From positions 7,445,098 through 7,509,097 of the forward strand of contig CAIIXF020000001.1 of NCBI GenBank assembly GCA_903813345.2: a stretch of DNA of 64,000 nt. Reading direction: 5' to 3'. A program made the translations under genes and the position numbers. Origin of the DNA: Owenia fusiformis (Eukaryota > Annelida > Polychaeta > Sabellida > Oweniidae). The notes beneath the pieces are model-generated. The model was not told the origin of the DNA, ran no database searches, and saw only the letters and a list, made by a program, of their open reading frames with translations. Shown in pieces: positions 1 through 64,000 of the stretch; within the stretch, counting starts at the first letter, position 1, and each line of letters opens with the position of its first letter.

Positions 1-907
1 AATGGTGTACCCATGTTGAGTCAATGCACCCTTGCTAGAATCCTCATTTTCTCAGAACTCAGGTTGATTGAGTCTCAACAAGTAGATTCATGTGGGATAG
101 TATTGCTCGAATCCATTTTCAAAAGCAAAAATAGGGGTTCTTAAACAGGACATTAGGTTTGCTTTTCGGAACTTTTTGTTGGTACTATTGGGTTTGTTGC
201 CCTATTTGATAGTATGATGACCTATGTTTGGATATCTTGTTTAACCTCAGGTGTATTTCCAATAATAGTCTATAATCACTGCTGAACAGTAAAATAACTG
301 GAATATAAGAAAATGCAAAATATCTGATTCATTCTTTGTCAAATTACAAACAAATATTTCAATTATAATTTGTTTAGTAAACAATTTATTATAAATTATG
401 ATATGTATAATTCATCATGTTTTTAGCATGATCATATTTATCAGCATTATAAAACAGCATACACTAATAGTATACAGGTACCCTTAAGTTGATTACCCAT
501 TCCCAAATACTTGTACATGTACAATGCAACTTTAAAAATAAAAAATATTCTATAAGCTTTAATTGGGACTTTGAGTACTTATTATTCCAGTGGAATGTGT
601 AAATTGATGAACAACATGTGCAAATTCGAAGTGTGCTATCACATTACTTGATAATGTAGACAGTACATACTACCATTATATCACAACATCTGTACAATAC
701 TGAGCCACATGGGTGGTATTCATGCCCTGATGATACTATGAGCAACTCATGGATTGATTGGGATGTTGTTACGACAAATGCAGATGCAGCATTGGCAGAT
801 TTCAATGATATAATGGCATTGCATTATTCTTTACGAATCACATGTTCTCGTTACATGAATATCACAATTTGAAACTTATACTGTAGTCTGAACACATGAG
901 TATGAAT

Positions 908-994
908 AGTCTTGACTCAAGCCCTGATGACCCTGGTTTAAATTTCATCGCAAGGTAAGATGGATAGGGGGGTCCTCGGACTTGATGCAAGAGT
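908..994. repeat. AGTCTTG...CAAGACT short inverted-repeat element, copy 1
   Basis: Starts AGTCTTGACTCAAG and ends CTTGATGCAAGAGT, with a GGGGGGTCC motif before the right end. It is one of a small family (also 17601-17722, 41954-42053 and a half copy near 38411-38425). Confidence 0.55.
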
Positions 995-1281
995 ATGAAT
1001 TGCAAAAATGACAATTAACTATTATTAGAAATCTGAGAGAAAGTACAAAGTTTTAAAATAATTGTACTCTTAAATCTTATAGTCATAGATAATCATTTAC
1101 TTAAACAGTGAACTGTATATAATATTTATTTTTACTTATTCATGAGTGTAAATTCTTTGTTATAATAAAATATCACATTAAAAATATCTAACAAATGGAA
1201 AACAATATGCCAAAAACCATACAGAGCACTACATACTGTATATTGCCTATTTGGAATCCTGTAATTTAACTAAAATGTGCC

Positions 1282-1799
1282 AGTACTAGTTTAATATCTA
1301 AATACATTCTCTGCTGGTTTAATATCTCAATACATTCTAGTACTGGTTGAATATCTCAATACATTCTAGTACTGGTTTAATATCTCAACACATTCTAGTA
1401 CTGGTTTAATATCTCAATACATTCTAGTACTGGTTTAATATCTCAATACATTCTAGTACTGGTTTAATATCTCAATACATTCAAGTACTGGTTGAATATC
1501 TCAATACATTCTAGTACTGGTTTAATATCTCAATACATTCAAGTACTAGTTTAATATCTCAATACATTCTAGTACTGGTTTAATATCTCAATACATTCAA
1601 GTACTGGTTTAATATCTCAATACATTCAAGTACTGGTTGAATATCTCAATACATTCTAGTACTGGTTTAATATCTCAATACATTCTAGTACTGGTTTAAT
1701 ATCTCAATACATTCAAGTACTGGTTTAATATCTCAATACATTCAAGTACTGGTTGAATATCTCAATACATTCTAGTACTGGTTTAATATCTCAATACAC
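1282..1799. repeat. 29-bp minisatellite, about 18 copies
   Basis: Tandem array of a 29-bp unit (core ACTGGTTTAATATCTC then AATACATTC and TAGT or AAGT). The first unit is a shortened, diverged variant; later units are nearly identical. A CTAG/CAAG variant alternates irregularly at the unit junction, a sign of internal unit-block duplication. It lies about 0.7 kb past the FBXL7 stop codon. Confidence 0.97.
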
Positions 1800-2473
1800 T
1801 TTGGAATGTTAGAATGGAATTTGGCAATCATATTAAAACCCAAATTGCCATATCCAAAAAACCATCTAATCACTGCAAATCTGCTGACCTACTCCTATGC
1901 ATAATAATATTATATTTGTAGATCTGCATATTTATGATTTAACAAATGGACATTAGTAGGTAAATAGTATAAGCATTAGCAAAATATTAGTATAAATATA
2001 TGCTTTATACAACTGTATAAATAAATATGCAACTAACTAAAAGTTGAGATTGTCCTTGACTGCTGTTTTATGCCTACCTATGCCCTGGGACCCATTGCAA
2101 AATTTTTCCTATCAGGATGTGGCCACAAGTGCTGGCCTGTTGGATAATATTCAGCAGATTTTTATACTGACGAGCTGAATATTTGTTTTTTAAATTTGGT
2201 TACATTTTGAAGGATTAACTGAAAATGTAACAACTTTAAAGACAGTCAAAAATTATTTTAAGTGTGAAAAGAAAGAAACACTTTCTCCAAATATGTTAAG
2301 CTGGATCCTTACGGAAAATTTTTCAATGAATACTATTGATATATGCACTGATATACCATTTATGGGTATCTAGTGCCGACCCTTTGAATTATGATAGACA
2401 ATTATAGTAAATAAATAATAAATTCAATGCAGCGTTTCTGAAATGGGTCCCAGATCTACATTGAGGTTTGTTG

Positions 2474-3204
2474 TCAATAAAAGCCAGGATTTGTGTGCTC
2501 TATGATACATTTTTTACAATGTTTTTTCACTGCTTTATAAGCATCTACAGTAACATGACAGTCCTGTATGTTCAACTGCTGTAAACCTTTGCAGGTTTTA
2601 GCAATGGCTAAGATTCCATCGTTTGTTATGGCATCGCATGATTTCAAACTGAGTTTCCTCAAATGACTGCAGAAGTTTGCTAGTATATGTAGTCCTTCAT
2701 CTGTAATGTCACATTTGCCGACATCGAGAGATTTTAATCTTGTACAATTCTGAGCAAGTAAATCAAGGCTATCATCCGATACAGCTTCGCAACCACGTAC
2801 ATTCAAATAACGCAGCTTTTTGCAATGTTTTGCGATATATTTTATGCCAACGTCTGAGACTTTATCACATTTAGCCACACTGAGATACCTGAGGTTATTC
2901 TCCAACTTTGAGAGTTCCCTCATTCCAAAGTCAGTAATTTTCCTGCAATCACTCACACTGAATTCACGGAGATTTGAACAATAACTAGCGACATATTGAA
3001 TTCCTAAATCTGTGATGCGAACACAACGTCGTAAATATAAATGCTGTATTTTAGTGCAATGTGATGCTATGATTTGCAATCCAGCATCTTCAAGGTCATA
3101 ACAGTCTGTCATATCAAGATGGCGTAGGAAGATCTGGCGGCCATTTTGTGTTGTTTGCATTGCAGCTTCAGGAGTAAGGCTGATACATGTGATACTACTG
3201 CACC
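2474..3204 (-). CDS. FBXL7: FBXL7 last coding exon (LRR repeats and C-terminus)
   Basis: This exon encodes about 243 residues from GCSSITCISL to the C-terminal IIEHTNPGFY and stop. Six or more Cys-containing LRRs are visible, each with an LxxLxLxxC(xx)ITDxG core, for example LYLRRCVRITDLG, LNVRGCEAVSDD and LDVGKCDITDEG. The 3' splice site at 3205-3207 follows a T-rich tract on the minus strand. The first two bases complete a glycine codon begun in the previous exon (phase 1). The downstream side, toward position 1, is 3'UTR or intergenic; I could not place the polyadenylation site. Confidence 0.93.
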
Positions 3205-6200
3205 CTGAAATTAAAATAATACAAATTTTAAGTGTACTGATAAATAATAGAACTTCCAAACATATGAAGAAACGGTTCACTTGGAATATTCCTATATATG
3301 TATTGCACATGGTGAATAATATTGTATCTCAGAATGAAAATGAGCACCTCAAAATTTATCCAGAATGTCAGAAAAATAATCAGTTTTACATTTTTAAACC
3401 ATGACATTGCAAATCAATCTATCAAGCGGTTTGTCTGAAAATGCACAGACAATAAACTGATAAAAGAAAGACAACACCCGCCACTTTTTCCAATTAACCA
3501 CTTGCAAGTAAAGAGCATGAACGCTAAGACATAATCAGTATAATGTGCAGCGTATAAAACTTACCTTGGAGATTGAGATATTCCAGGTTGACACACCTGG
3601 ACACCACTTCAAATATTGCCCTATTGCTAATTGTGGTGCAGCCCTGGAGCTCCAGATGCCTCAGTTCAACACAACGTTTGGCGATATAGTGTAGTCCCTT
3701 ATCTGTTAATTTATCACAGCCATTGAGCACAATCTTTTCTACCATGACACACACTGTTGGTGTATCATAGCTCAGTCTTTTAGTGAGCGATCTTAGAGCT
3801 TTATCTATTGGTAGCTCAACATTTGATAGCTTTATTGTTTTCCATAAAGATGGCTCCCATGCCAGGTTATACCAGCGTCTATTGACTAAAGAGCATCTGC
3901 TTAGTTCATCTGAAGACAAATTGGCAAATATTTTGACTATAACATCATCAGGTAAGCGATCAAATTGTGAATGCCTACTGCGTTTTTTCTTTACACCTGA
4001 CCTGATCATTCTCTCAGTGTCCTCCAGGTCTGCATCGTAAATATCACCATATTGGGCTGAATGAATGTCAGGGTAAACCACTTGTGTGGCGTAGGGGGTT
4101 GCGTAGGCAGGAGGCTCATGGTAGCCATGATTCTTGCTATTTGATGCCTGCCCTACACGAGGGTCAAGTCTATATTGCTGCGGGGCTCGTTCATGATGAC
4201 TGTTATCATATATATAATATTCATGTCCTTGGTCTGTATATTCAACATAATCATGCTGAGCATGAGCCTCTCTTTCTGCTCGATCTCGCTCACGACGATG
4301 CTTCTGAGATTTCCCGGCTGAGATTTTAGCGTAATCTGGTGTATATTCCTCTGGAGGTTCCTGGTCTTGGAATGATGTCAGAGGGGGGTAGGAGGGGGGT
4401 GCATCAGAAACAACACCTGAACTAGAGTCGTGATAAGACTGGTCTAATGTCTGGATACCATCTGAAAATACAGGGAAATAAGCATTTAGAAATATTCCTC
4501 ATTACCATGGAGTTACCTGTAAAACCTGTAAAGTGGAACATCTCTACATCCCCAAAATGCAATCTGATTTTCGACGCCGTTTCGGGTCATTTCGGCACCA
4601 AATGGACTGACTAGTCCGGCGCCAAATTTTGGTGTCGGAACAGCGCCGTTTTTTTCGATGTCGAATCGACACCAAATTATATTGGCTGTGTAATAGGAAC
4701 CCATCCAGAAGTAGGACACTTTTGAATTGAAAAGCTGCAAACTTGTTATTGTTTGTCATTCCCAGTAGTTTTTATTTTATGTCATAGTAAAGAATCATAA
4801 AATAAACAGGGAGAGAGTCAGTGATAAATGGCTCATTCTGAGGCTTTGCCTTTTAACCTAGTTTAATAACTATAATGTGATATTTGAAGTTTCAATTTTC
4901 TAATCGATAGAAATGCTAAACATATATTGAACAGCATAATATAACTGCACTTAACATTCAACTTTCTCAAAAAGAATTTAAAAAAAAAAGTTCATTGGCA
5001 TTTTCTTTTTATTGTGTCACACATACAGGAAAAATAACAAGTTAAATAAGCAAATAAAGATAGAAAGAACGATAATTGCAACTTCATCTCCAAGTGTTTA
5101 TTGTTGAAATAGCACAATTGGTTTTGTCTGTATTTACATTAGCCTAGATTCAACTTCTCTATGACGTAGAAACACTTTTTCAATGTTGCCCTCGGGCATA
5201 CAAACTGTATGAAGACACAGTATATTAGAACTTATCTACTACCCCCTGAAAATGATAAATAAAAAGATTGAATAAAAGTATAAACATAGATTGAATTCTA
5301 ATTGAGAATTTTGCTTAACATCGCTTTTTTACAATCTAGTATATTACAGGTGGTATAAAACATTATACAATAGGTCACAGGTGTTACTTTATCAAGTTTT
5401 TATTCCAAGCATTGTCAAAAATTGTGTTTTATGTATATAACAAGAAGCCTATGAATGATTACTAAAGCTTAGCTTAGACAGTGAACCATATTAAGGAGCA
5501 CAGGACTATTTGAACAAAGCTTTCTGCCTTTTACATTACAGAATAAAGAAATCCCACTATGCAAGTTAAGAATGAAAATGTTCCTATAAGCCCATTGAGA
5601 ATTTCTATTCATTACTGTTCAACAATGTTTGCTTGTAACTGGGAGTGTTTGACTTGGAGCACACTCTCGGACACTGAGATATTTCTCTCTCATTCAGCCC
5701 TTGGTTCAATCTCCATTACTAGTCTATAAAGAGTCAATTTCCTTGCCGAACCCAAACAAAATATCATAAAATTTCTTTTCAAAAAGATAAACCTTGGAAT
5801 CATAAAAAAGATTTGAACTTACATCAAGATCAAAGTAAAATACAATGCAAAATTTGTAGTTTCCAAATAAATATGTAGCAATGTGAATGTTCAACAGTAA
5901 TCGATAAGAGATTTTGGTTAGGCAATATTTAGTTACAATACATACATGACCCTGAGGGATATATTATTACATATCCATCAACCAATAAAGACCAATACTT
6001 GACCTTGTTGGAGGTTCGGCCATTTAGAGAAAATATTATGATATCTAACTGTGATGTCATCTTGAGAAAAAATCCTGGGGAGAACTCTGATATATCATAA
6101 GTTTGTGAATCTGGTAAAAATTAAAATTTTGTATCTTTTTCAAAACACTCCTATGTTTATGATTAATCACGCTAGAAGAGTCTAGTCATCCAGACTAATC

Positions 6201-9200
6201 TTGAAACTGTATATCACACCACATTTACATAAGTCTGTTTGTGTCTGGAAAACATCTTGTTATGGAGGGTGTACAATCAAATGAGCTAAATCTGATTCTA
6301 CTTTTTAAGGATTTTGATTTTGTTACTTTGATAGAAAGCTGAGATATAGTTATGTTGATATTGTTTGAATAAATATATCTTTTATTTTTATATTTCATTG
6401 CAGATATGTAACCATTTTTTATGTTTTTGTCATTTTAAACCCTTAAATTTTCTATTTTCACCATTGAGTGCCTCGTCAAGAAGCTTGTTTATCTCAACTT
6501 ATCAAAAGACTTTTCAGAAAAATAACATAATGTCATATATTTTATCAAATCTATTAGCTTTCCACAAATGATTGTAATATTTCTTTATACTCATTTACAC
6601 ATCAAAATAATGAATACAAAATATAACATTATTTCTTCTAATCTTTAAAACTGTCACAAAATGTATCAATGTACAAAAAATGATGACCATATAAAAGAAA
6701 TATATATGAAATATCTGATCGAATTATCACTTATTTTTAAACACATACATGATATTTATTCATTCTATGTAATAATCTTTGAAAATGAAAAACCTGTTGT
6801 ATGATATTACAAAATTTTGTAACTTTGAAGTTCCCGATACTTTTATTCTGTTATTAATCAGATAACATAGTAACATATCTTCCATTAACACTCAGACATA
6901 CATGCTCTCATTACAGATTTATGTTTTAACTTTATCTTCACGATTAAAAATGGCTGGCCCTTATAAGGTATTATATGACATTCATATTCTTGAATCTGTT
7001 AATGATGTTGACATTTTGAAAAAATTATTTAGTTTTTTTTATTATTTCTTATACTGTCATTTTGCATTGATTTTGTTAAAATTTTACCTTTTCGTGGAAA
7101 TAATTTTAGTTCGTGCCAAGTCATTTCAAATACATGTATACAAAAACTTCAAGGCTGAATCATTAAAATATAGACATGTAGGTTTTCAAGATGAATTCCT
7201 TGTCCCATTTAGAACAATCTTTAGAATTCGTGTCAATGCCATCTTGTCATGTAATGGTTCAATAAACAAGGAACGAATATGATCCAATATATGATTGGTA
7301 GATAAGAATATGACATCATATCTCCACAGATGGTATGGCATGTACAGTGCCACATACAATACATGTACATATGAATGGACATTATCAAATTAAATATTGA
7401 TCTAAAATGAACCTTTTTTAATCAATAAGAACAAACAAAATACCAGTGTGAGAAATTCAACACTCCCTCAGAAAAAAAACTAAAAAACAAACAAAATATT
7501 TTTCTTTGCTAAGAAACCTTTGATACTTGTTGAAAAGAGGAAAAATAACATTTATTTCATAAATTAACTCCTATCTGACAATGTGCCTAAAACGGACCCA
7601 AGTAGATTAAAGTTGCAAAGTTGCTTGGATTGTCTATCATCCTAAAAAATAGGTAAAATACTACATTGCAATACATTATTTAGAAAAAGTTCATACTTTA
7701 GATCCAACACTGTACTTTTGTATTTCAGATAAATTCTTTTTAGGTGCAGTACACCTTTGATTTCTTGTAATTTAGGGAGTTACAGCTATGAACATTTTCT
7801 TTAAATAAGATATCAGAGAAGCAACAAAATACAAGAGGGGCACAAGAGGTTACACATTTGTTAGCCAAACCACAACCAATCCTTTACAATTTTTTGCATC
7901 TAGAATATGTATGTACTTTTTATATAATATTACAGTGTGGTCCTTTGAATGCTAATTTTCTAGGTTTGACAGGCCACACTGCCATACATAATAGTATATT
8001 TGTTAGCTCCATTTTAAATAACATTTGGGAATAAACTTAACATAAGAGAGAATTCCTAAATAAAAAAAATTAATTCATATTAAAAAATACATAATTCACT
8101 GCTTGTTCAAGTTCTGTCTCAAGTCGAAGTAATAAATATGAACTTGAATTTTAGCTTTTAGTCTAAATGTCTTACTACATAGCTTTATTTGTATGAAAAT
8201 ATTATTTCATAACTTAATTAAAGTGTCACAATCAGAATGCAATTAATCTTAAACCATGTAAATTACTAAAAGGATTTAAATCAAACAATTAGTGATTGCA
8301 ATTATACTTGGATTGTCTAAGTCCTCAAGCTTTGGATTCTATACATACATCTAGATTATCTTATGAAACACATTCAGTAAAATCGGTATAATATAAAATA
8401 TCTATGTGAGGATAATATATAATTCATAAAATGTAAGCTGAACAAAACTCATGAATTAATCATGGTTTTATCACACCTATATGTACATGTATAATGTAAC
8501 AACATATCTTACATATGAATGTATACAGAAATAAAATATCCTATTTTGAACAACCAAAAACTTCCAGCGGGAGATTCAAACATTTAAAAACAAACTTGAA
8601 GGCTAGACTCCACAATATCCCGATAAAATACATTATGAATATAATGTTTATTTACCACATGGAACATCTTGAACCATACACCCACTCATGTAAACAAAAA
8701 TGTTATAACACTGTGCAAATGTAGTATGATAATACAGAAAGTCATAATTCTTAACGTTACACTGGCGGATCTATAGATAAATTTGTTTTTGGGCCTAATC
8801 ATAAATAGGCATTTTTCGATAAATTGGGTCTAAATTCTAGAAAAAATTGTTTTTTAAGACCTAATTAGACCTAAATTTTCAAAAAGGTCAATTGTCAACT
8901 GCCAGATTCACCCTTTGGTTATACTGGGTTCTTGTATATATGTTGCCCCTTGTTGATTTCTCATGTATTTTAAGTCGACGAAATACAATACAAGGTAATG
9001 TTTTCATTTTTGATTTTATAAGAACTGCATAAAAGGTGAAATATGGGATTATTTGAACATAAATGTACCTGTTAAACCTGTGTAGAAGTGTGTGAAGATT
9101 GATGTCAGGTTAACAATGAGGATTTTTTAAATCTACATAAAGCAATGGCCACTAAAAGCCTTGAAATAGTTTGTAAACAAATAAAAGGCAAAACCCATCA

Positions 9201-12200
9201 AATATCAAAGCTAAAAGCCAGCACTTCAGAATTTGACAAATGTAAGCAACTTTTCAAAAAACATTTCATGACATCTTGAAAATGTTTGCCCTCTTCAACC
9301 AGGCTTCAGAAAATGTTAATTGATATTCTCAGCATCTACTCGCAGAGAATCAAATATCATGGGCCTCTCTAGCCCCGGGTCAGGGTTACCCTAATTACTC
9401 TAAGGCACCTACCTACATACCTATAATTTCACATGCCCTGGACAAATAAAAGGCTTAAGGCGAAAATTACGACAAAACCACTTGAGACAGAAAACTTCTA
9501 AATATCAATCTTAAATTTCATTTTAAGCAGATTTGGATTCCAAAAATATCATTTACTATTGATTTGTTTTATGAAACAAAAAGGTTCATTTTCACTTATT
9601 AAAAGTAATTTGCAAAATGACATGATTTATTTCGATTAATAACAATGTGTATCACCCAGCATAGATCACTGACTAACACTGATACCTCAGCTCCAAAAGA
9701 ACATGGTTAATGTCTAAGTAGACATTTCAGGCCTCGGGAAAGGATGAATAATACCTCTTTGTAATAACCCATCAACCTAAAGGTGAACATCTCACAAAAA
9801 TATAATATAATGTTCAAGGGTTTGACATTATCTACTAGACTATACATAATATGACAATCTGATTTTTTTGATTTTTTAAAAATTATCTCACCTTTTCAAA
9901 TTTCAATATTTCAACACTTGAAAATGAGCATTCTGATATTTCATCAAAGGCCAGCATGTTTAACAGTAACCAAAACATGAAGATTGGCCAGTCATTCACT
10001 TCTGAAATCTGTACTTTGACACTTTTGCCAAGAAATACCCTCTTAAGAGCAAGACGGTATCCTACTATTTACAAGTGATTAACTTGAAGTGCAAGACTAC
10101 CAGAATATCAAAAATGAATAGACAGAGGAATATCCTTGAAGAATTTCTGATTTATTTACGACTAGTTGCTGGGTGTGAGCCGGAGGGATCCTGCTCTGGA
10201 AAGAAACTAAAAGGAAACCCTATATGCTACCTTGAATATTTCCCCATGGTTAACTTTAATTATGTATTGCTTCCCTAAAGGCTTATCCCAAGCACAATCA
10301 GTAGAGAATGTTTTTGTCAACTTATGCAAACAAACTAAACCTGGTAGTTCTAGGATATAATACATCTTTTCCATAAGTTAATCATAATCAAACTATAGTT
10401 TAACATGCTGAATTTTGTTTATATATTCCAATTGAGGAATACCATTTCTAATAGCTTGATTTCATTTCTTTAAAAGAGGACTTCATCTGCATTTTGCCAA
10501 TTACAAATTTCAACAATGATATTCTACTATGGTTTTTCCATGTCACTGTTCAATACATTTTTATTCAAACTTTATAATTGTAACTTGCATATTTGTATTA
10601 AAATGTCAATGAATTGTATTTTACAATGTATCAAATATCAAATATATATAAGCAGATGGATCAGATGGATGACTTGTAACATTTCCAGCATTATAATTAC
10701 AAAACAGAAGAACAGAATATTCTTCTTTTAATAGTGCAGGCCATTACTTGAAAAAACTCAGAAATCTATATGGAAACTGATGCTGTAATTACAAGATTGG
10801 CACGTAATTTCAATAAAAGCCAATAAATGCTATTCAGACAAAATCTCATTGAATCCGTACATTCCGTATATATGTGGATATTGATTGGTAAAAGTGTCAT
10901 ATTCAATATGGAAGCAGCGCTGATACACGAGCCACTATATATACATCATACATTAAACACATAGCAGATAAACCATATACAAACACTTAACACATTCTGT
11001 AAACGTTTCTTTTGTAAAGTCTAAACATGATGATTGAAACACTAGCCGACTGAAGCACCAGGAAGGTTAGCTTCTCTACCCCCCACCTTTGTTATAATAC
11101 AGAACAACCATTCAGACAATACAGAGGATTACTTTTTATATCTTTACCAATTTTAGGTATATGTGGTCACATTCTTGTGGAATCCATCTCATTTAAGATG
11201 ATCAAAATGCACTTATTTGCCTAGAGGGAAAACCTCAGGTAAAATACAGGTAGCACATTCCTTCGGAAAACTCTATTGCTTGGTAGCGGAATGTTTACGA
11301 GTGTATACTTAAGCTGAACAAGCATATTCAATGTTATAAAACAACCTTACCTATGTCAAACACTTCAGCGATTACATTGTCCCAATCTGTGAGAGAGGAG
11401 CTTTGTTTTGAGGACGAGCCCTGCGACATTTTATTCCTCTGTCGCCACTTTAACATTTATATCCTATCCATGATGGCTGGCTATATGAAATCATCAAATC
11501 CCTTTTGTGTACATTCTAATGCTTAGAATAAGCGTTCAATAACTTACTAGTCACATGACTTGAGGTATTCCAACATCAGCCATTGTACTAGAATTCAGCA
11601 TTTATTTAAATACAAAAGCTCTATAGTTCATTATGACACCATATCATCTGACGTATTTAGCAAATTTGATGTATACTTAAGAGTTCATATTTGCCTTTTC
11701 TGTTGAATCGTCGTGCTTTATTAGCTGTTGGGCAAAATATAAAGTTTTTCTCCTGATACATTGTGTCTCTTAACTTGTTTGATATCTCAGCGGTGCTTGC
11801 AGCTTATCCTTTCTGTAACTCAGTAGTCTAACTCATGTTAACAACTTATTGCTATTTGGAACAGTGATAATTGTCCTAATCATTGAAATAAATGCTTTCA
11901 CGATAAAATTGTACAATTCGCAGTTTGTTAGCACATTAAAACCTTGTAATAATATACAGTAGTTTTGTATTGTTTTCTTCAAGTCAATGTTGTCTTTCCC
12001 TGTGCTCAGTATCAAATAAATGTTTTTTGGTGAATGTGTCTGTTTTTGCAATTCTAATTATTTTGACAAATGTTGAAACTATTTGAAACACTTGTGAAAC
12101 CTCCAGGGGTTAATCTGCCATAATCAGTAACCATAGGATGCACAATCAAGTTGACACCTTCTCTTGTAATTTTTTCTTTCACTTTCACACGCTTAAACAG

Positions 12201-15200
12201 CATGTAATTTTCACAGTTTGAACGATTACCTACGTGAGCAGCATAGCTCTATTACACCTATATAATGATACCCTAACACAGGAGAAGGGTGTATAAATTA
12301 TTATCACCGACAAAAGTTCAATTGAATTTTGCCACTTGTCCTTAAACTGTTTACATGTTGCTATTTGTTCAACAGCTCAACATGATGTTAATCGTAACTC
12401 ATCTCAAAAAAATAAAATAAAGCGCCAAAATGTCTAGCATTTCCAATTTACGTTTAATTTACAATGCGTAAATACTATATTTACATTTGCTAGGTACAAT
12501 CACGACCCGAATGATTTGTTCTGAGTATCCCTGATAGTATTGACTCCAATAATGATGTAATTATATGGTAGGTACATCCAAACAATAAAACTTGGATCAC
12601 TTGGATCAGATGTAATTATCTCATTGATGACATGATGCAATGTAATCCTCTTAGATGTAAGCCAAACATAAGTATCTCTTTACTTATAATCTACCCTTTC
12701 TTTATTTTTCGGAAACTCCTAAGAATCATTCCTCTCAATTCTAATTGTCTCAAATATATATATAACTTAAAGGATGACTTCTTTACAGTTCCTGTGAATA
12801 TAATTCCATATTTTCTTCACATTATTTCTTTCAAGAAAAATCCTAACATTAATGTTGATATCTTTTGCAAGAGATCAGGTAGATATTTCACTCGGGTAAA
12901 CAAACATATAAGCTCGTTAGCATTCCAGGTATGTCAGCCAGGCAAGCTGGACCTCCCTGAGTCTCATTCACTCACCGTGTCTAATCTTCAAACAAAAGTA
13001 CCTAATACTCATAAGATGAAATATATTTTCATTTCATCAGATTACGTAAATATGAGATTATCACGTAAGGGTTTGTTACATCAGTTGAGCATTCATTGAG
13101 CCTTGAAGTATGTCACTAATCCTTGATGCTTCCTGTTGTATTTGGCTTTGCCCCATCCCTACTTCCTAAATCCAGCAATATCTCGAATGAATAGCTGAAA
13201 AGCTATCCCAAATGATTTTTTCAATACTACATGTTTTAATATTCTACAACTGAATCAAAAGAGAAACGGTAAAAAGAATTTTCATGTTTTTCTTTGTGCA
13301 TCTTTGAGATTCTAACTATTGTGATATGAATATTTTCATTTCATCTTCTTATAAATACAATCAGTATATCGATTTGCTCTAGCTACCTATTATTTCAAAA
13401 CTGATCTTTCACACCTAGCATCTGATTTCCTTTTCTTGTTTCCTTTGAACATACGATCTTGTATGATTAGTTTCTATTAGTTTCTATTATTTGCAAATTC
13501 TCTCATTGAAGCGTCATGTGTCATTCCACCTCATGAACAAAGGTAATTATAATTCCTAATAACCGACTGATTTGATTAAAAAGTTAAAAGGACACAGACA
13601 TATGAGAAAAAACAGCCACATGGGATCATATTTCACCATTCACAGTATTCGCTATAACATGTTGATTAATGGTATCACATCTCTCAGGTGAACAGTATAC
13701 ATTTTGATTGATTACACCGATATACAAGATTATTTCGTGTCTATTAAAAAAGTATTCCTTTTTTCATAAAATGTTTAGTTTTTCCGGACCATCAAACATA
13801 AAGTCCAGTGAGCTAGTTTCAAAACATGTTGTGACATTTGTAAAGATATAAAGTTGTTGCATCTTAGTTAGCTGAACGATTTTACCTTTGAAATCATGTG
13901 ATGAAGTTAACATATAAATATGGTAACTTAAATAAGAAGGGTTACCATGGTGATAAACAGCAATATAGTGGTTCCAGGAGTATAAATTATAATACAGATG
14001 TATCCATTATATTTTGTACAAAAAGCAAATGTTAAGTTTTATTTGTTTACCAAATTCAGATTATAATTTTTCAATAATTTTCATATCTAATTCAGATAAA
14101 ATGACTTATGATCATGACAGAGAATTATTTTGTTAAATTTAAATTCTAATTACAAAATCTAAGTTGATTATACATGCTGTCAAGTTACAATATTGATTTC
14201 AGTTTTTGCAATATAACTGACAGATGAATGGTATAAAGATAATAATGGCATGTATTATGCATATATAATATAGCATAAAATACTAGTATGGAACAAAATT
14301 TCCTGAAATTAAATTGAAAAAAAGAATCTATATAACATTTAAACCTATTTTAGTTAGTTTACATCAGTTGTAAAAGATATAAAGAGTCTAGTCATGATTT
14401 TCACACGTCAGACGGTTATAACACATATTAATGTATTTTTTATTTCTAATTTGTAGCATGTTTTTTATAAACGAGTCTATAAAAAAATATTGCTCCCATG
14501 AACAAACACAAAGGAACAAACTTCGCAGGGAGTTGAAGTCTGGCAAAATTATTTATTCCATTATTTTGACACATTAAAACTATTGTAAAGGCACTAAAAA
14601 ACAAGAGTCCTGTGGTTTTATACTGAATGAAACTAATGTGAAATCATTATTGATTTCACACTAAAAAGTTAGATATAAGTGCCAACTTGAATGTTATCAG
14701 AAAGACTGACATTTCAAATATGTTGGTTTTCCAACTTTCACACCAATGGCATTCATTTAAAACACTGACCATTTTATTAATTAAGTTGGAATATTGGTAT
14801 TTTTACTTGCCCCTCCTGCAAGTTGTAAGAACTGTTTATTGAAATGCTAATAAACAGAAATAGTTTTAACAATGCAGCGCGTGTTAATTACTGGCACAAT
14901 TTGTAATTAAAAATTCTTGATTGATACTTCGGTAAATATGCATTTCGCTATTTCTTTTTCACCACTAAAAAAGTATTGAATATATTTCGAACCACATATT
15001 GGTTATCCAAGCTCATAATGTAATATGCCTATCTAATTTTTTCCTTCTAATTATACGATATTAGGAAAATAACAATATCGATATATAATACAGAATTAGT
15101 AATATTTTCTTGATATGGATTATTCTACACCCCATATCAAAACCATCAGAAATAACACACTCACATGGCTGCGATAAGCAGTTAGCATTTCCCCGATTAA

Positions 15201-18200
15201 GAACTCGTAATCTGATTGGCTGTTGCAACACTGCGACAGAAATCATGTATAAGTCATTGCGCATAATAAGATCACGTGATTCAGTTTAATCGGGGGCTTC
15301 CAAATTGGTTATAGCAGGGTAACATCAATTAAAAAATATAACACATAATTTTCTGAAGAAAAAAAAGAAGTATCTTAAAATTGGAAGTGATAAATCTAAT
15401 ATCATATAATTTTTCTTAATATTAAATTATTAAATCATTGCAATCAATATCAACATTCATTCACTTCGCCCATGTCGATATTGATCAGCTCATTGATAGA
15501 AATGGTATCACTTAAAATAATATGATATCACATACTTTTAATTCAGTTGAGCATGAATCCAATTTTGATTATTCACAATTTATTGGTAGATCTGAAAACC
15601 AAGATATGGGCAAACATCTGTTGATTTACAGTATCATGTTGCATACGAAAATATCCCTCATTTGTCCATATTTGGTATTACTATAATTCTTACTCTATTG
15701 CAATGAGGTGTTTGTACCCCTACCCCCTCCCCCCCCATCCTATATACAAGCTTATTGCACCCAGGGTGGGGATACTTCAGTTAATATAGAAGTTCTTTCA
15801 TTGGGATCATCATGATAAACATCTCATTTCCTCTCAGCCCTGAGATGTTTCAGGTGAAGAAGAAAGATGCTATGAGTATCAAAATGCATTGGGATGGGGA
15901 TATCATTAAAGGTCCAAAATAGGAAAGGTCATGACATCAAACAAATGTTCACCAATCAATTAAACTCTGTAAATAAGCCTTTGGTTTTAAGAATCTATTT
16001 TTCAGGAGTAAATCTTAAAAATACATGTATATCTTGTACATGTATCTTAATACGTTAGTAAATGAGATATGGACCTCAAGTGGCAGTTTTCAAATAGTTT
16101 ATGTGGACATTATATAGAGGTCAGACCACTTGACTACTTGGAACAAATCATACGCAACCCAGTGATATAAAAATAATACATCTATGTAATAATATGAATA
16201 ATACTTTAGCAAATTGAAAGCCGATTAGAATAAGCGATCAAATTCTGGATTATATCTGAATGTCTTAACGTTCAGTAATACCCCTCAACAATTCCCGCAC
16301 TCCAATATACTTAACTCGTGAAAGGTTGGGTACATTTTGGGACAAGATTAGTGGATAAGATGATTACTGATTATAATATGTCCCTCTGTATGATATGCCT
16401 GTGGTTGAATAATCCCATGATCTTCAAATCAAGGGACATTCATACCAACGGTCTATTCATATTAATATCCATTTTCATAACTTATGTAGATATACAATAC
16501 TGGTTAAATATAGTTTAACAAAGTTCTACAAATATTAGACCATTTAGCACTTTGACTTTGAAACTACTATTACATGAATTCAGCTTAGAATTTTAGACTT
16601 TTACATATTTGCTCCAATTCCAGCATAATAAGTAACTAATGTCATGTGAGGTAACTTAATTATAACAAAAGTAAATTTTAGTCCCTTACAAACGCACGAT
16701 CCAAAGTGTCAAAAATACTTCTACACTCTTGCTTGAGATCCCCCTCTATTGAATTCTCCCTACTTTGATCCTATAGCACAGGGGTTAACAGGAAACAACA
16801 ACAAGAAGACTATACAGATATTCCATTCTGCCCAGATTTTGGAGCCAATAACCAATTCACATGATGAAGTATGACATATTATTCTAGCAGATCACCGTGG
16901 GCCAAATTTAATCATAAATTCCTATAATACTTTCTCTTTCAAAACTTCAGCCCAATTGAAAGTATTCAATTCATATGTGGCAATCTGAGTTTAGTCAGTG
17001 TGATGTTTTCAAACACTCTGTTATACAAATCAATAAGGGAGTATTTTGGGATGGATTTCAAAATGTCAACTTCAGATGTTACTCGAGTGCCATGCTCTAA
17101 CTAATCATGCATGTCTTGTTAACTATAAAATAATTCATTTCAATGACATGTTTGAAAACCACTTATTTTGAATTTTAAACTCTAAAGCAATATCCATAAA
17201 TCCATCATAACTGTATTTCACATCATACCAGGCATTATAAATTTGGAATCACAAGGTTTTGGGATTATCTTTTGCTAAAATATGCAATCCGTAAACAGTT
17301 GCATTCAAATATAAAACATACATACTGTAATTCAGAAACCAAACCATTTTGAATACTTAGGATTATTTGTAGCTTAACTATAACAAATGTGTCGCATCTT
17401 CATTTGTTGATGCTTTTTATAACATGATCTTTTTGGACATGTCATAAAATTAACATGGCTGAAACTCTCTACATTACATTTACACAAATTGAATCTCTGA
17501 GATAACAAAAACAAAACAAAACAAAAGTTTGGTCTCAAATCGCAATCAAATCAGAATCGCATCGTGAAGAGTGACTTATTTTAGAAAAAACAATCTGATT
17601 AGTCTTGCTTCAAGACCCTGGACCCCCGTCCTCCTTATATACTTTACACCAGTGTCGATTAGGTGATGAAGTCGATGTTTGAAGTCGATGAGGGGGGAGA
17701 GCTCCAGTCTTGAATCAAGACTACAATCCGATATAACTAACTGATTTAAGTAAATCTTTCACAAACCAGAAACTTTAAGATAAAGACACATAAAAAACAT
17801 GTGGTGCTCATATTTTGTGGATGGCTCATGTTATAAATGATACACTGAACATGAAGTGTAAGAGTCACATATTACCAACACGGCAGTGTTGTAAATGAAA
17901 CCCAGCTTAATATGTCTACCAAATCAGAGAATCATGACATCAACCGTGATTCATTTATATTACTGAAGACCAAGATGAGCTAATCTTGTTTCATGAAGTT
18001 TTCGATTACGGTGTATGTTCAATATGGAGGGTGGGAGTTTATCGAGATGATGCATAAGGGCCCCTAAAACATAGATCCTCAATACAAAATGTTAAATAAA
18101 AATATAAGGTACCTTTATATCTTACTCAATATTTGGAGTACTAGTATATGGACCACAGGTATAAGGTTTAAACACCTGAAACAATTTAAAGCAAAATTTA

Positions 18201-21200
18201 AAACAAATAAACAAGTTACAAGTTGAAATAATCTAAAACTCAAGGAACATCAAAAAACAGTTTAAACAATAATTAAATGTTTATACTCTACATCTTACTA
18301 TCTTTCCCCAATCTTTGAAGTTGTTTAATGTTTGGAAACATTGTCGTGCAATTGTTTATTCTCATGATGCTCCACCTGATGACGATGCTAATCAAACTAA
18401 GCATGATACCAGAACAATCAAGGATAATACTATTACATCACCTCCACCATTAATCAAGTGAACCCACAGACAGTGATAATTAGATGGATATGTTTGCTTC
18501 CCATTGTGGCCTACAGTTCACTAAAGCTGTCAGATAGCAGGAAGCCATCCATTCAATGAGAACTACATCTACAATTTTTACTGAAAATTGACTAAACCAA
18601 TTTGTGTAATAAAAGATAATTAACCTGTAACTTACTGTGACTAAACCAAATTTTAGCTGCACCTACATATGGTTTCATCTTTGCCCAAAAATCCAAAGTT
18701 AATTAAATCCAGTTTATTAAATCCAAATAAATCCTCATTTAAACATGATCATCTGATGACTCTACCTTCTGTTATCTCGATGAAAGGGATTTTGCATAAC
18801 CAAATCAATTTGAAAGTTTAACGAGTGAATCTTGTCCAACTTAGCTAAGTGAAGTGAAACATCCTGAACTTAAGATTTCTATCTAACTAAGTGCATTCCT
18901 TGCCATTTCTCTTATAAATTTGAATAAATGCCGATTTTCTGACATATCTGTATAATTATGAAAAAAGACTCCATATTAATTCAATGTATTTCATGCTATT
19001 TTTACTTATTTACCTTAATTCTGAACTTATAAATATGACTCAGTGATATGTTTTTTACAGATTGAGTTGCTCAGTACATGTAGAAAACATACTGTGACCA
19101 CCCTGTTAAAACACTGGACATCTTTTTGATCTCATTGCTTTGAAAAATACAAACAATTGTTTACTGCACCACATGAGTTAACTTCTTTCACGTCCCTTTA
19201 AAATGAGTTTTGTAACTAAAATGGCATTGGCCAAGATGAAAGGTGAAGTATCTAATTAAAAAAATGGAATGAATTTGTAACTTATAAAACAAGACACATA
19301 CAGGGGAATAAATGGTTATGTCATTAAGTGGTTTATTTGAAAAAACTCCAATCCAATGCAAAAAGACTCAGTACATACAATAGGCTCTATATTATAGTAT
19401 ACACTGTTGCTCATAAATATGGAATATTTTATAGATACGAACTGTTCGATGGAATTTCTACAAAATGATAACATTTTGATGAAAATTTGTAATGTGTTCT
19501 CATTCCCTCATCAGTTTTGCATATAAAACTGATTGGTATGAAAAGTTAAAACATTTATGGTTGATTAAACTTGTATTCACTCAGGTGACCCCATGACCTC
19601 ATGATATTGGTAACTTGAAAGAGATGTCCAAATCTTAGTTGTAATCATTATGCACATTTTATTAAATTTTAATTTAGAGTTGGAAGAGTTTTTAGAAGGC
19701 ATGCCCCATAGAATAAGCGAAAAAGAGCATGGCAGGTCATAGGGATGGCGCTCTCTGGCATGAAACAAACTGCCATTGCCAGGACCCTAGGGGTGTGTCA
19801 GGAACAGTCTCTAAAATTTTGCAGTGGTACCAAAGGCACTGGAATATGACTCCAGGTCACAGCAATAGTGGCCCTAGAGAGAAAAATGTAAGAAAAGACC
19901 ACCACATACTGCATTTATGTCATCAAAATCGCTTATCAGTCAACCAGTGGTCTACGAAGTGAATGGCTGTCCCACCTCAAAACCTGTGTTTATAGACAAC
20001 CAGTGATTTCTTTAAAACGGATGCAAGGCCATGAGACCTTTAAAGAGACCAGGAAAGCACCAAAACATTGGACCTAATCTTTGGTGTCATAGGACAGCAT
20101 GTGAAGAAATAAGATGTGTCCTCCACAAAGTTGATAATTGTGTTCGTTTCTGTCATAGACCAGGGGAAAAAGACAATAAGGACACTTACTGATGTGGCAG
20201 TCCATGAAGGCGACCCTATTTATGTTTGGAGTAGTATTACAGAGGTTGTTTGGAGCAGTACTACAGACGTTGCACCCCCTTGGTGATTCCAAAACATAAT
20301 TTAAGAGTAATTTGACCTTTTGGACCTCCATCAAGTACCACATGCAAATAGAGTGTTTTGGGGCAACATTCAACTGCAGAATGATCATACTGATGCATAT
20401 GCTAGTGGCATCGTGTTGGATTACATCAGGGCAGGCAATGTGGACCAGCTACCATGGGCACAAAAGTCAGCCAAGCAGGCTAATGCAAAGCAAATGTGGG
20501 ACGACCTTGGTAATGAGAATCGTGACTTGGACCCCCACCTCAAAATTTAGACACGTTACGTACTGCCCAGATTGAGGAATGGGGCCTTATTTCACTTAGA
20601 AAGGTCAGATGTTTCATTCTATGCTGGTCCGGTAGGGTTGATGCTCTGATTGCAACACAAAGAGGACATAACGCATATTAGTGCTATCATTGGATAGAGG
20701 ACACTTCAATGTTCATGACCAGATGTTTATTTTGTTTGATCTGTTTTACATGACGATTTGGATCGGGGTGTTTTGAAAATGCAAAAATTCTTAGCGTACC
20801 CCTGTTTAAATAACAGTAATTTTCTAAACTTAAATGTGAATATTTTTTCTCTAAAAAATGTTGATTTGTAGATGAAATATGTGGTTATGATTTGCCTAGA
20901 AAATAAATGTCTGAACCAACTCCAAATAAATGTTCTCTTACTCCAAACTTTGAATTCTGAGCTGCCAAATCTAATATTCCATATTTATGAGCAACAGTGT
21001 ACTCTCTGTATTGCACGATTGTTAAAAAACAAATTCTCAGGTGAAAATAAAATAATGTTTTTGTATGATATGAATAATTTCTATCTAATGTTCAAAACGT
21101 GCATGTCATTATACATGATATTAGTATATTTTTACATTTTGAATTACCATTAAGCAAAGGTCACAGAAAACTCAATGGACTTCTCCCTTATATCTAGCCC

Positions 21201-24200
21201 CATACTGGCATACATTGTATGAATCCAAAACTAAATTATGAAAATTTACTTAAGAAATGACCATTACAGCATTATGAATTGATTTAAATGAGTTTTGGCT
21301 TTAAGTATAGAAATATTGATGATTTGCTATAGTTGTGACCTGCCACATACTAAAAGTAGGTTGGAGTCTAACAGTGATTCCAATATGGGATAAACAGATT
21401 ACTTTTCATGTATTTTCAAAGCTGATTTATTGGACATTAATAAGGTGAAAAATGTAGGATGTTAAAGTGTAGATTGTTCAGGATTATTAAGAAGATTTTA
21501 GGTTTAAAGCATGTAACTTGTTGTAATATATTATTTTTATTCCCGCCATTCAATAGTTTATCTGAAGTTTATCTAAAGTCACTTGGAACACATGTCTGGT
21601 TATTTCATCATGTTTCTTCTTAAATGTATGAATAAAATATTATTAATATAAAAAGATCCTTGTGAAATATTAATTTTCAACTATGTAAAATAGGGTTCAA
21701 GTGTTTTTAGAATTGCTGTGAAGTGGAACTTTTTATTTAAATGCAAAAGTAAAATATTGTCTTGATTTGTAAAACTATTTCAAAAATCACAAAATTCTCG
21801 CAAAAACTATCGATTCATGCAACACCTCTTAACATACTCAGAAGCCATCTAGGTGATTTTGAACATAACCCAGGCATTATGTTTAAATAAAGCGGATTTT
21901 AAACTATGAGAACCAAAGTATCCTTTCAGTTATTTCAACATAAGATGAACTTTCAATTTTGCACACATTCCTCTCTTTGAGTTTCAGGACATCAGTAGTC
22001 TATTAATATTGTCTCTCTAAAAGAACAGTATGTCTAAAGTGACTTTTAATAAAATGTTCAATGGAATATTTGATCTGGTCTAAATAAGATTAATCGGTTA
22101 TGTATAAAATGTTAGCTAGTTGCTATGTTATAAAGTTAATATTTTTTCAAGGAATTCTGAATCTGCACTGTATTTTGAAATCATTATTAACTGCTAGTAT
22201 ACAGTCCTTGGTTGGTTTATAATCTTAAATTCTCTGTATATTTACTGTTTAACAATAATTCACTTCTAAAGCCCCCCAATACTAAATGTAAATTACAGTC
22301 GATTGAAGTTAAAACCAATAAGACGCAAACATCAATTAATACACTTTTAATGATTTCTTTCGTAATTAAGTGATTTAGTCAGTCAACTAAAATCTAAATT
22401 TGTTCTTTTTGTCATGATTGTAGGATTATTTACCCACAAGTGAAACAATATACTTTTATAACAAAAATATAGTTTTTCAGTATTTCCAAACTACATATAC
22501 GTCACAAACTTTACTTTCCCAATATGTACAAAAACTGACAGTAAGGTAAAACTGGTGTATCTGAACACCTCTCTAATCTGAACTCCTCTCAATGTATGTG
22601 AATACATTTTTGGTTCCATCTTCAACGTGTCCTAGACTTCCATGTTACAAAGCCTTGAAATGTGAATATTAGCCAATCTAGATACTGAATACCTCAATGG
22701 CATTCAGATTAGACATGTTTTACTGCTGTATATGGTTATAAAATAATAATATAAATACAGTTATATGTCAGAACATTGTATGTCCAAACATATTTTATGA
22801 AACAGAATGAAAAAAAGACAAATATGAATAGATTTTGGTGACATTCTGCAATGACGAAACTATCAATCTGAATCTATACCAGAATGATACTCTATGAATC
22901 CTTGTTAAATTTGAACTATGAAACGGAGAAGACAAACTCAAGAAATACCCTTTACCTTGTTAACAGAAAACTAATGTTTGAGTAGGCTGAAACGTATTCA
23001 AACATCTCAGATGCAATACACATTATTTGTATACTTGTTCAGTACAAAGTAAATATGCCACTAAATTCAGAATAAAAACCATTGAGCAACTAATAAAGGT
23101 TTGGAGTACAATATGAAATGTTTATCAGTTTACTATTAGAGACACTCATTGCCTAATGTACACTTGCATTTATATTCAGGAAACACCTTTGAACACCATT
23201 CTGAACACCTGTAGTGAATAATGAACACCTAGAAACACCCACTCACAGTTATATCTTGTCAATGTTTTTAAAGACAAAAGTAATAAATTCACCATCATAT
23301 GTGATCTTATTTTTAGAAATGTACCAGGACTTCCATATTTTCTATCCAGATTAAATAAATATCCATGTATGAAGAACATGAATATGGCATTTTCAGAAGG
23401 TTACTAAGAGTGCAACAATATCGCACTCATGCCTTATAACTATGGTTGATTCTGGTTTTATGGAGACAATTATTAGTCCAGGGTTTGTGGCTTGACAAGC
23501 TGTATTGGTGAGAAAGTTAATGAATAGTACTTAACTACCGAAGCAGACATAAGGAGCTTTACATCAATGATAAGGTGACTTTAATCTACTATTATCCAAC
23601 AGAATGATTAAAGGAAAACACCTGTAGCATGGGTATAAGGTAAAGATATAACCAGCACAAAAATCAGATTGAGATTTAAATTGATGGTGTGAATACTGCA
23701 TGGTCAAGAAATCATAAAATTATCATCAGATATCAGACAAATAACATATTGACTGATGTAGATGGTCCCATATTGAACCATCAAGGTATTCCATGCCTGA
23801 AGTCATACACTGGTTTTACAGTATGGATAGACCTCTGTCGTTAATACTCTGAATTTTACTCATTCAGTGATGACTTCTATGATTGAAGCAACTGAGTGGT
23901 ATGTCAAGTTGAATCCATTTGCAAGACAAGTACAATTTGCAACAAGTTGATATTTTGGCAAACCATAAAAAATTAAGTTTTGGACAATTCTTCATCAGAA
24001 TGTCAAAAAATCCTGGAGAGAATTCTGAGGTTATATTACATGTATAATGTTATAGAACATGTACAGTACATGTATATTGGTGACTTTATTGAAATATGAA
24101 AATAATCTTATTCATACACAGAAAGCTATACTTGAAAGTGTATGGGTCACTGATGCAGCTGAAACATTGTGGAAAATAAAGAAACGATGTTGTCTTACCT

Positions 24201-27200
24201 CTGGAACCAGATCTCGAGTTGCCAAGGGAACCCCCTACTGAAGACATCGGAGTCATTGTGAAGTCATTGGAACTCATGTACGTCTGGGAACTTGTAAAAC
24301 TACCAGAAAAACTTGAGTTTGTTCTACAACTTCTCCCTGTAACAATAGAAAAAATAACTGAAATAGCTGAAGAACATAACTATGTTGAATTTGTTTTTAT
24401 AAGTATAAAGAAGTTAGATTCATATTTTACTAGAATCATGAAAATGAAAATATTTACCAGTTTCACTGTCCCATATGTACATTATACCCATTTTGAATAT
24501 GAATGTCAAATGAATTATCATTAACTTTCCTTGGTTATATAGTCCTAGCAAAAATAAATTAGCTGCAGATAAAAACAATCAATCAAATGAGCTGAACAGT
24601 GTCAAACATTCAAGGACTGCAACTGTCAATCATCTAATAATGTTTGTACATGATTGCCTTGATGAGCTAGCTCATCATAAAGTGTAGCATTTAACAATGA
24701 TAATATATAATGATGTGCTTTCTCTCTCTCTCTCTAGAAACCCCATGATAGAAATGTCAGGTGTGAAAAAGAAGATTGTTAAGACAAGAGCACCCCAGTC
24801 TTAATGCTGAATTTGATTGCAATTATACATTTCTGGATAATAGTATTTGAGCGAAGTCGGAACTGATGACATCAAAATAATGAAACAGAGAGTAAAGGCG
24901 AAGGCAAGTAACCAGCTTTCATCTCATTATTTTGAAGAGGCAGCTTTCATTTTCAGACCTCCTAGATTTCAAGTCATGTCAATGTGGTCATTAGTTCCCA
25001 CCATGCTTGCTGACCATGTTCCTTGCACAAAACAAAGTTTCACAACGTGAACAATCATGCATTGAGTTCCCTCACCGTGAACTACAAAGAAGTTTGGGAG
25101 AGAGGAAACATTTGTTTGTGACTATAGAATCGATAATTATGTTGTGAGAACCGTGGTTCGGTAGGAAGGAACGAGGACAGCGAGGTCGGAACTGATGAAT
25201 TTGTGAGAATGTGAGTGGAAGTCTTAGAGGCCTAATTTTTCAACAAAGCTCAAGTTTTGCCAGTTTTGCTTCAAAAACACTAATTTTGATCAGCCTTATA
25301 AATTCATTGATTAAAATATGCAAATTTAACCCTAAATTTTTTACTAGCATTTAGCCATATTCTAGATTGAGATTTTCCATGGTGAAATATATTTTGGGAG
25401 AGGGTGGGTCTGAGGGAAAGAATATGATGAATATGAAATTATGAATTTGATAATACGAGTAAATACTTAGTTTAGCACTTTAAATGATTACAGACAGAGA
25501 ACTTTTGAATAGTAGGTTTCGGAAAAAGGCTTTGGGTTTGGGGCTTTGGGTGGAGAAAAACTACATCATGCCCGTAGCCAGGGGGGGGGTTCGATGGCTT
25601 GGAGCGAAACCCATCTGGCCAAAAATTCTTTCAAAATCATGCAGTTTTTCACCATTCTGAGTACTTTTGAAGTGATTTTGGCCATTTCTGGACCACAATT
25701 GTCAAAAGTGAACCCCCCTGGAATTTTTCAAAAAGTGAACCCCCCTCCCCTTGGAAAATCCTGGCTACGGGCATGTACATGTACAAAGCTTTCCATGTGT
25801 CACTAACTTTGAATTTTGGACTCCATACTACATATACATGTATTCAAAAAAATATATCAATGGTGATGAGCAGTTATTGAGATAAATTAATTGTTATGTT
25901 TTTGAATTAAAACGTGGTTAATGGGATTTAGGCCAAGCAAATGGGCTCATAAAAGGCCCAAACATCCCAAAAATTGCAACAGTTTTTAAATTAGTCTTAT
26001 ATTATGTATTGATATCAGTTGAAAAACATATCAAAAATATAGAAAAATGTATGCAGTGGACAAATATGAAATTTCACTTCCTAGGTACCCCCTACAACCC
26101 TACCCCAAAATTGAGTATTGGTAGGAAACAATGTTTTGTTCCCAAATGGAATACTTTAGTCAAGTATTCAAGCTTTATTACGATAGATCACATATTCACA
26201 AATAATTAAAATATCGTTTTGATCATTTTTGAGACCAGTAATTGGTCATTTGACCCCAAAGTATAACAAAATAGGCCAGAAAACATGCATGTTATCACAT
26301 ATCTATTTAAATATTTTAGGATCAGTTTGTCTGAAAACCATGAAAAAAATCATGGTGTTACATATTCATATGAACTTCATATTTGGTGAGTATCAGACTT
26401 CTAACTTGTACACTTAGGAAGAAAAAAATTATTTCTTTTTCATAGTTTTGCCCCGCCCACTAGGGGAGACTATAGTTTTGAATATCTATTTAGATATTTT
26501 AGGATCAGATTGTCAGAAAAGCATGAAAAAAATCATGGTGTTACATATTCATGTGAACTTAATATTTGGTGAGTATCATAATTCTAACGTGTAGACTTAC
26601 AAAGAAAAAAAAATTTCATTTTCATAGTTTTGCCCCGCCTACTATAGGGGAGACTATAGTTTTGATGACAAACTCCCACAATGCATGACATTCGTATTAG
26701 AGTTGACATCTAAATCATTTATATAGGCTTGTCATCATCTAAAATACAGGTTTTGTGAACCTTATTAGTATGAAAATAGGAATTATTAGTTGCACCAGGT
26801 GAAATGTTAAGGTGACCTCACTTTTAATTGATGAATAATTACATATCACCACTCTGATATTAGGGTATTTGGTAACTGCTCTATACTAGGCTTATCTAAA
26901 TAATGTATTGTAGTTTCTGTGGAATTTAATATTGTTTAAATTATTAATTACAATCCGCAATTACAAAATTTGCATATATTTAAATTCATCAGATAAATAA
27001 ATCATTACTTAAGAATACATTACTATGGAACTGGATGTATAATGTTGTAGAAACGATTTTATGGTTATTTAAAGTAATTTAACTGATAGAGCACATTTAA
27101 ATCTCAGATATCTGGGGAGTCTTTCATTAAAATTTCAATGGAATGATGGTAATTCTGTCTGTCAGGTTGGAAAACATTGAGTGTACATGTGCTACACATT

Positions 27201-30200
27201 CAGAATCGGATGCAGATATTGTGATTGTGAAGACTGCAATCCAAAGTGTTCCAACCTCAAATACAGTACTCATACAGTTCTCCTTGTGCTTCTCATTTAT
27301 CATGCACAAAACACAAACTTCAACATTTTCTTCAAACTTGAACCAAAAGCAGCAACCCAAGAAACAAAATGTTGGATATAAATGAAATAAGATTGTCTTT
27401 GGGAAAAGTGGTATGTGACAATATTTTCTTTATCCATGCTTTTCTGGGGTGTGACACCTCATTCTGAATCTGGTTATATATGGGATTGACAAGAAGCTAT
27501 CATTGAGGCAGATAAAAAAGAGTGAGTTCTTGAGAAGACAAGCGGTCGTTTTTAAATTACCAAAAGCACCGGTGATCCGCTCGAAAACGCCCGTTTAGGT
27601 ATGACAAAATGTCTAAACGTCGAATGTGAGATTTTTCTTTCACGTGTTGTACGCAGAATCCCCACGATGTTTTTTTCTCACAATCGTGTATCAGTATCAC
27701 ATGTTTTAGAAAATGTACATGTTTGCGCAAAAATAGCTTAGAAGACAATTCTTGATTTAATTCCTCACTTAAGTTACATAAACGGTTTGGGTTAAAAGTG
27801 CAAATCTTAAACCATTTATGTAACTAAAGTGAGGAATTAAATCGACGATTCTGTTGTCTTCTGAACTATCTGTTCGCAAATATGTACATTTTTTAAACAT
27901 ATGATACTGATACATGTTTGTGATAACAATGTTGTGGGAATTCTGCCTACAACATGTGAAATAAGGAAAAAAAGAAAAATCATAATACCTTCGATGTTCT
28001 GACATTTTGTTACAACGTACTTAGGCTTCAAAAATTCTATTAAAAGAGAGCAGCAAGATCTGAATTATTGCAGCCCCATGTTCTTCCTCCAACGTCTGAT
28101 GCTGCGGGATACCACAGTTATAGAGCGTACCTTCAGATCCAGGAGTGGAAGGGAAATAACCTGCCTCCATTATAATTGGGCTGGGAAATAAGCAGCGAAT
28201 TGAAGCTTTTGTACCAATAACGCAGATGCGAGTAAGTAGTTACCAGATTCACCACCAGATGGCTCATTTGGGTCAGATAGCATGGCTGGTATAGTAGAAA
28301 GTTCCCTAACTTAAATTACATCTATTTGCGTGGTTCAATTTTCATATAACCCTTATGTATCTCATAGTTATGCAAATTAAAATATGTCCAGTACAAGAAA
28401 TTGTTATCTGTCCAATACAAGATAAGATAATTCAATTTTTGTGATTTTGTAACATGGGGTCTATGGGGAATATTTCAAATATGACATCATTTTGAATTTT
28501 GAATATTTAATGAATATTTCTACTCGTATCTAGTCTATTGCCTACCTGCAGCTCCCCTCTCTTAGAGATCATCCATTGTGTGTGTAAGACAGATTGAACT
28601 TCTATGAGATGTACTTGCAGAAAACGGAATAACTGTTCTAATGTATGTAAGGTATGCAAATGCATTTGTGCAAGTACCTCCATTACTGATCATGAAAATA
28701 ATGATGACTAAAAAATGAAGGCTGGTGATAGGCAAGGTTGAAAGTGATTGTTGTTACAACATAAAAGTATTAAGCTTATTTAATCAGCATTATTTTTTGC
28801 TCTCTATAAGTAAGACACATATATGTAAGTTAAGATTACAAAATGAAGGCAGCATTTTTGATAATGAACATAACGTAATCGAACCATGCCCTGTATAAAG
28901 ACCAGGGATTTACTTTGCGTTACACTAGCTATTATGTTAACTCAGTATAATTTATTAACGTAGAAACATTTTCCTCATTTTTTATTGAATTTCATCTTGA
29001 AATCCAACATTCTACAGTTGAACTTCTTCATTTCAATTCTCAATATCACAGTGTGGTTAAGAACATCTTAGTCAAAAGCAACAATTTTCCTTAATACAGG
29101 GTGAGCTAAAAAGGTAACCCAAACAAATCTTAATAACCCAGTCCAGTCATCCTGCATGAATTTAGTGTCATATTTTGCAGAATTGAGCCTTGGTCAATGT
29201 ATTATCAATCTAGTCTCAGTGGTCTATCTCTAGTGGTCACGATTTTATGGCCATTTTATACCATGCCATGAAATATGGGCTTCATGCCTGGAGGTCAACT
29301 TGAACGTATCGGGCGTAGTTTTTCAAATCAGGAGCATAAAAATCGTGTGTTATGGCTCTCATCTTCATTCTTATCTCTTGTTTTAATGTTTCAAGGGTTG
29401 TTAGTATCGAAAATAGGTCCACAGATAAAAAAAAACTGGTGGTATTGATATCCAGTCAGTTAGGCACATTTCGATATTTTGAGCACATTTTTTAAATGGC
29501 CATAAAATCGTGACTATTAAGGATAGATCAATGACACTTAGTAGAATGAAAGAACATTGAACAAGGTAATTGTGCAAAATATGATGTCAAACCCATGCTG
29601 AATGACTGGGTTATTAACAAAAATTTGGTTGGGTTACCTTTTTTGGCTCATATTAATAACCTGATGTCAGGGACAGGGATATTTAACATTTTGTTGCCTT
29701 TTCAAGGATATTTTTAGAACACTGATTGTACTTAATTTCTAACAAATCGTTCTCTGTTTTAACAGAAAATGTATCAAATTGAATATAATAAGGGCAAAAC
29801 ATTTGATAATTTAGCAGTTATCAACTAAAAGTAGGGCTTCCCCTATATTTCACCTGGCATTTGCAGTTTTTTCTACTTTTTTTTACATAATCCTTCCCTG
29901 AAAACATCAAATAACTGTTTTCAGGACAAAATAAGCCTTTACAAATAATTTACTTGTGCTATTGAGTTCAAATATGACATATCTTGGAAGTAATTAAACA
30001 AAAGTAAGGTCACCCCAAAAGTTGGTGTGGTAAAATATTGAAATTTCAAATATTATTATCACCCTCAATATTCAACAAATGACCCTGATACTCATCAAAT
30101 ACAATTTTCAGGTATACATTAACCTCCTTGATTTTTTTCATGCAATTCTGATGAATTGATACAGAAATAAATACATTGTTATATTAAATTCGGGCTATTT

Positions 30201-32789
30201 GATGGCCTATTTTCAGATATTTGGGGCTAGAAATGCCAATTATTGCACTCAAATAGTTGGTTAACAATTTTTAGTTGCTCTTATGTCAGTAAACTATCAT
30301 AATATTACTCATTTAGTTGACAAGAGCATTTCATTTTGAAATTAAAAAATATTTACAATCCCATACTCAAATTTGGAGGGGTACCTAGAATGTGACATTT
30401 CATATTTGTCCACTGCATATATTTTTCTATATTTTTGATATGTTTTTCAACTGGTATCAATATACAATATAAGCCTAATTTAAAAACTGTTGCAATTTTT
30501 GGGATGTTAAACTTCCATTTGCCTAGCCTAATTGGTCAATCGACCATTTATGTTACGCCTTTTGAACATCCATTATCAATTCGCTCACCTTACCACACGT
30601 TCTAAATCTTAATTTCGATCAGCCAGTCAACACACCACATACAAACGTCTTCACTTTATACAAAACCGTCAAGTTAAAGTTATTCACACTGTTAGACGAT
30701 TTTCACCCACCTTCTCCCGTTTATCTTATTCATTTTCCTTATTTTGAAAAATAAAACATGTTTTACTATTCCGAAACGGCATACGACTTCATGATATTAC
30801 AGGCCAGTCCAAAAAAGGATGCCTTCTTGTCCACACATGCCTGCCTGAAACACAGGTGCATGTTACTTACTTCACATGCCTGCCTGAAACACTGGTGCAT
30901 GTTACAAACTTTACATGCCTGCCTGAAACACTGGTGCATGCTACAAACTTCACATGCCTGCCTGAAACACTGGTGCATGTAATAAATCGGTGGCAGGGGC
31001 TGTCGAGTTGCGTCAATGGGTTTTATTAAAACGCAGCGTCTTAGACTGACCATCGTAACCCCGGGGATCGCGATGTCTACACTCACACCCCTCCCGGCGA
31101 TGACCAGTCTAACAGACAAGCTTATGCCATCTAACCAACCGCACACGCCTTGTTTTGTTATCTTATTGGGAGAGGGGCCTAGGACATTAATATGCAAATT
31201 AACCAATTTGCATAATTTCTACAGAATTCTATCTGGGGTACAGTCAGCTTTTATTTGACAGAAATCAAAACACAACTGATCAATACCAAATAAATAAAAA
31301 AAATAAATAAAAGTTACATAAAATTATTAGAAATTATAAGCAGACTATGTAGGGGATATGAAAGCCTGACATAGTCAGCTTTCCAATGATGCCAAGTTCG
31401 TCCATACACGTATCTGCATTGTACATGTGTTATAGAATTAGAGAATTAGATAAAAGATGATGTGTATGTCTTGTATTCTCATCAAATATACAAGAACAAT
31501 CTCATTAGACAGACAGGTCAGTAACAAGCAAAGGTAATGGCTGCAACCTTTACATCAAAGATGGCGGATGGCATTAAGTGTTGATTTCGATACTTTTTAG
31601 TTTTCATCGAATTAAACTATGTTATAGTTGATGTAATTGTCTGATATTTGAACTATACGAGTACATATTTGAACGATACGAGTACATGTATCAGGCATAT
31701 ATGCATGGAAACTCTGGAGCATGATCATTTGTTCATATACCCAGGCCTGTCAACTTGGGAACACCTAACATGAGTGACTTGGAAATGTTGAACACCTCCC
31801 CTCAAAATGTGGACACCTTGGTCCAAATCTGAACACCTTGATCCAAATTTTGAACACCTTGGTTTAAATTTTATTACATCTTGCCAAATTTTGAACACCT
31901 CAAATTTTTCGCTACGCTCGCTTTCAAATATCCATCAACGGGGGGGGGGGGGGGGGGGGGGGGGGTAGGTACGAAAAATTTCAAATGGAATGCGTGACAT
32001 ATACGTAATTCGCGTGAAAAGTCCGAACGAAATGCGTATGTTTTTTTTCCGGCGTTCGTATTTTTGCTTGTGTATAATCTTTTTTAGAAATTTTTCTACA
32101 GAAATATTTTTGCTTGACAATTACCAGGTAAAATGCGTATTTGCGTGACATTTTCTGTCACGCAAAAACAACTGGCGTGACTTCAAATTCTTCAGCAAAT
32201 GCGTGACTAATACGCAAATTGCGGGACAGTTGACAGGCCTGTATACCATATGTAGGCACCACCGTTTAACAATATCTTCCACTGCTGAGGGAAGGTAACT
32301 GGAACTTTGGGTTACAGATCATAACTGACATACGATGATGCAGTAACGTTACGAGAGTTTATAATGAAAAGCTAATATATCCAGTTTCTGCGTATTGAAA
32401 ACTAACATGACTGTTACCTCATCATAAAAGTTAGCATATCAACGGTATCATACATTTCCCTAGCGGAAGAAAATATCGTTGAACTGCCCTCCCTTGTTAG
32501 CTGAGTATGGAATCTGGATCTGCCAGTGTTAGATGCGAAGGTTATGCCTATTACCTTTGCTTGATACTGACAAGTGTATTAGTGTTATGATCCAACGAAG
32601 CAATGCACCAAACTTACTGAAGAAGTGAATGCATCAAACATATCGATACAATAAACATAAAACAGATGACGGATGATAAGTCTATAAATTAGTCCGGGCA
32701 AATATGCAACGACAGTACTTACGATCAGACCCTGGAGTCCCTCTACCATTCTGATTGCCCATTCTAGTTGCACTGTAACAACGACTGTT
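2474..32789 (-). CDS. FBXL7: FBXL7 orthologue, F-box/LRR protein (whole gene span)
   Basis: Substrate-recognition subunit of an SCF (SKP1-cullin-F-box) ubiquitin ligase. Exons read by eye: 32723-32789 (ATG at 32762), 28244-28285, possibly 28131-28160, 24199-24336, alternative start exon 11351-11429, then 3565-4461 and 2474-3204 (stop at 2474-2476). All junctions after the start exons are phase 1, so either 5' end joins the 3565-4461 exon in frame. The short form is 568 aa. The long form is 615 aa, or 625 aa with the 30-nt exon; vertebrate FBXL7 is about 490 aa. In the short form the F-box is near residues 192-238 (QFDRLPDD...RRWYNLAWEPSLW), after a basic KKKRSRHS stretch. Leucine-rich repeats run to the C-terminus, which ends IIEHTNPGFY, nearly the vertebrate FBXL7 end. 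Family knowledge: vertebrate FBXL7 targets mitotic and survival proteins, and Drosophila Fbxl7 acts in Fat/Dachs polarity. The role here is inferred from orthology. Confidence 0.88.
3565..4461 (-). CDS. FBXL7: FBXL7 exon with F-box and first LRRs
   Basis: An 897-nt exon bounded by TTTTCAG (acceptor) and GTAAGT (donor). Its first half is a polar, Ser/His/Tyr-rich low-complexity region with a PPSYPP motif and a charged KHRRERDRAER stretch. A basic KKKRSRHS patch follows, then the F-box (RLPDDVIVKIF, RRWYNLAWEPSLW) and the first LRRs (LNGCDKLTDKGL, LELQGCTTIS). The reading frame is open well upstream of position 4081, so the protein does not begin there. The first two bases (AT) join a G left by either upstream exon to give Asp. 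Confidence 0.92.
4462..11350 (-). other. FBXL7 intron between short-form start exon and F-box exon
   Basis: 6.9 kb of AT-rich intron. Frames at 6902-7282, 8515-8724 and others show no family features. The stretch at 4556-4690 is unusually CpG-rich (repeated TTTCGACG/GGCGCC-type motifs) and may be an old element. Confidence 0.65.
11351..11456 (-). CDS. FBXL7: FBXL7 alternative first coding exon (short isoform)
   Basis: From the ATG at 11429 the exon reads MSQGSSSKQSSSLTDWDNVI and so on for 26 codons plus one base, then a clean GTAAGG donor. Phase 1 matches the exon at 3565-4461. A second in-frame ATG at 11456 would add nine residues (MLKWRQRNK); an in-frame TAA lies just before it, and no good acceptor is seen, so this looks like a true 5' end. 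Further upstream, ATGGATAGGATATAA is a possible five-codon upstream ORF including the stop. I favour a separate promoter here, giving a product without the MG-type N-terminus. Transcript data are not available. Confidence 0.7.
17601..17722. repeat. AGTCTTG...CAAGACT element, copy 2
   Basis: Begins AGTCTTGCTTCAAGACC and ends AGTCTTGAATCAAGACT, with the C-run after the left end and the G-run before the right end as in the other copies. It is non-coding, inside an FBXL7 intron. Confidence 0.65.
19400..21001 (+). mobile_element. Dead Tc1/mariner element with intact terminal repeats
   Basis: A 1.6-kb unit with matching terminal inverted repeats of about 27 bp (CACTGTTGCTCATAAATATG at the left, its complement at the right), flanked by TA on both sides. 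This is the standard Tc1/mariner target duplication and size. Inside, 19730-20570 encodes broken pieces of a Tc1 transposase on the plus strand: a helix-turn-helix-like piece (GVSGTVSKILQWYQRHW) and a late piece resembling the region around the second catalytic Asp and the DLGxRVR end (NVDQLPW, MWDDLGNE). Several stops and frame changes make it inactive. It sits in an FBXL7 intron. Confidence 0.85.
19727..20570 (+). pseudogene. Degenerate Tc1-like transposase
   Basis: Frame fragments at 19729-19962 and 20312-20575 with recognisable Tc1 transposase similarity are separated by stops and frameshifts. The catalytic triad cannot be read in one frame. This is the relic coding part of the element bounded by 19400 and 21001. 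Confidence 0.75.
22539..22730. repeat. Inverted-repeat element of the TAAAACCTG-type family
   Basis: The left end CAGTAAGGTAAAACTGGTGT with CTAATCTGAAC is mirrored by ATTCAGATTAGACATGTTTTACTG at the right. Related one-end fragments (GTAAAACCTGTATA, GTTAAACCTGTGTAT) occur at about 43733 and 50547. Confidence 0.45.
24199..24336 (-). CDS. FBXL7: Probable FBXL7 upstream exon, Ser-rich N-terminal region
   Basis: A 138-nt exon with a strong acceptor (CTATTGTTACAG) and donor (GTAAGACA). It is open in a single sensible frame and encodes a Ser/Thr/Met/Gly-rich stretch containing SSFSGSFTSS, SSNDFTMTPM and GNSRSGSR. Both ends are phase 1, so it joins the FBXL7 exon at 3565-4461 without a frame break. 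Vertebrate FBXL7 also has a Ser-rich disordered N-terminal region before the F-box. Assignment to FBXL7 is inferred from strand, phase, composition and the MG start exon further upstream. It could instead belong to an unrelated minus-strand gene. Confidence 0.6.
25571..25771. mobile_element. CCCGTAGCCAGG inverted-repeat element, copy 1
   Basis: A 201-bp unit with perfect 12-bp terminal inverted repeats CCCGTAGCCAGG and CCTGGCTACGGG, flanked by CATG on each side. Two more copies occur at 42597-42750 and 55557-55678. It is non-coding; the long frame through it is chance. Confidence 0.75.
25936..26100 (+). repeat. Interspersed repeat, plus-strand copy
   Basis: The stretch with AAACATCCCAAAAATTGCAA, GAAAAACATATCAAAAATAT and GGACAAATATGAAATTTCA is matched in reverse complement at about 30376-30530. 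The match appears to continue, weaker, through 26300-26830 against 29990-30200. Confidence 0.75.
26299..26665 (+). repeat. Tandem duplication of a ~183-bp unit
   Basis: Two consecutive units (26299-26481, 26482-26665) share ATTTTAGGATCAG, AAAAAATCATGGTGTTACAT, TTTGGTGAGTATCA and TTTTGCCCCGCC followed by GGGGAGACTATAGTTTTGA. Confidence 0.85.
27593..28025. repeat. Foldback element, two arms of about 200 bp
   Basis: The left arm (about 27593-27787) and right arm (about 27808-28025) are diverged reverse complements with a small spacer. Conserved blocks include ACAAAATGTC, TGTATCAGTATCA, AATGTACAT, TTTAATTCCTCACTT and AGTTACATAAA. Transcribed as RNA it would form a long imperfect hairpin. It lies in an FBXL7 intron. 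Confidence 0.85.
28131..28160 (-). CDS. FBXL7: Possible 30-nt FBXL7 microexon
   Basis: A 30-nt phase 1-1 segment encoding YFPSTPGSE plus split glycine codons. It would fit between the exons at 28244-28285 and 24199-24336. The donor (GTACGC) is weak and the acceptor lacks a good pyrimidine tract. It is offered only because the frame and the composition fit; the flanking exons also join in frame without it. Confidence 0.3.
28244..28285 (-). CDS. FBXL7: Probable 42-nt FBXL7 N-terminal exon
   Basis: A short phase 1-1 exon between CTACTATACCAG and GTAACTAC. It encodes MLSDPNEPSGGES with split codons at each end (Pro, Gly). Joined to the 32.7-kb start exon it continues the frame after MGNQNGRGTPGSD. 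It sits about 220 bp upstream, in transcript direction, of the large foldback element at 27.6-28.0 kb. Confidence 0.5.
29097..29652. mobile_element. MITE-like foldback element with ~165-bp terminal inverted repeats
   Basis: Both ends read inward as GTGAGC(T/C)AAAAAAGGTAACCC, AATAACCCAGTC, TCATATTTTGCA and GTCACGATTTTATGGCCATT. TTAATA lies directly outside each end (29091-29096 and 29653-29658), a candidate target-site duplication. The core of about 220 bp has no coding sequence. Confidence 0.8.
30376..30530 (-). repeat. Interspersed repeat, inverted copy
   Basis: Reverse complement partner of 25936-26100, 4.4 kb away, including TGAAATTTCATATTTGTCC-like and TTGCAATTTTTGGGATGTT blocks. Family unknown. 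Confidence 0.75.
30833..30980. repeat. 39-bp minisatellite, 3.7 copies
   Basis: A unit of 39 bp (13 codons) containing GCCTGCCTGAAACACTGGTG. The length is a multiple of three, so frames stay open through it on both strands (30758-30982 plus, 30766-31206 minus). I see no evidence of real coding: no homology and no exon context. Confidence 0.9.
31742..32241. mobile_element. Short inverted-repeat element containing poly-G tract
   Basis: Bounded by CAGGCCTGTCAACT on the left and its complement on the right. It contains repeated GAACACCT units (31758-31900), a run of 26 G (31940-31965) and several GCGTGAC/GTCACGC motifs. There is no coding capacity, so it is probably a non-autonomous DNA transposon. 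It lies in the first FBXL7 intron. Confidence 0.6.
32723..32789 (-). CDS. FBXL7: Probable FBXL7 long-isoform start exon
   Basis: On the minus strand an exon ends with a strong GTAAGTAC donor at 32722. The ATG at 32762 begins MGNQNGRGTPGSD and leaves one base (phase 1). The MGxxNG start is close to the vertebrate FBXL7 start (MGANNGK), which is the main reason for assigning this exon. Gly2 makes N-myristoylation possible but unproven. A good acceptor (TTTGCAG) at its 5' side suggests a further untranslated exon. RSU1 starts 0.6 kb away on the other strand. Confidence 0.6.
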
Positions 32790-33376
32790 CTGCAAATTGA
32801 AATTGGTCCAGTTTTTTGGCTTTTTAGCTAGGAAAATCAAATCAATTGATTTCTTCCATAAAATCACGAATTTATCCAAATGTCTCTAAATGACTTCATA
32901 CTTGTTTTTTTCTCTATAAATATTTCATATATAGAGTCATAAGAGCCAAAATAATCGCTAAATTGGGACAATATCGCCTGCGACTATCGTCCTCAACAAC
33001 CAATGGAGCACCTGTCAACATACTAATGATCAGTCCTTTCGTTTGCACTGTACTGCCATCTTTCAGTAGGCAGGTGAAAAGAGAAAATAGTTCTAAATAT
33101 CCATCCGCCCGATTTCTGATCTGTATAGTGTATACTTTTACGATATGCTTCGTGTATTTCTCAATTTATCACAAAAACAAAGATCCCTGAGGGTATGATC
33201 AAATACCTTGTCAAATGAAGGCCTGACTGCTCATTTGAAAAAATACGATAGTTATGTTTTCTTCGCGGATAGATATTTGGATGCTCTGGGTCACTTCCGC
33301 TCAAAAATTATTTACAAATTTGTCTCCGCAAAAGTCCAGATATATCCTAACTGAGTGGTCAAATTGCTTCAAAACG
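32790..33376. promoter_or_regulatory. Putative shared FBXL7/RSU1 intergenic promoter region
   Basis: About 590 bp separates the RSU1 start codon from the first mapped exon of the long FBXL7 form on the opposite strand. It contains the RSU1 5'UTR and possibly an untranslated FBXL7 exon. I see no convincing TATA box and no marked CpG island. The label rests on position only. Confidence 0.35.
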
Positions 33377-36300
33377 ATGTCTAAATTAAAAAAATACTTG
33401 GAAGAAGTCAAGTCGCAAAATGGGACAGAACTCGATCTCGTTGATAAAGGCATAGTTAACCTTTTAGAATCACCAGCAATTTGTGAGTAGATCTCAAATT
33501 TTTTATTCTGGGAATCAGTTCATAGGGTTAAAATAACGAAATGATGTGATGTAACCACGTATCTGCTTTCCAGTATGTTCTATGCTATCCATTTGACTCT
33601 GTTAATTGTGAAACTCGGCTAAACACGACACCAACGGCAGTATTCTGAGGTTATAAAATTTAGATCGAAAATTTCCTATTTGTAGCACCTTGAAGATTTC
33701 TGGAATTGAACAAAGTAGCGAACGTTGCGATCTTTCAACTTTAGTTCGTTCTTTCTCACCACTTTATGTGAAGCGTTTCAATTTCCTTATTTCAATGCAT
33801 CATTTCAGAACTGAAAGCCCATGATAAAATCAATAAGTTTCCTAGCGTAATATCTTGTATAAAGTTGATTTTTAATAGTCAGTAGCTTCAGGGGCCCTTC
33901 CTACAATATGTGACATCGCTATCTTGGAAAAATTTTCTTTTATATTCAGCAGCAGATGTCCGAAAACCATTTTCTAATAAATTACTATCTTTCTTTGAAG
34001 ACATGGTTGAGTGACACGCCACAAGTCACGTGATATCATCTAGTAACTAGACACGTGATCAGATATGTGACTGGCAAAATGGACAATATATATCTAAATT
34101 TCAAAGAATTCGGCTAAGATCAATATAGATATGTTGTTGCCTTCATTGTCATGTTTGACTGAGTTCCACAATTCGCATAGTCCGATGGATAGCATAGAAC
34201 ATACTGGGTAATAAACATGAGACCTTCAAATGAGCAATGCCATGCTTCCCTTTTTGTGGTAATATTTCAAAAAGTATTAGATAAATGTATATGTTTCAGT
34301 GTTATTTTGAATAAAAATCAATTTTCAATATGATCATGGGCTTCCAATACTCCTATCCACAATAAAAGTTCAGGTGGTAATTTACATAAATATCTCCCAT
34401 GATGCATCGCTTTGGAAGGGAGAAATTTTCATCAACCCGCCGAACAAGTCGAATACTCTGAACGTTTCTCAGCTCCTGATCTTCCATCAGCCTTCAACCA
34501 TAGTTATATGATCCAATCTATTCAATAATCAGAAAGATAATCGGAGATTCAAAGTAACATTATTTATATTTTACAATCTTTGATTTCGTCTGAGCTTACT
34601 TCCTGCAAAAGCTATGTGGATTTTGATATAATAGCTTTCCCACGGCACACTTGGACATCTTAATAAAAGTGACCTTTAAAACATGAATAATAATGAGATC
34701 CACTTTTGGTCTCTAACTGTGTCTTACATCAGTATCATCTATCCGTGCAAGTATTGGGGCGCTGAAATACTTCTTTTTCGATCAAGACTTCTAATTGTTT
34801 ATTGAGTGAATGTTTTTTTCAAAACATTTCCAATAGATGCAATTGAAGGCAAAGCTTATGTATGAAATATTGGTAGTTGCCTAATGCCTACCCTTCTCGT
34901 TGAAAGCCCATTGTTAAACCCTTCCAGCTACGGCCCACAAAATAACACATATTGATAAATAGAAGTTCAATAATACAATACAATAAACTATGATTTTACT
35001 TTCAGTTTCAATGAGACAGATAACCAGAATCACATTAACACACAATAAGATAACTGGTAAGTCATTTAGCAGAATACGTTTTCAAATGAAGTTGCCTCAG
35101 TTTAATGGTCGAAAATCAAATAAATTGATTTCTCTGAAGAAATGAATAAAGTGTTTGAAAAGATATTATATAAACCAGAAAGATGAACTTACATAGAACT
35201 ATCATATCATGACTCGTTAATACATAACTTACTTCTGATGCAGAAACTATTCTATAGTAGTCATTGATATCTATGTTGTAATCCCGGGGGCGGGGGAGGG
35301 GGTACTCCCATATATTGGTCATATGGGGACGTGCCGCTAAAGTGGGTCACTTGTAATTCAGCTTACCTGTGTTTTCAGTGCTTCCTCCGGCAATTGCAGA
35401 TCTTCAAAATTTAGAGACATTGAACCTCTTCAATAATCACCTAGAGGTAAGTTTGTGGGGAATAATCATAATTGATCAAACAACTATTCATCAAAAATAT
35501 GGTATCATTTTTTCAACTTATTTTTCTGCTTACATTCAAATTTTAAGGTAGTGCTATTCATGTATATGACTCAGTATAGTGATATTTAAAAGACTAAATG
35601 CAATTACATTCAATCATATGTTTATGTTGGTAAACGATATATAGTCTATACACTGTATATAAATGCAGAAAGAATTATAGCATTTGAACCATATTGGCAG
35701 TTATGTCATTTTGAATAAAATATTTACGCAACTGATTAGGTATTAGTATTTTCTGATGTGAATGTTTCATCTCAATTTCTTTATCCACAAGATGACATTT
35801 AGTTTGTCATGCCCTTAACATTTCAGGAGTTGCCCACAGCAATAGCTGCAATGTCCAAGTTGAAGATCCTTAACATTGGGTATGTCTTTCGGTTTTATTT
35901 CACATGTGCCATGCAGTACATCCTCAACCTGATGAAGACATATTTGGATGAAATAATGAACAGGATTAAATAAAAGACCTGAGGTGTCACAGCCATGAAC
36001 ATATGTTAGATTAATTTTTGTTATAACATAAAAGAAATAGAATTATTGTAACTGACAGGTTCACCAGATTTATGTGTAGTAGTTCAATTTAAATGAGATG
36101 CGGTTGCGAATACGTTTTAGATATAATCTGTTGTGCGAAAACCTCTCTAATGTAAAGTTGAAAGGAAGTGCAATACCTAGTGTATAGAATCAAAATTGAT
36201 TTCTGTTCTATGTATTTATCTCAATCCATCAGGCTTTTTCAGAAGTGTAATTCTAAAAATGATAAATAAAAAATTTTGATTCAAGAATGATGAATATATT

Positions 36301-38293
36301 TGCAATTGCATTCAGTAGAATTTTTGTTGTAGTATGAACAGAATGAACACCTTACCTCGTGGATTTGGTGCCATTCCCAATTTAGAGGTGCTAGACTTAA
36401 CTTACAACAATCTCAATGAGAATTCACTACCAGGGAACTTCTTCTGTCTAGGTAGGTAACTTTTCTGCATTACTGACACTCTGTATGGATCATCAAGCAT
36501 TGTAGGATAAGGGTTTACTTGTAATCCATGATAATTAGAATGATCATGTTTTGGGGTATTGTCAGAATGGTAATTTGCATATTTTACTGACAGATGAAAG
36601 CTAATAAACAAAGTGTCAATATGATGCTATACAATGACAAAATCATAGACTAATCCAGGGTTCAAGGAATTGTATGATTGAAAAAAATTCAGGTGATATT
36701 CACTGCCCATGCTTATCGAATATTGTCTGGAGTAGGGATTCTGCGGTTAACATTGGTAATTTGATTTTTTCTCCTTCTCTGGCCCAGCACAGTACCATCT
36801 ATTGTTTGTTAAATTAATTGAGGTTTATTCTCGATAGGGTAAATCTAATCTATCAGGAAACATTTCCAAGATTGGTTAGAAACAGAATCTCTAGAGATGG
36901 CGGAGTGATTTTTGGTACTATTTAGAGCAAAATGATTTTCTGAAACAGGTAGCTTTTGGTGGTAGCTCAGGTTCATTTATCTCAAATTCATGTGGTCACA
37001 GTATCATTATCTTGACATGACAAGCTAAATAAGACTATATCATCCAATATAGTTTTTCTTTCAGTGTAAATGTCGATCCTGACATTATTCAATTGTACAA
37101 CTGAAAATATATAAATGAATGTGTTTTATACTATTTATGCATATACTCTTGATTGATTTATGATACCTATTCATTTATAAACCACTCGCATAATTTATTT
37201 CCATTTACAGAAACCCTACGTGCACTTTATATGGGAGACAATGACTTTGAAACAATCCCAAAAGAAATAAAGAATCTAAAGAATCTCCAAATCGTAAGTA
37301 TCCAGTGTGTTCAGTTTTTGCACATCTAAAGCCATGTAAATCTTATTGACAACAATTATTTCAATAATAATGGATAATAACCCTGTTGGAAAAACTATTT
37401 TTCACAAAATTGTAATCTTTAGACACCCATATTTATTGCAGTATTTGAATTTCCTTTATCAGTTTTGAATCACAGATGAACCACATTTGGTTTTTTGAGA
37501 ACATCTGAACTGAAATCCTGGAATAAGTTTGAATGTTTGGTTACAGTTGGTGCTGAGAGAGAATGATCTTATTTCCCTTCCTAAGGAGATAGGTGAACTT
37601 GCACGCTTAAGAGAACTGCATATTCAAGGAAACAGGTTAACAGTCCTTCCACCAGACCTAGGTATGCATTAGTATTATGTCTTTTGTTGCTATTACGCTG
37701 AGGCATTAATATGTGTATATTGGTAGACCAGTTCACTACATAGGTTTCATTATCCTATGCATTCACTCTAAAAACGAAATTGACTCACCATACTAAATTA
37801 TGTAAACTAGAACAGCATCAGGATAGACAGCCCTGACATACGTTTCCTTTAAAAACAAAAAACTTGATAATTTGACTTTCAATATGGTTGGTTATGTTGC
37901 AGGCATTCTAGATCTAGTGGGTATGAAGCAGGTGTTCAAGGGAGAGAACAACCCCTGGGTTCCACCAATAGCAGACCAGTTTCAAGTGGGTGTGTCGCAT
38001 GTGTTTGACTACATTAGATCAGATACATATAAATAGTGAGTATGGTTTATGTCTAAAAGAGTACTAAACAGTATATAGTAATATAGCAGAGTTATTAATT
38101 TTTATTTTATTTCCAACGTGAAATCACTGAAATCACCTCAAGTTATTATAATCATATTTTTTTAAAAAGTAATACAAAAAATGTATGATATTTTTCCAGT
38201 TTGTATGGGCGTCATATACAAGCGCGTGCTGATCCACCACCTAAAACCAATGACAAGTCAAAAAAGATATCTAGGTTGCACAAGAAACATTAG
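33377..38293 (+). CDS. RSU1: RSU1 orthologue, Ras suppressor protein 1 (complete)
   Basis: Nine exons with consensus splice sites and continuous phase: 33377-33482, 35006-35056, 35379-35446, 35827-35879, 36333-36451, 37211-37293, 37547-37661, 37903-38035, 38200-38293 (TAG). The product is 273 aa; human RSU1 is 277. Residues about 40-200 are a run of LRRs (ITLTHNKIT, LETLNLFNNHLEELP, LEVLDLTYNNLNENSLPGNFF, LHIQGNRLTVLPPDL). A conserved C-terminal cap follows (ENNPWVPPIADQFQVGVSHV, YLYGRH) and a basic KSKKISRLHKKH tail. Family knowledge: RSU1 binds PINCH/LIMS1 in the ILK-PINCH-parvin complex at integrin adhesions and restrains Ras/JNK signalling. The ATG at 33377 is chosen because MSKLKKYLEE aligns with the known start; an upstream in-frame ATG at 33254 is probably untranslated leader. 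Confidence 0.96.
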
Positions 38294-38627
38294 ACACAAC
38301 ATCAGAAACACGTACACTTCACCCATCTTCATATGATATTTGAGTGAGACTCCTCTGCCTCTCCAGTGTTGAAGTCTCCTAGCAGTGTTTGAGGAAGGGG
38401 GCAGATAGGGGCTTGATGCGAGACTTCATTATTGCTTCCATATTTATTCATTTAGTTCTTGTATATCATCTTATTTCATCAAGGGAAAGGCATATGTGGC
38501 TTTAAACGGGTATTGAAACATGTCATTTATTCAAGCGAGACAATTAGACCAATTATACATGTAACTTAATATCTGACCATAATACTTATGTACATGTACA
38601 TAATTACATCAGACAGTACAGAGTATA

Positions 38628-39081
38628 AGGAGAGTCATCAAAAATTCAATGTCGGATAGAAAACTAAATAAATCTAGTAAGGGGGAGGGGGTTCAAACCC
38701 ATTTCAGTTTGCTATCCGACAAATTTCAACATTTAAAATTTTTGGCAATTTTGACTTGGAATGGTTTAAAAATAAAGATTTTACCTGATGCTTTCTTCGG
38801 CAAGATCATTCCAATGGAATCTATTCTATCAATAGTTGTTAAAAGCTGCAAATTACGATAGGAATAAACAAAAACTAGATCGTGTTTAGCAATAAATTTT
38901 CAAATTCTCAAACTTGAAGTCAGCGATCAACTTTCATTGTAATGATAAATGTAAATAAATCAGAAATTCTCAAACTGGAGGTCAGCGATCAAATTTCATG
39001 GTATTTAGTTTTGGGGGGAGGGGGGTCAGAGTCAAAACTAGATTTATTTAGTTTCCGACATTGAACTTTTGATGCCTCCCC
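38628..39081. mobile_element. MITE-like element with ~45-bp inverted ends
   Basis: The ends read inward as GGAG(A/G)(G/C)ATCAAAA, TTCAATGTCGGA, AACTAAATAAATCTAG. G-rich runs (GGGGGAGGGGG) sit just inside each end, and a ~64-bp direct repeat (TTCTCAAACT, GTCAGCGATCAA) lies inside. It is downstream of RSU1 and non-coding. Confidence 0.75.
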
Positions 39082-40381
39082 TAAATGTAAACCAAGCATA
39101 GCACGAGTGAAAACAACATGTTGTTATTGGCCAGGTGCATATAGAATGATCCCACAAGGCTGTGGGGTCATGGCATGCTATCTGTCACAGTGCCCCAAGG
39201 GCATGTCATTCAACTGCCACAGGGGCATGTCACTCAACATACTGCCGTAAGGGGATGTAGGGTAGAGTAGTTAATGCCACTTATCAGATATTTATTGTGC
39301 AATATTTATACTGCTGATCTATATTACTATTAGTCTTTATATTATCGTATTTGTAGATATTTATTAATATGGATGTGTGTATTTAGTATAGTCTTATATT
39401 ATCATTCAAGTTTGTCATTTTGTTTCCAACCACACCATGGGCCCTCAATGTGTACAATGCATTGATTTAAAGCCACACACAGACATTTTACCTATATTTT
39501 AAAACTCCAAAAAGTAGTAGATATGACACTGTGCCAAATGAAATGAGATAAAGAAAATATATTGTGGCTCTGAAATAAAGAAAAATCAACCTGCAAAATC
39601 ATGGTTACAAGCCTGATGCTCTGACCACTCTGCCATAGCCTCAAATTGACTTTTCAGGTGTATTTTTAATATTCATTCTTAATTTTAGAAAAAGGTTTTT
39701 CCACTACACCACAATTATTAAATAAATAGTAGTCAATAATCATGCTAATAATTTTAGAATACATATCTGAGTAAATATTCCAAGCCAAATTCAGAATTAA
39801 TGCTGTTAATCTAGTTTTCATTTTGAGAATCTATTTCCTGTCATGACTGTCAAAAAAACTTGGCCTCCAAAACAAAATTCTTGCTTCCATTTTTCAATAT
39901 GTAGTTTTATGTATAATTGAGGAAAGAAAAATTGAGATATCAAACAGGTAATCAAAGAATATTTAAGATTATTATTAGAATTAAAAAGTTGACATCTTGC
40001 GTCAGTTGGTTGTTTCTTATGTATAGTCTCTAGTAGCTGATAATGCATTACAATGTACCTTTTGCTAATATGAAATTTAACTTCAATGTAGTTTCACTTT
40101 TTGCAGCATCAGAAACCAATCATGTAACAAAAAACTAATATCACTTGATTTCATTAACCGTATTTATTTATTTTAGTGAACTTGAATATGATCTTTCAGT
40201 CTTATGTTATGTTTTGAACTTAAAGGACAACTGAAATAGCTTTTCTCAACTTGCAGCTACAAAAATGCGGTTTTCTCCATTGTAAGCCCACCATAGAGTT
40301 CTTGCGATAGCCATTATAAAATAAATGTTAGATAACTGCTAACGGTCATAGATAACGAAATAAAACTAAGTGACTAATCAA

Positions 40382-40578
40382 ATTGGCCCCCACGTGATTA
40401 GTAACGTCATATACAAAACATAGCTTTGGTTTATTGGTTCCATAGTAATCACAACGTCACGGCAACCATAGGATTGTTGTGTAAACAAATAACAAAACAT
40501 TTTGGCATTATGACGTCATGATTTAATGGACCATAACGGGCCACGTGGGGACCAGTGAGAGATCACGTGGGGGCCAAT
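40382..40578. repeat. Inverted repeat carrying CACGTG at both arms
   Basis: ATTGGCCCCCACGTGAT at 40382-40398 is perfectly mirrored at 40562-40578. The stretch between is richer in CpG and has further CACGTG and CGTCA motifs. It is either a short element or a regulatory cluster between RSU1 and HIGD1. Confidence 0.6.
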
Positions 40579-41953
40579 AACGTCACAACCAATTCGAATA
40601 TTGCTTATTAAGCAGCTATAACGATCGTTAGAGTGAAATAGTTTTCACACTACTGATGAGAAAACATGTCCAAATACATCTATCAAAAAATTATATTGAT
40701 TCCTTTAGGTTAAAAATACCATTTCATATCTGCTTTAACTGAATTATGTATCACAAATAAGGAAAATATATCACCAGTTTAGCGCAGTACTTCAACAATA
40801 TGACATTATATTATGTTCTGTATATTTTCTGTGCTTCTTCATATTTCATTGTAATGATCAATGTAAATCAGAGATGCCATACCTGTTAGTCTTATTAAAC
40901 AATATGATTGTAAACTTTCATATTTACCTCTAATTAAATATATACATGTATTATATATGTAAAAACATGGAAAATTGTTTTGTTCACTTTTGTAATTATA
41001 TAGGATTAGGATGCACATCCATTCAACACCAACTTTGTTTTCTCAGATCTTGAGACTATTAAGTAATGACAAAGATGAACTTTAACCTTTATGTAGGGTT
41101 CTTCCATTGAAAAGGAAACTTTTGATTTATACTAGCCACAGTGCTAAACATGATGACCATTTGAATTATTGCTTTTTAATGCAAACAGAAGTAGTATATG
41201 TTTATTTTCTCACAATTTTTCTCAAGATTTATCTATTTTTTCAAGATGATGCCTTAATTCTGAGGAATGAAAAATGAAACCTCCCATATTCAGTGGTGCA
41301 CAGCAGGATGAAACTAATTGGAGTTTCATCCAAAATGATTGACAAAACTTTGATTTATGGTTTAAGAAAATCAAATCAATTAAACCTGCATTCCAAAAAC
41401 TAATATTTCACCCTCCAACCTAACAGGTTTCTCAGGACATCCTTAAAGATTGGATTCATTGTTGGAAAATAACAAAATTGCATTCTGGAAGCCAATCCTC
41501 CTTTGAATTTGGAGATGGCAAGGCATGATTTTGTAGTTGTTCACAATTTCGACTTTATTAGATTGCTTTACATGGCTAACATGGTTGCCATTCAACAAAA
41601 TCCCTCCACTACTTTTTCAGTTAAAGTAGAAAACAAAATAACGCACATAAATATGACCACCATTTTTCAAAATCTTCAGTCAATAGATAATTAAATGATG
41701 TATCATAGGTAAAAAAATAAAAGAGATTGGTCTTAAAAAGCATCCATTGCTTATTGATCACCCCTCATTGTAAATATGCATTTTGTCCACCATTTTGTCT
41801 ATCAATGTACAGGATGTGAGGTTCTTATATTCTTTTAGTCTCCGAGATTAACAATTGCTATTTATAAATATAAAAAACAAAAATATATATTTCATATATT
41901 TATTTATTTATATATCTTAATATGTATTCATTGTCTATATATGCACAATAATT

Positions 41954-42053
41954 AGTCTTGCTTCAAGTCCTTGAATCCACAAATACATTGCTCACCTCAA
42001 CAAAGAGGTGTAGTAAATTGGGGGAGGGGTGTCCAGAGATTTGATGCATGACT
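41954..42053. repeat. AGTCTTG...CAAGACT element, copy 3
   Basis: Begins AGTCTTGCTTCAAGTCC and ends TTTGATGCATGACT, with a GGGGGAGGGG run before the right end. It also holds the palindrome CACCTCAACAAAGAGGTG. Confidence 0.65.
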
Positions 42054-42596
42054 AAACAATAATTTACATATACAGTTCACTGTATTAAATAAATAATAAA
42101 ACCTTCATCTTAATGTTACATATCACTCACTGAGACACTGCACTCTGTGCATGAAGTAAAACTTGAAATCCGCAAAGGGAATGATTTCTCTTCAATCATT
42201 AAATCATTTCCAAGAAATTACAATTTTTGAATATTTTATGCTGAAAATAGCATAAATGTGAACTATCATATCATGATTTGTGTTCTATTTTTTTATTAGA
42301 ATAAAGCACATCTGCATGTAGAGATCAAAACATCGACCATCCCTTCATTTTGCATGGTACTTTTAGATACTGACCAGTTGGATGGAGCAATGGCTTTATA
42401 ATATATCTACTATTGACTGAACTAGTTGAGGTTATACAGATGAACATTGTGTTTAGTGTGTTTTTTAACTTCAACTTTGATGTAGCCTGTATAAAATTCA
42501 TAAATACATTAAAACATATCTCTATAAATTGGAATACTGCACAAGTCACATGAATTCTGGTACTGGAAATTCAAATTGACTTAATAATTATCCAGG

Positions 42597-42750
42597 TCCG
42601 TAGCCAGGGGGGGTTCGATGAGTTCGAGCCCTCCCCCTGGCCAAAAAAATCTTTCAAAATCATGCAGTTTTTCACCATTCTGAGTGATTTTGGCCATTTT
42701 TGGACCAATATTGTCACAAATGAACCCCCCTGGCAAATCCTGGCTACGGG
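42597..42750. mobile_element. CCCGTAGCCAGG inverted-repeat element, copy 2
   Basis: Same ends as the copy at 25571 (one base changed at the left tip) and a shared interior including TCAAAATCATGCAG and TTTTTCACCATTCTGAGT, with internal deletions. It is in the RSU1-HIGD1 intergenic space. Confidence 0.75.
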
Positions 42751-43188
42751 CCTGTTATCCTTACATGCATTAATCTAATATTTAGTGTTTTTGTAGAATA
42801 GGAGATAGGAGAGGACAAAGTCAGTATGCGATACATCTATTATAAAAGACAGGTTTCCAGTCATTTTGATTTTGCTTTCGTACCAATACAATATGTACAT
42901 GATTTCTACTAATTGAAAGCATCAAGTACAAAGCATCATACATGTACATTCCTTGTAGTATACAAGTATTTATCACAAGATCGTCCATAAATCTGTATTC
43001 TTCATTTAGTCTATCCATCAATGGATATTTTATTCCGTTATTCATTGTATAAATTGTTTATTCCATTATTTTAAAATAACACAATATCAGTCATAATGTA
43101 TGTATCCTTCCTTGCATCCATGATGATTCATAATGAGTATATGTTTCTGGAATTCTCTTATAATAAAATTGCCTAATTTATTTCCATG

Positions 43189-44049
43189 CTATTGCTCTGA
43201 ATTGGAGTCACTTGCTTTTTGTTTATTCTCTTTCTTCACATAGTCTTTAAGGAGGGTGTATCCCATACCTAATGCTATGGCACCAACTACCATACTCTGG
43301 GCTCCAACACGAAGCTTCATTAGGAACACAGATGTCGATTCACGTCCTCGATGCTTGTACTGAGTAGCGGCATAAACACATGCACCTATTAGACCAGCCC
43401 ATCCTGAAATATTAATCAAATTATACTGTATACAGTGCAAAATATTTATTCATAATGTATTTTAAGTTCTGTAAATTCACTAGTGTTGCAAAAATTCTTC
43501 CCCCATCCATAAGTAGTGGAGATAAAATCGATTTGTAGGCCATGGCTCATGTTTAGAACACACTGTACTGACTCTTGTGATATTTATTTCAATAAAGTTA
43601 TTATGTAACAACATTGTTTCAATAAGACACTTTTAATTAGCTTTTAAATTATTTCATAATAAAATATAATTGTAACAAGGGTTCCAATAAAATAGGGGAA
43701 GAGGGGGTATACAGGTCCAAAGATGCAATATAGTAAAACCTGTATATATTGAACATTTTTTGCCGAGAAAGAACATTCAGTGTTGGTAGATGTTAACTAC
43801 AGAGGGTCATTTATACAGAACTCAGTAGAGTATGTGCGAAGGAGGGGTGTCTACTAGAGATAACTGTTCATTAGAGAGAGTTGTTCACAGATAGCTTTTA
43901 TTGCACTATGACTAATTAGTTCTTTAAGACTCACCTAATGGGACATATGGGGCTTCTTGAATTTTCCTAGAAAGTTTTGAAGCCTGTGATTCCTCTTCAT
44001 ATGAGGTCATTTCTTTCCCTGCTACAGGACTATTTGACATTGTGGAGGT
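43189..44049 (-). CDS. HIGD1A: HIG1-domain mitochondrial protein, HIGD1-like
   Basis: Two coding exons: 43935-44040 (ATG at 44040) and 43189-43403 (TAG), phase 1, giving 106 aa. The first exon continues 9 nt into a 5'UTR that begins at a TTTCCAG acceptor, so an upstream untranslated exon exists. The sequence has the HIG_1_N signature: SYEEE, SKLSRKIQEAPYVPLGWAGL, a first hydrophobic helix, then LMKLRVGAQSMVVGAIALGMGY as the second helix, and a charged KKENKQ tail. Family knowledge: HIGD1 proteins sit in the mitochondrial inner membrane and modulate complex III/IV assembly and hypoxia responses. The spacing and the AP(Y/F)VP(L/V)G motif resemble HIGD1A rather than HIGD2A. The 1A symbol is by similarity and could be 1A/B/C-like. 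Confidence 0.9.
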
Positions 44050-45680
44050 CTGGAAATAGAAATCAATAAAATTAACATAGAACTAGTTTATGGTTATAGT
44101 CTCCTAGTGAATGGATTACAGTATTACAGTGTCTGATACAAGCGCAAGGTGCCAATAGACACGTAGCCTTTTGAATATGTTGCAATATCTGCCTATAGGG
44201 ACATTATAACATTTTATGATTAAAATCCTTTAAAACGCTTTTTCTCTCAGAAATCTCATTACAATTTTTGATCATCATCTCTTTTGAAAAATCTGAAGCA
44301 AAATTAGTTTTTCTTGGCCTTCAAGTAGTACATTTTAATTAGTATAACATTTTTCGATTTGAAACATGTAGTGCATTATAAAGTTTTTCCTCGGACTTCA
44401 ATCATGACCTCACAACACACACCATTGCCTACTTCTAAAAGATCAGATATAAGTTGCTTTGGGGGAAACAACAAATTTAAGACCAGAATCTTTCTGATCT
44501 AATTTTTTTGATTTAATCAAATCTCAATTAGATAGATCATTCTGCTAGATGAGGTTAAAGGGAAATTCCTTCTCAGACTATTTCTGTCCTGATATGGTAG
44601 CTATAATAATTTATATACTTTACATATTTAGCAAAGCACGTGAAAATGTTTTGATATGGTCAATATTGATCATTTAAAAATGTAGTACTCCTGGACCCCA
44701 CAAGTAAGCGGACAAACTCAAAATATAGCCCCATGACAGTAGTGTTCTGAAAAGAAATGCCACAGACTGACAGAGAAGCATTTTTCACCAATTTTGAAAA
44801 CCCAAGGCAATAATTTTGTTAGTCCAACAAATTAAGACCTAGCCTGGGGCCTTGTTTCTTATTTGACATGACTGTCTTATGGCCCCGACTAAATAACGGC
44901 CAAGACAATTCCTAATAGTAAAGAAAGTCGTCATTAAGTTTAACGATATCTCTATTGAACTAGCCTATAGCCCACAGATCCGGAGCCAGATACTATTGGT
45001 AGTAGGCTCAAAGGATATATGGGAAGATAAGACACGGGCCAAAAAAATGACCACCCAAAAATATGACCCTCGTACTGACCTTTATTTTTTCCATCTGCCA
45101 GACATTGATTGATCAATATTTACCCTGTAATCTCTTCTTTATGTATTAGTTTGAATGGTTGCATGATATCCATTATTGACGCTGTAATTAGACTTTTCCC
45201 GGGACATTTATTTTAAATTTTCAGAGCTTAAAGATAATGGAGTGCTTCGGTAATTTCCGGCAATGTCCGATGTTGTTCGTCTCTCAAATTATGTCACATC
45301 GCAACAAACAGCCAATGAAAGTAAAGAATCGCGTAGCCTAACAAACCGTTGTTATTGTTTCTATGGGAGTTTAAGAAACGTCATTGGACTTCTCATTAAT
45401 CTCTGATGTGACATCAGCCGGAGTGGCGTCACATTCTCAGTAAAGGCATTTCACTTCGGGAATAATCATTTGAACAACGGAGATAGCCGAAGCGCTCCAT
45501 TAAATATACGCTCGCTTATTTTATGCTTTTAGACGCTTTCTTGGATGTGTGGCTTTAGTGATTGGAGTTGAAGCTAACAACAGTATGAATCGTTTGAGGT
45601 ATGACATGTGATATTTATTGAAAAACTTGACTCCAAAATCAATGAAAAATAAATTTTCCGAAGATCGCGTGTCTTATCCT

Positions 45681-46023
45681 GGGCCGGTGAATTCGTACGA
45701 TCCGCGATCCGATCTGGATAAATTTCGTCATGGTAATGATGCATTGTGGGATTAATCCAAGAATTTATCCAAAAATCAGTGAATTCGTACGATCCTGAGA
45801 TTAATCTCAGGATAAATCTCAATCCACCTCTTGAGGTGGATTACTTTTTGGATAAATTTTATCCGAATTCCAATGCAAATTGGATAAATCTTGGGGATTC
45901 CCCCTCATAATCCTCGGATCGTAAGAATTCACCAAATATTTATCGGATTAGTAATCCAAGATTTATCCCAAAAGATAAAATTTATCCAGATTGGATTGGA
46001 GATCGTACGAATTCACGGCCCCT
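45681..46023. mobile_element. MITE-like element with nested palindromes
   Basis: The ends read inward as GGCCG(G)TGAATTCGTACGATC, then CTGGATAAATTT. GTGAATTCGTACGATCCTG recurs internally, with further palindromes (GAGATTAATCTC, CCACCTCTTGAGGTGG). It lies in the presumed 5'UTR intron of the HIGD1-like gene. Confidence 0.75.
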
Positions 46024-46510
46024 GGAGTATATTTATTGAGCCTAGACACAGAGGAGGTAATCTGGCAGAGGTCCGTGCTATAGCCTACTTATGAATGAAA
46101 TATGGGAAGTTGCATCCCACCCTTCTGTTGAAACCCCATGCCAACAGTCAGATCATAATCATACATGTCACACTGATAAGCACTGGCATAGGCCAATATG
46201 CCAGTGCTTTGTCCCAGATTTTCACCTGATACCAAGGGTTTGTCCGGAAATGCCCCGTGGCCGAGAATGCCCCTATCTCCTCTATTTTTAGATCAATGTC
46301 TGTAAGTTTCTTGTTGATCATTGATCATTTGAAGAATGATCTTTGATGTCTGAATTTCCAGTTTCTGAAACTCTCAGAAACTTCCTTTCCATAGGCCCAG
46401 GTTAAGTACTGTACTAGTAGCCTATCTTCCTTTCAGTAAAAGGAAAATGAAAACATCATTTGATTCTTTCACTCAGCATTGAAAATGAAAAAACAATTTT
46501 TTGAACTTAC

Positions 46511-46580
46511 TTTTTTCACTGTTCCACGATTCAAACGTTGTTACGATCGCTTAAAATGGTGGTTCTCGTCTTTATCATGT
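46511..46580 (-). other. Possible 5'UTR exon of the HIGD1-like gene
   Basis: A strong minus-strand donor (GTAAGT, reading out of 46511) follows an A-rich, non-coding segment. The HIGD1 coding exon upstream boundary at 44050 requires a noncoding exon in this direction. This is the best donor I found, but the 5' limit is arbitrary and the link is inferred. Confidence 0.35.
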
Positions 46581-48432
46581 GCTCTTGAAATATTTGAACG
46601 TGACTTACAAAAAAATAGATCGAACTGGTATCAGTAATTTGCGAAATAGAACTGGCTACGTGAGGAACCTGCTCAGAGAATGAACCCATTGACCTTCCGG
46701 ATTGTGCAACTCATTCTCCTTTTACAGATGTTTTAGTACTCCCCTCCCAGATAGTTTTCAAGGCTCTGCAAGGAGAGTTTGTGCTTAATATATGGCGACG
46801 TGAACTGTATCACGAAATAATTAATGTACCTCTGACTGGACTTTTACTAATATATTCATCCTTGAATGATAATAACACAACCCCATCATTTAATGAGAAG
46901 GTAACTAGAGAGGATATGGGTAAAAACTTGAAACCATTACCTACAAATGTACACCTGTGTTGGCTTAGAAAAACAAAGTAGATTTCAATCAGAAATATGT
47001 TTCATAAGAAAAGAATTGGTCCTCAAGAGGATGTGAAACCAGATTGAACTACCATCCCCCAAGATTTAATGAAATAAATTAACAGAATTTGCAGTTTATG
47101 TTATTACTACAATTTATTAAGATGCATATGAACTAGTTTAACTATAACATAACATATAATCATGTTTTACTTCGGTCCAAAGCCTTCTCTATATTCCGGC
47201 TTTGAGGAGGAAGATTGAGCTACCTTAGTATTATAAATATTGTAAATCATTGTGTCACACGCACAGTAAATATGGCATAATTATATGAAATATACCTTTA
47301 TGTATAGATTTGAAGAACATCAGCTCACATCCCCGTCTGAATCTATTGTTATATTTGATTTCTTTAAGCGAGAATAATTTCAAATGTTATTCACGTCCAG
47401 AACCGGAAGCCATTTTTAGCTACAGCGAGAAAATTTCACCATGTGTCAAACTCCGAAATGAAATTTTGAAATATCTAAATCCAGACAAGCAACGCTTCAT
47501 CCTAAATATGATTAATATTCTTAAAAATATTTATAAAATTTATTAAAAATGAGTTCTAGGTGCGTGTAGGTGCGTGTAGCACAGTACATACGAAATCAAT
47601 GAAGTTTCGTCTAGCTGTAAGCTAGAGACTCGAGTAAATCATGTTGTACATCAGAACTAAACATAAAATATGATTGGCTATATAATTCATTTATGGCTAC
47701 CACTATATGGTATCCACTGTAAGCCGCGTGTTAGTCAGGTAGGTAGAAACTATAAACTGATACTTTATGATGATGTAAATTGTTTTGTTTTTAAGCATCA
47801 CGTTTATCCATAACAAACTAGCCTAACAGCAATAAAACATATACAGCAAAACCTGCGTATAGCAAATACCATTGTACATGGAATAAATACATTTTTTCAC
47901 TTTTTGTGAGTGTTCAGTAATGGAGAGACAATAGCAATTGACTTATCTCATTCCAAAACTATCTCTACATTCTTCAGAAAAGAAGAGAATTGTGTTGGAA
48001 CAAGATAACTAATTGACATAAAAATCAATGAGGGTGGACCATTAGACTTGACTGTCAGTGCTAAGTGAGAGAGATGCCATGAACATCAGAATGGGCCTAT
48101 AATGCGTAATATGAAGAAGAGCTATATGCATAGGCAAAGGCCGATAGGAATAATTTTTAAATCTAATTTGAAATATATGATGCCTCCCGATGCTTTTAAG
48201 TACCCCAATTTTTTACAGATTTTTAAACGGACCAAAACTCTCTAAATGCGCATTTATGCTCTTTTCTCTCGAGAACGACTGTCTCATTTTCACGATAACT
48301 TTTATTTAGTACTTCTAACATATAAGATCTATTTTTCCCCATCAAGGTATGATGTAAATTACATACTATTTACATCTTGTGAGTATCAATGACGCGCTTT
48401 TGATTTTATAAAAAATGCCAAACTTTGTGACA

Positions 48433-48534
48433 AAGAATTTCATCCTGCTTGCAGCGAGAAGACGGACTGGTTCGGGGCAATCTGCTTGCAGCGAGAAGAC
48501 GGACCGGTTCGGGGCAATAGCTGATGAAATTCTT
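48433..48534. repeat. 37-bp direct duplication inside a 12-bp inverted repeat
   Basis: Two 37-bp units (48445-48481, 48482-48518) begin CTGCTTGCAGCGAGAAGACG and differ at one base. They are bracketed by AAGAATTTCATC and GATGAAATTCTT. The GC-rich units stand out from AT-rich surroundings. Confidence 0.85.
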
Positions 48535-48688
48535 AGTTCTTCGAGACAGAAATGTCTTTAATTTTTCATGATGAAAACATTGAACTCTTTGCCATAGTTA
48601 CTGTGTTTATTATTTGTAGGATACAACAATTATCATTCGTATAATTACTACAGTAATGGTAATATTAATATCTTATGATGTCATATTG

Positions 48689-48826
48689 AACAAATATTTC
48701 ACTCTATTGAGGTGAATACCTGTACATCTTTCACAAGTGATATTCCACGAAGCCCGAAGGGCAAGTGGAATATCACCTTGTGAAAGTGCTACAGGTATTC
48801 ACCGAAAATAGAGTGAAATATTTGTT
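48689..48826. repeat. Near-perfect 138-bp hairpin palindrome
   Basis: Two arms of about 60 nt (AACAAATATTTCACTCTAT; GGTGAATACCTGTA; CACAAG(G)TGATATTCCAC) flank a loop that itself holds CCCGAAGGG. It directly abuts the inverted-repeat unit at 48829. Confidence 0.88.
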
Positions 48827-48828
48827 TT

Positions 48829-49115
48829 ATTATATCACTGTCTAGCTAAACATCCCTAATATTATTAAGTCATTAAGTCTTCAGATATTTTTACGAATCT
48901 ACTCGGTTCGTCTGCCATTTTGACTTAAACTAAACTAAATTATTTACATTGAACGAAAATAAATTCTTTGAAAATTCCCGGGAGCGTGGGATATCGCTAG
49001 ATATCTCACGGTTGTCTTATCTGATTAGCATTGCCATTGAATATCGCCAGATATCCCACGACATGTGACCCGGTTTTGACCAATCATACTGTCGCTAGCT
49101 AGATAGTGATATAAT
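48829..49115. mobile_element. MITE-like unit with 19-bp terminal inverted repeats
   Basis: ATTATATCACTGTCTAGCT at the left matches the complement of the right end with one mismatch. The interior has paired CGTGGGATATC and GATATCCCACG motifs (48985-49062). No coding sequence. Confidence 0.7.
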
Positions 49116-50204
49116 AATTACTGATATTACTGGTATATATTCCCTGGAGATTTTAAAAAGAAACGTGTTGGAATGAATTCTCTAGCTTTATTTCGGATTA
49201 TTTTATCATATATATACATGTATAATATTATAGTTTTTGTGAAGATGTACATTTAGTTAAATGTTACATACACATAATTTTACATTACTCATCATATTTC
49301 ATATAAAAGATGAAAACTCAATCAGGAGTCCAGCCTGTGTGTAAGTGAATATTGCATTATAAACTATAAAAATCCATCTCCATGCATTATGAATGCAAAT
49401 ATTATAAAAATGTGTAGAGTTATAACCTTTCTGATTATACAGTTGTAATGTTGATCAAAATATAAAGAAAAATACAACAAAATAACATTATTTTTAATTC
49501 ATCTTTGGTGACATTTTTGGCTGAATTAAGGTGACACATTGACACAGACACATATAACTGACACACATAAGTGTCCAGCACTTACTAATTATCTATAGGT
49601 ACAGGTATATTAGATTAAATGGACACATCTATTAGTTCTACACATAAAAATAATTAGTTACAACATCTAGAAATTATACAATACATTATAATATTATGTT
49701 TCCTTACATTATTTTTCATAAAATCGTATACATCCCAAAAAACTTTAGTTTTTTCAATTATGCCACACGAGCTTACTAAGAACCCAGTATTTCTATAAAA
49801 GAAATTAGTTGAATTTTTCATAGGATAACTGTTACAAATAAGTTGCTGAATTTGCATTCCAATGACATTTTATCAAAGCAACCAGGCAATACAGAGTGGC
49901 AAGATACATTTAAGTTTATGTATACTACTGTCCCTATAAGGACATGCTAGGACGGCACATAATGACCAAACAGTCATGTATACATGTATATGGTCTTGAT
50001 ATCAGTCTTCACTAGTTAATATAGGTACATATATAGCTGTATCTTATATGGTTTTGATATCAGTCTACAATCTACATGTATGCAAGTATATATCAATGTA
50101 GTTAAGGGTGTTTCATATATTTCACCCCCACATATATGCAGATGTCTTTAGTATATAGCTGTATCGTGATTCCTTTTATAAGAATGTTCCAGAATTTGTA
50201 AAAC

Positions 50205-53200
50205 TTATTCTGTTTTAAGTTCAGGTAGTGGTCCAGCACTACCGGGACGGGGTCGCTGTTGACCACTAGATGGACGGTTGCCAGAGTGTGGGCGCCTTGC
50301 ACTCGGTGGACGGCGAGCACTTGGGGGACGGTTTAAATCATTTTGTACACTGGCAATACTTGCTGCACTTCTAGGGCGCACAACACTTCCTTCTCGGCTC
50401 ATTGGTCTTCCAGCATTTAGATCATCATCAAGGTTGAAGCCACTCTTGGTCCAAGCTGTTTCACGACCTTTCACCTGTAACATTGAACATTAATGCATTG
50501 TATTGATTAGTTAGTTTCCTAGCAGATAATACTAGTATAAAAACAGTTAAACCTGTGTATCTGTGTATGTGGATCACCTTTGGTACCTCGAAATAGTGAT
50601 CAACTTGGGATGTGTTCCACTTATAGAGGTTCATTTCACATTAAGAATATACAAATTTTCAAGATTTTCAATAATTGCAATTTGTGGAAAGGATAAGGTT
50701 TTTAGATTTACAGAAAATTATGAATACCATACCTAGATCTACATAATTTATCACCAAGCAATCTTGTAGTGACCTTTTCTACATACTCAATTCACAGACC
50801 TCATTAAGTTCAATGACCTGATGAAGTTTACTGATGCAATTGAGATCAAATTAATAAATCCACTAACCTTATTAAGGCTGTATTGAGATCCCATCAGATT
50901 CTCCACATCTTTAGCTCCAGCTTCTATGGCATTCTTCATGTCCTTATCAACACCAGACACAGACATATCTCCAAACACCTTCAAAATACATACGTGTACA
51001 TGTACTTTACAAAATTAACAGTAATGTAGTCATGTAACTAATTTAAAATGTGCATGTGCTAAAAAATTAATAATTCATTAAAAAAAATCAACATATCTTC
51101 AACGCTCGTACAATATGAAGCTATTGTTTTAAAAAAACACAAATAATTGAACTTCATCTTAAGCCCTTTGATTTGAAAATGCTTTCTGAAAGCAAATACC
51201 TCCACAATGGCTCCATCAGGCATCTTGAGGAAGTGTCTATGCAGCTCCCTCAGTCCATCAAGGTGACATGTGTGTACAGAGACATGGGTTGTCACCTCTC
51301 TCTTACATTCATTCTTCTCTACAACTTCCCCATTCTCATCCCAAATTGTCTCCTCCAGCTAGAAACATTATAGTAACACATTACAGTTTAATTGGAGTAT
51401 TCTTATATTTGAGTAACTTTTTGGATATTTTGGAAGATATGAAACACTCGTTAATTTTTCTGTTCATTCCACACATGGCAAATTATGCTTATTACTATAT
51501 GATCATTTTAGCATAACATGATTTTTGGGCGCTGATTTGATCATAAGTTTCAGAACAGTATCCAGTACTTTTCACTTTTGACTGCGACATTACTTTTCAC
51601 CTTTGATTCAATGATATCATTTGTTTTACAATTTCAATAATTTTAACATAAATTCTAATACTAGTAATTGAATTGCAAATCATTGTCCAAATGCAAGTTC
51701 AAGATGATGCAACTTAAAATTAAATTGATGAAATTTCAGAACTACATAATTTTCACTAATATTAAATACATCATACTCACATTTTCTTCCTCCCATACAT
51801 AGTCATAGACCGCCACTTTACGCCTCTCGCCTTCCTCTCCTCGCCATTGCTCAGACTTCTTTGTGATGTAACTCAGCTCCTGATTGGACAGTTCAAGGTC
51901 ATACGGAACAAAGAAATTATCCTCTTTACCATGCAGTCTCCAGTAAACATCCAGCATGCGACCATTGTTGTGAAGTCTGGAAATATTTATTTATTCTTAT
52001 TCTTAATAGCAAGGATGGAAGTAATTTGAATGAGTTTTAAATGGACAACAGCATTTTTCAGAGATCAAAAAAGTATCTCTTTCACAAATAATTTCTAGTT
52101 TTTCTTTTATCCTCAAAAAACAAAATGAAAGATGATAATGCATAATAATTTGAGAGGTTCAATATCAACCCATTTCATGTGAAATAACCTCAATATGTCT
52201 TTATAAAAATCACATAGCTACTTTACCTGAGGAAGTACATGTACAGTATGCTCCCAGCGCAGAAACAGGTGAATATATAGAGAAACACCGTGATGAGGAT
52301 TCCCGCCAATCCAGAGCCCTCCGAGCGAACAAAGTGCCAGTAAAGCTTAGCAAAGTCTCCAATAGGAATGTCTCCACCCAAATTACGCCAACGCTGTTAA
52401 TCAAATGAAAAATATTATAAGTAATATGCATGAACAACATAATCAACATGCATCAAGTGGACTTTAATAGTCACTGTACATATATATAGTTAAATATAAA
52501 GATGGCAGTTCTTCATCATGAAATCGACAAATCCCAAGTTGCCAGATTTATTGACTTCAAAAATTTATATATTGAGGGGTTTCATGTGATTAGAACTTTT
52601 CAAAACCTTTCAAAAGTTGAAACATTAAAATTGATTTAAGATGTCCATTATTGGCTGTATACTTCTCATATATTCTTTCAATCTGATATTATATATTTAA
52701 TAGGATTTATTTGCACTGATGCCCTTTTAAGGCCGATCGTTCATCCAACAACTGCAATTTTCAATTACAGTAAAAGAAGTAATAAAGTAAATAAAATAAA
52801 ACTTATTTGCAGCAACAATTAAGCTGAAACTCAAAACCACTAATATTTGAAATAGACTCTAAGATGTAACAACATATAATTATAACCCATCCTGGATGGA
52901 TGGATGGATGGATGGATGGATGGATGGATGGATGGATGGATGGAAAATTCAATGACAAAGATATGGCATCATCATGTTTCAACATTGGTGGTGGTCATTT
53001 TGAAAATGAAATCAAGTTTCAAAACTAAATCAAGATCCAAAAGAATGTCAAATTGCAAAAGAAGGTCAAGTTACAAAATATATATCATGAATAAGTATAA
53101 CCCATGTCACATATCAGAAATTTATTATTTCAAATAGTTTAAAAATAGAAGAAAGCTCAATTTCTCTCCTCTCCTAAACCAAATTATTTGATTACAAGCC

Positions 53201-56200
53201 TTTAAAGAAAATTTGAACTTGTGAATGTTAAAGGAAGTACAGAAATCATAATAATTACATCCTCCACTATGAGTCATCTACTTACATCAAACATTACTGA
53301 ACTATATAGTTGTTGAGTTTAAGTGGTATAAAAAGTGATATATACCATGTTGTCCTAGGACCTAATCAATTTTATGTAAACGTTCAACATATTAGGAAGC
53401 AGCTTGCCCTAAACTAGACATTTACTGTTATTCAGAGAAAAATATACTAGTATTAAAAGAAACATCATCTATCTGCAGTAACGAAAATGGCTCATTCACA
53501 ATATACCATTGTGAGCTGTTTATTAATGGCAGTATTTCTTGCAATGTTTGGAACTATCGGGCTCTCTCGCTGGATTACCATTCATCAATCACATGGAGTT
53601 TCTGAAACTATCATGCTTGGCTTGTTACTATCCCTTCAAGTAACAACAGTCATACTTCTCTTTGTGTTTACAAGAGTGAACAGGAATCAATGGAGGTATG
53701 TTCCCTGGAGGCTCTCTGATACACATGGAATAACAATCATTGGCCTAACTATATTCCTCATCGGGACATTCATCTACGATATCTTTAGAATCATCGCCAC
53801 AACCGAGTGCCTTGATGTTTATCGCCATTTCCATGAAGAATATGTTGAGAAAATATTAGACGTCATACTCCAGATCTTCAAACCATTGTTTTATATGTCT
53901 TCACAGTTGTTGTTTCTGATGTGGTGTAACTATGGTAACATTCAGAACAATCCAAACATTAAAAACACCTCTGTGTTTATATTTGCATCAGGGACAAATG
54001 TGTTTGTCTGGATCTATTCATTTTTGTTTGAATCAAAAGGAATATTTTATCAGAAAGAGATTGAACACAACATAACAATGCTTGCCCCTGCTATCCAAAA
54101 ACATGCAAATGAATGTCTGCATGGGGAAAGTAGAATGCAGAGAACAGAGGAAAGTGTGGAGATTTATCTTTACCCTGTTCAGCTAGAGTTTTGTATCTTA
54201 GCAACCAGTTTGTTACTCCATACTTGGTCCCATATAAAACACAGTCGTATGAGCATGCACATTGCCATGATTGACTTTCCAACAGATAATGGTGATGGTG
54301 GTTCAAATGATGATGTGAATAGACAGCATGATCTGGTTCAAAGGAATTTTGCTCAAGAAAATGAAGCAAGTGGAAACACTAATGTAATTGGTGGGACTGA
54401 TACTAACGCCCAACCAGGACATACTGTGAAATGCTACGGACTGTTATGGTTCGCTGGGATATTCTTAATGACTTTGATGTTTATATTTGAGTGTCTTTTA
54501 TACGTTGAAACATTCTACAGCAAAGCAATCCTTGTTGTTACCGCCATTAAAACACTTTATGATCCATCTCTTGCGATAGTATGTGCGTATGTAATACACA
54601 AGCTAAGGAAATCTGGGAAAATAGAGCAGTATGGTAATGTTGATACAGAATGTGTCATCATGATAATTGCATCCCTCGGCCTTATCATTGATGCTACTTT
54701 CACCTACATTTCGGCCTTTCCAACATTAATCTACCAAGATGTTAATCCAAACTGGGCAAATATATGTAAAGAATTTACAATTATTAACCACGATTTAGAT
54801 AAGGATGAAAGCATCCGTCGATTCCTGATCATTAATGGTTTATTGTTGGTAAGGCAGACATTCAAACTCATATCAGTGTTGCTTCAAGTATATTTGATCA
54901 TAATATTGAACTGCTTCTATACAGGCCCCATTGATAGCTGGTTATCTGAATGTCTTGGATTCATGATGATGCTAAACTTGGGCCACTGGTTATCTGACAG
55001 TATTGTAGAGGTGAAGTTTATGAATGCCTCACCCGTACGTGTACAGTTCTTCGGATGTGACAACTGGCTTGTCATAGTTCACTTGTATTTCATTCTAGTG
55101 ATTTACTTCAGGTTCCACAGTGTGGTACTGCTATCGGAACATATTAGGCATAACAAGCATGTAAAGCGGCATGGACAACATAATGGCTATCAACCCTTGG
55201 ATGGTGATAATATCCAAAACGTGAACAACCAATAAACAACAATGATTAGCAAGATATGAAGGAGGATAATGAATGAACTTACACACAATAGTAGCTTTTT
55301 TGATTCTGTAAATATTCATTTCTAAATTCTATCATTTTGTACATTATATTCTGAATATAATTGGATATGAACATGCATTATCATTAAACTTTATAAACCA
55401 CCGTTATCTGTTTTCCTGTTGTTTTGTATAAAGTGATCAACTTGATCTCATGTTAATTTTCAACTAATTGTTCAAAAAACTGCTTCAACATCCATTAAAT
55501 GCTTCTATATTTAAAGGCTCATAGCAAGCTTATTATACAATGTACAACATGACAGGCCCGTAGCCAGGATTTTCCAAGGGGGGGGTCACTTTTTGGAAAA
55601 TTCCAGGGGGGTTCACTTTTGATATTTTTGGTCAAAAATGGCCAAAATCACAAAAAAGTGCTCAGAATGTTGAAAACATGTGCAGTGTCGAACAATAATG
55701 AACGATAAGTATGCAGTTTGACTACAAGAGTGTTCATAATGAAAGTCTCATCAAAATTTAATTCAAAATTGTTAACCCCAGTCAACACCCGAGCTAACAA
55801 TATTAACTTCAAAATTAGAGCTTTACCAAGTATTGAGAGATCTACTTCATACAAACCACTCTTTTACATATTCATATGAAACGCCTACAGTATGTAAATA
55901 TCTTGTCTCGTGATGTTTAATATCCAGGCATCCAGGGGTCATGATAGAACAGTTAAATATAACTTCCCTGTACCGATAGATAAGGTCACATCAACCTTGA
56001 AAGATATCATATAATTATTATTTTACACTTTTGTTTCCCAAATTCGAATACATTTTTTATTCCCGTCATCTCCTTCAGGGAAATGACATAAATGCAACAA
56101 GTTATACAACTTTAGAAATCATTTCTGTATTAAACAGATCTGCAAAAGGGTTCAAATGTATGATAATTTATTAATCATTATGTCCTATTATCCTTTATTA

Positions 56201-59200
56201 ATTATTTAAGGCTATCTTTTGATATGACATGCCTGAACAAAACTGAGTGTGGAATAATTAATAATTTTGGCTGAACTAAACAATCAGAATTGAATTGTGA
56301 TGCAAATGATAAAACTTTCTTTGTATAAGCATTCACTTTCATTTTGAGTTTCTAAGAACCAGGAAGTAGAAATGAAGATATACAGAAAGCTATAAATTAA
56401 GCTGAGGTTTCCTAAACCAAGATCCTGAGTTAAACTGATGAGTCAAATGAGTCAATTTAATATTTTGCAGTGAAATTTACTTTGTAAGTTCTGAGCGTTG
56501 AGTATTATATGGAGCTGATGTAGAGCAGTGTTGTCATTTAATTTGAAGTACCTAAGTACTAAGAACATTGGATTAAAAAACATCAGGAGATTGAAACATA
56601 CTGTATTGTCAAACTTTAATGCAAATATGGCCCAATCTCAATGGACAATCGTGAGTTATATACTAATGGCAGTATTTCTGGCAATGTTTGGAACTATCGG
56701 TCTCTCTCGCTGGATTACCATTCAGCAATCACATGGGGTAACTGAAACTATCATGCTTGGCTTGTTACTATCTCTCCAAGTAACAACAGTCATACTTCTC
56801 TTTGTGTTTACAAGAGTGAACAGGACTCAATGGAGGTATGTTCCCTGGAGGCTCTCTGATACACATGGAATAACAATCATTGGCCTAACTATATTCCTCA
56901 TCGGGACATTCGTCTACGATATCTTTAGCATCATTGCCACGACTGAGTGCCTTGATGTTTATCGACATTTCGATGAAAAATATGATGAGAAAATAATTGA
57001 CCTTGTATTGCTGATCTTCAAGCCATTACTATATATGTCATCGCAGTTGTTGTTTCTGATGTGGTGTAACTATGGCAACATTCAGAACAATCCAAACATT
57101 AGAAAGACCTCTGTGTTCATATTCGCAGCAGCCACAAACTTGTTCTTCTGGATATATTCGTTTTTGTTTGAATCTAAAAAAATATTTCTTCAAGAGGATC
57201 CTGAGTACAACATAACAAAGCTTGACCCTGCTATACAGAAACATGCAAATGAATGTCTACATGAAGAAAGCGAGATGCAGAGAACAGCAGACAATGTAGA
57301 GATTTATCTTTATCCTGTTCAAATGGAATTCTGTATCTTAGCAACCAGTTTGTTACTCCATACTTGGTCCCATATAAAACACAGTCGTATGAGGATGCAT
57401 GATGATGATGATATGATTGATTTTCCAGCAGATAATGGTGATGGTGGGCCAAAGGATGATGCAAATGGACAGCATGCTCTGATTCGTAGAAATAATGGCC
57501 AAGACAATGAAGTGAATGGAAATAACAATGTGATTGGTGGGAATGATGCTGACCCTCCACCAGTGCATGAAGTAAAATGCTATGGGCTATTATGGATCAT
57601 TGCAATAATGCTGATGACTCTAATGTTTACGTTTGAGTGTCTTTTATATGTTGAAACATTCTACAGCAAAGCAATCCTCATTGTTATTTCAATTAAAACA
57701 CTTTATGACCCATCTCTTGCAATAGTATGTGCATATGTGATATACAAGCTAAAGAAATCTGGGAAAATGAAGCGGTATGGTAATATTGATACAGAATGTG
57801 TCATTATGTTAATCTCATCTCTAGGCCTTGTCATTGATGTCGCGTTCACCTATATATCTGTTATTCCAACAATAATTTACCAAAATGTTGATCCTAACTG
57901 GGCAAATGAGTGCAATGACTTAAACATTATCCATGATATATCAAACAATGATGAAAGTGTCCGTCAATTTCTGATCATTAGTGTTTTAAGTTTGGTACGA
58001 CAGTCATTTAAACTTATTCAAGTCATGTTACAAGTGTACCTTATAATCATATTGACCAGTTTCTATACTGGCCCCATTGATAATTGGTTATCCGAATGTC
58101 TCGGGTTCATACTCATCCTTAACTTTGGTCACTGGTTATCAGACAGTATCGTTGAGGTTAAGTTCACCAATGCTTCCCCTGTTCAAGAACACTACTTTGG
58201 ATGTGACAACTGGCTTGTCATAGTTCACATATTTTTCACTCTGGCAATCTACTTCAGGTTCCACAGTGTGTTAATGCTATCTGAACATGTTAGGCGTAAT
58301 AAGCATGGACATGATGGCTATCAACGACTGGATGGTGATAATGTCCAGGAACGTGAACAACCAGTAAACAACAATGACCATGCTTGATTAGCAATCAAGA
58401 TATGAAGAGTGAATAATATAAGGGATTTTTATAAATATAACTAAGGCAAAGAACATATTTTGAAAGTTTAAACCTTGGTCCCTGACTGCTACTCTTCTAA
58501 ACTGTCCATGTATTTTGTGTTTACGAAGCTGTGTTTACTTGAATGACTACAATATACCACATTTTAGTGCATACAGTATTTATACTCAAGTTCTGTTTAG
58601 TTGATCTTAAGAAAGTGAATATTCAACATTGAATGAAACACTTTATTTTTCAACACCCTTTTAATATTTCAAACATCACGAGGCAAATCAAGCAATGTCA
58701 ACATGTCTGGCACTTTTCTTTCATTGATATACCTTTTGCCTTTTATTTTGAATGGTAGTGCCTTTTTAAAGATGCTATATCATCAGTTCATTGGAAACAA
58801 AATCCAAATATTTCATCTATGAAGAGCAATACCTATTCATTATTTAATAAATTTTCAAGGTGTATTTCATTTTTACAGTTTAAGTCTCCCAAGACTTTAT
58901 GTCACTATATCAAGTTACTGGAAGGCCAAAGCGACCTATGTGTCAAATTCAGCTAAAAGGTAATAATATATACCTCCATGAAGCTATATAACACTCTTGT
59001 CTCTTTAGTCTCAAAAAAGTTCAAGGTCACATTTATAGGTCAAGGTCATCAATATGGGTTCCAATTCCTGTAATGCCACAAGTTTTATCTTAAGTGAGAT
59101 GTATGAAACTGCCCTAGTACAATTCAAGTATTTACTTACCAAAAGTGCACAATCTATGGCTGCAATGAGGAAAGGGTCCAGAAAAGCTTGTATCCCATAA

Positions 59201-60354
59201 GCCACTGTGAATTTCGATCCAATATCTGGGAAAGAACCAAGAATCCTTTGACAGAGCCAGCTGCTTATGACCAATATCGTGAATATAAGAACATTCATGA
59301 AAGGCCCTATGGTCACCAAAGCAATCTCTTCCCTTGTGTGAAGCAGTGTATTCTGGTAGTTCAAACTCACTGTGTATGGCAGGAATTCAAATCTGAAAAA
59401 GAATTGTTTAACACATTTCATATTTGGCTATTTTCAAGTTAAAGCAGTATTTCTTTGAGATCTTTGGAATTGTTTTATTCATAAATCAACTTGATTAAAA
59501 TATTTCATAAAATGAAGAACAAAAATATTCACTTTTAACTCTTTTTCATCATTCAAAAATTTCCAATGCTAATTTCCTCTAAATACACTGTACAAAGATA
59601 GTTTTCACTGAAACACAATTTCTTGAAGACAGATTTTAGTGACATTTTCAAATAAAGCAAAAATATTCATTAAGTTATGTTATCCATATTTCCTTTTTGC
59701 CTAATACTGTTGTAATCACTTACTTGTTAATCGGGATTGAAATTCCATTCAAGAAGAGCCACTGGCCGATGTAATGCATGTACATACGAATGAAAAACAC
59801 GACCACAAACATCAACAACATGCCCCAGAATTCTCTACTTCGCCACTGGGAGAGTCCGAGTTCTGCCATAAACTGACGACCAACGTAAGAGACTTTCTCC
59901 CAGCCATTCCTTGCTAGGGAGCCTTTCCCAGAGAATGGTGGCCTGAAATTAAAAAAAAATAATTTCTTGATTTATATTTACAATTACATAATTTTTCCAC
60001 TCTTTATGTGTATTACTGATTTTTAGGAATTATGTGATCCATCCTCCTTTCATCCAGTCAACAACTCTTACACTGACTGCACATATCAATAGACATTACT
60101 CATGAACTAAATTAGATCTACAGTACATAATATATCTAATAAACTTTGATACATAAGGACTACATACACACTTTAATGTAATTGATTCAGAGACTTTATT
60201 GATGGAACACTTACTGTACAGAGAATGTATGGAGCTCCAGTTCTTCAAGATGAGTCAACTTCTTTTTCTGACGTTTCTTGGCCAGAAGTGGTGTCTTTGG
60301 GATCATGGTATACATTTTCTTATGGTACACATCCACTGGGTTGTTCAGATGACG
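50205..60354 (-). CDS. Unidentified multi-pass membrane protein, C-terminal 504 residues (5' end outside window)
   Basis: Eight in-frame exons: 60215-60354, 59724-59942, 59140-59392, 52227-52393, 51781-51976, 51200-51358, 50868-50978, 50205-50474 (TAA). Nearly all have GTAAGT or GTGAG donors, and phase is consistent throughout. The visible part starts [15 protein letters not shown] with a Lys-rich stretch. It has at least four hydrophobic segments (around [51 protein letters not shown]), then a conserved-looking soluble domain ([42 protein letters not shown]). The tail is disordered and Pro/Ser/Arg-rich, with repeated RPPSAR units. No Met begins the first visible exon, so upstream exons lie beyond it, probably past 64000. 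I do not recognise the family. Exon-intron structure and domain quality argue for a real conserved gene. Confidence 0.82.
52893..52944. repeat. (TGGA)13 microsatellite
   Basis: Perfect tetranucleotide run in the large intron of the unidentified membrane-protein gene, 0.5 kb upstream of the first otopetrin-like gene. Confidence 0.97.
53487..55235 (+). CDS. Otopetrin-like proton channel family protein, copy 1
   Basis: A single uninterrupted frame of 582 aa with about twelve hydrophobic segments (roughly residues 8-30, 41-62, 81-103, 125-147, 162-182, 230-248, 317-342, 348-370, 388-413, 445-472, 485-503, 525-550), the otopetrin layout of two six-helix halves. Family-type landmarks: [13 protein letters not shown] followed by TECLD after helix 3, [14 protein letters not shown] in helix 5, [17 protein letters not shown] in helix 6, and near the end [10 protein letters not shown] with [12 protein letters not shown]. 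Family knowledge: otopetrins are plasma- or organelle-membrane proton channels used in acid sensing and biomineralisation. Sequence identity to vertebrate OTOPs is clearly low, so proton conduction is inferred. The acidic, Asn-rich loop (about 255-315) lies between the halves. The gene lies within a 6.7-kb intron of the opposite-strand gene. A CTGCAG 8 nt before the ATG may be the acceptor of a 5'UTR intron. Confidence 0.88.
   Translation: MAHSQYTIVSCLLMAVFLAMFGTIGLSRWITIHQSHGVSETIMLGLLLSLQVTTVILLFVFTRVNRNQWRYVPWRLSDTHGITIIGLTIFLIGTFIYDIFRIIATTECLDVYRHFHEEYVEKILDVILQIFKPLFYMSSQLLFLMWCNYGNIQNNPNIKNTSVFIFASGTNVFVWIYSFLFESKGIFYQKEIEHNITMLAPAIQKHANECLHGESRMQRTEESVEIYLYPVQLEFCILATSLLLHTWSHIKHSRMSMHIAMIDFPTDNGDGGSNDDVNRQHDLVQRNFAQENEASGNTNVIGGTDTNAQPGHTVKCYGLLWFAGIFLMTLMFIFECLLYVETFYSKAILVVTAIKTLYDPSLAIVCAYVIHKLRKSGKIEQYGNVDTECVIMIIASLGLIIDATFTYISAFPTLIYQDVNPNWANICKEFTIINHDLDKDESIRRFLIINGLLLVRQTFKLISVLLQVYLIIILNCFYTGPIDSWLSECLGFMMMLNLGHWLSDSIVEVKFMNASPVRVQFFGCDNWLVIVHLYFILVIYFRFHSVVLLSEHIRHNKHVKRHGQHNGYQPLDGDNIQNVNNQ
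55557..55678 (-). mobile_element. CCCGTAGCCAGG element, copy 3, truncated and inverted
   Basis: It begins CCCGTAGCCAGGATTTTCC and continues through the reverse complement of the copy 1 interior (GGCCAAAATCAC, GCTCAGAATG), losing the other end. It lies between the two otopetrin-like genes. Confidence 0.7.
56627..58387 (+). CDS. Otopetrin-like proton channel family protein, copy 2
   Basis: An intron-less frame of 586 aa from the ATG at 56627 ([10 protein letters not shown]), which aligns with the start of copy 1 ([10 protein letters not shown]). An earlier in-frame TTG at 56528 would add 33 residues but has no counterpart in copy 1. It has the same twelve-segment layout, with [34 protein letters not shown] and [13 protein letters not shown]. 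It clearly arose by tandem duplication with copy 1, 1.4 kb upstream in the same orientation. The inter-half loop differs most and carries a DDDD run, while helices 1-3 are nearly identical. The C-terminal tails differ in length and both end in Asn-rich sequence. Confidence 0.88.
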   Translation: MAQSQWTIVSYILMAVFLAMFGTIGLSRWITIQQSHGVTETIMLGLLLSLQVTTVILLFVFTRVNRTQWRYVPWRLSDTHGITIIGLTIFLIGTFVYDIFSIIATTECLDVYRHFDEKYDEKIIDLVLLIFKPLLYMSSQLLFLMWCNYGNIQNNPNIRKTSVFIFAAATNLFFWIYSFLFESKKIFLQEDPEYNITKLDPAIQKHANECLHEESEMQRTADNVEIYLYPVQMEFCILATSLLLHTWSHIKHSRMRMHDDDDMIDFPADNGDGGPKDDANGQHALIRRNNGQDNEVNGNNNVIGGNDADPPPVHEVKCYGLLWIIAIMLMTLMFTFECLLYVETFYSKAILIVISIKTLYDPSLAIVCAYVIYKLKKSGKMKRYGNIDTECVIMLISSLGLVIDVAFTYISVIPTIIYQNVDPNWANECNDLNIIHDISNNDESVRQFLIISVLSLVRQSFKLIQVMLQVYLIIILTSFYTGPIDNWLSECLGFILILNFGHWLSDSIVEVKFTNASPVQEHYFGCDNWLVIVHIFFTLAIYFRFHSVLMLSEHVRRNKHGHDGYQRLDGDNVQEREQPVNNNDHA

Positions 60355-61435
60355 CTGAAATTATATTTCAATGGTATTTAATTTTGATTTTGAAGGCATG
60401 AGGATGCAGCAAATTGATGCTTACATTACCCTGGGCCCAAAGGATAGTAATAATTACTAAGCTCTGAATTGGACTAATAAGTAGTGTATACAGTTTCCAT
60501 TCTGAAATTGAAACCTTGTTGTGCCAATGCATACTTGCATTGTTAAAATAACTATTGTAGTAGAAATAAACATCCCTTTTTATAGCTAATATTAAATGAT
60601 TTGCTATGCTTGCATGATACTATAACAATATCATCACTACCACAGAATTAGGCTTTTGAAATTTTGGGAAGTTGTAATATATGCAAAGTAAAACAGATGC
60701 ACATTTGTTTAACCTAATGAATTCTTTCAAACTACAGTAATATGAAGTTAGAATTAAGGTTCATCTGTTTAGCTCAAAGGTAGAGCAATTTCCTAAGGTG
60801 TGCTTGTCCCAGTTGATTACCAGTTCAGACATGACTAATTTGCTCCTTCTTACTTTTAGAAATTCATATTGTTCAACTGAGTGGTCCACTCATTCAAAAG
60901 ACTTTAGTGTAAGTATTTTTCTCAAAACGCACAAGAACCTTATTGTAAAATGTAACAAACTGCACACAATCATGATTCCAAGGGCAAACCATGCAAGGCA
61001 ACATGAGGTAGCAGGATGGGGATTTATGTTTAAGTTTTGATGAATTAAAATATACATGTACATCAAAATGTCCTATATTTTGACAATCATGCAAAAAAAA
61101 CAAAAGATAAAAAAGGTTGAAAACTCTATTTGAGAATAGTAGGGTTTAAAGAAAATGTGCTTTTTTATGTCAGTGAGACCTGAATACACATCAATTTTAT
61201 AAAAGGTAAACAAATCAGAGAACAAATCTGAATAACACATCCAACATAAAAAACCACTGCCACATCGTTAACATAAAGCTAAATAAAATTGAGTATATTG
61301 TACAGTACAAACTATTCTATATTTTAAACCAAGTAAACAAAGGACATGCCAAAATAAAAGGGAGATTCAGGTTGATCTTGCAACATGTAAACATGCATTT
61401 TGAAAAGCAGAGGAATACATTGTGAACAAAATACA
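60355..61435. other. Gap between last visible membrane-protein exon and lectin start
   Basis: No upstream exon of the minus-strand gene could be found here. The sequence is AT-rich with the tRNA-like relic. It probably holds lectin-gene promoter sequence within the other gene's intron. Confidence 0.5.
60764..60840 (+). repeat. tRNA-derived relic (possible SINE head)
   Basis: TTTAGCTCAAAGGTAGAGCA resembles a tRNA A-box region, followed at tRNA spacing by a poor B-box (GTTGATTACCAGTTC). The cloverleaf is degraded, so this is not a functional tRNA. Confidence 0.35.
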
Positions 61436-64000
61436 ATGATGGATACCGAACGTACATGTAGGAAAACAATCAGACAGATTTACATCCTCGTTGCTCTATA
61501 TGTAATAGTCACTGCACAGAGTACATCAGCAAAGAATGGGTGCCTTTTAAGTGATAACATCGACAATGTTTATAATGTGATACTCAATACACAACCAAGC
61601 CCCTGTGAATCAACACCTATAGGGGGCACAGGTGGAGGTAATACAAGGACTAATGAACTAGAAGTAGAATATGCCAAAATTATTCAAGACAACAGAGAAA
61701 TTTCTTTGACTTTAATTCGATTACAGAATACGATACTTGACATAGCAACTGACAAAACTAACATTACATATGTAAACCAAACTTTGCTCAAAATTGAAAA
61801 TAAAATGGGACTTCTTAACGAAAATGTGATTCAACTTCAAGAGAACATAAGAAAAGGAAACATGGAAAATTTAACACAAGAACTTGATGGTTTGAGAAGT
61901 TCATTTAAAAAACAAAACAAAACTCTGTATAGATTTATCAGCAATGTGAATACTAAACTGGACGATACTACAGAAGGATTGATATTAACAAATAGACAGC
62001 TAAGAGAGACAAATGAAAGGCTTGACAATGCAATAAAATATTTAAGAAATGGAACAACAAATATACCAAATTATTCTAGTAATACTACAGGTAATACCAT
62101 GGCTTTCACCTTAGTGTCATATTACTAAGGTCATACAAAGTTAATAACATGCTAAACATCCTTGCAAAAGACGATCTATTAGGGAAATTAAGGTGAAAAA
62201 CAAATGAAAATCAAAACCTTTATTCATCATATTTCTATTAGGATCTTTTATTATTCAAAAATACCATAAGGCATTCAAAGTGCATAATCTATAAAGGGAC
62301 ACATCACTTAAGTTCACATTAACTTTTTTAATCAATATTACTGAAGCTGAAACACTGGTCCACAGCTGGAGTTAAGCTTCATCCTAGATGGGGGACAAAA
62401 TTCGTTTGATATTGATAAACTTTCCATTTAGGTTAAACCATGTAAAATCTTGATTCAAAATACTTTGTCATACAAACTAATTAAGTTTCTGCTGTAGCTC
62501 AAATATCTCTGAATTTGGTGAAATTCAAAGGAAACAGCTTTGCTAAAGGATGATACTAACTCAAAAAATTATATTTTTGGAAGTGATGATACAACTCAGT
62601 CTACTCCGTTTGAGTTAGTATCATCCCAATGTAAGCAAAACCGTGTTGGCGTTTTCTTTAAATTCATTTAATTTTGAATATGTTTGAGCATGTTTTTGTA
62701 CAATATGTAATTCTTTACAATCAAGACATTACTAGTTTGCGTGGCAAAATATTTGGGATCCGGATTTTTCTTAGTTTAGCTAAAATCGAAGTTAATCAAT
62801 ATCAAACAAACTTTGTCCACCATTTTGGATGACTGTAACTCCAGTTAGTATCATCCTGCTGCAGACCAATTGTTACAGTTACTGAAATAAGTTTGAATTA
62901 TTTCAAAATCTAATTTTAGTTGAGAAATGTCCACCATCTTCAGTACAGTATGAAGGAACATGCTACACATTCATCAAACAACAGATGACATGGCATCAAG
63001 CTGAGTTGACGTGCCTAACACTGGGGGGACATCTGGTGGCCATAGAGACCCAATCAGAGCAGGACTTCATAGTAGGGTACTTAGATGACAATGGTAGGAT
63101 TCCTATTATTATATGCTCTTACTCGATTAATTTAAAGATTAGTTAATAGCACATATGCTACAAAAACAGCAACTCTTGAAGTAGCAAATACCAATGAACA
63201 AAACATAAGTATTTCATGAATTACTTGTTTTTAACAATCACCAGGAATGGAAATAACTAGGCAATAATACTGTCTCATTTTTTGCAAAATCTACACCTAT
63301 GGCATGACATGACGCCATATTATCGATTCCTCCTTGAGTAAAGGACCATATGACATCATACCTACATAATTTGAACCAAATCTGGTAACTCAGGTATTTG
63401 TGTTTTCAAAAAAACATTCTGAATTCAGCAGCAATATGAAAGATATCTTCTTGAGTAGACTAACCCCACAAGACATAGGCACATACCATCTGAATAAAGT
63501 CTGACAATTGGAGTAATCAAAAATTATTATTTTTCATGAAAAATGGTGGCCATTTTAAATTCAGTGGCAACCATGAAAATTTCTTCTTGAGCAGAGGTCT
63601 CTCAACTGATATTGTTTGACTGATATTTGAGTTATCAAAGATAACAATATTTACAAAATATGGTGGCCATATTGAACTGCCGTTTTGAATTGAGCGGCCA
63701 TATTGAAAGATCCTTTCTCAAGCAGAGGTCTTATTCCCATTAACCATCAGCCTATGTAGTTTGAGGTGTTTTATTTGTCAAGCAGTGTTTGGTGGAAAAA
63801 AATTAAGTATCAATGATCCATAAAAATTAAAACAGGCATCATACTTCAAGTTCTTATTTTAGATATGAAAGGATTTGACTACTGGATTGGAGCAAATGAC
63901 TTGATACAAGAAGGACAGTTTATATGGGTCGGCACAAACAAGCCCCTCAGTTACACCACATGGGCAGATATTAATGGTCCACAGCCAGACAATAATAAAG
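61436..64000 (+). CDS. C-type lectin domain protein with coiled-coil stalk (3' truncated by window)
   Basis: Exons 61436-62090, 62920-63093 and 63863 onward, all joined in phase 1. The start is one of two adjacent ATGs (61436, 61439). A hydrophobic segment (IYILVALYVIVTA) at residues about 13-27 is a signal peptide or type II anchor. Residues about 70-215 form a heptad-like stalk (LQENIRKGN, ETNERLDNAIKYL) with many N-glycosylation sequons (NITY, NQTL, NLTQ, NKTL, NGTT, NYSS, NTTG). The lectin domain begins KCPPSSVQYEGTCYTF and continues WHQAELTC, GGHLVAIETQSEQDF, YWIGANDL, FIWV and GPQPDNN before the window ends. QPD at the calcium site is typical of galactose-preferring C-type lectins; the WND motif and last cysteines are not in view. 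A role in carbohydrate recognition or immunity is family inference. Confidence 0.87.
62548..62626. repeat. Hairpin element in lectin-gene intron 1
   Basis: GGATGATACTAACTCAAA and its perfect complement form 18-bp arms 79 bp apart end to end. A third half-site (AGTTAGTATCATCC) lies at 62843-62856, which would give a larger nested unit. Confidence 0.75.
63300..63745. repeat. Diverged tandem repeats in lectin-gene intron 2
   Basis: Three to four imperfect units of roughly 130 bp share CCATATTGAAAGAT-like, TTCTTGAG(C/T)AGAGGTCT-like and ATGGTGGCCAT blocks. They are non-coding and cover most of the intron between the two lectin-domain exons. Confidence 0.55.

Follow-up and report, generated by a model that had tools for sequence, protein, structure and literature searches.

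Two otopetrin-like genes and the sequence around them

The window (the whole 64-kb stretch of DNA that was analysed) carries two long open reading frames on the plus strand, here called genes A and B, which lie between exons of a minus-strand gene (Table 1). Neither frame is likely to be a chance ORF: when the window was shuffled 40 times by single bases, the longest stretch without a stop reached 177 codons (mean 127), far below the 582 codons of A and the 586 of B. When ten proteins from the window were run against Pfam, A and B were the two that matched Otopetrin (PF03189), scoring 55.9 and 63.1 bits, respectively, against a curated cut-off of 27.8. No intron interrupts either coding region, as a single open frame spans all hydropathy peaks found (12 in B and 11 in A); this describes the coding part, and an exon in the 5' UTR is possible. 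The GC content of the two genes is 0.38, compared with 0.29–0.31 for the remaining sequence of the intron that surrounds them. No third otopetrin copy was detected within the 64-kb window by tblastn (remaining matches had E >= 1.7), and a pattern scan of gene B against viral contigs gave 0 matches. From their sequences, A and B look like real, intact and working members of the otopetrin family, with a predicted proton-channel-like activity.

Table 1. Coordinates of the otopetrin-like genes, the matching tracts within them, and the exons and long intron predicted for the host gene.
Feature	Position	Strand	Remarks
Otopetrin-like gene A	53487..55235	+	single coding exon, 582 aa; Pfam Otopetrin E 4.6e-15
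Otopetrin-like gene B	56627..58387	+	single coding exon, 586 aa; Pfam Otopetrin E 2.9e-17
Tract without synonymous differences, gene B codons 51-102	56777..56932	+	47/47 comparable codons; coordinates computed from codon numbers
Partner tract, gene A codons 51-102	53637..53792	+	coordinates computed from codon numbers
Host exon, first seen	60215..60354	-	starts at acceptor-like AG
Host exon	59724..59942	-	one hydrophobic segment
Host exon preceding the long intron	59140..59392	-	two hydrophobic segments
Predicted host intron containing A and B	52394..59139	-	6,746 nt; splice sites, phases, open join
Host exon following the long intron	52227..52393	-	one hydrophobic segment
Host exon	51781..51976	-	splice edges GT/AG, open join
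Host exon	51200..51349	-	acceptor uncertain: 51358, 51352 or 51349
Host exon	50868..50978	-	acceptor uncertain
Probable last host exon	50208..50474	-	S/P/R-rich tail up to stop; outside the seven-exon join

We then compared the predicted proteins with solved structures. All five PDB matches of B (E up to 1) were otopetrins, all of them weak (best 5.2e-05), and so were the three matches of a profile built from A and B (E up to 1; OTOP2 at 1.7e-04 and OTOP1 at 0.053, whole-sequence E-values), while the C-terminal part of B alone gave 0 matches up to E 10. In the profile alignments the Glu of YLYPVQxE falls on the Glu of YPFNIE, and the His of YFRFH on the His of YRMH, in both OTOP1 (6nf4) and OTOP2 (8ug6). 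A and B each carry both residues, the TM6-type Glu and the TM12-type His, by alignments that are weak and outside of which the TM9 Asp region lies; the His-bearing stretches are not significant on their own (i-Evalue 3.2 to 3.4 with the profile, 0.26 in the B search). By manual count the aligned Glu and His occupy chain positions 268 and 575 of 6nf4, which we take to be zebrafish OTOP1. With a shift of one these positions fit E267 and H574 of zebrafish OTOP1, which are described as required for conduction in the relevant passages of PMC9348849. The proton path of otopetrins is outlined in an excerpt of PMC11343839 as comprising the TM6 Glu and the TM12 His, with the TM9 Asp as a third conserved residue, and 12 transmembrane segments are given for the family in part of PMC3038909. 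The A and B proteins would be expected to fold as 12-helix channels in which protons may pass along a Glu-His path between two barrels. A structure prediction from both paralogues had a mean pLDDT of 34 and was unusable for a fold search.

Elsewhere in the window, F-box and leucine-rich-repeat coding stretches lie on the minus strand at 2474-4498 (Pfam F-box-like E 3.1e-14, LRR_6 E 1.1e-29; presumably FBXL7-like), and the same strand carries at 43240-44082 a gene with a HIG1 domain and two or more exons, joined by eye (HIG_1_N E 2e-13). The window contains no tRNA and no Rfam match at gathering score.

The minus-strand host gene and its probable long intron

Seven minus-strand exons with GT/AG edges, running from 60354 down to 50868, join into an open frame of 412 aa without a stop. 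The part read has four hydropathy peaks, and the gene very probably encodes a multi-pass membrane protein unrelated to otopetrins. As the edge at 60354 is an acceptor-like AG, the gene probably extends further upstream. Neither Pfam nor PDB provided a name for it: a rough 501-aa join gave no match in Pfam at E <= 1, the PDB matches were all to unrelated proteins (E >= 0.42), and the last exon alone gave a single sub-threshold Pfam match (Barttin, E 0.096). OFCC1, a candidate name, was dropped for want of support. Upstream of the first exon seen, a single open frame of 230 aa occupies 61436-62128 on the plus strand, with an N-terminus that looks hydrophobic by eye and only sub-threshold matches in Pfam (best DUF1664, E 0.0012). 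Between 60354 and 64000 no host exon could be called with confidence; should the host gene continue beyond the window, this frame may lie nested within it as well.

The initial annotation had joined the exons on either side of A and B in phase 0 across one intron, and the edges and phases that it gave are correct as predicted from sequence. The donor (CTTTTG/gtaagtaaa, at 59140) and the acceptor (catttgattaacag/CGTTGG, at 52393) are both strong and both in phase 0, and the predicted peptide across the junction reads ...AIDCALL/RWRNLGG.... Because of these GT/AG edges, the compatible phases and the seven exons that join without a stop, we read the gap as very probably one intron of the host gene. 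The five other host introns that could be measured are 221, 250, 272, 331 and 431 nt long, two of these values resting on uncertain acceptors. By the splice sites, phases and open join, A and B would lie wholly inside a single host intron and antisense to it; their ORFs, Pfam matches and splice-site context all agree with the earlier description of two complete, intron-less, otopetrin-like genes nested in this way.

Duplication, probable gene conversion and origin of the pair

Alignment of the A and B proteins over 577 residues shows 447 identities (77%). Between the two genes dN is 0.124 and dS 0.550 by the NG86 method, and 0.130 and 0.463 by YN00, so that amino-acid change amounts to about one quarter of synonymous change, indicating purifying selection on the pair. 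Synonymous divergence is very uneven along the gene: dS is around 0.1 in the windows spanning codons 31-120 and reaches 0.96-1.41 in those of codons 391-540. Within codons 51-102 all 47 comparable codons are identical, against 271/376 outside, and in a scan over all 423 comparable codons none of 300 shuffles reached this. In tandem gene pairs gene conversion is a usual cause of such tracts, and conversion between A and B is the simplest and probable cause of this one; local constraint could also have kept synonymous change low there. Homology beyond the coding regions was assessed with single-base shuffles. The 3' flanks gave z-scores of 3.8, 1.8 and 3.5 over 60, 150 and 300 nt, while no clear homology was seen in the 5' flanks (0.2, 1.0 and 2.4 over the same lengths). 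As the values are uneven, the duplicated unit has no definable bounds; the faint 3' homology past the stop codon fits an old tandem duplication at the DNA level. A dispersed repeat lies between the two genes (55547-55676, plus strand), with a further copy at 25646-25782 (87% alike over 137 columns, including a G-rich run) and part of one at 42684-42758 in the opposite orientation.

Taken as a whole, the locus is in all likelihood a single-exon otopetrin pair, duplicated in tandem, partly converted and sitting antisense in one intron of an unrelated membrane-protein gene. This reading builds on what the sequence itself establishes, namely homology, intact frames, restrained amino-acid change, nesting as judged from splice sites and exon phases, and a tract free of synonymous differences. 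If the flanking minus-strand exons belonged instead to two different genes, nothing would be nested, and the host protein indeed has no named homologue in Pfam or PDB to bridge the gap. We consider this very unlikely, as both splice sites are strong and share phase 0, hydrophobic segments occur on both sides, and the seven-exon join is open throughout. Furthermore, an in-frame stop immediately precedes the acceptor at 52393 (the frame is open from 52396), showing that the exon at 52227-52393 needs a spliced partner and cannot begin a gene alone. A rough scan for stretches open over at least 90 nt with a codon score above 8 found no other minus-strand exon in the gap; short or weak exons would escape at this threshold. 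Another view concerns the tract at codons 51-102, which might be a functional DNA or RNA element, such as a splicing signal or regulatory sequence belonging to the host intron. Its location antisense within the host pre-mRNA and the complete identity of its comparable codons would suit such a role. It is, however, a single tract in a tandem pair, where conversion is a usual cause, and the 300 nt that flank the coding regions at each end show no similar conservation; we regard a functional element as improbable.

The remaining alternative addresses the origin of the pair and is compatible with the nested, duplicated and partly converted arrangement preferred here. The initial annotation had noted that vertebrate otopetrins are multi-exon, in agreement with the part of PMC3038909 in which exons 4 and 6 are named, and had proposed retroposition followed by tandem duplication. 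The duplication holds, given the paralogy of A and B; the retroposition lacks its expected marks. There is no poly(A) remnant, the longest A run being 6 nt after either gene, and the two ends of the whole A+B unit share no exact direct repeat of at least 11 nt. Taken separately, A and B are each flanked by exact repeats of at most 12 nt, which falls inside the spread obtained with shuffled whole-unit flanks (mean 10.5, maximum 14, 200 shuffles). We therefore do not class A and B as retrogenes by poly(A) or target-site duplication; age may have erased such marks. That the ancestor arose when the processed mRNA of a multi-exon otopetrin was copied into the host intron, to be duplicated there later, is nevertheless a tenable if somewhat doubtful proposal: neither coding region has an intron, and the host intron that holds them is 6,746 nt long against 221-431 nt for the five others, as if a segment had been inserted. 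The ancestor would have lost or lacked introns either through retroposition or as a member of an intron-less subfamily. The word "intron" is absent from the main text of two otopetrin papers, and among the matches listed none had a title about otopetrins that are single-exon or nested (a search of titles and, in part, abstract openings, with subscription literature mostly outside it). Altogether, in the preferred reading one ancestor would have entered a formerly short host intron and given rise to A and B by tandem duplication, after which gene conversion would have partly homogenised the two; each would be transcribed from its own plus-strand promoter.

Nested genes and known otopetrins

Intron-less genes nested in the introns of other genes are a common and well-known genome layout. 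According to parts of a published account, internal genes are typically short, lack introns and in most cases occupy the strand opposite to the host, while the hosts tend toward many large introns (PMC8467205). With respect to expression, the same parts report positive correlations between nested genes in early microarray data, divergence in later RNA-seq from Drosophila and, for mammals, no additional divergence; transcriptional interference is discussed there as a cost of nesting (PMC8467205). These mixed results offer no firm expectation on coupling between host and guest. The host pre-mRNA, antisense to A and B over their full length, might regulate them (or the reverse), with the tract as a kept regulatory element of the antisense pair. 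Were this so, the membrane-protein host gene and both acid-sensing channels would act as a single switch; we find the idea very improbable.

The arrangement is real but ordinary, that is, divergent otopetrin members in a known type of layout, and it leaves the general view of nested genes unchanged. It does offer a clear example of two ion-channel genes that look functional and lie within one predicted intron, with signs of gene conversion between the two. It also brings divergent members into a family of proton channels whose roles in invertebrates are known only in part and include acid sensing and biomineralisation, as stated in a section of PMC9348849.

Like known nested intron-less genes, A and B have no introns in their coding regions, lie on the strand opposite to their host and are associated with duplication. 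They differ in being two tandem copies within one intron, and in that the other host introns measured are short. A nested opposite-strand gene is also known at an otopetrin locus, Ush1g being placed within the first intron of rodent Otop2 in the available part of PMC3038909. There, however, the otopetrin is the host, whereas here it is the guest, and the two cases are unrelated. With otopetrin proteins in general (PF03189; OTOP1-3, OtopL and nematode otopetrins) A and B share the Pfam match, the Glu and His of the path (by weak alignment) and 11 or 12 hydropathy peaks that form two halves joined by a hydrophilic linker. Compared with the solved otopetrins they are highly divergent, as the best PDB E-value of B indicates, and their coding region is a single exon.
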